Source: a virus
Reading direction: 5' to 3' (one strand)
DNA length: 64,000 nt
Virus record (IMG/VR): IMGVR_UViG_3300035162_004655
Coordinates: 1-64,000 of that record
A model generated the notes under the pieces. The model had not been told where the DNA came from. It did no database searches and worked only from the letters and a program-made list of their open reading frames with translations. Of this stretch, positions 1-64,000 are shown piece after piece. The translations under genes and the position numbers were made by a program. How positions within the stretch are numbered: position 1 is the stretch's first letter; the number at the start of each line of letters is the position of its first letter.

Positions 1-25
1 AACGAAGCTCAGTAGTTCATCATCA

Positions 26-113
26 GCCCGTGAGACTTGGTAGTCAGAGAGGTTTTATAAACCTTTTCCTCCAGATTAGAGGCTTTGAGATGGTTCAAAT
101 CCATCCACGGGTA
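26..113 (+). tRNA. class II tRNA-like element, anticodon uncertain (TAT)
   Basis: The acceptor stem is GCCCGTG (26-32) with CACGGGT (106-112) and A113 as discriminator. The T-arm is perfect: GATGG, loop TTCAAAT, CCATC (89-105). An anticodon-like hairpin at 49-65 has the 7-base loop TTTATAA, which would give anticodon TAT. A 23-base variable region holds a CCTC/GAGG stem, so this is a class II fold. The D-arm is oddly short. Class II tRNAs are normally Leu, Ser or Tyr, and TAT fits none of these. It may be a decayed tRNA-Leu or a tRNA mimic. It shares its acceptor stem exactly with the tRNA at 366-438. Confidence 0.5.
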
Positions 114-116
114 TCT

Positions 117-189
117 GCTTCCTTAGCTCTCTGGTGAAAGCTCCGAACTCATAATTCGGCTAAGGTGGGTTCGATCCCCACAGGAAGCA
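117..189 (+). tRNA. tRNA with anticodon CAT (Met, or Ile2 if lysidine-modified)
   Basis: This is a canonical 73-base cloverleaf. The acceptor is GCTTCCT (117-123) with AGGAAGC (182-188), discriminator A189. The anticodon stem is CCGAA/TTCGG with loop CTCATAA, placing CAT at 150-152 after U33. The T-arm is GTGGG TTCGATC CCCAC. CCA is not encoded. It lies 3 bases after the preceding tRNA-like element, so the two are likely processed from one transcript. Sequence alone does not separate elongator Met from Ile2(CAT). Confidence 0.93.
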
Positions 190-365
190 TTAGGAACTTG
201 AGACGTTCCAACCATAGGTGCTCATCGGTTCGGATATACCGAAACCCTGTAGGTGAGGGTAAACCCCCTTGGATATTCACAACGGAAATTGTGTCTTACT
301 CCATTACAAACTGTCAGTATACTGGGTGTGATGCCCACATAGCATACGGATAAGTGTAATGTCTT
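190..365 (+). other. hairpin-rich spacer between tRNAs
   Basis: No convincing protein gene is seen. Several short stem-loops follow one another: GGAAC/GTTCC (193-209), TCGGT/ACCGA (225-242), GGG/CCC (257-266), CACAA/TTGTG (278-293) and TGGG/CCCA (323-337). None builds a full cloverleaf. It could be a structured RNA, a decayed tRNA or a processing spacer. Confidence 0.3.
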
Positions 366-438
366 GCCCGTGTAATCCAAAGGCAGAGATAATCGACTTA
401 AAATCGATACAGTGTCGGTTCGAGTCCGACCACGGGTA
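366..438 (+). tRNA. tRNA-Leu (anticodon TAA), class I fold
   Basis: The acceptor is GCCCGTG (366-372) with CACGGGT (431-437), discriminator A438. The D-stem is ATC/GAT. The anticodon stem is ATCGA/TCGAT with loop CTTAAAA, giving TAA at 399-401. The T-arm is GTCGG TTCGAGT CCGAC. The variable loop has only five bases, so this is a class I tRNA, whereas bacterial tRNA-Leu is class II. It would read TTA/TTG, and TTA is frequent in this AT-rich genome. The unusual fold makes the charging identity worth testing. Confidence 0.88.
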
Positions 439-534
439 TTGGAAGGGGAAGGAGTTAGCCCCACTAGATGTAAAGTTACTCTGCGAGAAATGATGATTAT
501 ATGATAGGGTTTTCTTTTGGTGAGTGAATAACAT

Positions 535-565
535 AAGGTTTCTGGTGGTGCGGGAACCTTTTTTT
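535..565 (+). terminator. terminator of the tRNA operon
   Basis: AAGGTTTC (535-542) pairs with GGAACCTT (553-560, one G-T pair) around a 10-base loop and is followed by a run of T to 565. This is a good intrinsic terminator just downstream of the tRNA cluster. Confidence 0.85.
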
Positions 566-571
566 GTGAAA

Positions 572-578
572 ATAAATA
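572..578 (+). promoter_or_regulatory. T4-type late promoter
   Basis: ATAAATA lies directly after the terminator and 18 bases before the ATG at 596. It matches the core of the T4 late promoter read by the phage gp55 sigma factor. Confidence 0.6.
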
Positions 579-595
579 AAAGAAAGAATAATATT

Positions 596-904
596 ATGTC
601 TTATGCAGTAACCACAAAGAAGTGTTGGTATAATGACTATAGGATAATAGTCAAGATGTTCTTCTTAAATGATATTCCATTTACATTTGATGATTTACCT
701 GTGGGTTATTTTTATGATCGAGAAATAATAAAAGAAGCAGACAATAACAAAGAATATTCTGTAGAAGATATTTACAAAGGTTCTAATTATTTGATAATGG
801 AACAATGCCATCCTTGCTTTGATGATATTGAGATATTAAATCCTGAAAACTTACCAGAGGAGATACAAAAGTTTTATAATGGAGAGGAGGATTTACTAGG
901 ATAA
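596..904 (+). CDS. hypothetical protein, 102 aa
   Basis: The start at 596 is chosen because the in-frame ATG at 524 lies upstream of and inside the terminator hairpin. A late promoter core lies just before 596. The protein is acidic, with many Asp, Glu, Tyr and Phe residues, and no membrane segment. I recognise no family. It lies between the tRNA block and the fibre genes, and its late promoter suggests late expression, possibly as a fibre-associated factor, which is inference only. Confidence 0.75.
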   Translation: MSYAVTTKKCWYNDYRIIVKMFFLNDIPFTFDDLPVGYFYDREIIKEADNNKEYSVEDIYKGSNYLIMEQCHPCFDDIEILNPENLPEEIQKFYNGEEDLLG

Positions 905-907
905 ATA
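901..907 (+). promoter_or_regulatory. late promoter before the 1749-aa fibre gene
   Basis: ATAAATA overlaps the stop codon of the preceding gene and lies 33 bases before the ATG at 940. It matches the T4 late consensus core. Confidence 0.65.
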
Positions 908-939
908 AAATATAGAAATGTCCTAGAAATCGTAATAAG

Positions 940-3900
940 ATGCCACTCAATAAGCTTGACAATTTCATTAAGAATACTGAAGGTCGTATACTATATGTAA
1001 GTCCATCAGATTTAGACTCGACTGATAGTATTGATAATCAAGGTAATTCACTTGCTCGACCATTTAAAACGATTCAAAGAGCTATTATAGAATCGGCAAG
1101 ATTTTCATATGTAAAAGGAAATAGTAATGATCTAATTGAAAAAACTACTATTCTTTTGATGCCTGGTGAGCACATTGTTGATAATAGACCAGGTTTTTAT
1201 ATTAAGAATGTAAGTGGAGGAGCTCAGGTTGTTTCTCCCGGTGGAACGCAAAGTGGAGCACAAACAATATTAGATTTAGATTTGGCCACAAATTTCGATC
1301 TAACACAAGAAGATAACGTTCTTTATAAGTTTAATAGTGTAAATGGTGGTGTTATTGTTCCTCGTGGAACTTCTATTGTTGGTTTAGATTTAAGAAAAAC
1401 TAAAATACGCCCACTTTATGTTCCAAACCCAACTGATATTAATGTATCGAATTCTGCCATTTTCAGAATTACTGGTACTTGCTATTTCTGGCAGTTTTCT
1501 TTATTTGATGGAAATGAAAATGGAACTGTTTACACCGATCCATCAGATTTTTCAGTAAATAATAAATCAAAACCAATTTTCTCTCACCATAAACTGACTT
1601 GTTTTGAGTATGCTGATGGTGTGAATCTAGTAAGTGGTTATGATTTAACCGACCTTGATATGTATTATGCGAAACTTTCAAACGCATATAATACGGCATC
1701 AGGAAGTCCAAACAGAAATATTGACAGTAAGTACCCTACAGAACCTGATGGATTTGCAAAGCAAAGAGCAGAATGGGAAATTGTTGGAGCATTTGCAACA
1801 GATCCAATTTCAATTTCTGCGATTGAAGCTGGATCTGGAGGAACACCAAATAATCAGGTTACAGTAACAACTACAATTGATCATGGTCTCACTGTAGGAA
1901 CACCAATTAAAATTAGTGGAGTTTCTCCATCAGATTATAATATTTCCACAAAAGTTCAAAGTGTTGATATTTTAAATCCAAGAATTTTTACATACCTTCT
2001 CCCAACTTTTAGAAAGAATCTTCCAACACCAGGAACTGCATCTGGAGCAGAAGTAACAATTGAAACTGATACTGTATCTGGTGCATCTCCATATATCTTT
2101 AATATCTCATTACGTTCTGTTTTCGGAATGAATGGAATGTTGGCAGATGGAAGTAAAGCATCTGGATTCCGTAGTATGGTTGTGGCTCAATTCACTGGGG
2201 TGAGTCTTCAGAAAGATGATCGTGCATTTGTAAAGTATGATAAAACTTCTAGAGGATATGCTGGAATTAATATAAACAAACAATCTGGTACAGATTTATC
2301 GAATGGATCATCATCTACAGATACAAATCAAATTTATCATTTAGATACTGATGCCATTTATCGTCAAGGATGGGAACAAACTCATATTCGTGTTACAAAT
2401 GATGCGATTCTACAAATTGTTTCTGTTTTTGCGATTGGTTACAATAAACACTTCTCTATTGAAAGTGGTGGTGATGCCTCTATTACTAACTCAAACTCCA
2501 ACTTTGGACAATTATCTCTGGTTGCAGATGGATTTAAAAAGGAAGCATTCTTAAAAGATAATAAGGCATTTATTACAAATGTTATTCCTCCAAGATCAAC
2601 AAATGAAGCAGAAGAAAATATTGATTGGTTAAGTATTGATGTTGGAATTACGACTACAGTTGGTAATTCTTCTCGATTATATCTTCTCGGATTTGAATCT
2701 GAAGACAACATTCCCAATATATTGACTCAAGGATATCGTATTGGAGCAAAAGTAAACGATAAATTATTTGTAAATGTTGGATCAGGAACTAGTGAAGCAC
2801 TTATTCACATGCAGGATGGAGTAACATCATCCTTTAATGAATTTAATGTTTTTTCTATTGAGAATAGTAAATTATCCATTGGTTTGAATAATGGATTGCA
2901 GACCGGCGAAAAAATTATTGTATTAAGTGATTCTGCCGATTATCCAGAAAACATTGAACCTCATAAGTCTTATTATGTAATTTCTCTTGCTAATTCAACA
3001 AATACCGCTGATAGATTAAAAATTCAATTAGCATCAACAAAGACAGATGCTGATAATAGCAATTTTATCACTTTTTATGGAGGTAGTAATCTTAGAGTTA
3101 TAAGTAGGGTTACTGATAAATCTGCTGGTGATGCTGGTAGTCCGGTTCAATTTGATCCTATACAAAGTCGTTGGTATATTACGGTAAACTCTACAAATGG
3201 AATTTATTCCACTTTAAATACTTTAGGTGTTGCTGGTATTGGTGCAGAAACAAATCCATCTTTTATAAGGAGAGCACCAGATAATAGAAGTTTAGATGAA
3301 AAAATCTATAAGTTCAGAGTTGTTATTCCTAAAGAACTTGCAAATGCAAAAACACCAGAATCTGGATTTATTATCCAAGAATCTAGCACAACTGGTGCCA
3401 GAGAAAATACGGATTTTACTTTATCAACAATTGGTTTAAATGATTTTGAATATAATAGAAATCCAAGATTTATTTCGACATGTTCTCATAGTACAAATAC
3501 ATCAACTGTAGTTACAGAACTTCCACACAATCTTGATATTGGTGATCAGGTTATTATCACTAATGTAACAGATACTAATAATACTAGTGGTTCTCCGATT
3601 AGTGGATACAATGGAACATTTATTGTTGCATCTGTGTCTGCAGATAATATGTCATTCACATATACAAATTCTACTGGCAATCCTGGATCATTCAATAACG
3701 ACACAAGTACCAGAAATATAAGTCTACCAAGATTTAAAAGAAATGATTTACAAAGTAACTTCTATGTTTATCGTAATGAAGTAATTTATGAGTATATTGA
3801 CGGTCAACAAGATGGAGTTTATCACATATATGCACTCAAAGCGGATAATAAAATTGAGACGGAATTTACAAATTTAAAATATGGACAAAATGTTACCGAT

Positions 3901-6189
3901 TTGTATCCACAACTTGATAGGGATAATATAGATGATAATCCAGGATCAACTAAATCAAAAGCACTTTCTTCTCCAATTGGAGATGTCTATACAAGTGATC
4001 TAAAAGGAAGTATTACAAGAGAATCAGCAGATTCTTTTATGACAAAACTTGGTGGTGGTCTTATTGTTGATTCTATTCTACCAGAGAGTGGTGGTATTTC
4101 GACTGTAACATTTACTAGAAACCATGCATTTAGTGGTATTTCTACTGCCAGTCTTTTTACTGCAGGATCAGGAACAAGAACTGATGGAACATATTATAAT
4201 GTAAAACTCTATAATAACAATGTATATTCAACTTGGAATGGTGCCACAGCAATAGTTAGTGTAGCCAGTAGTACAATCCAATCTTTCCAAATTCAAGCAC
4301 CAGGATCTGGTTATTCGGGTGGAAGTAATCTTTATTTTGATAATGCTGCGATAGGTGGTAATCAAGATGGTGCTATCAGTATTTTAACTGCTGGTATTAC
4401 AACATCAATTGGTGATGTAGTTCAGATTACTGGTATTTCAACTGTTTCTGATGCATATTATAGAATTACTAGTGTTCCAACTGCAAATAGAATTTCTATT
4501 GCTAAAACTTCTGGTGATCCGGATATACTAGCAAATCATATTGTCATTCCCAGTGGACCTTCAATTTCAGTAAGTTCTTCCACATTTTTAAGTGGTATTA
4601 CAACCTTTACTTGTTCATCTGCACACGGATTAGTTGCCGGAAATAAATTTAGAGCAATTGATGCTAGTAATAACAATCTTGGAGATTATCTTGTAAAATC
4701 TAAAGTGAATGTGAATACATTTACTGCAGAAACTACGGGAGAATTAACAAGTCCTGCGTTTATACTTAAGCATAATTTTTCATCTAATTCGGGTATATCC
4801 GATTCAAGTATAGAAAATATATCAATTAGACAAAGAAGTTTCTATGCCGGAGATTCCCTTATTATTAGTAATAGTGGAAATGATATTGGTCTTACTACAA
4901 CATTAATTCCTGTCGAGCATCCAAAATCTGGTTCACCTTCTGGTATTGGAATTATTGAAAGGTTCCCACTTGGAACATATGTTCAAGTTGATGATGAAAT
5001 TATGAGGATTGCATCATCAACACTTACAGGAACAAATAAATTAACCGTTCTTCGTGGTGTTTTCTCATCAAATCTGGGAATACACTCTGATACTTCATTA
5101 GTCAAAAAAATTAATGCAATCCCTGTTGAGTTCCGTAGACCATCAATTATTCGTGCATCAGGACATACATTTGAATATCTTGGATATGGTCCAGGTAACT
5201 ACTCAACAGGTTTACCACAAATTCAAACAAGAACCCTAACAGAAAAAGAAGAGTTCTTAACACAATCCCAAGAAAGATCTGCTGGTATTGTTGTTTATAC
5301 TGGTATGAACAATAGAGGTGACTTCTATATTGGTAACACTAAGAAGTCTTCTTCGACTGGTGAGGAAACTTCATTTGATACTCCAATTCCAACAGTTGCT
5401 GGTGAAGATCCAGCAAGATTGAGTGCAATTTTTGACGAAATTACCGTTAAGGAAAGAATCATTGTTGAAGGTGGTGATTCTCGACAAATTCTTTCGCAGT
5501 TTGATGGACCTGTTACTTTTGGTGGTGAAGTAAGAATTAAAAATACCTTATCACTTCCCGGAAAATTAAGAATACTTAATTCGACACAATCAGTTGGTGT
5601 TGGAAATGGTTCTGTTGTGATTGATGGTGGTGTTAGTATTGCTAAAGATCTTTTTGTTGGAGGTAGTGTAAGTATTACTGGTGATATTAATGTCAGTGGG
5701 TCTACCAATTTTGCAAGTTTAGTAGGAACTGGTGCAACACTTGGCAATATTCAAATTGCCGAAACTGATGATAATACTATTGACACCACTATAGGCAATC
5801 TTAAATTAAGTTCTATAGAAGGATCCATTGTTGAAATTCAAAGGAATACTACAATCACCGGTATTTTAAGTGTAACTGATGATATTACCGCATTCTGGAC
5901 TTCTGATGAAAGATTGAAGGATAATATTACTTTAATTAATGATCCTTTAACAAAAGTAATTTCAATCAGTGGTAATACATTTGATTGGAATGATAAGTCT
6001 AACAAGAACGGTCATGATGTTGGTCTGATTGCACAAGAGATTGAAAAAGTTCTTCCAGAAGCAGTTATAACAAGAGATAGTGGATACCTTGCAGTTGATT
6101 ACCATAAGGTAGTTCCATTACTTGTAGAGGCAATCAAGGAACTCTCCGACAAGGTTGATGCACTTGAGCAAAAATTATCCGATAAATAA
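940..6189 (+). CDS. large tail-fibre/virion protein with C-terminal S74 chaperone
   Basis: 1749 aa. The N-terminus resembles a family of large cyanomyovirus structural proteins: residues about 36-90 include a GNSLARPFKTIQRAI-type segment typical of right-handed beta-helix (pectin-lyase-like) starts. The middle is Ser/Thr/Asn/Gly-rich beta repeat. At about 1340-1372 there is a VDDEIMRI...LRGVFSS module that recurs in other structural proteins here. Residues about 1655-1749 start with SDERLKDNI and contain GLIAQEIEKVLPEAV, the hallmark of the intramolecular chaperone (peptidase S74) that trimerises phage fibres and cleaves itself off. A terminal coiled coil follows. Probable role: host-contacting fibre or tailspike, expressed late. 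Confidence 0.85.
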   Translation: MPLNKLDNFIKNTEGRILYVSPSDLDSTDSIDNQGNSLARPFKTIQRAIIESARFSYVKGNSNDLIEKTTILLMPGEHIVDNRPGFYIKNVSGGAQVVSPGGTQSGAQTILDLDLATNFDLTQEDNVLYKFNSVNGGVIVPRGTSIVGLDLRKTKIRPLYVPNPTDINVSNSAIFRITGTCYFWQFSLFDGNENGTVYTDPSDFSVNNKSKPIFSHHKLTCFEYADGVNLVSGYDLTDLDMYYAKLSNAYNTASGSPNRNIDSKYPTEPDGFAKQRAEWEIVGAFATDPISISAIEAGSGGTPNNQVTVTTTIDHGLTVGTPIKISGVSPSDYNISTKVQSVDILNPRIFTYLLPTFRKNLPTPGTASGAEVTIETDTVSGASPYIFNISLRSVFGMNGMLADGSKASGFRSMVVAQFTGVSLQKDDRAFVKYDKTSRGYAGININKQSGTDLSNGSSSTDTNQIYHLDTDAIYRQGWEQTHIRVTNDAILQIVSVFAIGYNKHFSIESGGDASITNSNSNFGQLSLVADGFKKEAFLKDNKAFITNVIPPRSTNEAEENIDWLSIDVGITTTVGNSSRLYLLGFESEDNIPNILTQGYRIGAKVNDKLFVNVGSGTSEALIHMQDGVTSSFNEFNVFSIENSKLSIGLNNGLQTGEKIIVLSDSADYPENIEPHKSYYVISLANSTNTADRLKIQLASTKTDADNSNFITFYGGSNLRVISRVTDKSAGDAGSPVQFDPIQSRWYITVNSTNGIYSTLNTLGVAGIGAETNPSFIRRAPDNRSLDEKIYKFRVVIPKELANAKTPESGFIIQESSTTGARENTDFTLSTIGLNDFEYNRNPRFISTCSHSTNTSTVVTELPHNLDIGDQVIITNVTDTNNTSGSPISGYNGTFIVASVSADNMSFTYTNSTGNPGSFNNDTSTRNISLPRFKRNDLQSNFYVYRNEVIYEYIDGQQDGVYHIYALKADNKIETEFTNLKYGQNVTDLYPQLDRDNIDDNPGSTKSKALSSPIGDVYTSDLKGSITRESADSFMTKLGGGLIVDSILPESGGISTVTFTRNHAFSGISTASLFTAGSGTRTDGTYYNVKLYNNNVYSTWNGATAIVSVASSTIQSFQIQAPGSGYSGGSNLYFDNAAIGGNQDGAISILTAGITTSIGDVVQITGISTVSDAYYRITSVPTANRISIAKTSGDPDILANHIVIPSGPSISVSSSTFLSGITTFTCSSAHGLVAGNKFRAIDASNNNLGDYLVKSKVNVNTFTAETTGELTSPAFILKHNFSSNSGISDSSIENISIRQRSFYAGDSLIISNSGNDIGLTTTLIPVEHPKSGSPSGIGIIERFPLGTYVQVDDEIMRIASSTLTGTNKLTVLRGVFSSNLGIHSDTSLVKKINAIPVEFRRPSIIRASGHTFEYLGYGPGNYSTGLPQIQTRTLTEKEEFLTQSQERSAGIVVYTGMNNRGDFYIGNTKKSSSTGEETSFDTPIPTVAGEDPARLSAIFDEITVKERIIVEGGDSRQILSQFDGPVTFGGEVRIKNTLSLPGKLRILNSTQSVGVGNGSVVIDGGVSIAKDLFVGGSVSITGDINVSGSTNFASLVGTGATLGNIQIAETDDNTIDTTIGNLKLSSIEGSIVEIQRNTTITGILSVTDDITAFWTSDERLKDNITLINDPLTKVISISGNTFDWNDKSNKNGHDVGLIAQEIEKVLPEAVITRDSGYLAVDYHKVVPLLVEAIKELSDKVDALEQKLSDK
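6182..6188 (+). promoter_or_regulatory. late promoter before the 758-aa structural gene
   Basis: ATAAATA overlaps the stop codon of the preceding fibre gene and lies 18 bases before the ATG at 6207. Confidence 0.55.
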
Positions 6190-6206
6190 CTCTAAAGCTT
6201 ATAATA

Positions 6207-8483
6207 ATGGCAAATATTAGGAAGTCATTTAATTTTAGGAATGGTGTTCAAGTTGATAATGATAATTTTATCGTAAATGCGAATGGACTGGTAGGAATCG
6301 GAACTTCGATTCCTACAGAATCTTTAGATTTGATTGGAAATGCGAAAATCAGTGGACTTACAACAACAACAACCTTAGGTGTTGCACAAACATCAAACTT
6401 TTATGGTGATGTTAAAGTAGGATCAGTCAATATAGATCCTAATAGTGGTATAATTACGGCAACACAGTTTGTTGGGGATGCTTCTTTACTTCAAAATATT
6501 TTTGCAATTTCAACGACTGGTTGGGTTGCAGGAGTAGGATTACATACATTTAGAGCAATTGGTATTGGAACAACTAATCCAGAATATAATTTACAAATAG
6601 AAGAGAACCCTGCCACAGGAATTGGCATAGGAATGACAAATGGTAACATTATTGTAAGTGGTAATGTTACTGCCGCAGGTAATTTTATTGGGTCAGTAAC
6701 TGGTAATGTAATCGGCAATTTAACTGGAGATGTTGTTGGAATTTCCTCCGTTGCAAGTAAATTAGAAACTACAACAACATTTGAAATCACTGGTGATGTA
6801 GTATCAAACGTATCACAAGAATTTGATGGAACTTCTAATATAAATTTAGTAACTACACTATCTTCATCTTTTGATGCAAATACAACTGGAAGTATTATTG
6901 CAAATACCTTAGAAAGCAGTTTCCTAAAAGTAGGAACAGGAACAATTACAAATGCCACTCTTACAGATGCTGACATTGAAAATGTCACAGTTACTGGTAT
7001 AGGTTCGTTTAATGATATAAGAATTGATCGACCAACTCCCGCAAATCTTGTTATTACAAGTGAAGACGATTCATCTATAAGTATTGGTAAATCTGTTAGT
7101 GCTGGTAATAGTAGTGCTCAACTACTTTATAATCCAGCAACAGGTCGTTTAGACATTAATAACTATGATACTGGTGGAGTTCGTATCAATCTTCACGAAG
7201 GAACCGGTGTAGGAAACACAGAAAGTTTTGATATTCAATATAACAATACAAAACAATTTGAAGTTACTTATGATGGAAAAGTTGGTATTAATCGTGATGG
7301 TGCTGCATTAGAAAATAATTTAGAAGTTGGTGGTGATGCTCTTATTACTGGAAACGGAACGGTTAGTGGAATTTTAACTGTTACGGGAACTGGTGGAAAT
7401 ACAGTCACTTTAGGTGATGGAAGTGCATTACCAGTATCAGATAGTCAAAATTTCAATACTTTAACTGGAATTAGTACTTTTAATGATTTAAGTATAAACA
7501 ATGTTCAAGTAGGAGCAGGTAAAAGTGTAATAATTGGATTAGGTGGTGAAGAAGGGGGAGATTCTGACCTATTTGTTTTAGGTAGTGTTGGTATAGGAAC
7601 AACTAATAAAAATAATTTTGTAAGTCAAGGTGACCAAACCCAAAAAGTTCAAATTACCGGGGATGTATTTGTTTATGGTGATGCGACAGTAGGAGGTCTT
7701 GGTGGAGGATCTCTTGGCATCACAACTAATACTGATGGAACACTTCCATCAGATCCCAGAACGATTCCAAGCGATTTAGGTCCTACAGTTCCATTTTTAT
7801 CATATGGAAATTTCCAAGTTGATACTGGTGCAGCATCTCTTATTGTTGATAATTTATTAATTATTCCAAATCTTGGAAAAACTGCAGTTGGATTTGGATC
7901 AACTAATCTAGGTATGGTTCCAACTAATCATGATACGGATAAGTATCTAACAAAAGTTGGAGTTAATACTTATTTTGCAAGATCTTTATTTGATGTAGGA
8001 GCTGCTTCTACAACAATGAATAGTTATTTTATTCCACCATCATTGACGGAAGATGAGATATCTACTGTTAGCAATTTATGGCAGAGTACAACTGATACTG
8101 GAAGAGATCAAGCAAAGAAAGTTACTCCAAATGGACTTGTTCCTGGAGGACTAGTATATAACTCCTCAAGAGATGCAGTTCAAATCAGAAATACTGCATC
8201 ATCATTTAGAAACTTAAGTCCTGTTGTTGCTTTTAGTACTATTGATGGTGGAAGTATAGTTAGTAGTGATACTTTTAACTTATCAGTATCAAATGATGGT
8301 AATGATGCCAATTTTACATTTAGTAATACATTACCATCTGCAAATTATACTGTAATAGTTTCAAATCAAGGAACATCAACCTTTACTGTTCCAGAAGCAG
8401 ATAAAGCAACAAATTCATTCAAAATAACTTTCAGTTCTAGTGCTGGAAGTAGAAGTTACTCTGTAATGATACTTCAAGTATAA
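6207..8483 (+). CDS. virion structural/fibre protein, 758 aa
   Basis: The N-terminus (MANIRKSFNFRNGVQVDND) leads into repeated short beta motifs such as GLVGIGT and SVGIGTTN and into VTGNVIGNLTGDV repeats. This pattern is common in phage fibre shafts, where repeats stack into a trimeric beta structure. No S74 chaperone is seen at the C-terminus, which ends in a compact beta-rich domain (YTVIVSNQGTSTFTV). It follows the 1749-aa fibre by 17 bases and ends before a strong terminator, so the two likely form a late fibre unit. Confidence 0.8.
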   Translation: MANIRKSFNFRNGVQVDNDNFIVNANGLVGIGTSIPTESLDLIGNAKISGLTTTTTLGVAQTSNFYGDVKVGSVNIDPNSGIITATQFVGDASLLQNIFAISTTGWVAGVGLHTFRAIGIGTTNPEYNLQIEENPATGIGIGMTNGNIIVSGNVTAAGNFIGSVTGNVIGNLTGDVVGISSVASKLETTTTFEITGDVVSNVSQEFDGTSNINLVTTLSSSFDANTTGSIIANTLESSFLKVGTGTITNATLTDADIENVTVTGIGSFNDIRIDRPTPANLVITSEDDSSISIGKSVSAGNSSAQLLYNPATGRLDINNYDTGGVRINLHEGTGVGNTESFDIQYNNTKQFEVTYDGKVGINRDGAALENNLEVGGDALITGNGTVSGILTVTGTGGNTVTLGDGSALPVSDSQNFNTLTGISTFNDLSINNVQVGAGKSVIIGLGGEEGGDSDLFVLGSVGIGTTNKNNFVSQGDQTQKVQITGDVFVYGDATVGGLGGGSLGITTNTDGTLPSDPRTIPSDLGPTVPFLSYGNFQVDTGAASLIVDNLLIIPNLGKTAVGFGSTNLGMVPTNHDTDKYLTKVGVNTYFARSLFDVGAASTTMNSYFIPPSLTEDEISTVSNLWQSTTDTGRDQAKKVTPNGLVPGGLVYNSSRDAVQIRNTASSFRNLSPVVAFSTIDGGSIVSSDTFNLSVSNDGNDANFTFSNTLPSANYTVIVSNQGTSTFTVPEADKATNSFKITFSSSAGSRSYSVMILQV

Positions 8484-8558
8484 GGACTTGACAAGACTTT
8501 AAAACTACTGTAGACTACCTTTGTTAGGGTTGAAGAGGAATCTATAAGACACATTAAG

Positions 8559-8592
8559 AACCGTCCACCAGGTCGCACTGGGGACGGTTTTC
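8559..8592 (+). terminator. intrinsic terminator after the fibre genes
   Basis: AACCGTCC (8559-8566) pairs with GGACGGTT (8582-8589), with an inner CCAG/CTGG stem, followed by TT. The hairpin fills the space between the upstream box and the -10 of the next promoter, so termination and new initiation share the same DNA. Confidence 0.8.
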
Positions 8593-8601
8593 TGCTATAA
8601 T
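8563..8601 (+). promoter_or_regulatory. early-type promoter for the helicase gene
   Basis: A GTCCAC box (8563) lies 33 bp before an extended -10 (TGCTATAAT, hexamer 8596-8601). A leader AAGAAGGTAATCGAGGGAG follows, with a Shine-Dalgarno-like GAGGGAG. No good -35 hexamer is visible. Five other promoters in the window share this arrangement and leader. Confidence 0.75.
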
Positions 8602-8624
8602 AAGAAGGTAATCGAGGGAGACCT

Positions 8625-9815
8625 TTGACCATCACTCTCAGACCCCATCAACGCAAAGCACTGAATGAGATGCTGGCATATGACAAAGGTCAGTTGATCA
8701 TCCCTACTGGTGGTGGTAAGACTTTGTGTATGATACACGATATTATTGAGAATCAAAAGTATATTGATAATGGTTCTACTATTGTTGTTGTAGCACCCCG
8801 TATTTTACTTGCAGAGCAACTTTGTAGTGAGTTTCTTGAGGTAATCGATACAACTCACACACATGTGATGCATGTTCATAGTGGTGAGACTTCACACTTC
8901 TCCACAACAAAAGCAGAAAAGATTAATCTTTTTGTAAATACTGCTAGAACTGCTGGTGAGAATGTAGTAATCTTTACCACATATCACTCTCTACATCGTC
9001 TTGTAGAAGCAGACATCGAAGTCAATACGATTTACTTTGATGAAGCACATAACTCAGTCCAACGTAACTTTTTCCCTGCTACGGAGCACTTTTCTGCTGA
9101 TGCTGATCGGTGTTACTTCTTCACTGCTACTCGTCGTACTTCTGCAACTATTTTTAAACCCGGTATGAATGATACTGAGGTATATGGTGATGTAATTTAT
9201 CGTGTTCCTGCCACCAAACTGGTTGATGGTGGTTATATTCTTCCTCCTCAAATCAAAGCAAAAAAGTTTGAGGTTCTTAAAGCAAATGAAATATCTGCCG
9301 ACCGTGACTGCAACAATATTGTAGAAACTTTAGAAGAGAATAACACAAGTAAAGTTCTTGTTTGTGTTAAGAGTGCTAAACAACTTATTAATCTTATGTC
9401 GCAAACTGATTTTGCTATGCGACTGAATGATATGGGTTATTCTTTTCTTTATATCACTTCAAAAACAGGAGCGATTATTGACGGTCAAAAAGTCAATCGT
9501 GAGGTTTTCTTTAATACTCTGAATGCTTGGGGCAAAGACCCCTCTAAGAAGTTTGTTTGTCTCCATCGATCTATTTTGAGTGAAGGTATTTCTGTTAATG
9601 GTCTTGAGTCTGTTATTTTTCTCCGCAATATGGATGTAATTGAGATGACTCAAACTATCGGAAGAGTTCTTCGCACTGCTCCTAATAAAACCTACGGACT
9701 TTGTGTTGTTCCTGTTTATTCGCAGGTTGGTATTGCTACGGAGAAACGTATGCAGAATGTTGTTGATACTATCTTTGGGAAAGGTGAGATGCTTGATAGT
9801 GTAGTCAAACGATAG
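8625..9815 (+). CDS. uvsW: superfamily 2 DNA/RNA helicase, UvsW-like
   Basis: 396 aa. The start is a TTG four bases after GAGGGAG; the conserved LRPHQ Q-motif begins at residue 5, so no later ATG fits. SF2 motifs in order: Walker A PTGGGKT (27-33), Ia VVAPRILLAEQ, II DEAH near 140, III FTATR, and VI QTIGRVLRT near 350. In T4, UvsW unwinds recombination intermediates and R-loops and helps shift replication from origins to recombination. It is shorter than T4 UvsW (about 500 aa), with most N- and C-terminal extensions missing. It has its own early-type promoter. Confidence 0.88.
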   Translation: MTITLRPHQRKALNEMLAYDKGQLIIPTGGGKTLCMIHDIIENQKYIDNGSTIVVVAPRILLAEQLCSEFLEVIDTTHTHVMHVHSGETSHFSTTKAEKINLFVNTARTAGENVVIFTTYHSLHRLVEADIEVNTIYFDEAHNSVQRNFFPATEHFSADADRCYFFTATRRTSATIFKPGMNDTEVYGDVIYRVPATKLVDGGYILPPQIKAKKFEVLKANEISADRDCNNIVETLEENNTSKVLVCVKSAKQLINLMSQTDFAMRLNDMGYSFLYITSKTGAIIDGQKVNREVFFNTLNAWGKDPSKKFVCLHRSILSEGISVNGLESVIFLRNMDVIEMTQTIGRVLRTAPNKTYGLCVVPVYSQVGIATEKRMQNVVDTIFGKGEMLDSVVKR

Positions 9816-9835
9816 ATATATGGGAGGCATCAGCA

Positions 9836-9903
9836 GTATGTCTGGGGAGATAATTTGCTGTGTAAGTCCTCTTATAAATACTATTGTCATACCCCAGACA
9901 TAC
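9836..9903 (+). repeat. 12-bp perfect inverted repeat in the endonuclease leader
   Basis: GTATGTCTGGGG (9836-9847) is matched by CCCCAGACATAC (9892-9903). The right arm ends two bases before the ATG at 9905, and a late promoter core lies in the loop. Transcripts that read through from upstream would fold and occlude the start. Transcripts from the late promoter would lack the left arm. Confidence 0.85.
9873..9880 (+). promoter_or_regulatory. perfect late promoter inside the hairpin loop
   Basis: TATAAATA is an exact match to the T4 late consensus. Initiation a few bases downstream would give a short leader for the endonuclease gene, starting after the left arm of the inverted repeat. Confidence 0.75.
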
Positions 9904-9904
9904 A

Positions 9905-10384
9905 ATGAATGAATATTACACTTACGCATATTTGCGTGAAGATGGAACTCCCTACTATGTTGGTAAAGGAACGGGTAGGAGATCGTATGTTAAACACGGA
10001 CTTCACACTGTTCCACCAAAAGAAAGAATACTCATTCTCAAAAATAATCTAACAGAAAAGGACGCGTTTAAGCACGAAGTTTATATGATTGCCGTATTCG
10101 GTAGAAAAGATATAAAAAGTGGTATTTTACATAATAGAAGTGAAGGTGGAGCAGGTGGAAATACTGGATATTTTGGCACCAAAAGGCATAAAGAAAATTG
10201 TAAGAAGAGAACTGGAGAGAATAACAGTTTTTATGGTCGTAAGCACTCCTCAGAGACCCTACAAGCAATGAAAGAATCCCTAAAGGGTAGAAGTGCTTGG
10301 AACAAGGGAAAATACCTTCCAGAAGAGCAGGTAAGTGCCCATGCACTCTATATGAGAGAGTGGAGAAAGAAGAGACAATCTTAA
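9905..10384 (+). CDS. GIY-YIG homing endonuclease with NUMOD3 motifs
   Basis: 159 aa. The N-terminal GIY-YIG fold is visible as YTYAYLR (5-11) and PYYVGKG (16-22), with Arg25/26 and a conserved Glu near 58. The C-terminal half has NUMOD3-type DNA-binding motifs (FYGRKHSSETLQAMKESLKG and a WNKG segment). Such genes are mobile, cut cognate DNA lacking the insertion and spread by repair. The ATG at 9905 is preferred to an in-frame TTG at 9884; neither has a clear ribosome site. It sits free-standing between the helicase and the next operon. Confidence 0.88.
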   Translation: MNEYYTYAYLREDGTPYYVGKGTGRRSYVKHGLHTVPPKERILILKNNLTEKDAFKHEVYMIAVFGRKDIKSGILHNRSEGGAGGNTGYFGTKRHKENCKKRTGENNSFYGRKHSSETLQAMKESLKGRSAWNKGKYLPEEQVSAHALYMREWRKKRQS

Positions 10385-10388
10385 AACT

Positions 10389-10429
10389 GTCACTCTGCCC
10401 CTCCACTTTGCCCCACTCTGCCCTATAAT
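10389..10429 (+). promoter_or_regulatory. early-type promoter
   Basis: A GTCAC box (10389) lies 35 bp before TATAAT (10424-10429). The leader ACAAAGGTAATCAAGGA follows. Unlike its relatives it has no hairpin in the spacer, which instead carries CTCTGCCC-type direct repeats. Confidence 0.7.
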
Positions 10430-10454
10430 ACAAAGGTAATCAAGGAACACTCCC

Positions 10455-11006
10455 ATGCACCTGATCGATCATCTCGAAACTCAAGTTCAATGGGGTAAAG
10501 TTTTTGGAGTCGTGGATTCTCTTTACAATGATAAAGGATTTACCTCCAATGCTGATAACTTTGCCCGTGCAACTGCGGTAGAAAAAGCAATTTCAAAGTT
10601 TTCAGATCTGGTTCGTGTGGATCAAACTGGTTATGATTTCACCTTTGGTGGTGAAAAGATTGAACTGAAGATGGGTAAGAATTTATTCTACAAACGAAAA
10701 GATGTTAATGCCACAAAAAAATTCAAAGTCAAATCTTTCCTGAGTGAGACTAAAACTGTAGAAGATTTTCGTCAAAGTAAAACTTTTGATTACATGATGG
10801 TGATTGATCTTACTGCACGTCGTGTGGTGATTGTTGAAGATGAGAAAGCAAGATCACTCTATCAGGATGGTGCTGACGGTGCCATGATTGAACTGAAATT
10901 AGGTGACTATTATGAGTGCGATCTGAGTGAGTTTGATGTTACTGAACCTCCTGCACTTCTGTCTGAGGCTATCAACAAAGCAATCGAAGGATATCTGGAC
11001 TTCTGA
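10455..11006 (+). CDS. hypothetical protein, possible PD-(D/E)XK-type nuclease
   Basis: 183 aa with its own early-type promoter. A GYDFTFGGEKIELKMGKN segment gives D61-x8-E70-L-K72, the spacing of a PD-(D/E)XK active site placed on consecutive beta strands. A helix with Glu43 precedes it, as in many restriction-type folds. It ends with an acidic C-terminus. I do not recognise the family by name, and the nuclease call is inference from the motif only. Early expression would suit a role in DNA metabolism or host takeover. Confidence 0.6.
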   Translation: MHLIDHLETQVQWGKVFGVVDSLYNDKGFTSNADNFARATAVEKAISKFSDLVRVDQTGYDFTFGGEKIELKMGKNLFYKRKDVNATKKFKVKSFLSETKTVEDFRQSKTFDYMMVIDLTARRVVIVEDEKARSLYQDGADGAMIELKLGDYYECDLSEFDVTEPPALLSEAINKAIEGYLDF

Positions 11007-11020
11007 CCAGTTCCGAAACC

Positions 11021-11060
11021 GTCCACCAGGAGCAGAAACCCTGCTCCACTCTGCTATAAT
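11021..11060 (+). promoter_or_regulatory. early-type promoter with spacer hairpin
   Basis: A GTCCAC box (11021) lies 34 bp before TGCTATAAT (hexamer 11055-11060). The hairpin GGAGCAG/CTGCTCC (11029-11047) lies between them. The leader ACAAAGGTAATCAAGGGAG follows. It heads the long operon of small genes. Confidence 0.78.
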
Positions 11061-11086
11061 ACAAAGGTAATCAAGGGAGCACCACC

Positions 11087-11227
11087 ATGAAATGCAAAGT
11101 TCAACTCTATGTTGCTGGTAATGTATTTGATGAGATCGTACAAGCACGGGACTATGAAGATGCAAAAAAAACTGCCCTTGCACGTAATCCTACAGCAACA
11201 GTTGTGAGTGTTACTGCCGTCTTCTAA
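11087..11227 (+). CDS. hypothetical protein, 46 aa
   Basis: First gene of the small-gene operon. It begins ten bases after a Shine-Dalgarno-like AAGGGAG in the conserved leader. The product MKCKVQLYVAGNVFDEIVQA... looks like a compact beta-alpha protein with a segment (ARDYEDAKKTALARNP) typical of small phage proteins. Its stop overlaps the next start by one base (TAATG). Function unknown. Confidence 0.75.
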   Translation: MKCKVQLYVAGNVFDEIVQARDYEDAKKTALARNPTATVVSVTAVF

Positions 11228-11481
11228 TGACCAAGTTTCTCAAACCTCATGTAAGTAATCAGAGTCTCCTGAATCCAAAATCAGGAGATCCTGACGGTTT
11301 TGTATCTAAAGATGGAATGTGGGCTGCTGTTCCACTAGCAGGAAAGAAGAAAGGGTTCTGTATTATACATAATGGTAGTCAAGTGCATAGTGTAAAAACG
11401 TATAAACAAGCACTTGATTATATCAAAAAATATTCTAAAATCAAAAAGAAAGCAACCTCTTCTCTTGAACAATTTCTATGA
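11227..11481 (+). CDS. hypothetical protein, 84 aa
   Basis: Translationally coupled to the preceding gene and overlapping the next by ATGA. It is lysine-rich toward the C-terminus (KKYSKIKKKATSS), which could bind nucleic acid. It has a short beta-rich core (FCIIHNGSQVHSVKTY). No family recognised. Confidence 0.75.
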   Translation: MTKFLKPHVSNQSLLNPKSGDPDGFVSKDGMWAAVPLAGKKKGFCIIHNGSQVHSVKTYKQALDYIKKYSKIKKKATSSLEQFL

Positions 11482-11660
11482 CTGATAAACAACAAAAGCG
11501 CAAAGATGCACTTGGACTTTTTTATGAAAGTGTATTGAAACCAGACCATGAACTCAGAAAATGTGCTCACAATCAAGAATGTTTCTTTGAGTTAATGGAA
11601 TGGAGAGCAGAAATTTTAGAATATCTTGATAGTCGTAGAAATCAGGAGTTTCACCAATGA
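11478..11660 (+). CDS. hypothetical protein, 60 aa
   Basis: ATGA overlaps on both sides indicate translational coupling. The product is charged and mainly helical, with two Cys (KCAHNQECF). No family recognised. Confidence 0.7.
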   Translation: MTDKQQKRKDALGLFYESVLKPDHELRKCAHNQECFFELMEWRAEILEYLDSRRNQEFHQ

Positions 11661-11905
11661 CAGCACAATATGTGCTTTTTTTGGTATTTGGAGTTATTTT
11701 ATATGTGATAGTCATTGATTCAAATGTTGCGAAAGCATTTGATTATGTTCTTCAGTTAGTGAATACAAACATTAGAAAGGAATTGTGGTGGTTAAAAAAT
11801 AATCCTGCTAATCCTGTGATAAAATATATCATGTATCGTAAAAATCTTAAGCTTGCAAAGGAGTTGCGAGCAAAAATAAATAAACATCTAGAGGCAAAAG
11901 AATAA
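11657..11905 (+). CDS. small membrane protein, 82 aa
   Basis: One hydrophobic segment at residues 4-21 (YVLFLVFGVILYVIVI) suggests an inner-membrane anchor. A basic helical tail follows (NLKLAKELRAKINKH). Coupled to its upstream neighbour. Function unknown. Confidence 0.7.
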   Translation: MTAQYVLFLVFGVILYVIVIDSNVAKAFDYVLQLVNTNIRKELWWLKNNPANPVIKYIMYRKNLKLAKELRAKINKHLEAKE

Positions 11906-11906
11906 T

Positions 11907-12221
11907 ATGCTGTCTACGAAATACCGTCTTCGGTTAGAATTTATTTGTAAATGTATTGCAAATAACGAAGAGGTAAAACTTGATGATATGGTATGGGCAC
12001 AGAAACTTGCGAAAGCAAACACAACTGCCTATGAAATGTTGAAAAAAGCAAGAAGACAATCTTCACAAAACATTGAGGAAGGTAGTATGGATGATTTTCT
12101 TAATCGGATGGGGTTAGGTGATCCCGACCCATCCGAATATAAAACGGGATTTGGATCTGCTGATGAAATTGTAGATTGGTTTAATCATGAAAAAAGAGAC
12201 GATTGGAGGCAAAGAGATTAA
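11907..12221 (+). CDS. hypothetical protein, 104 aa
   Basis: Soluble and helical, with the C-terminal motif SADEIVDWFNHEKRDDW. It resembles conserved small cyanomyovirus proteins of unknown role. It ends one base before the glutaredoxin-like start, with that gene's GGAGG ribosome site inside its 3' end. Confidence 0.75.
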   Translation: MLSTKYRLRLEFICKCIANNEEVKLDDMVWAQKLAKANTTAYEMLKKARRQSSQNIEEGSMDDFLNRMGLGDPDPSEYKTGFGSADEIVDWFNHEKRDDWRQRD

Positions 12222-12222
12222 A

Positions 12223-12459
12223 ATGCAGGCAGTAATTTACAGCAACGGAAGTCAGGAGTGTGAGAGAATGGCATCTCTCATAAAATTTCTTGGTAATGAT
12301 TTTCATGAATATGTTTTAGGTGTTGACTTTGATGATAATGCATTTGAGTCAGAATTTGGTTCAGAGGCAACATATCCTCAAGTATCAATCGGTTATCAGC
12401 ATATTGGTAGCATGAAAGAAACACTTCAATATATGAGTGAGAATGGGATATTTGTATGA
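12223..12459 (+). CDS. glutaredoxin-like protein lacking the first active-site Cys
   Basis: 78 aa. The thioredoxin-fold pattern is clear: VIYSNGSQEC (4-13), a middle helix, the cis-Pro motif TYPQVSI and a C-terminal IGSMKETLQYM helix. Glutaredoxins normally use CxxC and need the first Cys for glutathione or dithiol chemistry. Here the motif reads S10-Q-E-C13, so only the second Cys remains. In T4-like phages glutaredoxins serve ribonucleotide reductase. This one may work differently or only bind a partner. The ATG at 12223 is chosen over 12187, after GGAGG at 12205. Confidence 0.75.
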   Translation: MQAVIYSNGSQECERMASLIKFLGNDFHEYVLGVDFDDNAFESEFGSEATYPQVSIGYQHIGSMKETLQYMSENGIFV

Positions 12460-12665
12460 AACCATTAATCCTTATTGCTTGCTTTTTACCTCTGGCATTA
12501 ATTTGGATTATTATGAAACTCTCATTATGGATTGCAGCTGTTAATCAAGAACAGAATTATGTCCGAACAGAATCCAACAAACCACACGGACCATATGTGG
12601 CAGATGCATATGCGGATGTTGATGGGGAGGAAGAAGAATATGGAGACCGCACAGATTATAGATGA
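12456..12665 (+). CDS. small membrane protein, 69 aa
   Basis: The N-terminal hydrophobic stretch (LILIACFLPLALIWIIM, about 4-27) is a membrane anchor or uncleaved signal. The C-terminal half is very acidic (DAYADVDGEEEEYGDR). ATGA-coupled to the glutaredoxin-like gene. Function unknown. Confidence 0.7.
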   Translation: MKPLILIACFLPLALIWIIMKLSLWIAAVNQEQNYVRTESNKPHGPYVADAYADVDGEEEEYGDRTDYR

Positions 12666-12789
12666 TGCTTTATATGAGTATTATACTGTAGAACAAGGCA
12701 AATCAGTCCCCAATTGGAAGTATATGAAGGATGCTGATTGGTGGATTGACTATCTTGAAAGTTTAGGTATGGATCCAAGAAATCCATAG
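12640..12789 (+). CDS. hypothetical protein, 49 aa
   Basis: The start at 12640 follows GGGGAGG and overlaps the preceding gene by 26 bases. The product is acidic and aromatic-rich (DADWWIDYLESLGMDP). Function unknown. Confidence 0.65.
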   Translation: METAQIIDDALYEYYTVEQGKSVPNWKYMKDADWWIDYLESLGMDPRNP

Positions 12790-12820
12790 TGTTAAATATA
12801 ACACAAGTTGCACTGAAGCA

Positions 12821-12988
12821 ATGGATCAGAACTTAAATTGGAACTTATTGCATCAGTTTGCAAAAGAACTGGGACAAGAAGGTCATGACTACAAAATACA
12901 TAAGAGATCCTTATCAGACACAGTGAGCACACACAAGGAAATTGTGATAGAATATGGGTATAAACAAGAGAAACCTGATGCCCGATGA
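12821..12988 (+). CDS. hypothetical protein, 55 aa
   Basis: ATG at 12821, stop TGA at 12986-12988. Hydrophilic and His/Lys-rich in the middle (GHDYKIHKRSLSDTVSTHKE). A GTGTTA-N4-TAACAC palindrome (12789-12804) lies just upstream and may regulate it. Overlaps the next start by 11 bases. Confidence 0.6.
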   Translation: MDQNLNWNLLHQFAKELGQEGHDYKIHKRSLSDTVSTHKEIVIEYGYKQEKPDAR

Positions 12989-13196
12989 AACTTGGACAGT
13001 CATGAACAATCTTGAGCAATCATTTTCCCGAATTTCTACAGTAGAATTTATGTTGGATGAATTGCAAGAGGCTGTAGATGAACAAAATCAAATGAAAATT
13101 GTTGATATTTGTTATGCACTAAACTCTTTCCTTCCAGTTTATACTGAAAACTGGGATAAAAACTTTAAGAAAGCATGGGAACAGGTTGTAGTATGA
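12978..13196 (+). CDS. hypothetical protein, 72 aa
   Basis: The ATG at 12978 is chosen; an in-frame ATG at 12954 is possible. The product is helical and acidic (MLDELQEAVDEQNQMKIVD) and may form a coiled coil. Coupled to the next gene by ATGA. Function unknown. Confidence 0.65.
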   Translation: MPDETWTVMNNLEQSFSRISTVEFMLDELQEAVDEQNQMKIVDICYALNSFLPVYTENWDKNFKKAWEQVVV

Positions 13197-13399
13197 TACC
13201 AGTTTTTGTTGATGATCCTAACACATGGACAAAAATACAGGTTCCACAAGAGATTGTGAGAATTTGTGAGAATTTTACGGCACTCGATCCCCATAATAAA
13301 GAGAATACAATTACTGAGAAGTTGAGACTGATCGATTGTTATTGGTATAATATGGGATACTATGATATTGCTCCCCCACTCTTTCCTTTGTTTAAATAA
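13193..13399 (+). CDS. hypothetical protein, 68 aa
   Basis: The start at 13193 overlaps the upstream stop by ATGA. It has a Trp/Tyr-rich core (IDCYWYNMGYYDIAPP). Function unknown. Confidence 0.65.
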   Translation: MIPVFVDDPNTWTKIQVPQEIVRICENFTALDPHNKENTITEKLRLIDCYWYNMGYYDIAPPLFPLFK

Positions 13400-13400
13400 A

Positions 13401-13568
13401 ATGATTAATCCAATCTCCTATGTAAAAAACACCAGAACTTCTTATTCTAAGTTTTTAGAAAAGAGTGTGAAAGAAGTTCAGGTTCAGTTTGATGATGAAA
13501 ATCCTGCATGGATTCCTTATGATACTTTAATCGCAATAGATCGCATGATTACAAATGGAAAAGAATAA
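13401..13568 (+). CDS. hypothetical protein, 55 aa
   Basis: The ATG at 13401 directly follows the preceding stop. The motif VQVQFDDENPAWIPYDTLIAID suggests a small beta fold. Overlaps the next gene by 14 bases. Function unknown. Confidence 0.65.
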   Translation: MINPISYVKNTRTSYSKFLEKSVKEVQVQFDDENPAWIPYDTLIAIDRMITNGKE

Positions 13569-13968
13569 TATTGTAGAGTATACAGGATGCTCCCAAGAGC
13601 AGATAAGATGGGGAAATAATGATGATCCTACTTCCTATCTTATAATTGGTAAAGAATATATTATTGAAAAAGTGGATGTTCGTTCTCAACATACGAAAAT
13701 CAAACTTTACAATAAGGAGGGATGGTTTAACTCAGTATGCTTTGAACTGAAAGATTCTGGGGTAAATAGTAGTTTAGAATATCTAAAAGACATGGATCCA
13801 GATAGCATACAATTAGAGACCACATCTAAACTCTTTGAATATGAAAAACTATCCAGAGAAATTGAGAACTGTGAAGATCTTGATACAATGAAAGAAATGG
13901 CTAGATGCTTTATTAAATTGTATCTAAGACATCAAGAAGTTACAGTCCAAACTATGAAAATGCGATGA
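13555..13968 (+). CDS. hypothetical protein with SH3-like N-terminal segment, 137 aa
   Basis: Residues about 1-65 (IGKEYIIEKVDVRSQHTKIKL then NKEGWFNSVCFE) follow the alternating pattern of a small SH3-like barrel seen in many phage proteins. The rest is helical and acidic. Function unknown; coupled to both neighbours. Confidence 0.7.
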   Translation: MEKNNIVEYTGCSQEQIRWGNNDDPTSYLIIGKEYIIEKVDVRSQHTKIKLYNKEGWFNSVCFELKDSGVNSSLEYLKDMDPDSIQLETTSKLFEYEKLSREIENCEDLDTMKEMARCFIKLYLRHQEVTVQTMKMR

Positions 13969-14177
13969 GTTTAATTGACCCTTCTGACCCACTATTTTTC
14001 ACAGAATCATCCAGTGAACCTTATGATCGACATCACTATAAAATCGTAAAAACTGATGGTATGTCTCTTACAGTAGAATCATGGGGAGAAGCACAATCAG
14101 TCTGGTGGAATACTCCATCATCTTTTCTCTCTCATATTGATGTAATAGATAAACAAGAAACAAAAGGTTTCAAATGA
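13965..14177 (+). CDS. hypothetical protein, 70 aa
   Basis: ATGA overlaps on both sides. The beta-rich segment HYKIVKTDGMSLTVESWGEAQ and two Trp near the C-terminus are visible. Function unknown. Confidence 0.65.
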   Translation: MSLIDPSDPLFFTESSSEPYDRHHYKIVKTDGMSLTVESWGEAQSVWWNTPSSFLSHIDVIDKQETKGFK

Positions 14178-14320
14178 TTAATGATTTTCTAGACAACTTA
14201 GGTGCTCAACAACATGAAAAAATGATTGAGAAAAATGCCAGCAAAGAAGACTACTACAACTCGCAAAGCGAAGGTAAAGAGTTCAGCAAAAACTCCCAAG
14301 AAAAAGAATCTAACACCTGA
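14174..14320 (+). CDS. hypothetical protein, 48 aa
   Basis: The start ATG overlaps the upstream stop. Product begins MINDFLDNLGAQQHEKMIE. It overlaps the lysine-rich next gene by 86 bases in another frame, so its C-terminal half may be constrained or not real. Confidence 0.5.
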   Translation: MINDFLDNLGAQQHEKMIEKNASKEDYYNSQSEGKEFSKNSQEKESNT

Positions 14321-14483
14321 AGAAATGCATCCATTTAAAGCATTCCCTTATCGATTAGAGTATAAGGACGGAAACGAAGATCGAATTTGCCACTTTGATT
14401 GTGATGAACACAGACAAGCATACATCAAACGATACAAACTTAGAAAAAACAAATACACAATTAATGATCTCACCGTTGCCTAA
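14235..14483 (+). CDS. small basic protein, 82 aa, possible DNA-binding
   Basis: The N-terminal 30 residues are Lys/Thr/Ser-rich with no acidic residues (PAKKTTTTRKAKVKSSAK), like a histone-tail or disordered DNA-binding arm. A compact domain follows with CHFDCDEHRQAYIKRYKLRK. Start 14235 is chosen over an in-frame TTG at 14226. Function unknown. Confidence 0.7.
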   Translation: MPAKKTTTTRKAKVKSSAKTPKKKNLTPEEMHPFKAFPYRLEYKDGNEDRICHFDCDEHRQAYIKRYKLRKNKYTINDLTVA

Positions 14484-14592
14484 CCTAATCGCAATGGGCT
14501 TGATATTTCTGTCCGTCTTTGCTATAATCCTTGCAGGATACATTCACGGGCATATGAGCATCTCTGCTGTATACAAAACTTTAAATCCATGA
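14464..14592 (+). CDS. small membrane protein, 42 aa
   Basis: Almost entirely one hydrophobic helix (LIAMGLIFLSVFAIILAGYI). Overlaps the preceding gene by 20 bases and the next by ATGA. Function unknown. Confidence 0.6.
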   Translation: MISPLPNLIAMGLIFLSVFAIILAGYIHGHMSISAVYKTLNP

Positions 14593-14747
14593 CTAAAAAA
14601 GAATTTACTGGAAAGGGTGGTGAAAGTTGGGAGTGGGAAGAAACTCCTGAGGTTACTGAGGCACTCAAACAACTTCATGATAGAGTGAGACTTGCTAAAC
14701 TCAAAGAGCAAGATGATCAACTAAACTATGATACAGGAGGAAAATGA
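14589..14747 (+). CDS. hypothetical protein, 52 aa
   Basis: Coupled by ATGA on both sides. Charged and helical (EVTEALKQLHDRVRLAKLKEQ) after a short GESWEWEE segment. Function unknown. Confidence 0.65.
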   Translation: MTKKEFTGKGGESWEWEETPEVTEALKQLHDRVRLAKLKEQDDQLNYDTGGK

Positions 14748-14971
14748 AAGACCAACCAATTACCGTTGAAGATTACAAAGAGCACAGTCAAGAGTTCTTT
14801 GATAAGTATTTCTATGTTGCCAAAGAACTTGGTGAAGGTGCTAAGGCAGAAGACATCCTTAAAATTATGGAGTCTCTTGCTGGTGTTGTTATGAAGAAAA
14901 GATCTGAAACTAAAGTAGGACCTTTTGGATTTAATAAAAAACCACCGGAAGAGAATAATGATTCAGACTGA
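14744..14971 (+). CDS. hypothetical protein, 75 aa
   Basis: Preceded by AGGAGG. It is an acidic helical protein of a type common in cyanomyoviruses (EDYKEHSQEFFDKYFYVAKE). Function unknown. Overlaps the next start. Confidence 0.72.
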   Translation: MKDQPITVEDYKEHSQEFFDKYFYVAKELGEGAKAEDILKIMESLAGVVMKKRSETKVGPFGFNKKPPEENNDSD

Positions 14972-15212
14972 TACTCAATCAGAGGTTATTATACCAGAAG
15001 GTGCCGAACTTATTGACGAGTGTTTCTATGTTTGGGCAACTCGTTACGGTTTGTTTTCTTCGATGACTAAACAAGGTCGTCAAATGCTCACTGGTGGCAT
15101 TAAAGAAAATGTGACTATTATGACACGATGGCACCTTAAGTGTGAGCAAGAAGGTTGGCCAGAAGGTAGCACTAGAGTGGTAAATGATGGTATAGTTAGT
15201 GGTAAACTTTAA
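14958..15212 (+). CDS. hypothetical protein, 84 aa
   Basis: The start at 14958 overlaps the preceding gene by 14 bases. Contains ECFYVWATRYGLFSSMTKQG, a small aromatic-rich domain. Function unknown. Confidence 0.7.
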   Translation: MIQTDTQSEVIIPEGAELIDECFYVWATRYGLFSSMTKQGRQMLTGGIKENVTIMTRWHLKCEQEGWPEGSTRVVNDGIVSGKL

Positions 15213-15263
15213 TATATGGATGCCAAAGTGTTAAATACCTAAAACATCTAAACAAATCTTAAA

Positions 15264-15416
15264 GTGGATTTATCCGACAAAAAAGCAACAAAAAAAATCA
15301 TCAAAAGATCTAAAAAACATCCTGAATGGTATTCTCAAGAAGAAGTAGCATATGCTAAAATGCTTAGAAAACGACTAAAGAAAAATGAAAGACAGTCTGA
15401 AAGTAGACCAGAATAA
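15264..15416 (+). CDS. small basic protein, 50 aa, GTG start
   Basis: The GTG at 15264 is the only start that gives a full frame. The protein is strongly basic (KKATKKIIKRSKKHPEWYS) and may bind nucleic acid. It overlaps the next gene by 32 bases. A degenerate late motif (TTAAATA) lies about 30 bases upstream. Confidence 0.6.
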   Translation: MDLSDKKATKKIIKRSKKHPEWYSQEEVAYAKMLRKRLKKNERQSESRPE

Positions 15417-15540
15417 AGACGGAACCTTTAGTCTTGAATGGGACAAAGATGATCCTAATTGGAAGTTCTTAAATGATAAGACAAGTAAGGAAATTCAAGA
15501 AATTGTAAATCAAGCAATTAAGGATGGATTAAATGGGTAA
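15385..15540 (+). CDS. conserved small cyanophage protein, 51 aa
   Basis: Product has the pattern MKDSLKVDQNKDG...LEWDKDDPNWKFLND...EIQEIVNQAI, which I recall as recurrent in cyanomyoviruses. Function unknown. Confidence 0.72.
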   Translation: MKDSLKVDQNKDGTFSLEWDKDDPNWKFLNDKTSKEIQEIVNQAIKDGLNG

Positions 15541-15682
15541 CATCAAAGACGTTACAAATTCCCCACAAGATTGGGAGAATTTTTGGGATTCTCCGGAAAC
15601 TTATGATGAATGGAGTTTTGACGACTTTGAGAAGATATGGAATGAAATGGAAAAAATTGAACCACTAACAACAGAAAACTAA
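15533..15682 (+). CDS. hypothetical protein, 49 aa
   Basis: Overlaps the preceding gene by 8 bases. Very acidic and Trp-rich (FWDSPETYDEWSFDDFEKIW). It could be a DNA mimic or an adaptor, which is speculation. Function unknown. Confidence 0.65.
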   Translation: MGNIKDVTNSPQDWENFWDSPETYDEWSFDDFEKIWNEMEKIEPLTTEN

Positions 15683-15684
15683 TT

Positions 15685-15915
15685 ATGGCACTCTCAGAAT
15701 CAGTCGAAGCATCACTCAAAGAAGCAGAACAATCACTTCGTAATGCACTTGCATTTGCGGCAAGGCAAGAAAGACCAATGGTTTGCAGCACTATTGCAGA
15801 AATGATTGGTAAAATAGAATCAGTTATCCATACTGATGTGATACTTGATAAGCTTGAAAATCGTAATCCCGGAGATAATGGCATCTTTGGTTCTTGGTTT
15901 GATGCTGATGAATAA
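15685..15915 (+). CDS. hypothetical protein, 76 aa
   Basis: Helical N-terminal two thirds (SVEASLKEAEQSLRNALAFA) then an acidic tail. Typical of conserved small cyanomyovirus proteins. Function unknown. Confidence 0.75.
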   Translation: MALSESVEASLKEAEQSLRNALAFAARQERPMVCSTIAEMIGKIESVIHTDVILDKLENRNPGDNGIFGSWFDADE

Positions 15916-15989
15916 ATGTGAATAAAAACTTAAGTTCCTAGATAATATTGAATTCTAATGTTAGAATATCAACACACCGCAAGAAATCT

Positions 15990-16145
15990 ATGACTTTACC
16001 AAAAAACGGCAAGAAATTGACCGAAATGGAGGAAAAAAGCATGAAAATTGCCCTAAAGGAGGCAGATATACGTGCAATTCACCCAGAAAGAATGGAAGCT
16101 CTTGCTCATTATTTGGTAGAAAAGGCAAAAAGTCAAAATAAATAA
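15990..16145 (+). CDS. hypothetical protein, 51 aa
   Basis: The ATG at 15990 is preferred over 15948. Product is Lys/Glu-rich and helical (MTLPKNGKKLTEMEEKSMKI). Its 3' end carries the late promoter of cp12. Function unknown. Confidence 0.62.
   Translation: MTLPKNGKKLTEMEEKSMKIALKEADIRAIHPERMEALAHYLVEKAKSQNK
16138..16144 (+). promoter_or_regulatory. late-type promoter motif before cp12
   Basis: ATAAATA overlaps the preceding stop codon and lies 21 bases before the cp12 ATG. It could allow cp12 transcription late as well as from the upstream operon. Confidence 0.5.
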
Positions 16146-16165
16146 AAGTATAAGAACAGTAACAC

Positions 16166-16393
16166 ATGGAAAACATCGAAACTCACATCGCCAAGGACAA
16201 AGAAATCCTTGACAATCCTATGATCTCACCCAATCAACGTCGTCACATTGAAGGTGAACTACATGAATTGGAAGAATATGCTGAACATCATAAGTCAGAG
16301 ATTGAAGCAGGTGATCATCACGATCCCTCACCACTAGAACTATTTTGTGATGCTAACCCATCAGAACCCGAATGTCTAGTTTATGAAGACTGA
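16166..16393 (+). CDS. cp12: CP12-domain protein (Calvin cycle inhibitor)
   Basis: 75 aa. The C-terminus LELFCDANPSEPECLVYED matches the CP12 signature, with the Cys pair C61-x8-C70 that forms the redox disulfide. In hosts, CP12 binds GAPDH and phosphoribulokinase and shuts off the Calvin cycle in the dark. Cyanophage copies are thought to divert reducing power to nucleotide synthesis. The N-terminal helical part (QRRHIEGELHELEEYAEHH) replaces the usual host N-terminal Cys pair, as in other phage versions. A terminator follows. Confidence 0.9.
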   Translation: MENIETHIAKDKEILDNPMISPNQRRHIEGELHELEEYAEHHKSEIEAGDHHDPSPLELFCDANPSEPECLVYED

Positions 16394-16412
16394 TTGAGAC
16401 AGTTTGAGAAGT

Positions 16413-16453
16413 GTCACACTGACCCTTACAGGGTCTTTTTTATGCCTTATAAT
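16413..16453 (+). promoter_or_regulatory. early-type promoter overlapping a terminator
   Basis: A GTCAC box (16413) lies 35 bp before TATAAT (16448-16453). CTTACA at 16425-16430 is at -35 spacing and sits inside the terminator hairpin. The leader ACAGAGGTAATCAAGC follows. Confidence 0.75.
16421..16442 (+). terminator. intrinsic terminator after cp12
   Basis: GACCC (16421-16425), loop TTACA, GGGTC (16431-16435), then six T. It ends the small-gene operon and overlaps the next promoter. Confidence 0.85.
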
Positions 16454-16478
16454 ACAGAGGTAATCAAGCAAAGGCACC

Positions 16479-16901
16479 ATGGGAACCCGTTCTCGCATCG
16501 GCATCGAACTTGCAGATAGTTCTATTCTCAGCGTATATTCGCACTATGATGGATATCCTGCGTTCAATGGTCGTGTTCTGCGTGACAACTATGATACCAT
16601 TGAGAAAGTAAAAGAACTGATTGACGGTGGTAATATGTCATGCACCTGGACTAATGCCGGTTGGAGTAATGAAACTCTGCCTGAGTCTGGTGCTCTGTAT
16701 TATACTTCCCGTGGTGAATCTCTTGAAGATAATGCACCACGTCTTGATAAAGATATGGAAGAGTTTTTCTCTGATGGTGAAGAATACTCCTATATCTTCC
16801 GTAATGGTAACTGGTTTGCCTATGACATGCACCAGTTTGAAGACATGGTAGCACCAGAACCTGTGGAAATTCCTGCTGGTTCTCTCACCAATGACAATTA
16901 A
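16479..16901 (+). CDS. conserved phage protein, 140 aa
   Basis: The N-terminus MGTRSRIGIELADSSI...YSHYDGYP belongs to a widespread phage protein type whose members start MGTRSRI and carry the HYDGYP motif. No enzymatic residues are assigned. The rest is acidic with aromatic patches. It has its own early-type promoter, so it may act early. Function unknown. Confidence 0.8.
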   Translation: MGTRSRIGIELADSSILSVYSHYDGYPAFNGRVLRDNYDTIEKVKELIDGGNMSCTWTNAGWSNETLPESGALYYTSRGESLEDNAPRLDKDMEEFFSDGEEYSYIFRNGNWFAYDMHQFEDMVAPEPVEIPAGSLTNDN

Positions 16902-16906
16902 TTATT

Positions 16907-17290
16907 ATGTTTAAATTCAGTTCAGGTCTCATTATTGGTATTATTCTTTCAACGGTTGGAGTCAATGGAATTGTAAAACTTTCTGATAATATTTTGAATA
17001 ATGTTCAGAATAAAACACGAGAGGCAACTTATTCTCAAAATCAAAATCAACAACAACCGAGACAAGTTCCTCCCAATATTCCATCTAATCAAAATCAACA
17101 ACAATCAAGGCAATACTCAAGTATTTCACCTGATGAAAGACGTGCTCCGCAAATTAGTCGTGATGTACCATCCTATATCCCACAAATTAGTCGTGACATA
17201 ACACAACCATCCTATATCCCACAAATTGATCGTGAGATAACACAACAATCCTACGACCCATACAATGGGTTGGGAGCTCAGTTCGACTGA
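16907..17290 (+). CDS. membrane-anchored Gln/Pro-rich repeat protein, 127 aa
   Basis: N-terminal hydrophobic segment (LIIGIILSTVGVNGIV, 7-22) then a Gln/Asn/Pro/Ser-rich disordered region with repeats of PQISRD and SYIPQI (three to four copies between about 80 and 120). It is probably anchored in the membrane with a low-complexity tail. Function unknown. Confidence 0.7.
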   Translation: MFKFSSGLIIGIILSTVGVNGIVKLSDNILNNVQNKTREATYSQNQNQQQPRQVPPNIPSNQNQQQSRQYSSISPDERRAPQISRDVPSYIPQISRDITQPSYIPQIDREITQQSYDPYNGLGAQFD

Positions 17291-17303
17291 CAGTTGAACT
17301 AGT

Positions 17304-17344
17304 GTCACAAGGCATCTTGAAACTCCTTCAGGATGCCCTATAAT
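17304..17344 (+). promoter_or_regulatory. early-type promoter with spacer hairpin
   Basis: A GTCAC box (17304) lies 35 bp before TATAAT (17339-17344). The hairpin GGCATC/GATGCC with an inner TGAA/TTCA stem (17311-17337) abuts the -10. The leader AACAAAGTAAGCAAGG follows. Confidence 0.75.
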
Positions 17345-17368
17345 AACAAAGTAAGCAAGGAAACCACC

Positions 17369-17740
17369 ATGACTGCCACCTTCACCGACTACGTTGCTCA
17401 GAAAGACGCTCAGAACACCATTCAACTGAATGTCACTAAGTATGCTCTCATGCTTTGTGATGCTCTCCAACAAAGTCATCAACGTCAGTATCCAAATAGT
17501 GGTCGCAACTATTCTTATGCACTGATTTCTGGTCGTAAGTATCACAAAGTGATGCAGTGTGTAGATGGTCAGACTGAATCAGTTCATGCCTTCATTGATA
17601 AGAAGACTGGTGAAGTATACAAGCCCGCAAGCATCAAGGCACCAGCAAAAGGTGTTCGTTTCAATCTGCTAATCATCAAAGAACGTGAGTTTGTGTTGGA
17701 GAACTGTGATTGGGCAGGTTCTTATCTTTACATTCGTTGA
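17369..17740 (+). CDS. hypothetical protein, 123 aa
   Basis: The start at 17369 follows the conserved leader and its AAGGAA. The product has a helical N-half and a beta-rich C-half (ESVHAFIDKKTGEVYKPAS), ending SYLYIR. It resembles a conserved phage protein in which a short domain follows GEVYKPAS, but I cannot name the family. Alone or first in its operon. Confidence 0.75.
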   Translation: MTATFTDYVAQKDAQNTIQLNVTKYALMLCDALQQSHQRQYPNSGRNYSYALISGRKYHKVMQCVDGQTESVHAFIDKKTGEVYKPASIKAPAKGVRFNLLIIKEREFVLENCDWAGSYLYIR

Positions 17741-17776
17741 TTATTCCTAAATCTTTTCATTAAACACCGAATTATT

Positions 17777-18166
17777 ATGGCACACGAATACGATCTCACG
17801 GACCAATCTGACCTTGACATGTTAGATGAGGTTGATGGTGAGTATTACAATTGGGATCAGAATCACTCTGGTTATTTGTGGTTGACTGATGAATGTGTGG
17901 ATAAGTATGGATTAGTGAGAGGAATGGATGTAGAACCCATTGATTGGGAGAATCTTTATAAAGATGATGATTACTATGATGAATATAGAGAGAGAGGATT
18001 GAAGTGGGATCTTTATATTCAACAATATGCCTCAGTGCATGATAAGGATGGAAAGTATCTCCGTGATTGCACCTATGATGATTGGGAAGTATGTAAGGCA
18101 AATGGTATTAAGGAAGAAATGTTAAGTGATGAAGGTTGTGAAGTTATGGGATGGTGCGACGGATGA
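17777..18166 (+). CDS. acidic hypothetical protein, 129 aa
   Basis: Very rich in Asp, Glu, Tyr and Trp across its length (for example DVEPIDWENLYKDDDYYDEY), with little basic character. It could be a DNA-mimic or protein-binding inhibitor, which is inference from composition. Coupled to the next gene by ATGA. Confidence 0.72.
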   Translation: MAHEYDLTDQSDLDMLDEVDGEYYNWDQNHSGYLWLTDECVDKYGLVRGMDVEPIDWENLYKDDDYYDEYRERGLKWDLYIQQYASVHDKDGKYLRDCTYDDWEVCKANGIKEEMLSDEGCEVMGWCDG

Positions 18167-18324
18167 TTGTAAATCTAACAAAGAATGAGATAAAGCATCT
18201 TGTCTACCTTCTGGGTAGAGGAGATGGTGATTATCCTGAATTGAATCAGAATCTATTGAACAAATTAGAATCACTGATTGAAGTCTGTACTTGTAAAGAA
18301 AAAGATTCTGAGACTGAACAATGA
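18163..18324 (+). CDS. hypothetical protein, 53 aa
   Basis: ATGA overlaps on both sides. Contains LTKNEIKHLVYLLGRG then a helical segment ending in a CTC motif. It resembles small phage helical proteins. Function unknown. Confidence 0.65.
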   Translation: MIVNLTKNEIKHLVYLLGRGDGDYPELNQNLLNKLESLIEVCTCKEKDSETEQ

Positions 18325-18479
18325 AAGCATCATCTGATCGATGGATTGTCTCATGGAAACGTGAGAAGAAAAATGGTTACACTTCAACTCAACAGGTTGT
18401 AGTCTATGGAATCAAAAATGTTGAGCACATTATCAATACAATGGTTCCGACAGATGAATGGTGTGTCACTCCAGCATGA
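18321..18479 (+). CDS. hypothetical protein, 52 aa
   Basis: Coupled to the previous gene by ATGA. Has SDRWIVSWKREKKNGYTS followed by a short beta-alpha unit. Function unknown. Confidence 0.65.
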   Translation: MKASSDRWIVSWKREKKNGYTSTQQVVVYGIKNVEHIINTMVPTDEWCVTPA

Positions 18480-18519
18480 AACATTATAAATTATACTAAA
18501 AACTTGTGGAGAACTACTA

Positions 18520-18612
18520 ATGACATTCATTCTTTGGTGGGTTGCCGGTTCTATTGTTGGTGCCGGAATTAATTACATTCTAATGTTTGATACTGACAAT
18601 GATGACTGCTAA
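18520..18612 (+). CDS. single-pass membrane peptide, 30 aa
   Basis: ATG at 18520 after GGAG. About 22 of 30 residues form a hydrophobic helix (ILWWVAGSIVGAGINYILMF), with an acidic tail DTDNDDC. Too short for a firm call but well placed. Confidence 0.5.
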   Translation: MTFILWWVAGSIVGAGINYILMFDTDNDDC

Positions 18613-18736
18613 AGAAAAACTTTTATTCTTATCATCTTTTATCTGGGTTTTACATTGGGGAACATGTCTTACATCTTTCATAGTGGATACGGTTATTCTC
18701 AAAAACGGTGTGAGGATATTACCCATTGGTTTTTGA
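18602..18736 (+). CDS. possible small membrane protein, 44 aa
   Basis: ATG at 18602 overlaps the preceding gene by 11 bases and the protease gene by 73. One hydrophobic segment (LLFLSSFIWVLHW). The large overlap lowers confidence. Confidence 0.35.
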   Translation: MTAKEKLLFLSSFIWVLHWGTCLTSFIVDTVILKNGVRILPIGF

Positions 18737-19080
18737 GTGAATTTTTCCCACGACATAAAATTGTGGTAGAGATTGAACACAAAGGTCTCAAACGTGATGG
18801 TGTTGTTGGGTATTGTGATGTGATTGGTAATGATTATCGACCACGACACTTCTTGATTGAACTTCAGGCACGTATGTCTGAGGAAATGTATATAAAAACT
18901 CTTTTTCATGAACTGACTCATCTGGCACAGTGGGTAGGTGGTTCTCTGCGGTTTCATCATGGAAAAATGAGGTATTGTCAAGAACCGGTGGAGAATTATG
19001 ATTATTGGGATCAACCACATGAAATTGAGGCACGGGAGGAAGAAGTAAGGCTATATGATCAGTGGTTAAATGAGGAATAG
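18664..19080 (+). CDS. SprT-like zinc metalloprotease
   Basis: 138 aa. FHELTHLAQW carries the HExxH zinc motif (82-86), with His and Glu after it (QPHEIEAREEE) as candidates for the third ligand. The N-terminal helix and strand pattern fits SprT/Spartan-type minimal metallopeptidases. Such proteins can remove DNA-bound proteins, but in phage the target is unknown. ATG 18664 is preferred to an in-frame TTG at 18655. No C-terminal zinc ribbon is present, unlike cellular SprT. Confidence 0.78.
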   Translation: MSYIFHSGYGYSQKRCEDITHWFLSEFFPRHKIVVEIEHKGLKRDGVVGYCDVIGNDYRPRHFLIELQARMSEEMYIKTLFHELTHLAQWVGGSLRFHHGKMRYCQEPVENYDYWDQPHEIEAREEEVRLYDQWLNEE

Positions 19081-19100
19081 AGTGTGACACCTGTCAAACC

Positions 19101-19141
19101 GTCCACCAACCGACCACAGAGCAGGACAGACCTGCTATAAT
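19101..19141 (+). promoter_or_regulatory. early-type promoter with spacer hairpin
   Basis: A GTCCAC box (19101) lies 35 bp before TGCTATAAT (hexamer 19136-19141). The hairpin AGCAGG/CCTGCT (19120-19136) abuts the -10. The leader TACAAAGTAATCAAGGGA follows. Confidence 0.78.
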
Positions 19142-19171
19142 TACAAAGTAATCAAGGGAACACCACCTTCC

Positions 19172-19441
19172 ATGCAAATCACCAATAACGTCACCACTGT
19201 TGATTTCTTTCCTGAGGCATTCATTGCCGAGGCAGATGAAGACAAAGGAATGGTCGTAACAGTCAAACGTTTTCAGAAACGTGTCACCTTCAATTCTAAT
19301 GGTCTCAAGTCATATTCGACTGTGACTGCATTGACGGCACGTAATGAGTGGTCAGAACGTATTGCTAACGGTGCGGTGGTAACTGACTTCAATCTTGACA
19401 AAATGCCACGTTCAGAGTATACTCCTATGGCAGTAGGTTGA
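19172..19441 (+). CDS. hypothetical protein, 89 aa
   Basis: First gene of an early-type operon. A mixed beta-rich protein (VVTVKRFQKRVTFNSNG) with no clear catalytic motif. Its stop overlaps the next start. Function unknown. Confidence 0.72.
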   Translation: MQITNNVTTVDFFPEAFIAEADEDKGMVVTVKRFQKRVTFNSNGLKSYSTVTALTARNEWSERIANGAVVTDFNLDKMPRSEYTPMAVG

Positions 19442-19581
19442 TGAAAGTAATTCAGTATATACTGAGTGGCATTTGTATTACATTTGTCCTCAGTGTTTAT
19501 TTGTTATTTTTGTCCCATCGTGATTCCAAACTGTTTGAGAACTATGAATCAACAACAATCCAATCAAGAGTTCGTGAATGA
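19441..19581 (+). CDS. small membrane protein, 46 aa
   Basis: ATG at 19441 overlaps the preceding stop by one base. Hydrophobic segment IQYILSGICITFVLSVYLLF (4-23). Overlaps the next gene by 38 bases. Function unknown. Confidence 0.6.
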   Translation: MKVIQYILSGICITFVLSVYLLFLSHRDSKLFENYESTTIQSRVRE

Positions 19582-19690
19582 CTTGTTTGATAAACTCTTT
19601 AGTCATGTAGATACGGACATGATTGATTTACACGATGATGATTCGTGTTGTGACCATCTTGAATTTGAACAACTTGCTCTTGACTTCTAA
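19544..19690 (+). CDS. acidic hypothetical protein, 48 aa
   Basis: ATG at 19544. Product begins MNQQQSNQEFVNDLFDKLF and has the cluster DLHDDDSCCDHLE. Function unknown. Confidence 0.62.
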   Translation: MNQQQSNQEFVNDLFDKLFSHVDTDMIDLHDDDSCCDHLEFEQLALDF

Positions 19691-19956
19691 TGACTGATCT
19701 AACTTTTTCCGGTGTATTTCTAACAGTTGAGGAGCACAATTGCATGTATACGGTTTGTAGTGAGGGTGAATTATTCCGTGCCTCATTTGATAAGTTAGTA
19801 TTAAACTTTGATGAGTTTGAGATTGTAGATTTTTGGGATGATGATGTGGACGGAGAACAATTAGAGGAGATACAATCAAAGTTAATTGACATGATGCAAA
19901 TTGCCGGACTGTATTTCAAATCACAACCGATTGTATTATCAGGAGTTAATGAATGA
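19690..19956 (+). CDS. acidic hypothetical protein, 88 aa
   Basis: One-base overlap (TAATG) with the previous gene. Beta-rich N-half, then a strongly acidic stretch (FDEFEIVDFWDDDVDGEQLEE trimmed). Function unknown. Confidence 0.68.
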   Translation: MTDLTFSGVFLTVEEHNCMYTVCSEGELFRASFDKLVLNFDEFEIVDFWDDDVDGEQLEEIQSKLIDMMQIAGLYFKSQPIVLSGVNE

Positions 19957-20168
19957 AGAAGACTGAGACTAATATTGAACTAAATGTGCATGAGTTAGAT
20001 ATTATACTCAAGGCACTTGAATTAGTAGAGAACGGAGATGAGATACAGATCAATCGATCATCGGGTAGTATTGATACATTGTATGATCGGTTATATGATT
20101 ATTATGTTACCCTAGACACATCAAACGTCGAACTCAATTATGAATCTTATGTTGAACCCTCTTTCTAA
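19953..20168 (+). CDS. hypothetical protein, 71 aa
   Basis: ATGA overlap. The pattern LNVHELDIILKALELV...LYDRLYDYY resembles small helical phage proteins predicted to form a helix-turn-helix pair. Function unknown. Confidence 0.68.
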   Translation: MKKTETNIELNVHELDIILKALELVENGDEIQINRSSGSIDTLYDRLYDYYVTLDTSNVELNYESYVEPSF

Positions 20169-20325
20169 AGTCACACCAGTGACACCACAAACAAATCCAG
20201 AGTTATGGTATTCATGGTATAATGTGGTCAAAGAAGATGCTCCTGAAGTATTGGATCAGTTTATTGAAAACACTGCTGCCAAGATGGAACTGACTGTTGA
20301 TTACTTTACTGCGGAGTTCTTATGA
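20149..20325 (+). CDS. hypothetical protein, 58 aa
   Basis: Start 20149 is preferred over 20140; both overlap the preceding gene. Contains NPELWYSWYNVVKEDAPEVL. ATGA-coupled to the next gene. Function unknown. Confidence 0.62.
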   Translation: MLNPLSKVTPVTPQTNPELWYSWYNVVKEDAPEVLDQFIENTAAKMELTVDYFTAEFL

Positions 20326-20555
20326 AAAGGTATTTGTATGTTGTTGATTACTGGGTGCCATTTCCATCATCAGAATATGGAGGGTTAATTACATTAATTG
20401 CAGAGAATGATGCAGAAGCCCTTGAGTTGTTATCTGATGAGGAATCATTTCATGAAGACTATGGGCATTTGATTATGGAGAAGATTATTACTGCGACTAA
20501 GTTAGAGTTGGCGGATGATTATGAAAGTGGTATAATAGAGGTATTCTGCACTTAA
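20322..20555 (+). CDS. hypothetical protein, 77 aa
   Basis: Alpha-beta protein with the segment LITLIAENDAEALELLSDE, typical of small phage proteins in which a strand is followed by a helix that starts with an Ala/Glu-rich turn. Function unknown. Confidence 0.68.
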   Translation: MKRYLYVVDYWVPFPSSEYGGLITLIAENDAEALELLSDEESFHEDYGHLIMEKIITATKLELADDYESGIIEVFCT

Positions 20556-20560
20556 TCTCT

Positions 20561-20713
20561 ATGGAAGAATTATATAAACTCCAAGAAGAAGGAACATCAG
20601 GATGGACTGATATTACGGGACCATTAACAAGAGAAGAATGTAAGAAGTATTATGATGCAGAATTAAATGAAGGTACAAGTCCAAAACGATTAAAGGTTGT
20701 AAGAGTCCAATGA
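20561..20713 (+). CDS. hypothetical protein, 50 aa
   Basis: ATG at 20561. Contains GTSGWTDITGPLTREECKKY, similar to small phage domains in which a short strand and the LTREEC turn lead into a helix. ATGA-coupled to the next gene. Function unknown. Confidence 0.65.
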   Translation: MEELYKLQEEGTSGWTDITGPLTREECKKYYDAELNEGTSPKRLKVVRVQ

Positions 20714-20988
20714 TTGATTTCCCACATCTACCACCCGAAGGTTTTTCTTATTCATTTGAATCATTTAATGCAAGGTATGATGCAATATGGATAATCAATC
20801 ATGGTTTGTTTTCTTATAGAAATACACCACCTAAATCAATATGGGGATTCTATTCATCAAAGAAGGGAAAGTATTATGCACCGATTAATTCAAAGAAGGT
20901 AGGTAAGGAAGTATCAATTAAGGATACAACACCTTATAGTGCAATGAAAAAGAACCTAAATCCATTAGAAGCAATATTGTACTCATGA
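20710..20988 (+). CDS. hypothetical protein, 92 aa
   Basis: Aromatic and basic-rich (FYSSKKGKYYAPINSKKVGK). Coupled at both ends by ATGA. Function unknown. Confidence 0.7.
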   Translation: MIDFPHLPPEGFSYSFESFNARYDAIWIINHGLFSYRNTPPKSIWGFYSSKKGKYYAPINSKKVGKEVSIKDTTPYSAMKKNLNPLEAILYS

Positions 20989-21233
20989 GTTATGTCCCAA
21001 AGGTCAATGATTATGTAATATGGAATCATCATGGTATTATACATGAAGGATGGATATACTTTGTTGATAGTGCCTATATTACGATTGAGACGGCAGTAAG
21101 ACCTAAACCTAATTGTGAGTATACCAGAGAAGAGAAACATAAGTATATACATACTTTGCTTTGTTGTTATCCTCATCAGTGGAAAGATCTTACCTATGTA
21201 AAAAGTCGGAAGAGCATCTATGAATCATTATAA
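20985..21233 (+). CDS. conserved cyanophage protein, 82 aa
   Basis: Has the pattern YVPKVNDYVIWN...EGWIYFVDSAYITIET...KPN, which I recall from many cyanomyoviruses. Probably a small SH3-like beta barrel. Overlaps the oxygenase start by 14 bases. Function unknown. Confidence 0.75.
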   Translation: MSYVPKVNDYVIWNHHGIIHEGWIYFVDSAYITIETAVRPKPNCEYTREEKHKYIHTLLCCYPHQWKDLTYVKSRKSIYESL

Positions 21234-21864
21234 AAAAGTATTATTTCCTATACATATTTTTCAGACAAATATACGTGAAAATGTGTTGATTTTAGATGAT
21301 GCATTAGATAAAATTGAATATCTTTATAAAAGAAAAAATTTAAATGTTCCTGGTGGATGGTTGACAGATAATCTTTTTACCACATTTGAATCTGGCGAAA
21401 TAAATTCATCTTTATTTCATAAAGATAGTGTATTTGTCAAGTATTATCGTGAGTATGTAACGAAGTTTTTTGATAAACCAGTTGAATTTGAATTTGATGA
21501 TATTTGGTTAAATGTCTACTCAAAAGGTGAATTTCAGGAGCAACACTCACATTTATCTCCCAGCATTTTTATGAAAAGGACACATTTTTCTTGTATTCAT
21601 TATTTGAAATTTGATCCAGAGGTTCATAAATCTGTAGTATTTGTTGATCCGTTAGATGAAATGAGATATAATACATTAGAGATGGATTCAAATTATTATA
21701 GAGATAGATGGTCGCCACAGATTCGTGAGGGTGATTTATTAATGTTCCCATCATATTTGGAACATTTTGTGAATAAATCTGATCCAACACCAGATAATCC
21801 AAGAATATCGATATCATTTAATATTTGGATAAAACAATACGGAGAACAAACACATGAAGATTAA
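21220..21864 (+). CDS. 2OG-Fe(II) oxygenase-like protein (first of three)
   Basis: 214 aa. Candidate iron ligands are H109 and H111 in EFQEQHSHLSPS and H182 in FPSYLEHFVN. R195 in NPRISISFNIWI would bind the 2-oxoglutarate carboxylate. The arrangement fits the TIGR02466/2OG-FeII_Oxy_5 type of putative oxygenase found in T4-like phages. The substrate is unknown. It overlaps the second oxygenase by 11 bases, so the two are co-translated. Confidence 0.82.
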   Translation: MNHYKKVLFPIHIFQTNIRENVLILDDALDKIEYLYKRKNLNVPGGWLTDNLFTTFESGEINSSLFHKDSVFVKYYREYVTKFFDKPVEFEFDDIWLNVYSKGEFQEQHSHLSPSIFMKRTHFSCIHYLKFDPEVHKSVVFVDPLDEMRYNTLEMDSNYYRDRWSPQIREGDLLMFPSYLEHFVNKSDPTPDNPRISISFNIWIKQYGEQTHED

Positions 21865-22336
21865 TTTTGATGATAATTTTTTAGAAAAGAGAGAGTTTGA
21901 GATTGTTCGCAATTATTGTTTAGATGCATCATATTATTATGGTGAGAGTGATAATGGTGATGGTATTGTGACTGGAATGATACATAACATACCAGAAACA
22001 GAATTTGTATATAAGTTATTTCGTAAGAAGTTAATGGATAAGTGTCCATTTCTTTCAGACATGAAATTATATCGGATTTATATAAATTGTTTTGCTCCGA
22101 ATGAAAATCCATATTTTCATACTGATGGAGAGGGATTAACATTTTTACATTATGTGAATAGTGAATGGAATTTGCAAGAGGGAGGAGAAACACAGTTTTG
22201 TGTGGACGATAACATTTATGGTATTGTTCCGATGCCAAATCGATTGGTGATGTTTGATGGTAAGATATTACATCGTGCGACATCATTTCGGAATAATCAT
22301 AGGTTCACGGTTGCAATTAAGTATTCACCACAATAA
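21854..22336 (+). CDS. 2OG-Fe(II) oxygenase (second of three)
   Basis: 160 aa. The HxD motif is H89-T-D91 (PYFHTDGEG), the distal His is H140 (KILHRATSF) and R150 lies in HRFTVAIKY. These match prolyl-4-hydroxylase-like 2OG-Fe(II) oxygenases. It is followed by a late promoter and a glycine-rich adhesin gene. Hydroxylation of a fibre protein is a reasonable but untested idea. Confidence 0.87.
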   Translation: MKINFDDNFLEKREFEIVRNYCLDASYYYGESDNGDGIVTGMIHNIPETEFVYKLFRKKLMDKCPFLSDMKLYRIYINCFAPNENPYFHTDGEGLTFLHYVNSEWNLQEGGETQFCVDDNIYGIVPMPNRLVMFDGKILHRATSFRNNHRFTVAIKYSPQ

Positions 22337-22339
22337 ATA
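22333..22339 (+). promoter_or_regulatory. late promoter before the adhesin gene
   Basis: ATAAATA overlaps the oxygenase stop codon and lies 23 bases before the ATG at 22363. Confidence 0.65.
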
Positions 22340-22362
22340 TAAAAAAGTAGTTTACCATATCC

Positions 22363-23526
22363 ATGGCAGTCAATATTAGTAAAGTTGAAAAACTTACAGG
22401 TTCTTCGGGTCCTATATCTTTTTCTCAAATTAAAGATGAGTTTGGAGGAAATACTACAAATATCCGTGCCTCACTTTATAGAAGAAATGATGGTGATAAT
22501 GTAGATTGGGACGGTCCTAATGCATCAAAAATTGAACCAAAAATTCCTGATGCAACAGAAAATCAAGACATTGGTTCCAAAAATAATTGGAATGTGAGTG
22601 CATTAAGAAATACTGTCATGGAGTATAATGTCACTCAGAGTGGAAGTAATGAGGAACTGGTATATTTTGATAGTGATACATCAACATGGAATGGAAATTT
22701 AAATCGTAATGTTTTAAAGAAATTTGATGTAACAGGAACTATCTTTGCAAATCAAATTAATAAAGATGCACTTACATTTGGAGGTGATTTATATAATTTA
22801 GAAATTGAGGTTGATGGGACCGGAAAAATTTATGGTGAGGGAGGTAGTATTGGATCTGGAGCAGGAGGAGATGCACTGTATGTAAACAATACCAGAACAA
22901 ATTCACCTGTTGAGATTTATTCCTACGGACAAATTTATGCTGGAGGTGGTGGAGGTGCTTCTGGAAATCCCGGAAATAGTGGTTCAAGTTTAAGTTGTAG
23001 TAGTACCAGTTATTATAATGCGAACAATCCATTTAGGAGTGGAACCAATTTAAGTGATGCAAGACCTGGGCAAACATGTCGTAGAGCAAGAAGTGGAGGA
23101 AGATGGGTGAGTGCAAATCAAAGTGGTATAAGAAATCGTTGTCGTGGAGGTGGAACAAGAAGAGGTAGTGGTGATTATCCGGGAGGTAATTATCAGTGTT
23201 CTTCATCTTGGAATGTTCTTTGTGTACGAACCAACAGTTATAATTTAGGTGGAGGTAATGGAGGAAATGGCGGTAGTGGAGGACGTGGCAGAGGATTCAG
23301 TTATCAGAGTGGAAGTTTGTCAGGAAATTCTGGAAACAGTGGAAACTCAAATAGTTGTAGTGGAGGTACTTCAACAGGAAACCGTGGAAATTCTGGAACG
23401 AGTGGTGGAGATTGGGGACAATCTGGAGGAAGTGGTGCTTCTGCAGGAATTGCAATTCAAAAGAAGAATGCCGTGATGAAAAGTTATACAAGCAATACTG
23501 TAAAGGGTAGGATTGTTGATATATAA
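22363..23526 (+). CDS. glycine-rich tail adhesin / fibre-tip protein
   Basis: 387 aa. The N-terminus (MAVNISKVEKLTGSSGPISF) is of the type seen in T4-like cyanophage structural proteins. Residues about 170-370 are glycine-rich runs (GGGGGASGNPGNSG, GGGNGGNGGSGGRGRG, GNSGNSGNS) with several Cys and Arg, like the polyglycine lattices of T-even gp38-type receptor-binding tips. It ends in a short hydrophobic-basic tail. Probable role: receptor recognition. It lies among oxygenase and zinc-ribbon genes. Confidence 0.78.
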   Translation: MAVNISKVEKLTGSSGPISFSQIKDEFGGNTTNIRASLYRRNDGDNVDWDGPNASKIEPKIPDATENQDIGSKNNWNVSALRNTVMEYNVTQSGSNEELVYFDSDTSTWNGNLNRNVLKKFDVTGTIFANQINKDALTFGGDLYNLEIEVDGTGKIYGEGGSIGSGAGGDALYVNNTRTNSPVEIYSYGQIYAGGGGGASGNPGNSGSSLSCSSTSYYNANNPFRSGTNLSDARPGQTCRRARSGGRWVSANQSGIRNRCRGGGTRRGSGDYPGGNYQCSSSWNVLCVRTNSYNLGGGNGGNGGSGGRGRGFSYQSGSLSGNSGNSGNSNSCSGGTSTGNRGNSGTSGGDWGQSGGSGASAGIAIQKKNAVMKSYTSNTVKGRIVDI

Positions 23527-23545
23527 TGTGCAATGAGATTTTACT

Positions 23546-23875
23546 ATGTTAGATGATTTAGTATTTAAATTTATGGATGAATTTTTCTTAAAAGAGAGAG
23601 AAATATTCTTTGATGCATCTAAGAACTGTCAAAAAGAACGATGGAGTATTTGTCAGGCATGTGAACACTTTGATGAACCGGAGGAAGGATGTAAAGAATG
23701 TGGATGTTATTTACCTCATAAGATAAAAGATCAGTGGGGTGATTGTCCATTAGATAAGTGGATATCAAATGATGAAGAATGGAAGAGTAAGTATTATAAT
23801 GAATTAAAAGATGTTATAATAGAGAAGTATCCAGAGTATCAAGAACTAATTGAAAAACATGAACGAATCAATTGA
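23546..23875 (+). CDS. six-Cys zinc-ribbon-like protein, copy 1
   Basis: 109 aa. Residues about 35-75 hold C-x2-C, C-x2-C-G-C and a final CP-x2-KW (CQACEHF, CKECGCYLPHK, GDCPLDKW). This is a compact metal-binding module with a paralogue at 24460-24738. N- and C-terminal parts are helical. Possibly a chaperone or cofactor for its tail or oxygenase neighbours. It overlaps the third oxygenase. Confidence 0.75.
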   Translation: MLDDLVFKFMDEFFLKEREIFFDASKNCQKERWSICQACEHFDEPEEGCKECGCYLPHKIKDQWGDCPLDKWISNDEEWKSKYYNELKDVIIEKYPEYQELIEKHERIN

Positions 23876-24476
23876 ATTAAAGGGAAGATATTCTGATTTC
23901 ATTGGAGAATACTCATGTGTATATTCTACGGAGTATTGTAATGAGATTATAAGGGGTTTTGATTATTATCAGGATATTAATGCAGTCTATTGTGAGGATA
24001 ATCAATTTCCGAATAGTAATGCCGGTAGGTTTGATTGGGCATTAGATTTATATGATATGGGTCCAAGTTTAGATGGACCTGTATCTAAACAAATGAATGA
24101 AGTATTGTTTGAATGTTTAGAAGAGTATACACAAGTCTTTGGTCATTTAAAAACAGTACCATTTTATTCACTGGCACAAAAGATACAGAAGACTCCTGCC
24201 GGTGGTGGTTATCATGTCTGGCACGATGAGAATAGTAGTATACAAGAAGCACGAAGAGCTCTTGTATGGATGGTATATTTAAATGATGATTATGAAGGAG
24301 GAGAAACAGAGTATTTGTATTATAAGAAAAGAATACAACCAGAGAGAGGTAAGTTACTTATATGGCCTGCAGGTATGACACATTGCCATAGAGGAGGATT
24401 GGTATTGAAAGGTAATAAGTATGTTGCAACAGGATGGTTCTATCTGGGAGGAATGGATTATGCAAGAGAAGAATAA
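23859..24476 (+). CDS. 2OG-Fe(II) oxygenase, prolyl-4-hydroxylase-like (third of three)
   Basis: 205 aa. The core GGGYHVWHDEN gives an H122-D-E124 ligand pair (HxE rather than HxD), followed by MVYLNDDYEGGETEY, LIWPAGMTHCHRG (distal His near 175) and a C-terminal strand. This is a typical phage P4H-like oxygenase layout. Start 23859 is preferred over an in-frame TTG at 23850. It overlaps both zinc-ribbon genes, so all three are translationally linked. Confidence 0.87.
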   Translation: MNESIELKGRYSDFIGEYSCVYSTEYCNEIIRGFDYYQDINAVYCEDNQFPNSNAGRFDWALDLYDMGPSLDGPVSKQMNEVLFECLEEYTQVFGHLKTVPFYSLAQKIQKTPAGGGYHVWHDENSSIQEARRALVWMVYLNDDYEGGETEYLYYKKRIQPERGKLLIWPAGMTHCHRGGLVLKGNKYVATGWFYLGGMDYAREE

Positions 24477-24738
24477 AGATGAGGAATTTCCTTCTGTTAA
24501 TGAACAAGGAAAGAATCTGGCAAAGTTTACATTTGAAGTAGTAAAGAATGTAATTGATCTATCACCTAGTAATGAGACTAAGTTACTTCTATCTAAAGAA
24601 GAACAGAAGGAAAGATTGGATATATGTAAGAAGTGTGAGTATTATAGTGTAAGACAGAATAGATGTAGACAGTGTGGTTGTCATCTGTCTCATAAGGTGA
24701 AGTTTGGTGTGAGTCGGTGTCCAATAGGTAAATGGTAA
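24460..24738 (+). CDS. six-Cys zinc-ribbon-like protein, copy 2
   Basis: 92 aa, start 24460 after GGGAGGA. The C-terminal half repeats the copy 1 pattern: CKKCEYY, CRQCGCHLSHK, SRCPIGKW. The N-terminal half is helical and unrelated. The pairing of two paralogues around one oxygenase suggests a functional unit. Function unknown. Confidence 0.75.
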   Translation: MQEKNKDEEFPSVNEQGKNLAKFTFEVVKNVIDLSPSNETKLLLSKEEQKERLDICKKCEYYSVRQNRCRQCGCHLSHKVKFGVSRCPIGKW

Positions 24739-24770
24739 TCTAATAAGAGTGTATTGAAGAGTATCTATGA

Positions 24771-25808
24771 TTAAATGTAATTCCACTTGTGATCAAATGC
24801 CCATTTCCAGTATTCACCATTCATCCTATTCTTAATGTTGCGTGTTATACCTCCCACACCACTATAATCACCTTCACTCTTAATATAAAATGATGCTTCA
24901 CTTATGCTATTGAAGGTAATCGTTTCACCGGTATGAATGTTAATACCTTTTACCGGTTTCCTTCTTTTGGCTGCACTTATTGCAGATGCTTTCTTATAAT
25001 GTTCTGTACTATGCCTATTAGTGGCAAAGGTGATCTTATCATAAGAAATGATCTTACCTTTCTTATGGAACAGATACCAACCCTTACATTGTAGTTTATT
25101 CTTATGGGGACTTTTTAATGATTGAAATACACCATTATTATTCTTTTTATCTCCTGTTATGAACTCTGCACAGTCTGCCTGACTCTTCCATTCCTTATAT
25201 TCACCATTAGTATTATATCCATAGACACCAGTTCTAATTCTAATCTGCTTATCTTTCCATTCTTTTAATTTCTCACCTTTCCAAGTCCATCTATAATTAT
25301 GTGATTGAAATACATTACCTTTACAACATTGTCTAATACATTGTCTTTCATTTCCAGAAGGTTTATATCCTAATGTTTCTAATGCTGCGACACCAACAGT
25401 ATCATAGTCACAAATATAAACATCATCTAATGTATAACAACTGACGGCACGACTGTTAGGATGCTTAGACCAATACTTTGATGGTTTAGATATACCTTCT
25501 CCACCATAGGTACAGTTATATCCCGCACCATCACAGGTATTATATTCTGCAATGTAATGTTTTTCTCTTTCATTTACATTATCATCAGTACATTCTTCTA
25601 ATACTCTAAACTTAAAGTTGTTACTACCATACTTATTGATTGCTTTAATAATAGGCATTGAATGAATGGAATTGTATGCCGATGTACTCTCTTTTAATCT
25701 GGCATTATTGATGTGTTCTTTCCATCTATCATATGGATTGAGTTTAGTTGTTTTACCAATATATTGCTTACCATTCAGATTGTTTGTAATGCTGTAGATG
25801 TATGCCAT
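24771..25808 (-). CDS. GIY-YIG homing endonuclease with repeated DNA-binding motifs
   Basis: 345 aa, the only convincing minus-strand gene. The N-terminus YIYSITN...KQYIGKT with Arg28 is a GIY-YIG nuclease domain to about residue 110. The rest has repeated NUMOD1-like units of the form V-x-x-Y-x-x-x-G followed by a helix and a W/Y turn (near 125-185, 200-260 and 280-345). TATAAT on the minus strand (25815-25820) lies just upstream. Start 25808 is chosen because the GIY motif begins at residue 3. It is inserted next to the origin-like region. Confidence 0.88.
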   Translation of the reverse strand: MAYIYSITNNLNGKQYIGKTTKLNPYDRWKEHINNARLKESTSAYNSIHSMPIIKAINKYGSNNFKFRVLEECTDDNVNEREKHYIAEYNTCDGAGYNCTYGGEGISKPSKYWSKHPNSRAVSCYTLDDVYICDYDTVGVAALETLGYKPSGNERQCIRQCCKGNVFQSHNYRWTWKGEKLKEWKDKQIRIRTGVYGYNTNGEYKEWKSQADCAEFITGDKKNNNGVFQSLKSPHKNKLQCKGWYLFHKKGKIISYDKITFATNRHSTEHYKKASAISAAKRRKPVKGINIHTGETITFNSISEASFYIKSEGDYSGVGGITRNIKNRMNGEYWKWAFDHKWNYI

Positions 25809-25880
25809 TATTGAATTATAATATATTCGTGTGTTCTGTATATATGCTGATTTAAAACTATTATAGAGATTTAACAAGTC

Positions 25881-25932
25881 TGTGGATAAGTATTGTATTT
25901 CTGTGGATAAACCCTATTATTTGTGTGGAAAA
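25881..25932 (+). other. three phased DnaA-box-like sites
   Basis: TGTGGATAA at 25881-25889 and 25902-25910 are exact reverse complements of the classical DnaA box TTATCCACA. TGTGGAAAA at 25924-25932 is the reverse complement of TTTTCCACA, the form I recall for cyanobacteria. All three face the same way with 21- and 22-bp steps (two helical turns) in AT-rich DNA. Candidate origin element. Confidence 0.6.
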
Positions 25933-25935
25933 CCT

Positions 25936-25991
25936 CTTATAAAGTTCTCATAAACCTCAGATCTTATGCCTTATAAAGTTCTCATAAACCT
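25936..25991 (+). repeat. 22-bp direct repeat pair
   Basis: Identical 22-bp units at 25936-25957 and 25970-25991, beginning CTTATAAAGTTC and ending ATAAACCT, start 34 bp apart. They follow the DnaA-box-like sites directly. AT-rich direct repeats next to initiator boxes are common in origins. Confidence 0.85.
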
Positions 25992-26097
25992 TCTGAGACT
26001 TGTGACCTTTACCTGCGAGCATAGCACACCGAGAGTATTTTGTCAAGACCCCCCACATAAAAATCCTGAGACCCACACATTTTTTCTCGTCGAGACT

Positions 26098-26105
26098 TAT
26101 AAATA
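26098..26105 (+). promoter_or_regulatory. T4-type late promoter within the palindrome array
   Basis: TATAAATA, a perfect late core, lies between the first two palindromes. Confidence 0.6.
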
Positions 26106-26133
26106 ATCCTTATGGATCTCGTCGAGACAGCAC

Positions 26134-26162
26134 TTGACATCTAGACGAGATAACAGTATAAT
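26134..26162 (+). promoter_or_regulatory. consensus sigma-70 promoter overlapped by operators
   Basis: TTGACA (26134-26139), 17-bp spacer, TATAAT (26157-26162): a perfect match to the bacterial housekeeping consensus. The spacer contains the TCTAGACGAGA site, with full palindromes on each side, an arrangement typical of a tightly repressed or autoregulated promoter. Confidence 0.8.
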
Positions 26163-26194
26163 ATACAAGTAACATACAAATCTCGACGAGACCC

Positions 26195-26386
26195 ATGTAT
26201 TACTACGATCACAATCTCGACTATACATCATTAAGCAATGATCATAATGTATACGATCTCGACGAGATGTGTGAGCAATACATGCATAATACATCACGAG
26301 ATATGCAACTAGATGCATACGATGATGATGAGTACGCACGAGATACACATGATTACGTCGAGCTTGCATATAAGCACTACGCATGA
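26195..26386 (+). CDS. Tyr/Asp/His-rich small protein, 63 aa
   Basis: The first ATG after the consensus promoter, about 25 bases downstream of the likely start site. Composition is unusual: about half the residues are Asp, Tyr, His or Glu, with no clear fold. Palindrome copies lie inside the frame (YDLDEM). It may be a real early protein or only a frame through the repeat array. Confidence 0.45.
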   Translation: MYYYDHNLDYTSLSNDHNVYDLDEMCEQYMHNTSRDMQLDAYDDDEYARDTHDYVELAYKHYA

Positions 26387-26416
26387 TATAATACGTAAAC
26401 ATCACACGAGATACAC

Positions 26417-26569
26417 ATGTACGCACAGAAACGCATTGTGAGTGTTACATTAGACATTGAGTGTTATGAAGATCTAGATCTTAAGAATATCAATTGGGTT
26501 GATATCTTGGGACTAGAAGGTGATGAGAATATTGATATTACTATAAAAGAGACTGCAGATATCTACTAG
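26417..26569 (+). CDS. hypothetical protein, 50 aa
   Basis: Preceded by TATAAT at 26388-26393 and a half palindrome. Product is acidic (VTLDIECYEDLDLKNINWVD). A perfect 14-bp palindrome, AAGATCTAGATCTT, lies inside at 26469-26482. Function unknown. Confidence 0.6.
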   Translation: MYAQKRIVSVTLDIECYEDLDLKNINWVDILGLEGDENIDITIKETADIY

Positions 26570-26597
26570 TGTGCCAGTTCGTGGATCGGCACAGTTT
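26570..26597 (+). terminator. hairpin with short T-run
   Basis: TGTGCC (26570-26575) pairs with GGCACA (26588-26593), followed by GTTTT. A weak intrinsic terminator, or part of the repeated intergenic cassette. Confidence 0.5.
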
Positions 26598-26628
26598 TAA
26601 ACTGGTGTCTTGTGCCAATCGTGGAACC

Positions 26629-26668
26629 GTCCACTAAATGAGCACAGGGCACCAAAATCGTGTATTGT
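26629..26668 (+). promoter_or_regulatory. early-type promoter, TATTGT variant
   Basis: A GTCCAC box (26629) lies 34 bp before TATTGT (26663-26668). Between them is GAGCACAG and CAAAATCG. Four promoters in 26629-28247 share this form. Confidence 0.68.
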
Positions 26669-26696
26669 AGTTAAGTTCAAACAATTCATTCCAAAA

Positions 26697-26864
26697 ATGA
26701 TTAACAACGACACACTTGAGATGTTATCAGCACGGGAACAGTTAATGGAAGATATCATCGCAATTGTTGATGGTGAACTTAGTGGCATTATAAGTGATCG
26801 ATTGAGTGATGAATTGACAACGCGACTATGTGATGCTGTCTTTAAGAATTTCCCTGCTAAATGA
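26697..26864 (+). CDS. hypothetical protein, 55 aa
   Basis: ATG at 26697 after an early-type promoter. Helical and acidic (LEMLSAREQLMEDIIAIVDG). Ends CTAAATGATAC, a 3' sequence repeated after neighbouring genes. Function unknown. Confidence 0.68.
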   Translation: MINNDTLEMLSAREQLMEDIIAIVDGELSGIISDRLSDELTTRLCDAVFKNFPAK

Positions 26865-26887
26865 TACCATGTGCCAAAAGTACTAGT

Positions 26888-26927
26888 GGCACAATAAATG
26901 AGCACAGACCTCAAAACCGTGTATTGT
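26888..26927 (+). promoter_or_regulatory. early-type promoter, TATTGT variant
   Basis: A GGCAC box (26888) lies 34 bp before TATTGT (26922-26927). The box is the right arm of a TGTGCCA/TGGCACA hairpin (26870-26893). GAGCACAG and CAAAACCG follow as in the sister promoters. Confidence 0.68.
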
Positions 26928-26952
26928 AGTTAAGTCATCAGGAATTCACCAA

Positions 26953-27192
26953 ATGCAAGGTTACAACGGTTGGGCAAATTGGGAGACCTGGAATGTTGCT
27001 CTCTGGATCGGAAATGATTGTGGTTTGTATGAACTTGCATGTGATGTTGCAAAAGAGGGTGGAACTTATGGTCACCTGGTGAGTATGATTCAAGAGTGTG
27101 GAAGTAAAGAAACACCAGACGGATGTAAGTGGGACGATGTTAAGATAGACGGATTACGGATAAATGAAATGATGAAAGAACTTGTAGACTAA
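26953..27192 (+). CDS. conserved phage protein (NGWANWETWNVALW type), 79 aa
   Basis: The N-terminal GWANWETWNVALWIGND motif defines a small protein type widespread in phages (I recall it as DUF7249). The role is unknown. It is expressed from its own early-type promoter and leads a three-gene group. Confidence 0.8.
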   Translation: MQGYNGWANWETWNVALWIGNDCGLYELACDVAKEGGTYGHLVSMIQECGSKETPDGCKWDDVKIDGLRINEMMKELVD

Positions 27193-27234
27193 GTAACACT
27201 TACTCAACTCACACTCACTAACACTTTTTTTCAA

Positions 27235-27384
27235 ATGGATTACGACACTTTCGACACTGACATCTTCTCTGAGATTAATGACATGCCGGGTGAGATTTAT
27301 GATGTGATTGAATATAAAGAAGAATATGAAGATGATAAGAAGTTTGATGTGGAAGGATATCTCAACGGTAAGATAGACTACTAA
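27235..27384 (+). CDS. acidic hypothetical protein, 49 aa
   Basis: ATG at 27235. Almost one third Asp and Glu (YKEEYEDDKKFDVEGYL). No family recognised. The spacer before it has an ACTCAACTCACACTCACTAAC motif that recurs in part after the gene. Confidence 0.65.
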   Translation: MDYDTFDTDIFSEINDMPGEIYDVIEYKEEYEDDKKFDVEGYLNGKIDY

Positions 27385-27415
27385 GTAACACTCACTCACT
27401 TCACTATCTAACATC

Positions 27416-27583
27416 ATGCTCAAAGGACAAGTATTAAAAATCGTTGGTGAAACTGCAAGAGACGTTGATCCTAACATGACAAGATTGGAGAAGTTTGAAG
27501 TATTTTGCCGTGTATGTGATGGATTACTTAAAGATGGTAGAATTAGTTCTGCTAAACATCATGCATGGACAAACCCTTTTTAA
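27416..27583 (+). CDS. hypothetical protein, 55 aa
   Basis: ATG at 27416. Basic and helical (LKIVGETARDVDPNMTRLEK), with one Cys pair (CRVC) and a His-rich end. It resembles small phage DNA-associated proteins, but I cannot name it. Confidence 0.65.
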   Translation: MLKGQVLKIVGETARDVDPNMTRLEKFEVFCRVCDGLLKDGRISSAKHHAWTNPF

Positions 27584-27643
27584 CACTTAAGAAAAACACT
27601 AAATGATACTCGGGTCAGCCGCGAGTAGACAGTTGGACAAAGT

Positions 27644-27683
27644 GGCACAAGGTTTCGGCACAGACCTCAAAACCGTGTATTGT
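27644..27683 (+). promoter_or_regulatory. early-type promoter, TATTGT variant
   Basis: A GGCAC box (27644) lies 34 bp before TATTGT (27678-27683), with CGGCACAGACCTC and AAAACCG between. It is preceded by CAGTTGGACAAAGT, close to the sequence before the promoter at 17304. Confidence 0.68.
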
Positions 27684-27711
27684 AGAAGGGTCAAAGAAAT
27701 TCACCTCTCAA

Positions 27712-27927
27712 ATGCAAACCTACACCGACCCTTGCACCTATGCCATGCAAAGTGATATGAACCGTCTCAAGGAAGAGATTGCCTCAGACCTTGCAAACTA
27801 CATGCTGGAGATGATGCCTCCCCTTGATATGTGTGTCGATTTCGTATGCGATCGTTTCGGTCTTGATTGTACCGACGAACTTGTAGATTTCGTTGCTGAT
27901 TGTCACGATGAGTTCTTCGGTAACTGA
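27712..27927 (+). CDS. hypothetical protein, 71 aa
   Basis: Acidic helical protein with five Cys (DMCVDFVCDRFGLDC). Could bind metal or form disulfides. First gene after an early-type promoter. Function unknown. Confidence 0.7.
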   Translation: MQTYTDPCTYAMQSDMNRLKEEIASDLANYMLEMMPPLDMCVDFVCDRFGLDCTDELVDFVADCHDEFFGN

Positions 27928-27956
27928 TACTAACTAACCCTTCACTATCTAACATC

Positions 27957-28169
27957 ATGTTCTATTCTGTCATCGGTGGGTATCACTCCCAAAATGAAGA
28001 TTTCAAATCAATGATGATTTTCAAAGATGAGTTATCTGCTATTGAATATGCAAAATATCTTGAAAATGAGGACGGTTATGATTATGCTCTAACCGAACTT
28101 CATGAGGTTAGAACTATTAAAAATCTTCATAAAGAACAAAGGTATCATCGCATTGTAACTGCTAAATGA
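27957..28169 (+). CDS. hypothetical protein, 70 aa
   Basis: Alpha-beta protein with FKSMMIFKDELSAIEYAKYL, a pattern found in several small phage proteins. Followed by the repeated CTAAATGATACTC sequence. Function unknown. Confidence 0.7.
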   Translation: MFYSVIGGYHSQNEDFKSMMIFKDELSAIEYAKYLENEDGYDYALTELHEVRTIKNLHKEQRYHRIVTAK

Positions 28170-28207
28170 TACTCAGAGCGGCCGACCCTGTGCCAGTTGG
28201 TCAAAGT

Positions 28208-28247
28208 GTCCACTAAAACGGCACAGACCCCCAAAATCGTGTATCTT
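28208..28247 (+). promoter_or_regulatory. early-type promoter, TATCTT variant
   Basis: A GTCCAC box (28208) lies 34 bp before TATCTT (28242-28247). A TGTGCC/GGCACA hairpin (28189-28225) covers the box. GGCACAGACC and CAAAATCG match the sister promoters. Confidence 0.62.
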
Positions 28248-28305
28248 ATAGGAGTGGAGGGGACAGCACCTCACCACACCTCTCAGACCTTTCTACCTGC
28301 CTCTC

Positions 28306-28623
28306 ATGCGTAAAATCGAAACCCAGATGATCACAGCAGTTCAGAACGATGAACGTTGGTCATCTGCTAATACGACTGTTATCCCCGGTTGGGAGGGCAC
28401 CTCTGATGTATACCTCCACGGCAACAAAATTGCCACAATCGGTGAAGATTGGATGCAATTGTTCGACGGTGGTTATCAATCAAAGACTACAAAGTCACGT
28501 TTGAATGCTTTACTTTCTGCCTTCGGAATGGACGGTGAGTATGTTTTTCAAAAGAACTTTCAGTGGTTCGTTAACTATCAAGGTTCACCAATTCCTTTCT
28601 TTGACGGTATGCGTCTTGCATGA
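28306..28623 (+). CDS. conserved phage protein, 105 aa
   Basis: Has the pattern MRKIETQMITAV...RWSSANTTV...VYLHGNKIATI, a small phage protein type I recall from several myoviruses and podoviruses. Beta-rich; function unknown. Followed by a strong terminator. Confidence 0.75.
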   Translation: MRKIETQMITAVQNDERWSSANTTVIPGWEGTSDVYLHGNKIATIGEDWMQLFDGGYQSKTTKSRLNALLSAFGMDGEYVFQKNFQWFVNYQGSPIPFFDGMRLA

Positions 28624-28638
28624 TTAAAACCAAAAAAG

Positions 28639-28666
28639 AGTGGGCATCATGTTATGCCCACTTTTA
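28639..28666 (+). terminator. strong intrinsic terminator
   Basis: AGTGGGCAT (28639-28647) pairs with ATGCCCACT (28654-28662) around CATGTT and is followed by TTT. A is abundant on the 5' side, so it may act in both directions. Confidence 0.85.
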
Positions 28667-28697
28667 CTCAATCGTTCTCATTCTCATCATTCTCTAA

Positions 28698-29603
28698 ATG
28701 CAAAACAAGCACATCGAACATCCCGAAGATTCCATTCTCACTGGAGATTTAAGTGCTCTTGATTGTCTACGTAATGAGGGTAATCTGTCCGTGAAAATGG
28801 ATGGGGCACCTGCAATCGTATGGGGGACTAATCCTGCGACGGGTAATTTCTTCGTGGGTACTAAGTCCGTATTCAACAAAGTAAAGATCAAAATCAACGA
28901 ATCTCATCAGGACATTGATAGGAACCACACGGGCAACGTTGCAACAATCCTCCATAAGTGCCTTGACTATCTTCCACAAAACGGGGGTATCTTTCAGGGG
29001 GACTTCATCGGATTCGGTGGCACTGATGAATACACACCGAACACAATCACTTATCAGTTCGATAACATTGTAGAAGAGGAGATTATCGTTGCCCCTCATA
29101 CGTATTACACAGCAGAGAGTGACTTAAGGGATGCAATCGCACATCCGATGAACTTCATCATCACAGACACATTCTATTGTAAGTTCGTGAAACCTCTGGC
29201 AACGATTGCCTCTGGTTTGTATGATGATGGACTGAAGAGATTCCATGACTTAGACGACGTAATTCAGTTTGCGAAAGTTATGGCACAGAACGTTGAGTTT
29301 GTATCAGATAAGGAAGCAGCACTGATTAAACAGGAACTCAATTCCTGTATCCGTGAGAATCGTCCCGTGATTGCTTCGACCTTTATGAATGAGAATCTCA
29401 TCAGTTTCTGGTTGTTAGTTAAGTCGATCAAAGAGGACGCTATCTATCTCTGCCGTAATAATGGTCCAAAGGCATACATCGGACAAACTCCAATCGGTGG
29501 TGAGGGTTATGTCTACTCCAATGAGTTCGGTACATTTAAGTTAGTTAATCGTGAGCAGTTCAGTTATGCTAACTTCAACAACACTAAATTCTCCGTATCA
29601 TGA
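28698..29603 (+). CDS. ligase-superfamily nucleotidyltransferase-like protein (DUF6267-like)
   Basis: 301 aa. SVKMDGAPAIVWG contains K33-x-D-G, motif I of the covalent nucleotidyltransferase (DNA/RNA ligase, capping) superfamily. FQGDFIGF (99-106) fits motif III, EGYVY (E269) motif IV and FKLV (K281) motif V. The spacing is right for a minimal adenylation domain, with no OB fold visible. I recall this phage family as DUF6267; activity is untested to my knowledge. Its base composition looks richer in GC than its neighbours. Overlaps the next gene by ATGA. Confidence 0.72.
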   Translation: MQNKHIEHPEDSILTGDLSALDCLRNEGNLSVKMDGAPAIVWGTNPATGNFFVGTKSVFNKVKIKINESHQDIDRNHTGNVATILHKCLDYLPQNGGIFQGDFIGFGGTDEYTPNTITYQFDNIVEEEIIVAPHTYYTAESDLRDAIAHPMNFIITDTFYCKFVKPLATIASGLYDDGLKRFHDLDDVIQFAKVMAQNVEFVSDKEAALIKQELNSCIRENRPVIASTFMNENLISFWLLVKSIKEDAIYLCRNNGPKAYIGQTPIGGEGYVYSNEFGTFKLVNREQFSYANFNNTKFSVS

Positions 29604-29797
29604 CTTACATCAAAGAAGTTACAAAACTCATGAAATCTCAGGGATTTGAGTTACACAGAACAAAACGTCATTTGGTTTGGAAGCATCACACAGGGGTAAT
29701 GATTAACACGTCAAAGACACCATCAGGATGTAATGCGATTAATCAGGTCAGAAGGGAAGTACGTCGCAAACTAACAGTTAGCACCGTTCGTTCGTAA
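29600..29797 (+). CDS. HicA/YcfA-like small protein
   Basis: 65 aa. KLMKSQGFELHRTKRHLVWKH and the TPSGCNAINQVRREVRRKL tail match the HicA dsRBD-like fold, whose catalytic His (H25 here, in KRHLVW) attacks mRNA. HicA is the toxin of HicAB pairs, but no HicB partner is adjacent. Phage homologues may be stand-alone RNA-binding proteins. Coupled to the ligase-like gene. Confidence 0.72.
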   Translation: MTYIKEVTKLMKSQGFELHRTKRHLVWKHHTGVMINTSKTPSGCNAINQVRREVRRKLTVSTVRS

Positions 29798-29805
29798 ACA
29801 GCAGT

Positions 29806-29824
29806 GGGGGGTGATTGCCCCCCT
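29806..29824 (+). terminator. G6/C6 hairpin terminator
   Basis: GGGGGG (29806-29811), loop TGATTG, CCCCCC (29818-29823), then TTAT. Strong stem but short T-run. Confidence 0.7.
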
Positions 29825-29941
29825 TATGTTATGCGTTGCCGTGCCCCGTATATAAAACCCCCCTACTACTTTAAGCTATAAACGACCCAAAGTCCGTTCG
29901 TGATATCACTTTAATAAAAAAAAATTTTTCATATATAAAAA

Positions 29942-30139
29942 ATGGCACAAGGATTCAAAGATATGCAAAAAAATCCGCAGGAAAATTTTACGACTGTAGA
30001 GATCGACCCAGTAAGTGGGGAACATATTATTACGATACCGGAATGGATATGTGATGAGAAGGGGTGGTACGAGGGAACAGAAGTAAATATCGAGGTAGAG
30101 AATGACTGTCTTATTATTAAGGATCTCGAAGAGTCTTGA
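29942..30139 (+). CDS. AbrB/MazE-like small DNA-binding protein
   Basis: 65 aa. The C-terminal 35 residues (ITIPEWICDEKGWYEGTEV then IEVENDCLIIKD) match the swapped-hairpin AbrB/SpoVT/MazE fold, in which a helix between two strand pairs binds DNA. A T-run and AT-rich leader (TATATAAA near 29931) precede it. It may regulate the adjacent promoter at 30159 or be the antidote half of a toxin-antitoxin pair, but no MazF-like gene is adjacent. Confidence 0.75.
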   Translation: MAQGFKDMQKNPQENFTTVEIDPVSGEHIITIPEWICDEKGWYEGTEVNIEVENDCLIIKDLEES

Positions 30140-30187
30140 GGTTCGCAGAATCGAGATCTTGACGGTGTATAGATATAGTGTTATGAT
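30122..30187 (+). promoter_or_regulatory. inverted repeat and sigma-70 promoter for the glycosyltransferase
   Basis: GATCTCGA (30122-30129) and TCGAGATC (30151-30158) form an 8-bp inverted repeat with 21 bases between. The right arm touches TTGACG (30159-30164), which is 17 bp from TATGAT (30182-30187). The arms resemble the half site of the palindrome array at 26085-26267. Confidence 0.65.
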
Positions 30188-30210
30188 AGTGACGTAGTTC
30201 ATTTACAGTT

Positions 30211-30969
30211 ATGGCTAAAGGATTTACAGTAAAAGCAAAAACACCCAAAGCATCTGAGAGTGCTGAAGAATGGGACTATGTGAAGGCAAAAGAAATGGTA
30301 AAAGGCAAGTCCATTGTCTTTTGTTTACCAGGTAGAGGAGTTTCTTATACGTATCTCAAAAACTTTGTACAACTTTGTTTTGATTTAGTACAGGCAGGAG
30401 CAAGCATCCAAATTTCGCAAGATTATTCATCAATGGTAAATTTTGCCAGATGTAAGTGTTTAGGTGCGAATGTATTGCGAGGACCGGATCAAATTCCATG
30501 GGATGGTAAGTTACATTATGATTGGCAACTATGGATTGATAGTGACATTGTATTTTCAACTGAGAAGTTTTGGCAGTTAGTATTAATGGACCAAGACATT
30601 GCGAGTGGATGGTATATGACAGAAGATGGTAAGACAACAAGTGTTGCACATTGGATGGAGGAGGATGATTTCCGCAATAATGGTGGAGTCATGAATCATG
30701 AGACTGGGGAAAGTATTTCGAAGCGTCGTAAACCGTTTACTGTAGACTATGCAGGATTTGGGTGGTTACTAATTAAGCACGGAGTATTTGAGCATTCTGA
30801 TATGAAGTATCCATGGTTTGCTCCAAAGATGCAGGTCTTTGAGAGTGGAGAGGTGCAGGATATGTGTGGAGAGGATGTAAGTTTCTGTCTCGACGCTATC
30901 GAAGCAGGATTTAATATTTGGTGCGATCCACGTATCAGAGTTGGACACGAGAAGACAAGAGTTATCTGA
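30211..30969 (+). CDS. family 2-like glycosyltransferase (GT-A fold)
   Basis: 252 aa. SIVFCLPGRGVSYTYL starts the nucleotide-binding fold; W-I-D110-S-D112 is the DxD-type metal motif; EDVSFCLDAIEAGFNIWCDP is the acceptor-side catalytic segment of GT2-like enzymes. Its substrate could be a sugar for phage structural proteins or DNA, or the host surface. No signal or membrane anchor. Overlaps the next gene by one base. Confidence 0.82.
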   Translation: MAKGFTVKAKTPKASESAEEWDYVKAKEMVKGKSIVFCLPGRGVSYTYLKNFVQLCFDLVQAGASIQISQDYSSMVNFARCKCLGANVLRGPDQIPWDGKLHYDWQLWIDSDIVFSTEKFWQLVLMDQDIASGWYMTEDGKTTSVAHWMEEDDFRNNGGVMNHETGESISKRRKPFTVDYAGFGWLLIKHGVFEHSDMKYPWFAPKMQVFESGEVQDMCGEDVSFCLDAIEAGFNIWCDPRIRVGHEKTRVI

Positions 30970-31130
30970 TGAGTCTGACAAAATATACAATTCTCCATAA
31001 AGGGAAAGTACTTTACAAGAACTTGACTGAAGAGGAATATTTTGATAAGATGGAGGACCTTTCGATAGAGTATTATCAGAAAGGTTTTCCAAGACCACAA
31101 GATCTCGAAACAAAAATGATGAGTATTTAA
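30969..31130 (+). CDS. conserved small cyanophage protein, 53 aa
   Basis: Product MSLTKYTILHKGKVLYKNLTEEEYF-type, recurrent in cyanomyoviruses near structural genes. Function unknown. Directly follows the glycosyltransferase. Confidence 0.75.
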   Translation: MSLTKYTILHKGKVLYKNLTEEEYFDKMEDLSIEYYQKGFPRPQDLETKMMSI

Positions 31131-31139
31131 GGAGTTATT

Positions 31140-31292
31140 ATGGCAGTTCGTTCAAAGGTTGGATTAAGTGGTAACGGTTTTATAGAAGGAAAACCGAAGA
31201 AGTCTCGTCAGGGGAACGGGAAGCACACGAAGTATGCCGCGACTTCTCGTAATGGAAAGCGTAAGATGTATCGTGGACAAGGACGGGGTTGA
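31140..31292 (+). CDS. small basic protein, 50 aa
   Basis: Start at 31140 after AAGGAG. Very basic, Gly/Lys/Arg-rich (KPKKSRQGNGKHTKY then RKMYRGQGRG), with no acidic cluster. It resembles a short conserved cyanomyovirus protein likely to bind nucleic acid. Function unknown. Confidence 0.75.
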   Translation: MAVRSKVGLSGNGFIEGKPKKSRQGNGKHTKYAATSRNGKRKMYRGQGRG

Positions 31293-31320
31293 TATATAGG
31301 TGTAGTTTTATTGACACCAT

Positions 31321-32037
31321 ATGGCATGTTTGATTGCAAATCTTCCATCACAGGAAGTATGGGTTCGTAAGGAATATCTAACGGACCATCAAAGTGGACA
31401 TGGTGAATTTGTAAAGGGCGTTTGGGTATCGGTTAAATCGATTCCCGGACGTGCTTTTTATTTTGAGACCTATCTACCAGAATATGCGGCAATGTATGAT
31501 AAATTGCCTATCAGTGCCTTTATAAAAGACCCTGAGACCCCAAGTCCTGACATGAACCTACCAAACCTACAGTTTTGGAATTGTATGGACTACGGGGTCG
31601 TCTCGGTGGATAAGAAATTTATTGGTTCAATGGACTTTGAATGTTATACTCGGGACTTTGGTAATGTAAAAGGCACGTATGTCTGTACCATTGACAACTA
31701 TCATCATGATCCAGACTATGTTGATTATGCCACCAGTGAAAATCCTGCCGAACACAAGTCTCATAACCTAATTGAACTTGAGAATGGGCAGTATGCACTG
31801 TATCCAAACAATAGATTACGTATTTTTGATAATAGTTTGACACCTGCCGAACCAAAAATGCCTGATTTTAAAGTTTCGACTCAATATTATCAAGTTGAAA
31901 ATGGATTTGAACGACTTGGAATGGGACGTGAGGACGAATATTTTTGGAAGACTGCACAGGAACGTAAATTATGCGACAATTGTGGGTCAAATCCATGTAA
32001 TCCTCGATGTATCAATTCCAAAGTGGGTGAAAAATAA
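31321..32037 (+). CDS. conserved cyanophage protein, 238 aa
   Basis: Begins MACLIANLPSQEVWVRKEYL, with LPISAFIKDP near 60 and NLQFWNCMDYGVVSV near 80, a layout recurrent in cyanomyoviruses just upstream of gp25. Four Cys near the C-terminus (CDNCGSNPCNPRC) may bind zinc. It may be a baseplate or assembly factor, from position only. Confidence 0.75.
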   Translation: MACLIANLPSQEVWVRKEYLTDHQSGHGEFVKGVWVSVKSIPGRAFYFETYLPEYAAMYDKLPISAFIKDPETPSPDMNLPNLQFWNCMDYGVVSVDKKFIGSMDFECYTRDFGNVKGTYVCTIDNYHHDPDYVDYATSENPAEHKSHNLIELENGQYALYPNNRLRIFDNSLTPAEPKMPDFKVSTQYYQVENGFERLGMGREDEYFWKTAQERKLCDNCGSNPCNPRCINSKVGEK

Positions 32038-32040
32038 ATA
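32034..32040 (+). promoter_or_regulatory. late promoter
   Basis: ATAAATA overlaps the stop codon of the preceding gene and lies 53 bases before the ATG at 32094. Confidence 0.55.
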
Positions 32041-32093
32041 AAAAAGGGATAGTAACCCCTTAAAAAGTTCTGATTTCACTAATCAGGAGTAAA

Positions 32094-32270
32094 ATGGGCA
32101 ATTCACCAGTTGATAGAAGTGCAAGTTACATGAAAGAAGTGTGGGGAACAACAAGTTTGACCACAGATTACTGGTCATTACCTAAAAAAACAAATGATCC
32201 AGAAGAAAGAGTACTCCAAGAGATTATGCACGACGATTTAAGGGAAGGACAGAAGAATCTTCAGGAATAG
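32094..32270 (+). CDS. hypothetical protein, 58 aa
   Basis: ATG at 32094 after CAGGAG. Acidic and helical toward the C-terminus (DPEERVLQEIMHDDLREGQ). Immediately upstream of gp25 with a perfect late promoter beginning three bases after its stop. Function unknown. Confidence 0.72.
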   Translation: MGNSPVDRSASYMKEVWGTTSLTTDYWSLPKKTNDPEERVLQEIMHDDLREGQKNLQE

Positions 32271-32272
32271 AG

Positions 32273-32280
32273 TATAAATA
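32273..32280 (+). promoter_or_regulatory. perfect late promoter for the baseplate genes
   Basis: TATAAATA lies 22 bases before the gp25 ATG, the standard T4 late position. Confidence 0.8.
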
Positions 32281-32302
32281 TAATTAAGAAAACTCTTTAA
32301 CA

Positions 32303-32704
32303 ATGGCAATTCAGAGGATATCACGGGCATTTAAGGACATTAGTTTGTCTTTTGAGCCCCATCCTGTGACAAAAGATTTACCTATTCTCAAAAACGAGAT
32401 AGCAATTCGCAGATCTGTGAGAAATATTGTTCAGACAATACCAACCGAAAGATTTTTTAATTCAATATTTGGATCTGATGTGAGAAGAAGTTTATTTGAG
32501 TTTGTTGATTTTGGTACTGCTTCTGTAATTAGTGATCAAATTATGATATCCATCAATAATTTTGAATCTAGGGTTGATAATTTGCAAGTCGAGGTTATAC
32601 CAAGACCAGATCGTAATGCATTTGATGTTACTTTAGTATTTGATATTATTGGTCAAGAGTTTCCGACACAAGAATATTCATTCCTTTTAGAGGCAACAAG
32701 GTAA
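32303..32704 (+). CDS. 25: gp25 baseplate wedge subunit
   Basis: 133 aa, nearly the T4 gp25 length (132). The lysozyme-like fold is visible through LKNEIAIRRSVRNIVQTIPTE-type and FFNSIFGSDVRRSLFEFVD-type segments. Gp25 starts sheath assembly on the baseplate in contractile tails. It is followed after one base by gp6. Confidence 0.92.
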   Translation: MAIQRISRAFKDISLSFEPHPVTKDLPILKNEIAIRRSVRNIVQTIPTERFFNSIFGSDVRRSLFEFVDFGTASVISDQIMISINNFESRVDNLQVEVIPRPDRNAFDVTLVFDIIGQEFPTQEYSFLLEATR

Positions 32705-32705
32705 T

Positions 32706-34634
32706 ATGCCTTTTACAAAATTCACCAATTTAGATTTTGATCAAATAAAAGAATCTATCAAAGATTATTTACGTGCAAATTCTGATTTCTCGGGGTTTGA
32801 CTTTGAGGGGTCTAATTTTTCAGTATTGATCGAAACTTTAGCATATAACACTTACATAACAGCATTCAACTCAAATATGGTTGTGAATGAGTCTTTCTTG
32901 GACTCTGCAACACTCCGTGAGAACGTTGTTTCCCTCGCAAGGAATATTGGGTATGTTCCTAAGTCAAGAAGTGCTGCAAAGGCATCTATAACCTTTACAG
33001 CAAATGTTACTGGATCCACATCACCAACTTTAACATTAAAAAAAGGATTAGTTTGTGTTGGAAATTCAAACGATACTTCATATACATTTTCAATATTAGA
33101 AGACATACAGAGACCAGCTGGTGTTGTAAATTTTGATGTTGGTGGTGTTCCTACTACTGGAAGATTTGCAACGTTTTCAAATATTGATGTTTATGAAGGA
33201 ACTTTTCTTACTAAACAATTTTTAGTTGATTCATCCTTAAATCAAAACTTTATTCTTAATAATTCATTTATTGATACTTCAACAATAAAAGTATATGTAA
33301 AGAAAGAAGGGGAATCTGGATTAGGAATAGAATATAAATTAATTAATAATATTACTAATGCTACAGGAACTTCTTTTGTTTATTTGATACAAGAAGTTCA
33401 AGATGAAAAGTATGAACTTTTATTTGGTGATGGTTTAATTGGAAGAAAACTAGAGACAGGAGAAATAATCACTGTAAATTATCTTGTTACTAGTGGAAAA
33501 GAAGGTAATGGTGCGAATAGATTTTCATTTTCTGGAAATATAGTTGATAGTGATGACAATACAATTTCTCCAGAACCATTTACTGTAACTACAAACCAAT
33601 CATCTGCGAATGGTGGAGAGATTGAATCTATAGATTCTGTTAAATATTTTGCCCCAAGAATATATTCTGCACAGAATAGAGCAGTTACTGGAAGAGATTA
33701 TGAGTCAATTATAAAAACAATATATCCAGATACTGAATCCGTATCTGTTGTTGGTGGTGAAGAATTAGATCCTCCAGAGTTTGGGACAGTTCAAATTTCA
33801 ATTAAACCTAAAAATGGATTTTTAGTATCCGAGTTTAATAAATCTAGAATTTTATCACAACTTAAGCAATATTCAATATCGGGAATCAATCAAAAAATTA
33901 TAGATCTTAAAATTTTATATGTTGAGATTAACTCATTTGTTTATTATAATGATTCGATGGTATCAACATCTGAAGATTTAAAATCTAAAATAATTAATTC
34001 ACTTACAAATTATTCTGAATCGACCAACTTGAATAAATTTGGAGGGAGAATTAGATATAGTCAAGTATTGCAAACTATTGACAACACGGATACTTCCATA
34101 ACATCAAATATTACTAGAGTTACGATAAGAAGAAATTTATTTGCACTACTTAATCAATTTGCACAGTATGAATTGTGTTTTGGAAATCAGTTTCATGTTT
34201 CTGAGGATGGAAGAAATATCAAATCTACTGGGTTTAGAGTATCTGGAGAGAATGATATTGTTTATTTGACTGATATACCAAATGCCGATAAAAAAAATGG
34301 AATTCTTTCGATTGTTAAAAATTTATCAGATGGAACTATACGAGTTGTTGCAAAATCTGTAGGAACAGTTGATTATGTAAAAGGTGAAATTAATTTAGGA
34401 ACATTAAATATTACATCAACCGTTAAACCAAATAATGTTATAGAGATACAAGCATTTCCAGAATCAAATGATATTGTCGGATTAAAAGAACTTTATATCA
34501 ATTTTGACATTGGAAAAAGTAAAATAAATATGATTAAGGATGTTATTTCATCTGGAGATGAAATATCGGGTACAGTCTTTAACAGAGATTTTTACACATC
34601 AAGTTATTCAAACGGAAGTTTAATCAGAGAGTAA
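32706..34634 (+). CDS. 6: gp6 baseplate wedge protein
   Basis: 642 aa, close to T4 gp6 (660). The N-terminus has the family pattern LIETLAYNTYITAFNSNMV and ESFLDSATLRENVVSLARN, then AVTGRDYESIIKTIYPD near 330 as in baseplate J-like proteins. Gp6 joins wedges into the baseplate ring. One base separates it from the next gene. Confidence 0.92.
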   Translation: MPFTKFTNLDFDQIKESIKDYLRANSDFSGFDFEGSNFSVLIETLAYNTYITAFNSNMVVNESFLDSATLRENVVSLARNIGYVPKSRSAAKASITFTANVTGSTSPTLTLKKGLVCVGNSNDTSYTFSILEDIQRPAGVVNFDVGGVPTTGRFATFSNIDVYEGTFLTKQFLVDSSLNQNFILNNSFIDTSTIKVYVKKEGESGLGIEYKLINNITNATGTSFVYLIQEVQDEKYELLFGDGLIGRKLETGEIITVNYLVTSGKEGNGANRFSFSGNIVDSDDNTISPEPFTVTTNQSSANGGEIESIDSVKYFAPRIYSAQNRAVTGRDYESIIKTIYPDTESVSVVGGEELDPPEFGTVQISIKPKNGFLVSEFNKSRILSQLKQYSISGINQKIIDLKILYVEINSFVYYNDSMVSTSEDLKSKIINSLTNYSESTNLNKFGGRIRYSQVLQTIDNTDTSITSNITRVTIRRNLFALLNQFAQYELCFGNQFHVSEDGRNIKSTGFRVSGENDIVYLTDIPNADKKNGILSIVKNLSDGTIRVVAKSVGTVDYVKGEINLGTLNITSTVKPNNVIEIQAFPESNDIVGLKELYINFDIGKSKINMIKDVISSGDEISGTVFNRDFYTSSYSNGSLIRE

Positions 34635-34635
34635 T

Positions 34636-37600
34636 ATGATACAAACTGGAATTGAATCTAGAGTCAAGATTCAGGACATAATTTCTAATCAATTACCGAA
34701 ATATGTTTTGGATGAAAGTCCAAAGACATTAGATTTTTTAAAACAATATTATATTTCTCAAGAGTATCAAGGTGGCCCTGTTGATATTGCAGAAAACCTT
34801 GACCAATATTTAAAAGTAGATAATTTAACTTCAGAAGTAGTTGTAGGATTTACAACTTTATCCTCCGACATCGGATCTGATGATAGCACAATTAGTGTTC
34901 CTAATACAAAAGGATTTCCTGAACAATATGGACTGTTAAAGATTGATGATGAAATTATAACATATACTGGAATTACTACAAACACTTTTACTGGATGTAT
35001 TCGTGGTTTTAGTGGAATTACTAGTTATCATAATGATCTAAATGCAGAAGAATTAGTATTTTCAGATACAACTGCTGATTCCCATACTTCAAATTCCTCA
35101 GTAGAGAATTTAAGTTCTTTATTTTTAAAAGAATTTTATAAAAAATTAAAATCTACATATACTCCTGGATTTGAGAACAGAGTTTTTAATTCCGAATTAG
35201 ATGTTGGAAACTTTATAAAAGAATCTAGATCATTTTACGAATCTAAAGGCACTGATGATTCTTTTAGAATATTATTTAATGTGTTATTTGGAGAAACTCC
35301 AAGAATAATCAATCTTGAGGAATATCTAATAAAAGCATCAGATGCAAGGTTTATTAGAAAAGAAATATGCATTGCCGAAGCTATTAGTGGTGACCCTGCA
35401 AAAATAATTGGACAAACATTAACAAAATCAACAGATCTTACAACTAATGCTTCCATATCTTCAGTTGAAATATTTACAAGAGATCAAAAGATATATTATA
35501 AAGTAGGGTTATTTGTTGGATATGGTGACAATAGTAATGTTCAAGGTAATTTTATAATTACTCCTAACTCAAAAGTTTTGGAGAATGTCAGTATTGGTGC
35601 TTCTGTAATATCTGTAGATTCTACAATTGGATTTGGACAGACTGGAACAATATATTCTGGAAATAATACTATTACATATATTGATAAGAGTATTAATCAG
35701 TTTTTAGGATGTTCTGGAGTTGTTGATAACATTACTGCCACAGATAATATTTTTTCGGATGATACATATTTTTCCTATGAAGACGGAGATATAACAAAAA
35801 AAGTTGTTCTCAGGTTGACGGGAATTCTTTCAAATTTTGTTCAAAAGTCGGATTCAATTTCTGTCAATGAGGGACAAATCTTAGGAGTTAAGAGTATTGG
35901 AACTTTAATTGAAAATCCAGAACAAAATAAAACATATACGGAAATTTTTGCAAATTCTTGGATTTACAATACTAGTTCTTCAATAGAAGTTGATAGTTTT
36001 ATTGGAGGATCAAATCCAACTGGTGTTGTATTAAAAACTTCTGTTGATAGATCTCAATTGAAAAAAGGTGATCGAGTAGAATTTATAGATGAACAAACAA
36101 ATAATATAATATACCCCACAGATACTTCAGATGTACCTTTTGTGAGTGCTGATATTACATCTAATTCAGTTTTTATAGGAAATCTAAGTTCTTTCTCTCC
36201 AAATGATGGGCAATCTATAAAATTGAGAAGAAAAATTAATAAGGCAAATAGTGCTTCTGTTGATTTCAAATATCAAAATAATAGTATTATTTCTGATGTT
36301 CAGAACATGTATGTTGATGATAATAATTTTGCATACATAGCATCAAATTCACTTCCATCCTGGGGGAATGAACTTACAAATTCATATGCATATCAAATAA
36401 AAGAAAAAATCAAATCGGCATCAATCTCTTCTTCTTCTGGAAATATTGTTGATTTAGATATTAATACCGGTCTATATTCTACTATTTTCTTTGATACTCC
36501 TGTTCCGTTTATAAGTGGAGAAAAAGTTCAATATACTTCATCTGGAGAAATTTTAAAGGGATTGGAAGATGAGTTTTATTACATTAAGATTGTACCTAAT
36601 AGTGACGGTAAAAAAATAAAACTTTATAGCTCTCCTTCCTTTTTAACTTCTGATGCAAATGCTGTTCAATTCAAATCAACTACTTCAGTATTAGAAACTC
36701 ATACTTTTACTTTATATTCTCAAAAATCAAGAATAATAAATCCTCAGAAAATTTTAAAGAAATTTACTTTAAATCCCAATATTAAAGATGGTATTGGAGA
36801 AGAAACAGTACCAGGATCGATTGGAATGTTGATTAATGGTGTTGAGATTTCTAATTATAAAATTTTTGATAAAGTTTATTATGGTCCAATAAAAGAAGTT
36901 AAAGTTTTGAATGGTGGATCTAATTTTGATGTTATTAATATTCCGTATATAGGACTATCTACTAGTGCTGGAACGACATCTTTAGTTTTGCCAGTTATAA
37001 CTGGAACAGTAACAGATATTCTTGTAGATAAACAAGATTTTGATATTAAAGAGATATTGTCAGTTAATGTTACTGGTGGAAACGGATCTGGAGGATCTTT
37101 CGAACCAGTATTAAATAAAAGAAGAAGGGAAATATTATTTGACGCAAGATTAACTACGCAGGGTGGTGGTATAAGTACAACCACTAATCAATTAACATTT
37201 TTTAATGACCATAATATTTCTAATGGGCAACAAATTACCTATAGAAATAGTGGTAACAATAGTGTTGTGGTTGGAACAGGAACATCTACATTATCTGACA
37301 ATGCAAATTATTTTGCAAAAGTTGATAATAACAAAACAATACAATTATTCAATACTTTTGATGATTATTCAAATGAAACTAATCAAATTTCTTTTGCAAC
37401 CACTTCAGTAAGTGGGATACATAAGTTTTTAACAGAATCAGCAACAAATACTATTTCAGAAATAAAAATTATAGATGGTGGATCATTTACAAATAGAAAA
37501 CTATTAGTCAAACCAACAGGAATTTCCACTTCGCAAAATACTATAAACTTCAATAATCATGGATTTTTGAGTGGAGAAATTGTAGAATATTCGGCTGTTG

Positions 37601-40600
37601 TTGGATTAGGAATTACACAACCACAAACTATTTCTGGATTAACTACAACTAATCAATATTTTGTTTTAAGAAATGATGAAAATTCTTTCAGAGTGTGTGA
37701 TGCTGGTATTGGAGGAACAAATACTACGAATTATAATCAAAATAATTTTGTAAAATTATCTTCTGTTGGAACTGGTTTTCAACAGTTTAAATATCCGGAT
37801 ATAAAAGCAAATATTGAGTTTACAACAGTTGGTATTGGAACATCAACACAAATCCAATCCATAATTGCAACACCAATTGTTAAGGGATCTATCCAAGAAA
37901 TTTATGTTTATGAACCAGGAACTGGATATGGATCAAATATTTTAAATTTTGAAAAGAAACCTTCTTTCACAATTAAAAATGGTAGAGATGCTCAAATATA
38001 TCCTATTATAGTTAATGGATCTATTAATGATACAAATATACAATTTGGTGGATATGAATATTTTTCAACTCCAGATTTAATAGTTTCGGATCCAACTAAT
38101 GCAGGAAATGGTGCTAAGTTAAGAGCTATAGTTACTAATGAAAGAATAACTGGTGTAAATATTATTAACGCAGGAATAGGGTACTCTACTTCCAGCACAA
38201 TTAAAGTCGTTCCTAGTGGAACTGATGAAATTTTAGATGCATCTATCAGAGAACTTACTTGCAACCAAGTCGAAAAATTTAATACACCACAATACGAAAT
38301 ATTAAAAGATGTAAATGATGAATTATCATATTCAGTATCTGGATATTTTAAAGATTTACAATCTTCATTTGATGATACTGACTTAACTTTATCTAATATT
38401 ATTGGATGGGCATATGATGGAAATCCTATTTACGGACCATATTCGGTTGTAGATCCTGATAATGTGAGTTCTGGTATTAAGACCATGACATCTGGTTATG
38501 TAAAAAATATATCCAATGTTCATGATAGGCCATCAACATCGGATTTTTCTTTAGGATTTTTTGTTGAAGATTATAGTTTTAATAGTCAAAATGGCAATCT
38601 CGATAAAAATAATGGAGCATTTGTAAAGACAAAAGATTTTCCAAATGGAGTATATGCATATTATGCATCTATAGATTCTATTACAGGAGAACCACAATTC
38701 CCATACTTTATTGGAAATTCTTTTAGATCAAATACAATTGATGAAAATCAAAGTTTAAATCAAGAATTTGATTTTAATAATTCATCACTTTCGAGAAATA
38801 CTTTAGGATACAAAATTCTAGAATCGAATTCTAGTAATGATTTTCTTATTGAGAATGATACAATTAAACAGCAACAAATAAGTGTAGATCACATTAGTGA
38901 TGGATCAATTTCTGGCATTTCTATTATCAATAGTGGAGATAATTATAAAGTAAATGATTTGCTTAATTTTGATAACAATGATACTAATGGTGGGGGAATT
39001 TATGCTAAGGTTTCATCTTTAAAAGGAAGAGGTATTGATAGAATTGATACTTCATATGAAGTTTATAATGATGCAGTATTTACTTGGAGGGGAGATGATA
39101 AAGTAAATATAACAATTTCTCCTTTCCATACACTATTAGACAACGATTATATCTCAATATCCGGATTTAGTACTTCAAATCTTTCCATATTAAATGGATT
39201 TTATAAAATTAATGTACCACCTATTCCAAATGTAGGATTAACGACAGAAATTGTATCATCTGGAGCAGCTACAACAGAAATATATGTAACACAGGTTCCA
39301 CCGGGAGTTTCTGTTGGTAGTAGTGTTGGAATTGGAACTGAAACTTTAGAAATTTTGAATGTATATCCAGACAAAAATGTTTTTAGGGTAAATAGAGGTC
39401 TTCCTGGAACTGGACATACTATAGGAGTTGCAGTATCATTTAAACCAAAAACATTTCTAATTGATAAAAAGGTAGATTATTTTGATTCTAAAGTGAATAA
39501 TAGAGTTTACTTTAATCCGCAAGAATCGGTTGGTTTCGGAACAACAGCAGGAATTGGACGTAAAGTATCATATTCTTTTGGAGAAGAGATAATTACGGGG
39601 TCTATTCCTACACAAAGAATTAGTATTAAAAATCATCCTTTCGAAACTAATCAAAGAATTACATTTAGTCAAAATGGTAATTCTGTCATTTCAATTTCAA
39701 CATCTCCTACAGGAACACAATTTGATTTGCCAACAACAGTTTATGTAGTTAATAAATCTCCAAGTACTATTGGTATAAAAACTTCTTTGACTTCTGATGA
39801 AGTTTTCTTTGTAGGAGGAGGTGATAATGTTGACGATTATTATTTCGATACTAATAACATACAAAAACTTGGAAAAGTTGAGAAAATTTTATCAACTGTT
39901 TCAATATCAACTTCTCATTATCATGGACTAATTAAAGGTGATTCGATTACTATGGATATAAATCCTAATCTTTCTGTTGGTATTGGAACTTCTATATCAG
40001 TAAGATTAAATAGGAATTTAACCACAAATAATTTGCAGATTAATCCTATAGGATTTAACTCTTTAGGAATTAATACAATTTCAAATCAAATTAACATTGA
40101 AAATCATGGTCTAGAAACTGGAGATAAAGTATATTACGAATCTGATTCAGTAGCTTCTGGTTTAGATACTGGATCATATTTTGTATATAGGGTCAATTCA
40201 GATAATATTAAGTTAGGATATAGTAATATTAATGTAAGTCAAAATCCACCAGTAGTTGTAAGTATTGGTGGAACTGGGGGATCATCTCAAACTATATCTT
40301 TAATTAATCCAAGAATACAATCAGTATCAAATAATAATTTAGTATTTGATCTTACCGATTCTTCTTTAGAAGGATATTTATTTAAACTTTATTATGATAG
40401 AGATTTTAATAATGAGTTTATATCAACAGGTTCTACAGAAACTTTTAGTATATCTAGTGTTGGAACAATAGGAATAACTACTAATGCTTCAATTACTATT
40501 AATAGTAGTCCCGAATTACCTAAAAAACTTTATTACTCTTTAGAGAAATCTGGGTATATAAGTTCTTCTGATAAAGATGTAAACAATTTTTCAGAAATTT

Positions 40601-43600
40601 TATTTATTGATAGTGCATATAATAAAACTTATAATGTTTTTGGTGTAGGATCAACTACGTTTCAAATTTCTTTACAAGAATCTCCAGAAAAATTGACATA
40701 CACTTCTTCTGAGTGTGACAATTTGGAATATACAACAACTTCAACATCAGCATCTGGCCCAGTAAATAATGTTAAAATTATATCTGGTGGATCTCAATAT
40801 AAAAAATTACCTTCACTTTCAAATGTCAGTACAATAAATGGTAAGAATTTATCCGTTTCTTTAAAATCTGATAGTATTGGTTTAGTTAAAGAAACTAGAA
40901 CTATTAATGAAAAATTTGAGTATTCTTCAGATAAAACTTTAAACCCAAAAGCTTTTATATCTCCAAAAATTGTTTTAAAAGATTCAAATACAATTGGTAT
41001 TATAACTGTAACTTCTGGTGGATCTGGATACACATCACCACCAACGATTGTCATTATTAATAATGACACAAGATCTGAAGTAAAAAATGGAGTGATTGAG
41101 GCAAAACTGACTGGTAATTCAGTTAGTGAGTTAATTATTGATGTTCCACCTAAGGGAATATCTGATCAATCAGCAGAACTTTTTGCCATTAATAATACTA
41201 ATGGAATTAGTATTAAAAAAGTTAATTCTGAAGAAAATACTGGAATTTTCACATGTATTCTTACAACACCATCTTTAGGATTTGATGAAAATGTTTTTTC
41301 TGTGGGTGAAGAAGTTTTTGTAGAAGGAATACAAAAGTCTAGCACTACTGGAGATGGATTTAATTCTAGCGATTATGGGTATAAATTCTTTAAAGTTGTA
41401 AAATATGAAAATAAATTGACACCTGGATTACTTGATGATCAAGTTACCATTAGTATTGTAGGATTAGGAACAAATGTAGGAGTTGCAAAAACAATTCAAG
41501 ATTCATCTGGAAGTATTACTGCCAAGAAAAATTATCCAACTTTTTCATTATTATTATCTCCATCAGGATTTGAAATTGGTGAGAGATTAATATCTGATGG
41601 TATTGAAACAGATCTTATAGTTACTGATTATGATGATTCAGGATCACTTAAAGTGCTTGGAACATATGATCTTTCTGTTAATGAAACAATTGTCGGTAAA
41701 TCTTCAGGAAATATTTCTATTATAGAATCTTTAATACCTTATGATGGAATTTTTGAAATTAAATTTTCTAATAGAAAGAATCAAGGTTGGGAAAATCAAA
41801 CTGGAAAATTGAGTGAAAATTATCAAGTTCTTGCAGATAATGACTATTATCAAAATCTTTCATATTCTATTAAGAGTAAGCAGCAGTGGAATGATATTAG
41901 AACATCTGTCAATAGTTTAGTTCATTCAATTGGTATTAAAAATTTCGCAGATACAGAAATTATTTCTGATGGAGATGGAAGAGTTGGAATTGAGAGTTCT
42001 TCTGATTCAACGACTATTATAAGAGATTATATTAATGAAAAGAGAGTTGACACTATCAATAATTTTGATTTTGTAAGAGATGTAGATTTAGTAGTAAATA
42101 AATCCAAATTCTTAAAGTTGAAAAACAAAAAACTTACAAATTATTCCGAATCAATATCTAATGTTGGATTAAAAATTGATGATATTAAAGAACAATTTTC
42201 TAATTTTGAAGATGAACCTTTACCATATATAAACCTCCTAAAAATTAATGATGATATTTCTTACAATAACTATCTTTTTAAAGTTTCTGATGTAAGTGGA
42301 AAAAATCAAGTTCAATTAACAAGTTTATTGTTCCTAAACAATTCACTCAATAATAATATTGCTGTTTTAGAAAACCAATCCTTAGTTAATGTAGGATCTG
42401 GATTTACTACAATTAATGGAGATCAATATGGAGACTTTTCAGTAGAAATTGATGAGTTTGATGATAAGTATGTGAGATTTACTCCTAAAGATGCTTTTAA
42501 TACTGAATATGATATTAAGTATATTGATAAAAAATTTAATAATGAAAATATTGGAGTAGGTACGACATCAATAGGATTTATTGACATAACTTCTCGTAGT
42601 CAAGAAATTCTCACAGGTGCTACAACCAATATTATTGGAGTTTCAACAAATAAATTTACATCTTTCCATGTCAATGCACAAGTTTATAAAGAAGTTACTA
42701 ATGAAATGAATTTTGTAGAGTTGTATGTAACTCATGATGGGACAGATACAAATATTTCAGAATTCTATTTTGACACTGAAGACTTTTCGAGATCGTCTAA
42801 TCTTTTAGGATATTTTGATTCTAATATAGATTCTGGATCGTTTAATTTAAATTACACTAATGATACAGATCAAGATGTAATTGTTAAAACACATATAGTT
42901 GGATTTGGAACAAAAAATCTATTAGATTCTGTTGGAATTGGAACATTTAGATATAAGTTACTAAATCAACCAGAAGGTAGTGAAAGATCTGCAATTTATG
43001 AATCTGGAGTATCTACGACTACTTCTGGTGTTTCTACTTCTTTCTTGAGATTGAATAAGAATAATTTTGATTCTGCAAGATCTTTAGTTGAAGTTAGTAT
43101 TGGATCCACAAAATCAATCCATCAAGTTATGATGGTTCAAGATAATACTGATATTTACACTCAACAATATTCATTACTGTCAATAGGAAGTACAAGTGGA
43201 GAGTCCACTCCACTAGGAGTAGGAACTTTTGGAGGAGAATATTCTGGGGATGATGTTTTAGTTAAGTTTTATCCAGATTCTAATTTTACTGGAGATATAA
43301 GAATTAATTCTTATAGTGAGTGTTTATACACTATAATTGATATTATAAATCAGGCACCAAATCTTATATACGGCAATTCTATTGAAACAGTAAATACCAA
43401 ATCATACTTGGCAATTAATGGAGATAGAATTAATAAAGAAGATTTTGTATTGAGATCAAAAACTACTCCAATTTTTGCAAAATCATTTGACCCTTCAGAT
43501 GCCAATATTCTCAATCTTTCAACAGGAGTATTTTCAATTGATAATCACTTCTTTAGTAATGGTGAAGAATTAATATACACTCCAAAATCCACTTTTGTTG

Positions 43601-46600
43601 GTGTTGGATCAACTCCAATGATGTATAAAAATGGTTCTGCTGTTGCACAACTTCCTTCGCAAGTTTTTGCCGTTGTTAATAATAACAACAATTTCTCAAT
43701 ATCAACAGTTAAATCAGGAACAGCTGTTACATTTACATCTGTCGGTGAAGGAAATTCTCATGAATTTGCAATGGCAAAGAGAAATGAAAAGGCTATCATT
43801 ACTATTAATAATGTTGTACAATATCCAATTGCTTTTGCTAAACTTTCACAAACCTTATCTGGAAATGGTGGAAGTATTTCAGAATCCGCAACTATTTTTT
43901 CTTTGAGTGGTATTACAACCGTATATCCTCTTGATATATTGAGAGTTGATGATGAATATATGAAAATTGTTAATGTTGGATTCGGAACAACAAATATTGG
44001 ACCTATTTCCAATTCCGGAACAGAAACTTTAGTTGAAGTTGAGAGGGGGTTTGTTGGATCATCTGCAGCATCCCACACAGATTCAACATTATCTAGAATT
44101 TATAAAGGATCTTATAATATTGTAGGTGACAGCATTTTCTTTACAAAATCACCTAGAGGTAATCCTAATGTTTCAAGAAGAGATAATAATTTAGTATTCG
44201 AAACATCAAAATTTTCTGGTAGAGTATTCTTAAGAAAAGATTATACTACAAATTCAGTTTATGATGACGTTTCTAGGGAATTTACTGGAATTGGTAGAAC
44301 ATTCACTCTCACTGTCGGTGGAGCAAACACTATAGGTATTGGGGTAAGTGGTGGAAATGGACTTGTATTTATTAATGGAGTATTCCAAACACCAACTACT
44401 ACAAACAATCCATTGAATAACTTTAGTATTATTGAGCAAACATCACCTACGGGAATATCTTCCATTGTATTCAGTGGTATTAGAACCGAAACATCGGATC
44501 CGAATAGCATTTTTTCTTCTGAATCTGATATAAATCAAAATCAAATTCCTAGAGGAGGTATTATTGTTTCTTTAGGATCTACTGAAGGAATCGGTTATGC
44601 ACCTCTTGTTGGTGCGGCAGTAACTGCTGTCGTTGGTGCTGGGGGTTCAATTGTCTCTGTTGGACTTGGAAGTACTGATAATAATGGATCTGGATATAAT
44701 GGAATAGTATCGATTGGAATAAGTGTTTATGAAGATAATCATATTGGAGATGTTGCTAACATAACAGCCAATATTGGAGCTGGTGGAACACTAACATTTG
44801 CTGTTGGATCTGGTGGAACTGGATACAATAATCCAAAAATATTTGTTTCCGAACCAACATATGAAAATCTTGAAGTTGAAGGTATTTCTAGAATTGGTAT
44901 TGGAGCAACGACTGATACTGGAATTGGATTGTTAGTAAATGTTAATGTCGATCCAAGTTCTGCAACAGGTATTGGATCAACTTATTTTGAGGTTAGTAGT
45001 TACTTTATCTCAAGATCTGGATATGCATTTGAAAAAGGTGACGTATTTAAACCAGTTGGACTTGTTACTGCCAAAGGTTTGGCATCTCCAATTTCAGAGT
45101 TTAAATTTACAGTATTGGAAACTTTTACTGATAATTTCGGTTCATGGCAGTTTGGAGAACTAGATTACATTGATTCTATCAAAAATTATCAAGATGGAAT
45201 CAGGATAAGATTTCCACTTTTTTATAATGGGGAAATCTTAAGTTTTGAAAAACCTGATAATTCTATAATAGAACTTCAAAATACTTTAATTGTAATTATT
45301 AATGGAATTATTCAAGAACCTGGTTCTTCTTACCAATTTGATGGTGGAACTTCATTCTCACTTAGTGTCCCACCAAGACCTGAAGATAAGATTGATATTT
45401 TCTTCTATAGAGGAACTAGAGGTGAAGATGATTTATTTGTAGATAATGTTATTCCAACATTAGAAAGAGGTGATGATATTAGAATATTTAAAAATGATAC
45501 TATTCCAGAAACTATTACTCAAGATCAAAGAACAGTTTTTGATGTATCTTTTTCAGATAAATTTGAAACAAATTTATACGTAGATCAAGGTATTGATGAA
45601 GTTAATCTCAAACCAATTTCATGGACAAAACAAAAAACTGATAGAATAATTAATGGAACTTTTGTTTATAAGACAAGAGAATCTACAATTGCTCAAATTT
45701 ATCCAACTGCAAAAATTATTAAAGACATTACAACTTCTGATCCTAGTATTTTTGTTGATGACGTGAGTAATTTTAATTATGGAGTTTCAGTAGAAGGACC
45801 ATATCAGAGAATGAAAGGTATTATTGTTGATGGTAAATCAAATCCCTCACCTGCTAATATTACTGCATCCATTGGTGTAGGAGGAACAGTTTCTGCTCTT
45901 ACAATTGTAGATGGTGGAAATGAATATGTAGGATCGACGGTAGATATTAAGTTCCAATCACCACTTCAAATTGGTATTGGAATTGGAACTACTGCTCAAG
46001 CTACAGGAACAATTACTAATGGAGTAATTACTGGAACTACGATTACAGATCCTGGATTTGGATATACTATCGAACCTAAAACAATTACACCTCTTCCAAA
46101 TTCGAATATTGAAACTGTCGATAATATTGAATTCGTTAAAGGATTTTCTGGAATTATAACAGGAATTTCAACTACTTCTGGATCTGGTGGACATTCATTA
46201 GCACTTAAGTTTTTCCTTAACACAGGAACAGTAAATTTTGGAGATGATTTACAGATTGGGTATCCAATATTTGTTAAAGACACTATAATTGGATCTGGTG
46301 TTACATCGGTGGATAATTCAAATGCCTCTGTGGTTGGTATTGGAACTACCTTCTTAGATAATATTTACTATATTCATCAATTATCTCGTTTTGGTGATCA
46401 TGTTGGTGTTGTTACTTGCAATATTGATTCTGGAACTGATATAACAGGTCTTTCTACAAGTGGAGATTATGTTGGTGAATTTTCTTGGGGATTATTTACA
46501 TCAATTACAAGATCCTCTACTCCTATTTCTATTGGTGTTACTGGAAAAACTGTAGATGTTGGATTATCAACATTTCCTACAATTCAGAGAAGAGGTGAAG

Positions 46601-46641
46601 GACTTAGGTTTACTGGATCACTTCCAGAGTCTTTAAGTTAA
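34636..46641 (+). CDS. giant baseplate/virion structural protein, 4001 aa
   Basis: Occupies the place of T4 gp7 (1032 aa) after gp6, but is far longer. N-terminal helical part (LPKYVLDESPKTLDFLKQYY) and ESRSFYESKGTDDSFRILFN near 195-215. Repeats: a LLKIDDEIITYTG...RGFSG module (about 90-135, again near 1550 and 3095) and GSGYTSPPTIV-type beta hairpins (many copies). Near 1255-1375 is a YHYH-like domain (DGNPIYGPY then GVYAYYAS and PYFIGNSFR). Likely a baseplate peripheral or adhesin-like protein. Mechanism unknown. Confidence 0.8.
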   Translation: MIQTGIESRVKIQDIISNQLPKYVLDESPKTLDFLKQYYISQEYQGGPVDIAENLDQYLKVDNLTSEVVVGFTTLSSDIGSDDSTISVPNTKGFPEQYGLLKIDDEIITYTGITTNTFTGCIRGFSGITSYHNDLNAEELVFSDTTADSHTSNSSVENLSSLFLKEFYKKLKSTYTPGFENRVFNSELDVGNFIKESRSFYESKGTDDSFRILFNVLFGETPRIINLEEYLIKASDARFIRKEICIAEAISGDPAKIIGQTLTKSTDLTTNASISSVEIFTRDQKIYYKVGLFVGYGDNSNVQGNFIITPNSKVLENVSIGASVISVDSTIGFGQTGTIYSGNNTITYIDKSINQFLGCSGVVDNITATDNIFSDDTYFSYEDGDITKKVVLRLTGILSNFVQKSDSISVNEGQILGVKSIGTLIENPEQNKTYTEIFANSWIYNTSSSIEVDSFIGGSNPTGVVLKTSVDRSQLKKGDRVEFIDEQTNNIIYPTDTSDVPFVSADITSNSVFIGNLSSFSPNDGQSIKLRRKINKANSASVDFKYQNNSIISDVQNMYVDDNNFAYIASNSLPSWGNELTNSYAYQIKEKIKSASISSSSGNIVDLDINTGLYSTIFFDTPVPFISGEKVQYTSSGEILKGLEDEFYYIKIVPNSDGKKIKLYSSPSFLTSDANAVQFKSTTSVLETHTFTLYSQKSRIINPQKILKKFTLNPNIKDGIGEETVPGSIGMLINGVEISNYKIFDKVYYGPIKEVKVLNGGSNFDVINIPYIGLSTSAGTTSLVLPVITGTVTDILVDKQDFDIKEILSVNVTGGNGSGGSFEPVLNKRRREILFDARLTTQGGGISTTTNQLTFFNDHNISNGQQITYRNSGNNSVVVGTGTSTLSDNANYFAKVDNNKTIQLFNTFDDYSNETNQISFATTSVSGIHKFLTESATNTISEIKIIDGGSFTNRKLLVKPTGISTSQNTINFNNHGFLSGEIVEYSAVVGLGITQPQTISGLTTTNQYFVLRNDENSFRVCDAGIGGTNTTNYNQNNFVKLSSVGTGFQQFKYPDIKANIEFTTVGIGTSTQIQSIIATPIVKGSIQEIYVYEPGTGYGSNILNFEKKPSFTIKNGRDAQIYPIIVNGSINDTNIQFGGYEYFSTPDLIVSDPTNAGNGAKLRAIVTNERITGVNIINAGIGYSTSSTIKVVPSGTDEILDASIRELTCNQVEKFNTPQYEILKDVNDELSYSVSGYFKDLQSSFDDTDLTLSNIIGWAYDGNPIYGPYSVVDPDNVSSGIKTMTSGYVKNISNVHDRPSTSDFSLGFFVEDYSFNSQNGNLDKNNGAFVKTKDFPNGVYAYYASIDSITGEPQFPYFIGNSFRSNTIDENQSLNQEFDFNNSSLSRNTLGYKILESNSSNDFLIENDTIKQQQISVDHISDGSISGISIINSGDNYKVNDLLNFDNNDTNGGGIYAKVSSLKGRGIDRIDTSYEVYNDAVFTWRGDDKVNITISPFHTLLDNDYISISGFSTSNLSILNGFYKINVPPIPNVGLTTEIVSSGAATTEIYVTQVPPGVSVGSSVGIGTETLEILNVYPDKNVFRVNRGLPGTGHTIGVAVSFKPKTFLIDKKVDYFDSKVNNRVYFNPQESVGFGTTAGIGRKVSYSFGEEIITGSIPTQRISIKNHPFETNQRITFSQNGNSVISISTSPTGTQFDLPTTVYVVNKSPSTIGIKTSLTSDEVFFVGGGDNVDDYYFDTNNIQKLGKVEKILSTVSISTSHYHGLIKGDSITMDINPNLSVGIGTSISVRLNRNLTTNNLQINPIGFNSLGINTISNQINIENHGLETGDKVYYESDSVASGLDTGSYFVYRVNSDNIKLGYSNINVSQNPPVVVSIGGTGGSSQTISLINPRIQSVSNNNLVFDLTDSSLEGYLFKLYYDRDFNNEFISTGSTETFSISSVGTIGITTNASITINSSPELPKKLYYSLEKSGYISSSDKDVNNFSEILFIDSAYNKTYNVFGVGSTTFQISLQESPEKLTYTSSECDNLEYTTTSTSASGPVNNVKIISGGSQYKKLPSLSNVSTINGKNLSVSLKSDSIGLVKETRTINEKFEYSSDKTLNPKAFISPKIVLKDSNTIGIITVTSGGSGYTSPPTIVIINNDTRSEVKNGVIEAKLTGNSVSELIIDVPPKGISDQSAELFAINNTNGISIKKVNSEENTGIFTCILTTPSLGFDENVFSVGEEVFVEGIQKSSTTGDGFNSSDYGYKFFKVVKYENKLTPGLLDDQVTISIVGLGTNVGVAKTIQDSSGSITAKKNYPTFSLLLSPSGFEIGERLISDGIETDLIVTDYDDSGSLKVLGTYDLSVNETIVGKSSGNISIIESLIPYDGIFEIKFSNRKNQGWENQTGKLSENYQVLADNDYYQNLSYSIKSKQQWNDIRTSVNSLVHSIGIKNFADTEIISDGDGRVGIESSSDSTTIIRDYINEKRVDTINNFDFVRDVDLVVNKSKFLKLKNKKLTNYSESISNVGLKIDDIKEQFSNFEDEPLPYINLLKINDDISYNNYLFKVSDVSGKNQVQLTSLLFLNNSLNNNIAVLENQSLVNVGSGFTTINGDQYGDFSVEIDEFDDKYVRFTPKDAFNTEYDIKYIDKKFNNENIGVGTTSIGFIDITSRSQEILTGATTNIIGVSTNKFTSFHVNAQVYKEVTNEMNFVELYVTHDGTDTNISEFYFDTEDFSRSSNLLGYFDSNIDSGSFNLNYTNDTDQDVIVKTHIVGFGTKNLLDSVGIGTFRYKLLNQPEGSERSAIYESGVSTTTSGVSTSFLRLNKNNFDSARSLVEVSIGSTKSIHQVMMVQDNTDIYTQQYSLLSIGSTSGESTPLGVGTFGGEYSGDDVLVKFYPDSNFTGDIRINSYSECLYTIIDIINQAPNLIYGNSIETVNTKSYLAINGDRINKEDFVLRSKTTPIFAKSFDPSDANILNLSTGVFSIDNHFFSNGEELIYTPKSTFVGVGSTPMMYKNGSAVAQLPSQVFAVVNNNNNFSISTVKSGTAVTFTSVGEGNSHEFAMAKRNEKAIITINNVVQYPIAFAKLSQTLSGNGGSISESATIFSLSGITTVYPLDILRVDDEYMKIVNVGFGTTNIGPISNSGTETLVEVERGFVGSSAASHTDSTLSRIYKGSYNIVGDSIFFTKSPRGNPNVSRRDNNLVFETSKFSGRVFLRKDYTTNSVYDDVSREFTGIGRTFTLTVGGANTIGIGVSGGNGLVFINGVFQTPTTTNNPLNNFSIIEQTSPTGISSIVFSGIRTETSDPNSIFSSESDINQNQIPRGGIIVSLGSTEGIGYAPLVGAAVTAVVGAGGSIVSVGLGSTDNNGSGYNGIVSIGISVYEDNHIGDVANITANIGAGGTLTFAVGSGGTGYNNPKIFVSEPTYENLEVEGISRIGIGATTDTGIGLLVNVNVDPSSATGIGSTYFEVSSYFISRSGYAFEKGDVFKPVGLVTAKGLASPISEFKFTVLETFTDNFGSWQFGELDYIDSIKNYQDGIRIRFPLFYNGEILSFEKPDNSIIELQNTLIVIINGIIQEPGSSYQFDGGTSFSLSVPPRPEDKIDIFFYRGTRGEDDLFVDNVIPTLERGDDIRIFKNDTIPETITQDQRTVFDVSFSDKFETNLYVDQGIDEVNLKPISWTKQKTDRIINGTFVYKTRESTIAQIYPTAKIIKDITTSDPSIFVDDVSNFNYGVSVEGPYQRMKGIIVDGKSNPSPANITASIGVGGTVSALTIVDGGNEYVGSTVDIKFQSPLQIGIGIGTTAQATGTITNGVITGTTITDPGFGYTIEPKTITPLPNSNIETVDNIEFVKGFSGIITGISTTSGSGGHSLALKFFLNTGTVNFGDDLQIGYPIFVKDTIIGSGVTSVDNSNASVVGIGTTFLDNIYYIHQLSRFGDHVGVVTCNIDSGTDITGLSTSGDYVGEFSWGLFTSITRSSTPISIGVTGKTVDVGLSTFPTIQRRGEGLRFTGSLPESLS

Positions 46642-46650
46642 TTTTATCTA

Positions 46651-46658
46651 TATAAATA
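46651..46658 (+). promoter_or_regulatory. perfect late promoter before the gp8-like gene
   Basis: TATAAATA lies 19 bases before the ATG at 46678. Confidence 0.8.
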
Positions 46659-46677
46659 TTTAAAAAAACTGTGTAAT

Positions 46678-48255
46678 ATGTCTGCTATAGTAACAGATCA
46701 ATTTAGAATTGCTAATGCTAATAATTTTGTAGATTCTGTGTTGAGTTCTGATAATAATTATTATGTTTTTTTGGGACTTTCAAATCCCGGAACAACATCT
46801 ACTCCTGTAGGATTTGGTAGGACTGCAGCATGGGGAAACACCCCATCAAATCCACCAAGTCCTATTGATAATCAGCAGTACTTAAGTCATTATAGAAATA
46901 CTGCACTATTTGGCAAAAAATTAAATTCTTCTAATATTAGAAGAGTTGTAAAAAAAATTAATTGGACTTCAAATGCTCGTTATGAAATGTATCGTCATGA
47001 TTATAGTGTTGGAAATTTAGCACCAATTTCTCAAAGTGCAAGACTTTATGACACTAATTATTTTGTCATTAATAGTGATTTTAGAGTTTATATATGCATC
47101 TCTAATGGATCTTATGGTAATATTGGAGGAACATCAAATATAACTGGAAATACATCTCAAGATGAGCCAACTTTTACAGATTTGGAATCATCTTCTGCAG
47201 GAATAAGTGGAGATGGATATATTTGGAAGTATTTGTTTACTATATCTCCAAGTGATATTATTAAATTTGATTCTACTGAATATATTGTTCTTCCTAGTGA
47301 TTGGTCAACTTCAACTGATTTCCAAATTCAATCTGTAAGAGATTCTGGTGATTCTACAATAAACAACAATCAAATAAAATATGTTTATATTGAAGATGGA
47401 GGAGGAGGTGTATATACCGCAGGCAACTATGATATTAAAGGTGATGGATCAGGAGCAAAAGTAAATATAGAAGTTGATACATCCGGAACTATTACTAAAA
47501 CAACAGTTGTTTCTGGTGGTAGTGGATATACATTTGGAATTGTCGATTTTGGACATGCAACAACAGATAGCATTTCAAATCCTGCAAAGTTAATTCCAAT
47601 TATACCTCCATCTAGAGGTCATGGTTATAACATATATGAGGAATTGGGGTCAGATAAAGTTCTCGCATATTCGAGATTTGATGATTCTACAAAGGATTTT
47701 CCAACAGATACAAAATTCTCTCAAGTAGGAATTATAAAAAATCCTGAAAAATATGAATCCACAAGTCTTTACACTGCAAATGATTATTCATCATTAGGAG
47801 CAATTAAATTAACGTCAAATTTTAATAGTATCCCTACTATTGGAGACAAAATTGAACAAACCACGTCAAATGGTACTGCAAGAGGATATGTTGCATCATA
47901 TGATACAGAAACTAGAGTATTAAAGTATTATCAAGATAGATCTCTAAACTTTGCCAATACTTTAAACCAAACTGATAGAAATGATGTTACTAGTAAAGCA
48001 ACTGTTATTAGTTTTGAATCATCATCAAATACAGTTTCTAATGTTTCATATGTAGCATCAATTGATACCAATTTCAGTGGGATTACAACTACAATTGGAT
48101 CTAAAGAAATTAATTTGGGAGTAAATTTTTCATCTGGTCTCTCTAATCCAGAGATAAATAAAAATACAGGAGATGTTATTTACATTGACAATCGTTCTAT
48201 AGTAACGAGAGACTCTAGGCAAAAAGAAGACATCAAAATTATTCTGGAATTCTAA
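46678..48255 (+). CDS. 8: gp8-like baseplate wedge protein
   Basis: 525 aa against 334 for T4 gp8. The N-terminus has the gp8 pattern AIVTDQFRIANANNFVDSVL, GRTAAW and the conserved GDGYIWKYLFTISPSD followed by EYIVLPSDW. The extra length lies in a C-terminal extension with the GGSGYTFGIVDFG hairpin motif shared with its neighbours. It links the wedge to the outer baseplate. Confidence 0.85.
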   Translation: MSAIVTDQFRIANANNFVDSVLSSDNNYYVFLGLSNPGTTSTPVGFGRTAAWGNTPSNPPSPIDNQQYLSHYRNTALFGKKLNSSNIRRVVKKINWTSNARYEMYRHDYSVGNLAPISQSARLYDTNYFVINSDFRVYICISNGSYGNIGGTSNITGNTSQDEPTFTDLESSSAGISGDGYIWKYLFTISPSDIIKFDSTEYIVLPSDWSTSTDFQIQSVRDSGDSTINNNQIKYVYIEDGGGGVYTAGNYDIKGDGSGAKVNIEVDTSGTITKTTVVSGGSGYTFGIVDFGHATTDSISNPAKLIPIIPPSRGHGYNIYEELGSDKVLAYSRFDDSTKDFPTDTKFSQVGIIKNPEKYESTSLYTANDYSSLGAIKLTSNFNSIPTIGDKIEQTTSNGTARGYVASYDTETRVLKYYQDRSLNFANTLNQTDRNDVTSKATVISFESSSNTVSNVSYVASIDTNFSGITTTIGSKEINLGVNFSSGLSNPEINKNTGDVIYIDNRSIVTRDSRQKEDIKIILEF

Positions 48256-48261
48256 AGAAAA

Positions 48262-51200
48262 ATGTCGCAAAAAACAAATTTAAATATCAATCCATATTAT
48301 GATGATTTTGATTCGTCTAAAAACTTTTTAAAAGTTTTATTTAAACCAGGATATCCTGTCCAAACTAGAGAATTAACAACCTTACAATCTATACTTCAAA
48401 ATCAAGTAGGAGATTTTGGAAGTCATATGTTTAAAGAAGGATCGATGGTGGTCCCCGGAAACATTGGTTATGATGGACAATTTTACTCTGTTAAGGTAAA
48501 CACGACCCAATTTGGAGTTGATTTATCAGTATATATTGAGAATTTTGTTGGAAAAACTATATCCGGACAAGCTTCTGGAGTTACCGCCAAGGTCCAGAAA
48601 ATAGTTCTTCCGTCAGAAAGTGATGAAGTAGATAATATAACTCTATATGTAAAATATTTAAAATCAAATGACGATTTTGAATTTTCGCAGTTTATTGATG
48701 GAGAATTATTATCGGCAAATGAAAATATTGTTTATGGAAATACGACTATAAGTGCAGGATCACCTTTTGCATCCGCAATTAGTTCAAATTCAACTGCTAT
48801 TGCATCGGCAGCTTCAGTCGGAGAAGGTATATATTTTATAAGAGGTTACTTTATAAAAGTTTCAAAACAAACAATTATTTTAGATTATTATACAAATACC
48901 CCATCATATAGAGTTGGATTAAAAATTGATGAATCTCTTATTAATGCAAAAGAAGATGAATCTTTATATGATAATGCAAAAGGATTTTCAAATTATTCAT
49001 CACCAGGTGCTGATAGATTAAAAATATCTTTATCACTTACTAAAAGACCTCTAACAGATACGAATGATACTGATTTTGTAGAATTACTTAGAGTAAAAAA
49101 TGGTAAAGTTAAAAAAATTACAACCAAAACTGAATATAATAGAATTCGTGATTATCTTGCAGAAAGAACTTTTGATGAATCTGGCAACTATACTATAAAT
49201 CAATTTGATTTGCATGTAGAAGAATCTTTAAATGATAGATTGGGTAGTGATGGAACTTTTTTCAGTAATGAAACAACAGATCAAGGAAACATTCCATCAG
49301 AAAGTTTAGCAGTATTAAAAATATCTCCCGGAAAGGCATATGTTCAAGGTTATGATATTGAAAAAATATCTACTTCTATTGTAGATGTAGATAAACCTAG
49401 AGATACTGCAGACATTAAGAATACTACAGTCCCATTTGAAATGGGAAATATACTAAGAGTTAATAATGTAACTGGAGTACCAAAAGTAAGAGAAACAATA
49501 GCTCTTTATGCGCAATTTGGATGTTCCGGAACTCAAATTGGAGAAGCAAGAGTATATTCATTTACTTTAACTGATGCAGCATATTCTGATGCGGCAACTA
49601 GTTGGGATTTAAGATTATATGATATTCAGACATATACGAGATTAACATTAAATCAATCTGTTTCTTCAGATGAAATAAAACAGTCGTTCTTTGTTAAAGG
49701 AAATAGTACTGGATCAACAGGATTTGCTGTAGCAAACGGGTCATCAAATCAAATATTTTTAAGACAAACTTCTGGAACTTTTGCAAAAGGTGAAAATTTA
49801 ATTATTAATGGAATACAATCTTCAAGATCTGTAACTGAAGTTCGTGCATATAATACTCAAAATATCAAGTCAGTAAAACAAATAGCACCTTTTAGTTATA
49901 GTAATTTTGAAGCAGATTCAATTTTAGATAAATTTAATTTTCCAGGAGCAGTATCTGAATTAACAATTACTGCAACTGGGGGAGGTATCTCTACAGTAAC
50001 TTCTCCAGGTAGAACTTTTGTTGGTATTAGAACTGATACTATAATTAGATATCAACAATCTGGTTCATCATTAGAGTATTTTAATAGAATATCCAGTGTT
50101 GCGGCAGATGCATTATCATTTGAAATTTCTGCATTATCAAGTGTTGCTGGAGTATTTAATGGAACACTTCCAACATCAGATATTCAAGTTAATGGATTTT
50201 TAGGAGCACCAATAGTAAGAGGTTCAGGAAGTTTATTCGCTCCCTTAGCAGAACCAAATACATCTAGTATTGATCTTTCTAATTCTCAATTATTCATTAC
50301 TGAACAGTTGACTGGGAAAGACGTTGACGGCACTGATAATACTATAACTATCAATACTAGTGATATTAGTGGTATCACTGATATATCTTGGGTCAATTTT
50401 GATCAAGAGAGATTTGGTATTGGATATAGTGGAGGAGGTATAGGAAAGATTACTTCAGATTCCTTTAGTCTTAGTGGAAATACAATAACTATTAGAGGTC
50501 TTGATAATACTCTTTCTAATAATGATACTGTTGTTAATGTAACAGCAGTAAAAAATAATATTCAGAGTAAAACTAAAACTTATAGTAGAAGTAGAATTTT
50601 ATCTGTAAATGGATCAAAATTAAAAGAGTCTGGAAATAATGCCGCAACCTCTAAAAATGATGGATTAACATATAATCAATATTATGGTTTGAGAATTCAA
50701 GACGAAGAAATATCATTAAATTATCCCGATGTGGTGAAGGTTCTTTCAATTTATGAATCTTTAAATGAATCTAATCCGACTTTAGATATAGTTGATTTTC
50801 CAGTTATATCGAATGTTGGAGCAAATGCATTAATTGGTGAAAATATTATAGGGACTAAAAGCAATACTGTAGCTAGAATTGTTACTAATAACACTACATC
50901 CCCTTCGACTGGAAGTGCAAATAAATTAGGAGTTGTTTATTTAAACGAAAACAAATTTTCTATAGGTGAAGCAGTAGTATTTGAGGAGTCAAAAATTAAT
51001 TCTCAAATTGATTCTATAACAAAAGGTAATTATAATGATATAACCGGATCATATGTGTTAAATAGAGGACAGAAAAATCAATATTATGATTATTCAAGAA
51101 TTGAAAGAAGAAAAAATATTCATGAACCATCTCGTCGTTTATTGATAATTTTCGATCATTATTCTGTTCCAACGACTGACTCTGGAGATGTATTTACCGT

Positions 51201-54200
51201 CGATAGTTATGATGCAGAAAGATTTTCTAAAGATATTCCAAATATTGGAGGGTCTATTAGAGCAACAGATACTTTAGACTTTAGACCTAGAGTGGCAATC
51301 TTTGATCCTGCAGTAACAACTGATAGATCACCATTTGATTTTAATGCTAGAACTTCGACATTTAATACTTCTCCATTAAGGTTATTAGCACCAAAAGAAA
51401 ATGCAATAGTCAGTCAAAGTTTTTATCTTCCAAGAATAGACAAAGTTTATTTGGATATTCTTGGCAATTTTGTTGTTGAAAAAGGAATTTCCTCAAAAAA
51501 TCCAAAACCACCCAGCAAAAGAGGAGATTTCATAGAACTTGCAACAATTACATATCCTGCATATCTTTATAATACATCTAATGCGGGTATTATCTTAACT
51601 GATAATAGAAGATACACAATGAGAGACATTGGTATTATTGAAGATAGAGTCGAAAATTTAGAAAGAGTAACGACATTATCTCTTCTGGAAATAAATGCGA
51701 ACACTTTACGAATTCAAGATGCTGAAGGTAGAGATAGATTTAAAAGTGGTTTCTTTGTTGATTCATTTTCTGATAATTCTAAGTTTGATACCTTCCTTTC
51801 AACAACTCTGGTTGATCAATCCACTAGAACTTTAAATCCAAACATTAGTAGAAATTCATTAGATTCATTAGTAGCAACTTTAGATGAGTTGTCACCACAA
51901 GAACTAGATTTAAATGATGAAAATTTAATTTTATTGGATTCTTCAATTCAAAAAACTGGTCGAGCATTAACTCTTGCATATAATGAAGTTGATTGGTTAG
52001 AGCAACCATTTGCAACTAAAGTAGAAAATGTAAACCCTTTCAATATTGTTGTTTATAATGGGACAGTTCAATTACAACCAGAGGTTGATAGTTGGACTAG
52101 AACAGTCCAATTACAGGATGTAAATATAAACAATAGATTTACGCAAGAAGTCAATCTTGTCAATAATTTAGATCTTACTCAAAATAGATCTTTCGATCTT
52201 CCGTTAGCTCCAAGATTTAGAGGTGGAGGAAATACTGGTGGAGCATTACAGGCTTTTGCTCAAGGACTCAGTGGCACTGAGAGAAGGAGTAGTACTGCAA
52301 GTGATAGTTTTGATACTGTAGATACATTTATTCGTAATGAGGTGGTTGGTACACCTGATGAAGAATTTATGAGATCTAGAAATGTTGAGTTCAATGCTTC
52401 TAATCTCAAACCAAACACAAGATTTTATCAATTCCTGGATGGTAATAGTGCTGTTGATTTAATTCCTAAATTAATTGAAATTTCTAACAATAGAGGACTT
52501 ACTGGAAATGGTGCTTCTGGTGCATTTAGAATTGGAGAAACTGTAATTGGAACCGTTAATGGTCAAGAGAGAATAAGATTTAGAGTTTGTACTCCAAATC
52601 ATAAATTAGGACCTTTTAATTCACCAACATCATTTTATAATCAGAATCCATATGATTCTGAAAATCCTAATATACCTAGTAATTACAATTCAGCATCAAA
52701 AATTCTTAATGTAGATACAGCATCACTTGCGCAAAATTCTCAAGGAGACTTTTTCGGATATATTGAAAGTGGAATGCAGTTGGTAGGGCAAACTAGTCAA
52801 ACAATTGCATTTGTAAAGGATATTAGATTGATATCAGATAATTATGGAGATCTTATTGGATCTTTCTTCTTAAGAGATCCAAATGCATCACCAAGACCTT
52901 CAACAAGAATATCCACAGGAACAAAAACTTATAGACTTACATCAAGTTCTACAAATACTCCTGGATTGCCTGGAAGTAATTCCGTTTCTTTTGCTGAAAC
53001 AAATTATACTGCAGTTGCAACCTTAATCAACTTCCAAGCTACGGTAACAACAAATACCACAACTACCACAATTAATAATACTATAAATGCAACTATTGGA
53101 GGAACTGTTGAAGTAGGGTATGTTGATCCTCTTGCTCAAACATTTACTGTTGGTGGAAATATTCAAGTTAAATCTGATATTGATACCGAAGATGATGTGA
53201 ATGGAGTATTTTTAACCTCTGTAGACATATACTTTGCATCTATTGATAGTGGCACTGCCCCCGTTACAGTTCAAGTTAGATCTACATTACTAGGAACTCC
53301 TACATTAGAAGTTATTGGTAATTCATCAGTAACTCTTAGACCTAGATCTGTTGATGAAAATGGTGTTGAGACTCAACTTATTCAAACATCAGATACTGGA
53401 GAAATTGCAACTAATGTTAAGTTCCCCGAACCTATTTTCTTGGCACCAGGAAGAGAATACGCGATTGTTCTACTTTCTGCTCAAAGTGATGAATATGAAG
53501 TATGGACTGCAGTTATGGGAGAAAAAACTGTTAATACACAATCTCTTCCAGATGTTGATCAGGTAATTTATACTCAACAGTTTGCTCTTGGTGCATTATT
53601 TAAATCTCAAAACGGTTCTGTTTGGACAACAGATCAAAATCAAGATCTTAAATTTAAATTATACAAAGCAGAATTTACTGAAACAACAGGATCCGTATAT
53701 TTTTACAATCCACCATTAGATGAAAGTAATGGATATATTCGAAGATTGAATAGTAGTCCAATTACTATTCTTCCTAAAACAGGAAAAATTGGTATTGTTA
53801 CAACAGAAAATTCTAGTTTTATTGGTATTGTAACTGTGGGTAGAAAACTTGCAGGATCCAATAATGGAGGATCTGCTATTGTTGTTGGACAAGGAAGTTC
53901 TGTTAGTAGTGTTAGTCTCACAGATGCAGGTGCAAATTATCCGGCAAGTGTTACTAATCAAATTGTAAGTACTTATAATATATCTGGAAAAGGTGAAAAT
54001 CTTAAACTTCTTATTACTACTAACTCTAATGGAGTAATTACTGGTGTTGGACATTCTACTCTCGATTTTGGAAGTGGGTATCAAGTAGGAAATCTTGTAG
54101 GAATTCAAACTTCAACAACATCTAAACAAACTGGTAGAGATGCTACAGTTACAATTACTGGAATCACAGGATTAAATACTTTATATCTTTCAAATGTTCA

Positions 54201-55692
54201 AGGTGAATTTGGTGGAAATGGAAGTGGAAAGGAATTTGCAGTTGGTGCTGCAGTTAGTTATTATAGTGATGCATCTACAATTGTATCTGCTGCGGGAACA
54301 AATATTATAAGTTCTTCTGCAGATGGTGGAGTATATTCTGGAGATTATTTTAAGGTAGATCATTTTAATCATGGAATGTATTCTACTACCAACAAATTGG
54401 TAATAGATAACATTAAATCCGATGTTCCAACAACTGTATTAAGATCTCAACTAAATGTTGGTGATGTGACAACAATCAGTGTTGCTTCTACAGCAAACTT
54501 TGTAGTTTTTGAAGGGAAGAGTGTTTCGGGATCATATCCAGGATATGTAAAAATTGGAAATGAAATTATTAAATATGAAGGTTTAGGATCCGGAACATTA
54601 AATATTAGTAGTAATGGTAGAGGAATTGATAATACTATTGCAGTCAATCACTTTCTAGATGCTGACGTAGAAAAATATGAATTTGGTGGAGTTTCATTAA
54701 GAAGAGTTAATGGGATAACAACCTCTATTACTTCTCCAATAGATATTGATAGTTATCATGTAAGAATTGATAGATCATCTGTTAAAGGAAGTTCGAGATT
54801 AAATGATGGATCTACAGCAGGAACTCCTCAATTATCATTTAATGATGAAAAATTGATTGGTGGAGACAATGTTACTGCTTCCCAAAACATAATGTATGAT
54901 GCAATAAATCCAATATATAATATTTTGACACCAGGTTCAACAACTTCTGTAACTGGACAAGTCAGAACTGTAACTGCAACAAGTGTTAGTGGGAATGAAG
55001 TTTCTTTTAATGATAATGGGTATCAACAAATTCAACTAAATGCATTAAATTCTTTAAATTCGGTGAGAATGGTTGCATCAGAGGTAAATCAAAATGAATA
55101 TTTGACTTCTTTGCCAAGAAAGAAATCATTTACTACTGCAATCGTATTTAACTCTAATGATCCTAATAATGCATTATCTCCAATACTTGATCTTAATCAA
55201 GCAAGAACAGAATTTAATATATCTCGTTTAAACAAACCAATTAGTGATTATTCTAGTGATAATCGTGTCAATTCAATATTATTCGATCCACATGCTTCTG
55301 TATATTATTCAAATATAAATACTCTCAAAAATCCAGCTTCTGGACTAAAAGTTATTATTGCTGCAGAAAGACCGGGAGATTCTGATTTTAGAGTTCTTTA
55401 TACTACAATAAAAGCAGATTCTAGTGAAATTAGTCAATCTTACGAACTTTTTCCAGGATATGATAATTTGAAAGAAACTACTGAAGGATTCTTAGTTGTT
55501 GATCCATCTAAAAATAGTGGGTTACCAGACACAAAAGTTAAAGCAAGTCTTGATGGAGAATTTTTGGAATATGAATTTACAGTTGAAAATTTAGATTTAT
55601 TCACTGGATACGGCATTAAGATTGTAATGAATAGTTCAAATCAGGCACAAGCACCTCGTTTAGCAGACCTTAGAGTAATTGCACTGAGATGA
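48262..55692 (+). CDS. DUF4815-type virion structural protein, 2476 aa
   Basis: The N-terminus NINPYYDDFDSSKNFLKVLFKPGYPVQ, trimmed here, then TRELTTLQSILQNQVGDFGS is the DUF4815 signature (about 10-60). Near 1125-1170 a helical stretch follows (MRDIGIIEDRVENLERV). At about 2084-2120 is the GYVKIGNEIIKYEG...GRGID module also found in the 4001-aa and 1749-aa proteins. DUF4815 proteins are baseplate or fibre components of cyanomyoviruses. The length is large for the family. Overlaps the next gene by four bases. Confidence 0.82.
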   Translation: MSQKTNLNINPYYDDFDSSKNFLKVLFKPGYPVQTRELTTLQSILQNQVGDFGSHMFKEGSMVVPGNIGYDGQFYSVKVNTTQFGVDLSVYIENFVGKTISGQASGVTAKVQKIVLPSESDEVDNITLYVKYLKSNDDFEFSQFIDGELLSANENIVYGNTTISAGSPFASAISSNSTAIASAASVGEGIYFIRGYFIKVSKQTIILDYYTNTPSYRVGLKIDESLINAKEDESLYDNAKGFSNYSSPGADRLKISLSLTKRPLTDTNDTDFVELLRVKNGKVKKITTKTEYNRIRDYLAERTFDESGNYTINQFDLHVEESLNDRLGSDGTFFSNETTDQGNIPSESLAVLKISPGKAYVQGYDIEKISTSIVDVDKPRDTADIKNTTVPFEMGNILRVNNVTGVPKVRETIALYAQFGCSGTQIGEARVYSFTLTDAAYSDAATSWDLRLYDIQTYTRLTLNQSVSSDEIKQSFFVKGNSTGSTGFAVANGSSNQIFLRQTSGTFAKGENLIINGIQSSRSVTEVRAYNTQNIKSVKQIAPFSYSNFEADSILDKFNFPGAVSELTITATGGGISTVTSPGRTFVGIRTDTIIRYQQSGSSLEYFNRISSVAADALSFEISALSSVAGVFNGTLPTSDIQVNGFLGAPIVRGSGSLFAPLAEPNTSSIDLSNSQLFITEQLTGKDVDGTDNTITINTSDISGITDISWVNFDQERFGIGYSGGGIGKITSDSFSLSGNTITIRGLDNTLSNNDTVVNVTAVKNNIQSKTKTYSRSRILSVNGSKLKESGNNAATSKNDGLTYNQYYGLRIQDEEISLNYPDVVKVLSIYESLNESNPTLDIVDFPVISNVGANALIGENIIGTKSNTVARIVTNNTTSPSTGSANKLGVVYLNENKFSIGEAVVFEESKINSQIDSITKGNYNDITGSYVLNRGQKNQYYDYSRIERRKNIHEPSRRLLIIFDHYSVPTTDSGDVFTVDSYDAERFSKDIPNIGGSIRATDTLDFRPRVAIFDPAVTTDRSPFDFNARTSTFNTSPLRLLAPKENAIVSQSFYLPRIDKVYLDILGNFVVEKGISSKNPKPPSKRGDFIELATITYPAYLYNTSNAGIILTDNRRYTMRDIGIIEDRVENLERVTTLSLLEINANTLRIQDAEGRDRFKSGFFVDSFSDNSKFDTFLSTTLVDQSTRTLNPNISRNSLDSLVATLDELSPQELDLNDENLILLDSSIQKTGRALTLAYNEVDWLEQPFATKVENVNPFNIVVYNGTVQLQPEVDSWTRTVQLQDVNINNRFTQEVNLVNNLDLTQNRSFDLPLAPRFRGGGNTGGALQAFAQGLSGTERRSSTASDSFDTVDTFIRNEVVGTPDEEFMRSRNVEFNASNLKPNTRFYQFLDGNSAVDLIPKLIEISNNRGLTGNGASGAFRIGETVIGTVNGQERIRFRVCTPNHKLGPFNSPTSFYNQNPYDSENPNIPSNYNSASKILNVDTASLAQNSQGDFFGYIESGMQLVGQTSQTIAFVKDIRLISDNYGDLIGSFFLRDPNASPRPSTRISTGTKTYRLTSSSTNTPGLPGSNSVSFAETNYTAVATLINFQATVTTNTTTTTINNTINATIGGTVEVGYVDPLAQTFTVGGNIQVKSDIDTEDDVNGVFLTSVDIYFASIDSGTAPVTVQVRSTLLGTPTLEVIGNSSVTLRPRSVDENGVETQLIQTSDTGEIATNVKFPEPIFLAPGREYAIVLLSAQSDEYEVWTAVMGEKTVNTQSLPDVDQVIYTQQFALGALFKSQNGSVWTTDQNQDLKFKLYKAEFTETTGSVYFYNPPLDESNGYIRRLNSSPITILPKTGKIGIVTTENSSFIGIVTVGRKLAGSNNGGSAIVVGQGSSVSSVSLTDAGANYPASVTNQIVSTYNISGKGENLKLLITTNSNGVITGVGHSTLDFGSGYQVGNLVGIQTSTTSKQTGRDATVTITGITGLNTLYLSNVQGEFGGNGSGKEFAVGAAVSYYSDASTIVSAAGTNIISSSADGGVYSGDYFKVDHFNHGMYSTTNKLVIDNIKSDVPTTVLRSQLNVGDVTTISVASTANFVVFEGKSVSGSYPGYVKIGNEIIKYEGLGSGTLNISSNGRGIDNTIAVNHFLDADVEKYEFGGVSLRRVNGITTSITSPIDIDSYHVRIDRSSVKGSSRLNDGSTAGTPQLSFNDEKLIGGDNVTASQNIMYDAINPIYNILTPGSTTSVTGQVRTVTATSVSGNEVSFNDNGYQQIQLNALNSLNSVRMVASEVNQNEYLTSLPRKKSFTTAIVFNSNDPNNALSPILDLNQARTEFNISRLNKPISDYSSDNRVNSILFDPHASVYYSNINTLKNPASGLKVIIAAERPGDSDFRVLYTTIKADSSEISQSYELFPGYDNLKETTEGFLVVDPSKNSGLPDTKVKASLDGEFLEYEFTVENLDLFTGYGIKIVMNSSNQAQAPRLADLRVIALR

Positions 55693-55886
55693 TAAAAGTA
55701 AAGGGACATTCAAATCTGTATAGAGATGAAAATACTGGTAGTATTATAAATTGTGATACTACCAATTATAACCAATATGTAAATTCTCTTACACAAAAAG
55801 AATTGCGTAAAAAAGAATTGAATGATATGAAAAAGGATATTGAGGAGATTAAAACACTTCTTAAACAATTAATTGAAAATAACTAG
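55689..55886 (+). CDS. small coiled-coil protein, 65 aa
   Basis: Start overlaps the upstream stop (ATGA). N-half IKVKGHSNLYRDENTGSIIN, C-half a Lys/Glu/Leu-rich coiled coil (MKKDIEEIKTLLKQLIE). A short conserved cyanomyovirus protein, probably structural or a tail-assembly cofactor. Confidence 0.78.
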   Translation: MIKVKGHSNLYRDENTGSIINCDTTNYNQYVNSLTQKELRKKELNDMKKDIEEIKTLLKQLIENN

Positions 55887-55899
55887 CCAATCAAATTCA

Positions 55900-55907
55900 T
55901 ATAAATA
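55900..55907 (+). promoter_or_regulatory. perfect late promoter
   Basis: TATAAATA lies 28 bases before the ATG at 55936. Confidence 0.78.
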
Positions 55908-55935
55908 TCTAAAGGTATGTTAGCACCATAAAATA

Positions 55936-56271
55936 ATGTCTGTTTATGTATCAAATATTGTGATTGAGCAGGGATATGATTTTGATACGTCTTTTCAATT
56001 AGAGGATACTAGATCCGGAACCCCATTAATACTATCTAATGCTTCTCTTGAAGCAAAGTTGAGAAAGCATTATGGATCCACTACAGCAGTATCTTTTGCA
56101 TCATCAATTACTGACCCAAATTTGGGAATTATTCAAGTATCATTAGGTTCAACTTTATCTGTTGATCTAAAACCTGGAAGATATGTATTTGATGTGAAAA
56201 TTACAAATTATGGTAAAGAATATAAAGCTGTCGAGGGTGCAGCACTAGTACGAGGGGGAGTAACCAGGTAA
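55936..56271 (+). CDS. beta-sandwich virion protein, 111 aa
   Basis: An all-beta protein ending ...YVFDVKIT...AVEGAALVRGGVTR, a pattern of BppU-N-like or immunoglobulin-like phage domains. A one-base overlap couples it to the next gene. Likely minor tail or neck component. Confidence 0.72.
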   Translation: MSVYVSNIVIEQGYDFDTSFQLEDTRSGTPLILSNASLEAKLRKHYGSTTAVSFASSITDPNLGIIQVSLGSTLSVDLKPGRYVFDVKITNYGKEYKAVEGAALVRGGVTR

Positions 56272-57161
56272 TGCCTAGTATTAACGACAGAATTGGATCT
56301 CAGAATGTAATTCGTGTTTTATCCAATGCTTCAGCACCACCAACATCTTTAATTAGTTTAACTGATGTAGATAGCACTCTAGTAACTAGAGATGGGATGA
56401 TCCTTGTATGGGATCTTTCTACAGAAAAATTCTATATGACGGATACGATTGATTCGTCATCCTTAAATATTACTGGCATTGCAACATTTTCAAATACTAC
56501 AAATTCCACTGCACCTACAAATGGTGCATTAGTTGTTAATGGTGGAATTGGAATAGCAAAACAAGTTTATATTGGTGAAGGTATTTCGGTTGCAGGTATT
56601 GCAACTTTCTCTTCTAACGTAGATATAAATGCTGCTGTTGATATTCTTAATGGAGTTACCGCACAATCGACGTTCAAATCTGTTGGAGTTACGACTCTTG
56701 CTTCTTCTGGAGGTATTACCACAACTGGTGGAGATTTGTATGTTGCGGGTGATCTTAATGTAACTGGTGATCTTGTTTATGATGAAGCTAGTGCAAGAAA
56801 TTGGAATATCTCTGGTATTGCAACTGTAGGAACCTTACTGAATGTAAGTGGAAATACTAACCTTACTAAAGTAAATGTTTCTGGAATATCTACTTTTGTT
56901 GGAGTATCTACTTTTAAGAGTGATTTATATGTTGATGGAAGTTTAAATGTTATTGGTGATATTGTTGGGTCAGTAACTGGTAATTTTATTGGTAGAAATT
57001 TAAATATCTCTGGTATTGCAACTATAGGAAATTTATTAGATCTTAATGGTAATTTACATGTAGCAGGAGTATCTACTTTTGTTGGTGTTGCAACATATTC
57101 TGATAATTTATTTGTTTCTGGAACACTAACTGCTGGACTTATTGATGGAGGTACATACTAA
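56271..57161 (+). CDS. fibre-like structural protein, 296 aa
   Basis: After a 60-residue N-terminal domain (DRIGSQNVIRVLSNASAPPT) it has repeated NISGIATFS, VAGVSTFVGVAT and GDLYVAGDLNVTGDL motifs, a triple-beta-spiral type of fibre shaft. No S74 chaperone. Possibly a whisker or collar fibre, given its place next to gp13. Confidence 0.75.
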   Translation: MPSINDRIGSQNVIRVLSNASAPPTSLISLTDVDSTLVTRDGMILVWDLSTEKFYMTDTIDSSSLNITGIATFSNTTNSTAPTNGALVVNGGIGIAKQVYIGEGISVAGIATFSSNVDINAAVDILNGVTAQSTFKSVGVTTLASSGGITTTGGDLYVAGDLNVTGDLVYDEASARNWNISGIATVGTLLNVSGNTNLTKVNVSGISTFVGVSTFKSDLYVDGSLNVIGDIVGSVTGNFIGRNLNISGIATIGNLLDLNGNLHVAGVSTFVGVATYSDNLFVSGTLTAGLIDGGTY

Positions 57162-58003
57162 TGGCAAAACCTACTACTAGAAAAGAACTTGTCGATTATT
57201 GTTTAAGACAACTTGGAGCACCAGTTCTTGAGATAAATGTTGCTGATGAGCAAGTAGATGACTTGGTTGATGATACTCTTCAATATTTTAATGAGAGACA
57301 TTATGATGGTGTTGAGAAAATGTATCTCAAGTATAAAGTTACTGAGGATGATATCAATAGAGGAAGAGCTACAGGAACAACTGGAGTAGGTATTGTAACA
57401 ACAACTGGAACTGCGAATGTTGTTGGTTTTGGGACAACCACTTTTAATTTTTATGAAACTTCAAACTATATTCAAGTTCCAGATTCTGTTATAGGTGTCG
57501 AAAAAATATTTAAGTTTGATACTAGCACAATCTCCGGAGGAATGTTTAGTATTAAATATCAATTATTTTTAAATGATCTTTATTATTTCAATTCAGTTGA
57601 TTTATTAACATATGCAATGACCAAATCTTATCTGGAAGATATTGATTTTTTACTGACGACAGAAAAACAAGTAAGATTTAATAAGAGACAGGATAGATTA
57701 TATTTAGATATTGATTGGAAAGCACAAACTAAAGATACTTATCTTGTTCTTGAATGTTATAGAGCACTTGATCCCGAAAGTTTTTCGCAAGTTTATAATG
57801 ATAGTTTTGTTAAAAAATATCTTACTGCATTAATAAAAAAACAGTGGGGACAAAATTTAATCAAGTTTCAAGGTGTAAAACTTCCTGGTGGAATTGAATT
57901 AAATGGTCGTGCAATATTAGAAGATGGACAAAGAGATTTAGAAGATATTAAACAGAGAATGTCCTCCGAATATGAACTGCCACCTCTAGATTTTATTGGA
58001 TAA
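57161..58003 (+). CDS. 13: gp13 neck protein
   Basis: 280 aa (T4 gp13 309). Begins MAKPTTRKELVDYCLRQLGAP and has the family DEQVDDLVDDTLQYFNERHYDG segment. Gp13 closes the head after packaging with gp14. A one-base overlap with the preceding gene, then five bases to gp14. Confidence 0.92.
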   Translation: MAKPTTRKELVDYCLRQLGAPVLEINVADEQVDDLVDDTLQYFNERHYDGVEKMYLKYKVTEDDINRGRATGTTGVGIVTTTGTANVVGFGTTTFNFYETSNYIQVPDSVIGVEKIFKFDTSTISGGMFSIKYQLFLNDLYYFNSVDLLTYAMTKSYLEDIDFLLTTEKQVRFNKRQDRLYLDIDWKAQTKDTYLVLECYRALDPESFSQVYNDSFVKKYLTALIKKQWGQNLIKFQGVKLPGGIELNGRAILEDGQRDLEDIKQRMSSEYELPPLDFIG

Positions 58004-58008
58004 TTATT

Positions 58009-59445
58009 ATGACATTAAATCCATTTTTTCTTCAAGGATCCCCAAATGAACAATTTCTTGTTCAGGATTTAATTAATGAGCAATTAAAAATATATGGTAT
58101 AGAAGTTTATTATTTACCTAGAAAGGTTTTTAAAACTGATAATATTATTAAAGAAATACAATCATCAAAATTTGATGATAGTTTTTTAATAGAAGCATAT
58201 TTGAATAATTATGATGGATATGCTCCTGATAGTGATATCATGACTAAATTTGGTCTTAGACTGAAAAATGAAATAAATTTAACTATATCGAGAGAACGAT
58301 ATGAAGAATTTATTGTACCATTTTTAGAAGGAATATCTTCAGCAACTAATCTTGAACGTGATGAATATGATTTTGTAGGATTAATTGAAAGACCCAAGGA
58401 AGGAGATTTAATTTACTTTCCTCTTGGAGAAAGACTTTTTGAAATTAAAAGAGTCGAATCTGAAAAACCTTTTTATCAATTAGGAACAAATTATGTTTAT
58501 GAATTAAGTTGCGAACTTTATGAATATGAAAATGAACTTATTGATACAAGTATCGAAGAAGTTGATAGTACTGTTGAAGATGAAGGATATATTACATCCT
58601 TAAATCTTGTTGGATCGGCAGTTACTGCTTTTGCAACGGCGTCAATTTCTTCTGGTGCTATTAGTGAAATATTCTTGAATAATGATGGTAGTGGATATAG
58701 TTCTACACCGACTGTGACATTTTCAAATCCACCTAATTTTCAAGGTGGTGGTAAGACTGCTGAAGCAGTTGCTATTACGACTAATATTGGCAATGTTCAA
58801 TCTATTCAAAGACTTGAAATAACTAATTCTGGTTCTGGATATGTAACACCCCCAACAATTACGATAAGTGGAGGTGGTGGATCGGGTGCAGCTGCCACAT
58901 GTTCTGTTGGGACAACACAATTCAGTGTTTCTGAAATTGTAATTACTGGATCTGGCCGTGGATATACAACATCACCTATAGTTACAATTAGTGGACCTGG
59001 AACTGGAGTAACTGCAACTGCAGTTGCAAGAATAAATTCGAATACTGAAATTGATTCAATCAGAATTCTGAAACCAGGTATTGGATATACTGAGGCACCT
59101 ACTATTTCTATAACAGGATTATCTGCAATTGGTGTAGGAACTTATGTTTATAATGAAACTGTAACAGGAGAAATTTCTGGAACAACTGCAGTAGTTAGAG
59201 ATTTTGTAACGATTGAATCTAGGTCTTCAGGTGTTCCTGACAAGAAACTATTAAGAGTTTCACTAAATACTGGTGAATTTGGTTCTGATGAAGTTGTAGT
59301 GGGATCAATTTCAGGAGCCAGATATGTGGTTCAAAACTATGATAATGAAAGTTATGACAATCCATATGATTCAAATGAAGAATTTGAATTAGAGGCAGAT
59401 GATATTTTAGATTTCTCAGAGTCAAATCCATTTGGTAATTATTAA
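58009..59445 (+). CDS. 14: gp14 neck protein with beta-hairpin insertion
   Basis: 478 aa against 256 for T4 gp14. The N-terminus (NEQFLVQDLINEQLKIYGIE then VYYLPRKVFK) is a clear gp14. Residues about 215-375 are an insertion of three to four GSGYSSTPTVTFS-type repeats (GSGYVTPPTITISG, GRGYTTSPIVTISG, GIGYTEAPTISITG). The C-terminus is acidic. The insertion likely adds a surface-exposed domain to the neck. Confidence 0.88.
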   Translation: MTLNPFFLQGSPNEQFLVQDLINEQLKIYGIEVYYLPRKVFKTDNIIKEIQSSKFDDSFLIEAYLNNYDGYAPDSDIMTKFGLRLKNEINLTISRERYEEFIVPFLEGISSATNLERDEYDFVGLIERPKEGDLIYFPLGERLFEIKRVESEKPFYQLGTNYVYELSCELYEYENELIDTSIEEVDSTVEDEGYITSLNLVGSAVTAFATASISSGAISEIFLNNDGSGYSSTPTVTFSNPPNFQGGGKTAEAVAITTNIGNVQSIQRLEITNSGSGYVTPPTITISGGGGSGAAATCSVGTTQFSVSEIVITGSGRGYTTSPIVTISGPGTGVTATAVARINSNTEIDSIRILKPGIGYTEAPTISITGLSAIGVGTYVYNETVTGEISGTTAVVRDFVTIESRSSGVPDKKLLRVSLNTGEFGSDEVVVGSISGARYVVQNYDNESYDNPYDSNEEFELEADDILDFSESNPFGNY

Positions 59446-60248
59446 TGTTAGGAACTTACTTTTATCACGAAATCATAAGAAAAACTATTATTAGTTTTGG
59501 AACTTTGTTCAATGATATTTCAATTCGTCATACAAAAAGTGATGGTAGTATTTTAGATGAGACAAAAGTTGGTCTTTCTTATGGGCCAATGCAAAAATTT
59601 CTTGCAAAAATTGAACAGCAAGAACAGTTAACAAAATCTGTTGCAATCACTCTTCCTAGAATGTCATTTGAAATGACAAATATTCAGTATGATTCTACCA
59701 GAAAAACTGGAGTTACTCAAACATTTAAGGCAAAAGATGCTACTGATAATAAAACAAAAAAAGTATACATGCCGGTTCCATATAATATTGGATTCGAACT
59801 TAATATTTTTACCAAGTTAAATGATGATGCTCTTCAAATTGTTGAGCAGATACTTCCTTTTTTCCAACCATCTTTTAATTTAACTGTAGATTTAGTCAGT
59901 TCTATTGGAGAAAAAAGAGATATTCCAATTGTTCTTGATAGTATTGATTTTCAAGATGATTATGAAGGATCATTCCAAACGAGAAGAGCATTAATTTACA
60001 CTTTAAGATTTACTGCCAAAACTTATCTGTTCGGTTCTATTGCTGAAACTTCCGAAGGTCTTATTACTAAAGTTCAGGCAGATGTTTATGCCGATACTAA
60101 TACAAAGACCGCAAAACGTGAAATGAGATATACTGCTGTTCCCGATCCCATTACTGCAGAACCTGGTGATGATTTTGGATTTACAGAGAGTTGGGAATTT
60201 TTAGGAGACTCCAAAGATTATAGTCCTACTAGACAGGAAGATATTTAA
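59445..60248 (+). CDS. 15: gp15 tail sheath stabiliser/completion protein
   Basis: 267 aa, near T4 gp15 (272). GTYFYHEIIRKTIISFGTLF and ITLPRMSFEMT match the family. It caps the tail and joins it to the neck. The start overlaps the gp14 stop by one base. Confidence 0.92.
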   Translation: MLGTYFYHEIIRKTIISFGTLFNDISIRHTKSDGSILDETKVGLSYGPMQKFLAKIEQQEQLTKSVAITLPRMSFEMTNIQYDSTRKTGVTQTFKAKDATDNKTKKVYMPVPYNIGFELNIFTKLNDDALQIVEQILPFFQPSFNLTVDLVSSIGEKRDIPIVLDSIDFQDDYEGSFQTRRALIYTLRFTAKTYLFGSIAETSEGLITKVQADVYADTNTKTAKREMRYTAVPDPITAEPGDDFGFTESWEFLGDSKDYSPTRQEDI

Positions 60249-60250
60249 TT

Positions 60251-60670
60251 ATGAATAATAATTATGATTCAATCGATGAGGCTCTGAATATTGATAGTGA
60301 TATTGTTGAGTCAAAACCAATCAAAAAATCGGAGATTATAAAATCTAAGGATGATGATATAGAGAAAGATTATATCTATAGTCGTGCGAACCTCTATTCC
60401 CTCATAGAGAAGGGTCAGGAGGCAATTAATGGTATTATGGAGGTAGCAGGGGAAGGAGGTAGTCCAAGGGCATACGAGGTCGCAGGACAGTTGATTAAGA
60501 GTGTTGCAGATACTACTGATAAGTTGATTGACTTACAGAAGAAACTTAAGGATGTAGAAGATGAAACTAAGAAAACTACAAATAATGTTACTAATAATGC
60601 AGTGTTTGTTGGATCGACATCAGAACTTCAAAAAATGCTCAAGCAAGGTTTTCTAAATAATAAAGAATAA
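60251..60670 (+). CDS. 16: gp16 terminase small subunit
   Basis: 139 aa. The family core is YSRANLYSLIEKGQEAINGI and RAYEVAGQLIKSVADTTDKL. It recognises concatemeric DNA for gp17 and regulates packaging. The N-terminal 40 residues are charged. In T4, gp17 follows directly; here an unrelated gene does. Confidence 0.9.
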   Translation: MNNNYDSIDEALNIDSDIVESKPIKKSEIIKSKDDDIEKDYIYSRANLYSLIEKGQEAINGIMEVAGEGGSPRAYEVAGQLIKSVADTTDKLIDLQKKLKDVEDETKKTTNNVTNNAVFVGSTSELQKMLKQGFLNNKE

Positions 60671-60684
60671 ACTACTTTTCATTG

Positions 60685-62085
60685 ATGAAAAAGTGTAAGC
60701 AAGGATACTATTATTGTTATACAGACAAAAAATGTAAACGAATTCCGATGGGATATCGTGTGGCATCTAGTGGTTATCTTCGCAAAGAAAACGGAGAAGA
60801 ATCTGGAGAAGATGGTGATAATAATGGGAACGGTAATGGAAATGGTGGAAATGGAAACGGTAATGGTAATGGTGGAAATGGAAATGGTGGAGGAGTAAGT
60901 GAATCGAAAAGTGGTGATAGTTCTTTGCGTGACTGGTTTGGCAAGAGTAGGTCTAGTGATGGCAAGCCTGGTTGGGTTCAATTGGGTGGTAAATATGCCG
61001 GAAAACCCTGTGCCAAACAACCAGGACAAACTACAAAACCAAAGTGTGGTTCTTCAAAAATGAAAAGAAATCTAGATAAAGATGAAGAGAGAGCAGCATT
61101 TAATAGAAAGCAACGTCAAGATCCAAATCCAGATAGAAAAGGGAAGGCAATCAACGTGAAGACAGAAGAAACTGTAATAGAAAAGGCAGGAGAAAAAGAT
61201 GCCTGTTATAAGAAGGTCAAGAGTAGATACAGTGTTTGGCCTTCTGCATATGCATCCGGAGCACTTGTAAAGTGTCGTAAGGTTGGTGCTGCTAACTGGG
61301 GAAATAAGTCAGAGTCTGTAGAGTATTCTGATTGGAGAAATGATTTTCAGGCAATGGAATATGAGTTCGTTGATATTATCAAACCAGAACCCATTAAAGG
61401 TGGACAAGAGCAGATTGATGAGGGACAAAAGTGTTGGAAAGGTTATGAGAAGAAAGGAACCAAAAAGATGTTTGGTAAAGTTGTAAATAATTGTGTAAAG
61501 AAGGAAGGGTATGATGTTGGTGATATCGACCAAAAAATTGGTGCAGTAACTCCTATTCCTAAAGATGAGAGGGAAGCAGCAAAACAAAGATTACTTGCTA
61601 AGGCAAAAGCAAAACGTGAAAAAATGAAGGAAGAAAAAGAAGAATCTAAAGTCGGTGGTGGCAACTTGAAGAAACTTACGGCAAAAGCAGTAAGAAGAAT
61701 TGATGCCGATGTGGATGGTGATGTAGATACTGATGATATGAAGTCTTCAGAGACTGGAGAGTTTGTTCCTTCTCCTGATGGTAAGAAAAAATTAAAACCA
61801 AAGGTAAGATTTGAACAGTCTGATTGGAAGAGTGAACTTGAAGAGGGTGCTGCCTGGACTAAAAAATCAGGTAAGAGTAAGTCTGGTGGACTAAATGAAA
61901 AGGGTCGTAAGTCTTATGAAGCAGAAAATCCCGGTTCTGATCTAAAAGCACCTAGTAAAAAAGTTGGTAATCCTCGTAGGAAAAGTTTTTGTGCAAGAAT
62001 GAAGGGAATGCGAAAGAGACAAAAACCTTCTAATAACACTGGTGATGATAGATTGTCCAAATCATTAAGAGCTTGGAATTGTTAA
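60685..62085 (+). CDS. Cys-rich basic multidomain protein (DUF6321-like C-terminus)
   Basis: 466 aa, start 60685 (an in-frame TTG is at 60682). Order: a Cys module CKQGYYYCYTDKKCKRIP; a GNGNGG-rich linker (about 50-72); a DWFGKS...GWVQLGGKYAGKPC domain; a CYKKVKSRYSVWPSAYASG module (about 173-210); Lys/Glu-rich linkers; and a C-terminal WTKKSGKSKSGGLNEKGRKS...SFCARMKGM...SLRAWNC domain of the DUF6321 type. The modules look related to each other. Lys/Arg-rich and Cys-rich, so perhaps DNA or capsid binding. Role unknown. Confidence 0.75.
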   Translation: MKKCKQGYYYCYTDKKCKRIPMGYRVASSGYLRKENGEESGEDGDNNGNGNGNGGNGNGNGNGGNGNGGGVSESKSGDSSLRDWFGKSRSSDGKPGWVQLGGKYAGKPCAKQPGQTTKPKCGSSKMKRNLDKDEERAAFNRKQRQDPNPDRKGKAINVKTEETVIEKAGEKDACYKKVKSRYSVWPSAYASGALVKCRKVGAANWGNKSESVEYSDWRNDFQAMEYEFVDIIKPEPIKGGQEQIDEGQKCWKGYEKKGTKKMFGKVVNNCVKKEGYDVGDIDQKIGAVTPIPKDEREAAKQRLLAKAKAKREKMKEEKEESKVGGGNLKKLTAKAVRRIDADVDGDVDTDDMKSSETGEFVPSPDGKKKLKPKVRFEQSDWKSELEEGAAWTKKSGKSKSGGLNEKGRKSYEAENPGSDLKAPSKKVGNPRRKSFCARMKGMRKRQKPSNNTGDDRLSKSLRAWNC

Positions 62086-62110
62086 TTAAAAAATATTATA
62101 TAAAAAGAAT

Positions 62111-63646
62111 ATGTCCGAAGATCTAAATAATTTTTTCAAATTAATATCAGAAGATAAGAAGAAAAAGAAGGAAGAATTTGATTCTATGGTGGGAGATCTG
62201 GGATTAGATGCTCTCTTCAATGAATTTGCTGGATTGAAAAAGAAAGAAAAAGAAAAAAAATCTAAAAAGAAAGAACCTTCTATAGGTAATATTAATTTAG
62301 ATTCTGTTTTTGAAGAAGTATCAAATCTAAAAAAAGAAACTAAAAAGAAAAAAATAAAAGAAGAAAAAACGGTTAAAGCTTTCGAAAAATGGTTATATTC
62401 TGATTCTGAAAAAGAAGAAGAAGAAGTGATTAATGAAGTTATAGAAAAGTCTCTGGATGAAGTTCTTGAGGTTATTGAAGAAAATGAAGAAAAACTAGAA
62501 AAAACAGAAGAAATAAAAGAAAAAACTTTTGTTGATGGATCATTAAAAGTTCTCACTGAAATAGGAAATAATCAATCAGAAAATATTAAAGAACCTGATA
62601 AAAAGTTTGCAACTTTAGAAGATTTAGATAGACATTATAAAGTATTTCTTTCTCGTATTCAACAGCAGTTATCTTCACTTGGTGGTGGAGGTGAAGTTCG
62701 TCTTGAGTTCTTAGATGATGTCGATAAAAATACCGCAAAGGTTGATGGCAAGTTCTTAAAATATCAGTCTTCAACTGGCAAGTGGATTGGTGCTGATGCT
62801 TCCGGAGGAGGAGGTGGAGGAGGAGGTATAAGTGGAATAACCATTAAAGAAGAAGGGTCTGTTATTGGCACTTCAAATAGTATTCGAGATATTAATTTTG
62901 TTAGTGATAATTTAACGGCATCCGGATCTGGTATTGGTGCCACCATTACATTATCAGATACACCAACATTTACTTCTATAGTAATAGGATCTGGAGTAAC
63001 TATTAACTCTGATGGTATCAATGTTACTGGTGTAGTAACTGCCACTTCTTTCAGTGGTTCTGGAATTGGACTTACAGGATTGACTGGTGCATCTGCTGCA
63101 ACTTATGGGGATGCATCTAATGTAGCTCAAATTGTAGTAGATGCTAATGGCAGAATAACTGGTATTAGTGAAGTCACTATCTCCGGAGGAGGTGGTGGAA
63201 GTCCTGGTGGTTCTGATGGACAGATACAATATAACAATGGAGGTGCTTTTGGTGGTGCGACACAACTTTTTTATGACGACTCAAATAATCGTGTTGGTAT
63301 AAATTCCGCAACACCAACGGAATCTCTTGATGTCATTGGATCTGTTAAGGCAACAGATTTTAATACAACATCTGATCAAAATTTAAAGGATAATATAAAA
63401 ACAATTGAAAACCCATTATCGAAAGTTCTTAGTATTCGTGGTGTGAACTTTGAATGGAAAGATAGTAACAAAGCATCTGCGGGTGTTATTGCTCAAGAAG
63501 TAGAAAAAGTTCTCCCCGAACTTGTTACTGGTCAGAATACAAAAACGGTTAATTATAATGGACTTATAGGACTTTTGATTGAAACTGTCAAAGAACAGCA
63601 AAAGCAAATTGATGCTTTAAGTGAAAAAATTTCCAAATTCGAATAA
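62111..63646 (+). CDS. tail fibre with coiled-coil N-terminus and S74 chaperone
   Basis: 511 aa. Residues 1-140 are Lys/Glu-rich coiled coil (LKKKEKEKKSKKKE then EEEVINEVIEKSL). A FLDDVDKNTAKVDGKFLKYQ segment (about 200) and a GGGGGGGG hinge follow, then beta repeats and, from 420, SDQNLKDNI...GVIAQEVEKVLPELV, the S74 intramolecular chaperone. Its C-terminus is a short coiled coil. A trimeric fibre with self-cleaving chaperone is the likely form. Confidence 0.85.
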   Translation: MSEDLNNFFKLISEDKKKKKEEFDSMVGDLGLDALFNEFAGLKKKEKEKKSKKKEPSIGNINLDSVFEEVSNLKKETKKKKIKEEKTVKAFEKWLYSDSEKEEEEVINEVIEKSLDEVLEVIEENEEKLEKTEEIKEKTFVDGSLKVLTEIGNNQSENIKEPDKKFATLEDLDRHYKVFLSRIQQQLSSLGGGGEVRLEFLDDVDKNTAKVDGKFLKYQSSTGKWIGADASGGGGGGGGISGITIKEEGSVIGTSNSIRDINFVSDNLTASGSGIGATITLSDTPTFTSIVIGSGVTINSDGINVTGVVTATSFSGSGIGLTGLTGASAATYGDASNVAQIVVDANGRITGISEVTISGGGGGSPGGSDGQIQYNNGGAFGGATQLFYDDSNNRVGINSATPTESLDVIGSVKATDFNTTSDQNLKDNIKTIENPLSKVLSIRGVNFEWKDSNKASAGVIAQEVEKVLPELVTGQNTKTVNYNGLIGLLIETVKEQQKQIDALSEKISKFE

Positions 63647-63694
63647 TTAACTAAATACCTATACTAAAACTACCCAGTGTATACGAGGACGGTA

Positions 63695-64000
63695 GATGGC
63701 TATTAAGGTTCAGGGCATAACAGTCATTGATGACGGTAGAAATATCATCAATGGTATAGGAGCATCTTTTTCAGGTATTATAACTGCAAACACTTTTGTT
63801 GGTTCTGGTGCATCACTTACTAATATTCCTAGTGGAGCACTAACAAACAATAGTGTTAATTATGGTGGAGTAACTGTATCTCTTGGTGGTACTGATGCAA
63901 CACCGGCATTTGATCTTTCTGATGCTACTGCATATCCATATACTAGTCTTACTGGAATTACTACTGAAATATTAGGTGATACGACACCACAACTTGGTGG
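63695..64000 (+). CDS. fibre protein, 5' part only (cut by the window end)
   Basis: 102 codons visible. Begins MAIKVQGITVIDDGRN then IINGIGASFSGIITANTF and GSGASLTNIPSGAL, the repeat style of cyanophage fibre shafts. It follows the S74 fibre by 48 bases, with a weak late motif (CTAAATA). The length cannot be judged. Confidence 0.75.

Follow-up and report, generated by a model that had tools for sequence, protein, structure and literature searches.

A conserved phage block of 2OG-Fe(II) oxygenases, zinc ribbons and a predicted gp38-type adhesin as a candidate receptor-binding-tip cassette

Organization and conservation of the block

The window analysed here (64,000 nucleotides, positions 1 to 64,000 of the IMG/VR virus record IMGVR_UViG_3300035162_004655) contains, at positions 21220-24738, a block of overlapping genes encoding three distinct 2OG-Fe(II) oxygenases, a glycine-rich adhesin and two six-cysteine zinc-ribbon proteins (Table 1). 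The ORF positions, and the overlapping or nearly touching arrangement of the genes, agreed with those of an original prediction made from the nucleotide sequence. The OxyA and OxyB genes overlap by 11 nt, the OxyC gene starts with the ATG at 23859, and the ZnR2 gene, listed among the ORFs with a start at 24421, is assigned here to the ATG at 24460, the start conserved in its relatives.

Table 1. Coordinates and assignments of the features of the block and of the adjoining endonuclease gene.
Feature	Position	Strand	Description
OxyA	21220..21864	+	214 aa; 2OG-Fe(II) oxygenase, PF13759 / phrog_81, HxH...H...R
OxyB	21854..22336	+	160 aa; 2OG-Fe(II) oxygenase, PF13640 / phrog_274, HxD...H...R
ATAAATA	22333..22339	+	late-promoter-like, ahead of adhesin; motif match
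Adhesin	22363..23526	+	387 aa; predicted gp38-type receptor-binding tip; fold match, predicted structure
ZnR1	23546..23875	+	109 aa; six-Cys zinc-ribbon-like, phrog_13558; DUF6171-like, below cut-off
OxyC	23859..24476	+	2OG-Fe(II) oxygenase, PF13640 / phrog_61, HxE...H; overlaps ZnR1
ZnR2	24460..24738	+	six-Cys zinc-ribbon-like; overlaps OxyC
GIY-YIG homing endonuclease	24771..25877	-	adjoins block; domain and PHROG match

The Pfam scores of OxyA (48.3 bits), OxyB (28.5 bits) and OxyC (45.4 bits) exceeded the cut-off of 27. The three oxygenases had been described as unalike, and they indeed fall into three PHROGs and have different ligand patterns (HxH, HxD and HxE), each invariant in the alignments of block relatives. 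The invariant residues of OxyB (H89, D91, H140 and R150) correspond to an HxD...H metal triad and an arginine for 2-oxoglutarate, and those of OxyC are H119, H122, E124 and H175, with H122-E124-H175 as the metal triad. The canonical HxD/E...H facial triad was not found in OxyA, in which HxH...H is invariant instead (H109, H111 and H182, together with R195); the same pattern aligned in 2rg4, the nearest solved relative. OxyA therefore fits PF13759, yet its reaction is less certain, because its ligands depart from the canonical triad. All three genes are under purifying selection (dN/dS 0.15-0.27, window versus L012).

The adhesin had also been predicted to have its own late promoter. The motif ATAAATA, which resembles the late promoters of T4-like phages, begins at 22333, 30 nt upstream of the adhesin ATG, and also lies ahead of the adhesin in L012, L285 and L286, the three block relatives examined for it; the window has 15 copies on its + strand and three on its - strand.

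The gene order OxyA-OxyB-adhesin-ZnR1-OxyC-ZnR2 recurs in L012, in L285 and in the diverged relative L286, whose proteins are 46-73% identical to those of the window. The arrangement is therefore not due to chance, and the lack of conservation as a unit, which was to have told against the original prediction, did not occur. Phage S-SKS1 has no block at the same place and lacks 21224-25873, corresponding to the block and the GIY-YIG endonuclease; both this absence and the endonuclease had been overlooked. The endonuclease is probably an aid to mobility, outside the tip system.

The adhesin and its zinc-ribbon companions

No Pfam family was matched by the adhesin at E 0.1, and the match to PHROG 2056 ("tail fiber protein; host specificity") reached an E-value of only 8e-4. 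The AlphaFold2 model, whose pLDDT exceeds 90 across large parts of residues 150-210 and 290-387, comprises an N-domain (1-~110) and a beta-helix/polyglycine tip (~110-387) containing a cysteine-rich hypervariable loop (~208-296). Residues ~86-387 resembled in fold the gp38 tips of the T-even phages PP01 (9v85; VIA-align Z 15.6, 175 residues, rmsd 3.3) and S16 (6f45; Z 15.2, 169 residues, rmsd 3.3), the next-best Z being 6.3, whereas the Foldseek E-value was only 5e-3. The predicted structure has the polyglycine-sandwich/beta-helix fold of gp38-type tips, and in an alignment of 29 adhesins glycine-rich motifs flank hypervariable loops, as described for the receptor-recognition loops of PP01 gp38 (PMC12892980). 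Judged from this model, the adhesin would be a gp38-type receptor-binding tip, placed at the end of the long tail fibre. Unlike gp38, the family has a long, cysteine-rich loop with an even number of cysteines (60/68 clusters), and a zinc ribbon and oxidative enzymes are encoded beside its gene; the word "disulfide" is absent from the PP01 gp38 text (PMC12892980).

The six cysteines of the zinc ribbons were invariant in all 34 aligned sequences. Both ribbons matched the phrog_13558 profile (E 5e-17 and 2e-12), and their scores for DUF6171 (PF19668) lay below the cut-off of 27 bits (24.3 for ZnR2 and 19.5 for ZnR1), which a relative in L014 exceeded (30.5 bits). ZnR2 was modelled by AlphaFold2 with a pLDDT of 82; the zinc-ribbon model had no PDB match at E 0.001, and its matches among viral models were uncharacterised phage proteins only.

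The ribbons had been proposed as metal-binding helpers of the oxygenases, to which they might supply metal or present the substrate, instead of serving the adhesin. Ribbons do overlap or abut 2OG oxygenase genes in the absence of this adhesin in S-MbCM6, S-SSM7 and Sf-FS3. Nevertheless, in a scan based on the adhesin only, a ribbon lay downstream of 59 of the 63 adhesins having downstream sequence, for the most part without an oxygenase in the vicinity, and ZnR2 is the form found after nearly all adhesins of the family. Among 223 zinc-ribbon ORFs, from loci partly fetched by adhesin and zinc-ribbon queries, 198 had an adhesin upstream and four an oxygenase instead. The ribbon goes with cysteine-rich loops of even cysteine count: adhesins with fewer than six cysteines made up 4/7 of those lacking a ribbon and 0/68 of those with one. 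We consider service to the oxygenases unlikely and reject it as the main role, since the ribbon follows the adhesin, and is therefore its companion, whether or not an enzyme is present. More probably it acts on the tip, as a chaperone for its folding or for thiols or metal. The proportions in loci retrieved by mixed adhesin, halogenase, zinc-ribbon and oxygenase queries (ribbon 70/77, halogenase 25/77) are both inflated, because the loci were fetched by those queries; in the adhesin-only scan a halogenase was found in 8/42 clusters.

Linkage of oxygenases and halogenases to the adhesin

Searches from the oxygenase side returned to the adhesin. A same-strand adhesin lay within 3 kb in 24/28 clusters of OxyA relatives (at least 40% identity to the window) and in 17/18 clusters of OxyC relatives (at least 50%). 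For OxyB relatives (at least 50%) the count was 22/44, or 23/45 on recounting, L429 having been scored in the former as a miss although it does carry the adhesin; about half of the OxyB clusters thus lack this adhesin. The OxyB relatives without it often adjoin other glycine-rich or tail-fibre genes, but a glycine-rich neighbour was dropped as evidence, 133 of the 325 ORFs of at least 250 aa here being glycine-rich. By our own reading, 8 of the 18 Pfam-scored oxygenase ORFs in 22 records searched whole, near-identical ones included, lie at the adhesin. It could be argued that the homing endonuclease carries the oxygenases as auxiliary metabolic genes of an ordinary kind, unconnected with the adhesin: this endonuclease abuts the block, the block is an indel relative to S-SKS1, and cyanophages often encode 2OG oxygenases, OxyC having matches in 415 phage records. 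This we regard as highly improbable, given the order and overlaps kept in far-diverged relatives, the purifying selection and the linkage found from the oxygenase side, the relatives of OxyA and OxyC not being mostly away from adhesins. Arginine was considered as an oxygenase target on the basis of a naive enrichment (p = 0.0002), which was lost after tree correction (p = 0.13); no residue-level covariation with the window oxygenases was then left in the adhesin.

In sister cassettes the enzyme slot is occupied by a flavin tryptophan-halogenase homologue, absent from the window. Its PF04820 match scored 286.6 bits (cut-off 21), and G8xG10xxG13, K74, W246xW248xIP and E320/E323 were invariant in 8/8 sequences; these residues (GxGxxG, WxWxIP and the catalytic lysine and glutamate) are assigned the roles of their counterparts in PrnA. 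The adhesin-linked halogenase matched 5uao, the structure entry of MibH. The adhesin lay directly downstream in 28 of the 33 clusters of the top-scoring halogenase clade, and four clusters of this clade had no adhesin alongside. In the 22 records searched whole, a single top-scoring halogenase was found in each of nine, always at the adhesin, and one divergent halogenase, in G018, lay away from it.

The presence of the halogenase was associated with the composition of the adhesin loop. After the exclusion of adhesins outside 300-620 aa or with less than 600 nt of upstream sequence (78 clusters reduced to 70), tryptophan accounted for 5.3% of loop residues in the 25 halogenase-linked clusters versus 2.1% in the 45 others (permutation p = 5e-5; tree-corrected p = 8.4e-6), and the rest of the adhesin showed no such effect (p = 0.21). 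Telling against the reading of tip modification, halogenase presence is concentrated in parts of the tree, with 8 changes versus 20.5 expected. An earlier, smaller residue-enrichment set served as a lead only and, being contained in the larger one, is not independent of it. A cysteine-bracketed tryptophan was present in 25/25 halogenase-linked loops versus 15/45 others, a post hoc pattern picked after inspection of the loops. The late-promoter motif lay between halogenase and adhesin in 22/25 cases, but ahead of only 7/53 adhesins without a halogenase and of 0/23 halogenase starts, so that the enzyme and the structural protein probably differ in expression level. Of the 73 adhesin clusters with enough sequence both upstream and downstream, 35 had no enzyme detected, so that modification would be optional.

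Two other destinations for these enzymes have to be weighed. Their product might be a small molecule, such as a halogenated amino acid or sugar or a decoration of the capsule, and their place next to the adhesin might be due only to the tail-fibre region being a hot spot for insertions. The S-SSM6a/S-SSM7 cluster (Iyer et al. 2021) likewise brings together a halogenase and 2OG oxygenases, but differs in its carbamoyl transferases and sugar kinases and in having no adhesin alongside; Iyer and colleagues read the S-SSM6a cluster as a secondary-metabolite/capsule system (PMC7824862). The S-SSM7 halogenase sits among carbamoyltransferase and heptose genes, and those of S-MbCM6 and Syn1 among metabolic genes. 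However, these halogenases form a different, low-scoring group (154-205 versus 634-931), whereas the adhesin-linked clade has no biosynthetic neighbours, adjoins the adhesin and predicts loop tryptophan; moreover, the ORF list and Pfam search revealed no other metabolic gene in the block of the window. We therefore judge a small-molecule product distinctly unlikely. Alternatively, the target of the enzymes might be another protein of the virion (the large tail fibre, for example) or of the host (such as one on its surface), and the timing of expression might be all that they share with the adhesin: large fibre genes also adjoin in many loci, and oxygenases recur beside other fibre genes. Yet no large fibre gene adjoins the block in the window or in block relatives, and the tryptophan correlation is confined to the adhesin loop, making such a target decidedly improbable.

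A tailored receptor-binding tip

Modification of the tip, as originally predicted, remains the best reading of a gp38-like adhesin in a conserved block, to which oxygenase searches return and for which halogenase and loop tryptophan are linked. We consider it fairly probable that the block is a receptor-binding-tip cassette, in which the adhesin, a gp38-type tip with a cysteine-paired hypervariable loop, would be folded with the zinc ribbons and tailored by the oxygenases. ZnR2 and ZnR1 would act as folding or assembly partners, probably handling the cysteine-rich loop, and OxyA, OxyB and OxyC as iron/2-oxoglutarate hydroxylases modifying the adhesin after translation and before placement of the tip on the fibre; in sister cassettes, the flavin-dependent halogenase would do the corresponding job on loop tryptophan. 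We infer catalytic activity of the enzymes, the adhesin as their substrate, a position of the modified residues within the loop, and an effect of the change on binding or stability.

The "adhesin tip complex" locus of Synechococcus phage S-SRM01 encodes an adhesin of the same family (40%), with six loop tryptophans and the same zinc ribbon directly downstream, its enzyme slot being filled by a flavin halogenase upstream rather than by the oxygenases of the window. VirX1, the flavin halogenase of cyanophage Syn10 (6qgm), shares its superfamily with the adhesin-linked halogenase (E 9e-44), but is distant from this clade (28% identity) and absent from the window; the part of a review available to us names no natural substrate for it (PMC8407142). 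In Syn9, the sister of Syn10, two glycine-rich tail-fibre-assembly proteins (phrog_863) come first, then two halogenases and after these several 2OG oxygenases in a row. MibH is a peptide tryptophan halogenase acting after macrocyclisation and proline hydroxylation of its peptide (PMC12615548). The likeness to its action on NAI-107, a case of RiPP tailoring, lies in a tryptophan halogenase working on a cysteine-crosslinked, hydroxylated peptide (PMC12615548); here, by contrast, the presumed substrate is the loop of a virion structural protein, with no leader peptide and no lanthionine enzymes. That cyanophage tips resemble tailored peptide natural products, each with a hypervariable, cysteine-paired loop on a gp38 scaffold, folded by means of a dedicated zinc-ribbon chaperone, then acted on by exchangeable hydroxylases (2OG, JmjC-like and DUF6445) and tryptophan halogenases of the same cassette and recognising the host through non-standard side chains, seems to us evenly balanced; if so, the halogenases and oxygenases of this clade would have their natural substrate in the adhesin.

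We found no statement in the literature of enzymatic tailoring of this adhesin tip. For cyanophage halogenases and 2OG oxygenases, earlier reports call an antibiotic role speculative (PMC2984593) or propose a secondary metabolite (PMC7824862). Tryptophan halogenases and many-copy 2OG oxygenases have long been listed among the puzzling auxiliary genes of cyanophages, and a role at the tip may explain their purpose. If the adhesin is the substrate, these enzymes belong to host recognition and not to metabolism. Halogenation, hydroxylation and cysteine pairing would then extend the repertoire by which phages are known to diversify their receptor-binding proteins, the host-recognition loop would be a chemically altered surface, and the system would point to enzymes acting on folded protein loops. 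As S-SRM01 is a cultured phage with a halogenase-linked adhesin, this reading is directly testable.

An accessory block at a variable site

The ORF listing confirmed the block of three 2OG-Fe(II) oxygenases (OxyA, OxyB and OxyC), an adhesin and two six-Cys zinc-ribbon proteins (ZnR1 and ZnR2) in the window. OxyA (PF13759) and both OxyB and OxyC (PF13640) exceeded the curated Pfam cut-offs, and the three were assigned to PHROGs 81, 274 and 61, respectively. Alignments bore out the three differing ligand patterns (HxH, HxD and HxE), each of which was invariant among block relatives. The source, a 67.6-kb virus record, is collinear with Synechococcus phage S-SKS1 apart from the stretch containing the block, which replaces 1.5 kb of S-SKS1 and has a GIY-YIG endonuclease gene at its right end, so the block is accessory cargo carried at a variable position. 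The order OxyA-OxyB-adhesin-ZnR1-OxyC-ZnR2 is exactly repeated in the related loci L012, L285 and L286, and the comparison with L013, the sequence of which stops after the adhesin, is limited to the preceding part.

Different GIY-YIG relatives also adjoin the zinc ribbon in L285 and L290. At L290, ZnR2 alone is left, between a conserved small gene and the endonuclease, and the locus looks as though it had shed the other block genes or were yet to acquire them. In PHROGs 274 and 1644, NC_019444 and NC_008296, proteins that score as 2OG oxygenases or DUF6445 bear the labels “DNA endonuclease V” and “minor coat protein”, which look wrong.

Coordinates of the block and of features in related loci
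Feature	Sequence	Positions	Strand	Remark
Block, OxyA to ZnR2	window	21220-24738	+	
Adhesin	window	22363-23526	+	387 aa
Stretch replacing S-SKS1 DNA	window	21224-25873		
GIY-YIG endonuclease	window	24771-25877	-	right end of stretch absent from S-SKS1 (Pfam)
ZnR2 alone	L290	5992-6258		
Enlarged adhesin	L012	4370-7666		1098 aa
Adhesin with intein- or Hint-like stretch	L046 (also L047)	8001-9452		
Assembly, halogenase and oxygenase genes	L078 (Syn9)	34-42 kb		

A gp38-like adhesin and its zinc-ribbon partner

An AlphaFold2 model of the adhesin, built from 27 homologues, was confident across most of residues 150-220 and 290-387 and poor in the N-domain and loop. VIA-align superposed it on gp38 receptor-binding domains, over 175 residues for PP01 (Z 15.6) and 169 for S16 (Z 15.2), whereas no further entry exceeded Z 6.3; Foldseek by itself was weak (E 5e-3). 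The hypervariable loop (residues ~208-296) is surrounded by conserved Gly-rich motifs, the same arrangement as in gp38, the hypervariable loops of which bind the receptor (PMC12892980). The S-SRM01 homologue was named “gp37-gp38 adhesin tip complex” by the annotators of that genome. The L012 adhesin carries a repeat region of ~700 aa between the N-domain and the tip, and keeps a tip with an Arg- and Cys-containing loop despite this long insertion; all of its neighboring enzymes are still 86-93% identical. In L046 and L047, part of the variable loop is reminiscent of an intein or Hint domain; its match to Pfam Intein_splicing was weak and below the cut-off (E 0.034).

ZnR1 and ZnR2 share their six-Cys pattern (CxxC, CxxCGC, CP) with 32 other aligned proteins. 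An IMG/VR scan with the adhesin as sole query yielded 67 loci (68 including S-SRM01), and a zinc ribbon lay downstream, usually no more than 30 nt away, in 59 of the 63 with sequence past the adhesin. The pair occurs in two settings. In one, it follows two large tail-fibre genes and precedes a UvsW-like helicase; in the other, it sits in a small-gene region in relatives of the window. The zinc ribbons had been proposed as helpers of the oxygenases; that role should pass to the adhesin, their conserved partner. The C-terminal part of zinc-ribbon-linked adhesins has an even number of Cys in 60/68 clusters (43/49 with similar loops removed), which points to paired Cys. Fewer than six Cys were found in 4/7 adhesins without a zinc ribbon versus 0/68 with one (Fisher p = 3e-5); the remaining three without a detected zinc ribbon have 13-18 Cys, unexplained by a Cys chaperone. 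From these patterns we infer that the zinc ribbon may be a folding, thiol or metal chaperone for the Cys-rich tip. No solved structure matched the zinc-ribbon model (pLDDT 82). Zinc ribbons with six Cys and the same profile also occur in early-gene regions of Stenotrophomonas and Rhizobium phages (L007 and L008), where the annotation shows neither adhesin nor oxygenase nearby.

Exchangeable enzymes around the adhesin

The enzyme genes around the adhesin come and go between loci. In the adhesin-only set, a flavin-dependent tryptophan halogenase homologue (PF04820) lies immediately upstream in 8/42 clusters, three of them with a DUF6445 protein downstream, and oxygenases of OxyA, OxyB, OxyC, JmjC_2 or DUF6445 type adjoin the adhesin in 7/42. 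Among the 73 clusters of the enlarged set that had enough flanking sequence on either side, 14 had halogenase only, 10 both, 14 oxygenase only and 35 neither, fractions inflated by the use of adhesin, halogenase, zinc-ribbon and oxygenase queries to fetch loci. In L020, L024, L042 and L055, the genes that come after the adhesin-zinc ribbon pair include OxyA relatives adjoined by a JmjC_2/cupin-type protein (PF08007, phrog_4992) and DUF6445 proteins.

Oxygenase-query scans were counted per 90% cluster, a positive cluster having the adhesin no more than 3 kb away and on the same strand. The adhesin accompanied OxyA in 5/5 clusters at 65-100% identity, 10/11 at 50-65%, 9/12 at 40-50% and 6/19 at <40%; OxyC in 10/11 (65-100%), 7/7 (50-65%) and 0/5 (<40%); and OxyB in 4/5, 18/39 and 0/1 across successive identity bands, one OxyB miss being artefactual and caused by a long ORF start. 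At L449, from the OxyB scan, a divergent Gly-rich protein occupies the place of the adhesin. Of 72 clusters judged in a search led mainly by the halogenase, 33 had a profile score of at least 634; the adhesin was directly downstream in 28 of these, the misses comprising one without room and four among other structural genes. One of the 39 lower-scoring clusters had the adhesin. A PF04820 search of 22 whole records found one adhesin-linked halogenase in each of nine, and a single other, divergent halogenase, in G018.

A late-promoter-like motif, ATAAATA, precedes the adhesin in the window and in L012, L285 and L286. In 22/25 halogenase-linked clusters versus 7/53 others, it is found no more than 150 nt from the start of the adhesin, and it precedes 0/23 halogenase starts (background, 3.9% of random 190-nt stretches). 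Because it precedes the adhesin and not the halogenase, the upstream enzyme genes seem to be transcribed apart from this abundant structural protein.

Loop composition and the proposed tailoring of the tip

Loops were compared for Trp because the family name predicts this residue as the halogenase target. Trp made up 5.3% of loops in 25 halogenase-linked clusters versus 2.1% in 45 others (permutation p = 5e-5, the smallest attainable). The excess persisted with correction on an N-domain tree, from which the loop was excluded (p = 8.4e-6), with no tree-corrected Trp effect outside the loop (p = 0.21). Trp had the smallest tree-corrected loop p value of the 20 residues, followed by Ile (0.0015) and Cys (0.0046). 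Two patterns chosen post hoc, Cys-bracketed Trp (25/25 versus 15/45) and a pair of Trp within five residues (20/25 versus 3/45), distinguished the same groups. A naive Arg excess in the loops of oxygenase-linked adhesins was lost after tree correction.

The portions of the literature retrieved contained no statement of phage halogenases or 2OG oxygenases acting on tail-fibre adhesins. Iyer et al. (PMC7824862) proposed a halogenated secondary metabolite for S-SSM6a, the cluster of which includes a low-scoring halogenase alongside sugar and carbamoyl genes; a cyanophage review called an antibiotic role speculative (PMC2984593). Chemical precedent comes from a peptide-halogenation review (PMC12615548). 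In Syn9, the sister of Syn10 (the VirX1 phage), Gly-rich tail-fibre-assembly proteins are followed by two halogenases and then a run of 2OG oxygenases, an order suggesting, as a lead only, that the link between enzymes and tip may extend past this adhesin family.

Hydroxylation of the fibre tip, as in the original prediction, is the best-supported reading, resting on comparative evidence throughout. The comparisons widen it to a putative family of exchangeable oxidative tailoring enzymes around one gp38-like tip.

Follow-up and report, generated by a model that had tools for sequence, protein, structure and literature searches.

The OR and OL operators of phage lambda are several near-identical dyads laid over sigma-70 promoters, where the bound dimer excludes RNA polymerase. 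In phage T4, MotA and AsiA serve the control of early and middle genes, which are transcribed by the host polymerase. The known AbrB, MazE and SpoVT proteins, of swapped-hairpin fold, are small dimeric DNA binders. T4-like cyanophages are very abundant ocean viruses; the cyanomyoviruses have no motA and asi homologues, and their early and middle control was described as unresolved in a 2010 review (PMC2984593). One cyanophage-encoded transcription factor, pMarR, reportedly targets rne, a gene of the host (PMC9692554). The question addressed here is that of early and middle timing without MotA and AsiA.

The window (the whole 64-kb stretch of DNA that was analysed) comes from a virus record of 67.6 kb that belongs to a T4-like cyanophage. 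It carries baseplate, head-closure and tail-fibre genes as well as cyanophage auxiliary genes, and its nearest named relative at the locus described below is S-SKS1. The features of this locus are the following (palindromes are given without strand):

25881, 25902 and 25924 (25881..25932), plus strand: three DnaA-box-like 9-mers, TGTGGATAA, TGTGGATAA and TGTGGAAAA
25937..25991, plus strand: TTATAAAGTTCTCATAAACCT, two copies, between the DnaA-box-like 9-mers and the array
26018..26046, minus strand: divergent sigma-70-like promoter TTGACA-N17-TATGCT, related phages often having a strong minus-strand promoter at this place
26085..26095: palindrome TCTCGTCGAGA, upstream site, from the exact-site scan
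26117..26127: palindrome TCTCGTCGAGA, 23 bp ahead of the spacer site
26134..26139, plus strand: -35 hexamer TTGACA, from the promoter scan
26140..26150: one-mismatch variant palindrome TCTAGACGAGA, within the -35/-10 spacer
26157..26162, plus strand: -10 hexamer TATAAT, from the promoter scan
26181..26191: palindrome TCTCGACGAGA, ending 3 bp before the ORF1 start codon
26195..26386, plus strand: ORF1, a 63-aa acidic protein family (MYDDYDLDY...LAYRHYA)
26215..26225: degenerate site TCTCGACTATA, within ORF1
26257..26267: palindrome TCTCGACGAGA, within ORF1, read in frame as L-D-E
26296, 26338 and 26406 (span 26296..26412), plus strand: half sites ACGAGAT
26417..26569, plus strand: ORF2 (phrog_12516), conserved in array-less phages too
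29942..30139 (homologous start 29963), plus strand: AbrB/MazE-fold protein of 58 aa, phrog_661, candidate binder of the array

The sequence TCTCGWCGAGA occurs exactly at four places (26085, 26117, 26181 and 26257), when shuffles of the window lead to expect none. The half sites ACGAGAT/ATCTCGT are concentrated in the same region, 6 of the 11 in the window falling inside 26080-26420, and the whole array of full, variant and half sites spans 26085-26412. The promoter, TTGACA-17 bp-TATAAT, matches the consensus at 12 of 12 positions and is the sole one to do so on the plus strand of the window. The sequence-only reading had described an array of palindromes around a perfect sigma-70 promoter, and this is confirmed for the four exact sites, the spacer variant, the half sites and the promoter. 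It had also stated that the same 11-mer being as frequent elsewhere would count against it; there is no further exact site in the 64-kb window or in the whole 67.6-kb record. Repeated dyad sites overlap the promoter elements, which is the layout of a repressor operator array. By direct reading, neither the NtcA box GTA-N8-TAC nor the Pho box CTTA-N7-CTTA (consensus as quoted in PMC3037559) lies within TCTCGWCGAGA.

A motif scan of related phages, proposed with that reading as a check, places the full sites of S-SKS1 and most sites of S-SRM01 at the array locus. S-SKS1 (208 kb) has two full sites, and both belong to an eroded array at the homologous place; in part of its clade the array has decayed to one site plus half sites. 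In S-SRM01 (240.8 kb) 13 of the 14 sites with at most one mismatch lie within 85.6-91.0 kb; the arrays of S-T4 and P-SSM2 consist of five and four sites, respectively. In the linear record of S-T4 (MH412654.1) the same array is present twice, at 2748-2933 and 174317-174502, i.e. near both ends, which suggests either that the genome has a long terminal repeat or that the assembly is redundant there. The array was not found in S-SM2, Bellamy, S-CAM7, S-SCSM1, SynMITS9220M01, DSL-LC03, Sf-CH8, Syn33 and S-PM2, which have scattered single sites or none. IMG/VR was scanned for two sites 8-38 bp apart and at least 120 stretches matched; among the matches listed, the high-GC contigs look like chance, and most of the others, from dozens of contigs, have the array beside the same small ORF, ORF1.

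The geometry is shared between S-SKS1 (eroded), S-SRM01, S-T4, P-SSM2 and dozens of IMG/VR contigs: a site upstream, one in the -35/-10 spacer, one just before the start codon and one inside the ORF. Of 77 distinct loci, 61 have a site at -11 to -13 relative to the ORF1 start codon, the other common positions being -50 to -55, -82 to -87 and the interior of ORF1. The -50 site occupies the 16-18 bp promoter spacer in most of 59 sequence clusters. The promoter of the Prochlorococcus phage P-SSM2 reads TTGACA-AT-CTCGACTAG-ATCTGG-TATAAT, and S-SRM01 likewise has a site in the spacer of its ORF1 promoter. When CTAG variants are included the site consensus is roughly AATCTMGWCKAGATT. Spacings between adjacent sites peak at 31-33 and 40-43; their periodicity score hardly changes between 9 and 10.75 bp and does not distinguish about 10.5 bp from neighbouring periods, so that helical phasing is at most suggestive. 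The array is locus-specific, real and conserved, and is not a dispersed motif. It occurs in many T4-like viruses of ocean and lake cyanobacteria; in this sense the earlier view that such a promoter is unusual for a lytic phage was wrong, the array being widespread among T4-like cyanophages. It is apparently undescribed in the literature searched: among the papers listed for the 11-mer all matches were unrelated, the titles and abstracts searched do not describe the array, and no papers were found with the locus tags that P-SSM2 has for the array gene, for the gene next to it and for the AbrB-like gene.

ORF1 has no PHROG or Pfam match and its structure model is poor (pLDDT 62); it represents a new, previously undescribed small-protein family. 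The palindrome inside it is read as LDE, and we compared how this tripeptide is spelled. At ORF1 loci picked mainly by the DNA motif, 92 of 122 occurrences have the spelling CTCGACGAG; we used the set picked by protein alone, which avoids the bias of the former, and there 56 of 60 are spelled in this way. Elsewhere, in long frames taken from the window, from S-SKS1 and from S-SRM01, the count is 0 of 67. The contrast is large, but the sequences are related and a Fisher value is no true probability. It indicates that the DNA word inside ORF1 is itself selected, beyond the peptide, which would make it an example of regulatory DNA fixing codon choice within a gene.

Sites are distributed asymmetrically around ORF1. 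From -8000 to -500 there are none, from -500 to 0 there are 4.3 per locus, and they are dense from -500 to +500. Minor arrays are found solely downstream of ORF1, out to about 8.5 kb, and many of them lie in leaders that precede other small genes. In L123 (about +1335 from ORF1) and L078 (about +1423) a palindrome lies in the spacer of a separate TTGACA/TATGCT promoter. This distribution looks like that of a small regulon. Read by eye, the L123/L078 promoter apparently precedes a tRNA gene. In L083, L043, L063 and L071 a phage protein LTGxxLLxKVNEMQ...RACGY, with another C-terminal part, stands directly before a minor array downstream of ORF1; its start presumably resembles cyAbrB. As a common binder of the array this cyAbrB-like protein is discarded, because it has no match in the complete genomes compared. 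A repeated leader around AAAAYCGTGTATTGTAG is also seen before several small ORFs of the window (at about 26655, 26915, 27670 and 28240), and it is common to the window and S-SKS1.

To identify candidate binders we compared the ORFs of S-SRM01, S-T4 and S-SKS1 with those of the array-less S-SM2, Bellamy, SynMITS9220M01, S-CAM7 and DSL-LC03. In a list read by eye, with apparent shadow frames of conserved genes set aside, only ORF1 and one protein of 56-59 aa are present in all array-bearing genomes and in no array-less genome of the comparison. Loci fetched by this small protein alone, with at least 5 kb upstream, have ORF1 in 14 of 14 cases. A set picked by ORF2, to which the named genomes also belong, was restricted to loci that extend at least 9 kb downstream; the gene of the small protein is present in 22 of 23 of those with ORF1 and in 0 of 5 of those without. 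The rows of these tables are not independent and shared ancestry may explain the association. The protein falls in phrog_661 (E 1.5e-15). The AF2 model of the window protein (29942-30139; pLDDT 82) has as top PDB matches MazE 1mvf (probability 1.00, TM 0.84 by target), AbrB 1yfb and SpoVT 2w1t, with Foldseek E-values above 0.1 for a single modelled chain; a swapped-hairpin AbrB fold is thus predicted. At the sequence level, the window protein scores below the Pfam and NCBIfam curated cut-offs, and relatives matched weakly at E<=0.1: 13 of 39 to PF04014 (best 9.7e-5) and 17 of 39 to TIGR01439 (best 0.0016). A distant homologue in Syn33 carries the RefSeq label AbrB/MazE/SpoVT. A sequence search of the PDB with the AbrB-like profile gave nothing significant. 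The correspondence has exceptions: Sf-CH8 carries both the AbrB/MazE-fold gene and a homologue of ORF1, yet is without the array; Syn33, S-PM2 and S-CAM7 have distant AbrB-like proteins and no arrays; and no homologue was detectable in L123 and L131, which extend more than 10 kb downstream, or in L352.

We lean towards the reading that the palindromes are the operator array of this phage AbrB/MazE-like protein, which would repress the early ORF1 promoter and nearby units. Early in infection the host sigma-70 RNA polymerase would use the consensus promoter to transcribe ORF1 and ORF2 behind it. The AbrB/MazE-like protein, presumably a dimer, would be made from its gene roughly 3-9 kb downstream and would then bind the palindromes upstream of the promoter, in its spacer, at the ORF1 start codon and within that gene. 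There it would exclude RNA polymerase and shut off the ORF1 unit, and it would act alike at the minor arrays further downstream. Given the placement of the sites, repression by exclusion of the polymerase is the plainest reading. The sequence-only reading had proposed a cooperative repressor or an initiator. Its repressor operator has good support from where the sites lie, from their conserved geometry and from selection at the codon level, while binding and its agent, repression, cooperativity and timing are what we infer from the DNA; its initiator or origin role finds no support in the palindromes, as array-less phages keep the promoter and ORF2 and the GC skew shows nothing.

The region upstream of the array has elements of its own. 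The DnaA-box-like 9-mers are spaced by 21-22 bp and lie 150-200 bp upstream of the array, and the S-SKS1 counterpart of the TTATAAAGTTCTCATAAACCT repeat is a 22-bp tandem array. A DnaA-box cluster is found in the window, in S-SKS1, in S-SM2 and in many contigs. Intergenic early-region clusters of two or three TGTGGAWAA (or complement) were seen in the window (25881-25932) and at L005:7840-7890, L141:3746-3775 and L416:9689-9722, and they occur with and without the palindrome array in several T4-like cyanophages. The minus-strand promoter toward the DnaA boxes is often conserved, 43% scoring at least 10 against 4% in shuffles. In the window (26018-26046) it reads toward a GIY-YIG homing-endonuclease-like gene (24771-25877, minus strand), which adjoins the array, is not annotated at the S-SKS1 locus and was probably inserted next to the control region. 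In S-SKS1 the path of this promoter has no annotated minus-strand gene, and the promoter could then make a non-coding or primer RNA.

These neighbours raise the alternative of a replication origin or segregation element, in which a phage initiator would recognise the palindromes as iterons or centromere sites, the DnaA-box-like 9-mers and AT-rich repeats lying beside them. The same-strand triplet is the only such cluster in S-SKS1 and the pair the only one in S-SM2; 31 of 80 ORF2 loci have at least two boxes in the 700 bp upstream; a low-GC stretch is near the array locus, and a single theta origin has been predicted for the relative Syn9 (PMC2984593). This recurrence, also in Syn33 and S-PM2, makes the box clusters a real feature. 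Boxes are nevertheless present in the array-less S-SM2, Syn33 and S-PM2 and absent beside the arrays of S-SRM01, S-T4 and P-SSM2, so that boxes and palindromes are separable. Moreover the palindromes are tied to a promoter and a start codon, and the GC skew has no turning point at the locus, a weak test because skew follows the coding strand. We consider an origin role of the palindromes improbable; an origin at the DnaA-box triplets upstream, in part of the phages, is possible.

If the palindromes are operators, the AbrB/MazE-like protein is still a putative binder, which leaves room for another factor, be it a host cyanobacterial regulator, ORF1 or another phage protein; we judge this rather unlikely. 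Across the loci examined ORF1 and the array go together, but ORF1 is acidic and poorly folded, and a 59-aa helical protein present in all three complete array-bearing genomes (S-SKS1, S-SRM01 and S-T4) is also found in the array-less DSL-LC03. A host factor is made less likely by the absence of any cyanobacterial genome among the 54 records with paired perfect sites, and WH7803 is recorded as host of phages with the array (S-SKS1, S-T4) and without it (S-SCSM1); a host factor using single sites is possible. Proteins bound over a promoter spacer and gene start normally block the polymerase, and both are covered by sites here. Together with the perfect consensus of the window promoter, which should need no activator, this makes it quite improbable that the bound protein stimulates an activator-dependent promoter, e.g. 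as a middle-mode switch, even if many relatives have a weaker -35 hexamer (TTGCAT/TTGCAA) and cyanomyoviruses are without motA and asi homologues (PMC2984593). An action of the repeats at the RNA level, whether by hairpin formation or as sites of processing, would suit the sites in leaders and inside coding sequence. It is very improbable, as an 11-nt palindrome with a one-base centre can pair at no more than 4 positions around a 3-base loop, sites lie upstream of and inside the promoter, outside its transcript, and the element has no Rfam match (the Rfam search of the window returned tRNAs only, with one sub-threshold L20 leader near the locus).

Returning to repression by the AbrB/MazE-like protein, a wider proposal can be put forward tentatively, and we doubt that it holds as a whole: that an AbrB/MazE-type repressor regulon, its array running through the promoter into ORF1, operates in many marine and freshwater T4-like cyanophages, where it would take the place of the missing MotA/AsiA-type switch from early to middle genes and, in part beside DnaA boxes, would couple early transcription to the start of replication.

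Compared with the described systems, the array is like the lambda operators in its several near-identical dyads over a sigma-70 promoter, but it belongs to T4-like phages that are lytic and in which no sign of lysogeny was seen, comprises up to eight sites and runs on into coding sequence; the candidate binder has an AbrB/MazE fold instead of a helix-turn-helix, and its gene lies kilobases away. To the AbrB/MazE/SpoVT proteins the candidate is related by predicted fold and weak profile matches; it differs in scoring below the curated family cut-offs, in that no toxin partner was noticed beside it, and in an operator that the literature searched does not describe. It resembles pMarR as a cyanophage-encoded putative regulator, whereas pMarR has a MarR fold and other binding sites (PMC9692554). 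With MotA/AsiA the likeness would be one of role, the control of early and middle genes that the host polymerase transcribes for the phage; the array differs in that its site is a dyad within the promoter spacer. Because early and middle control without motA and asi was left unresolved (PMC2984593), an AbrB/MazE-like candidate is of interest, and the array offers a precisely defined operator together with a named candidate for its binder, in the cultured phages P-SSM2, S-SKS1, S-T4 and S-SRM01.
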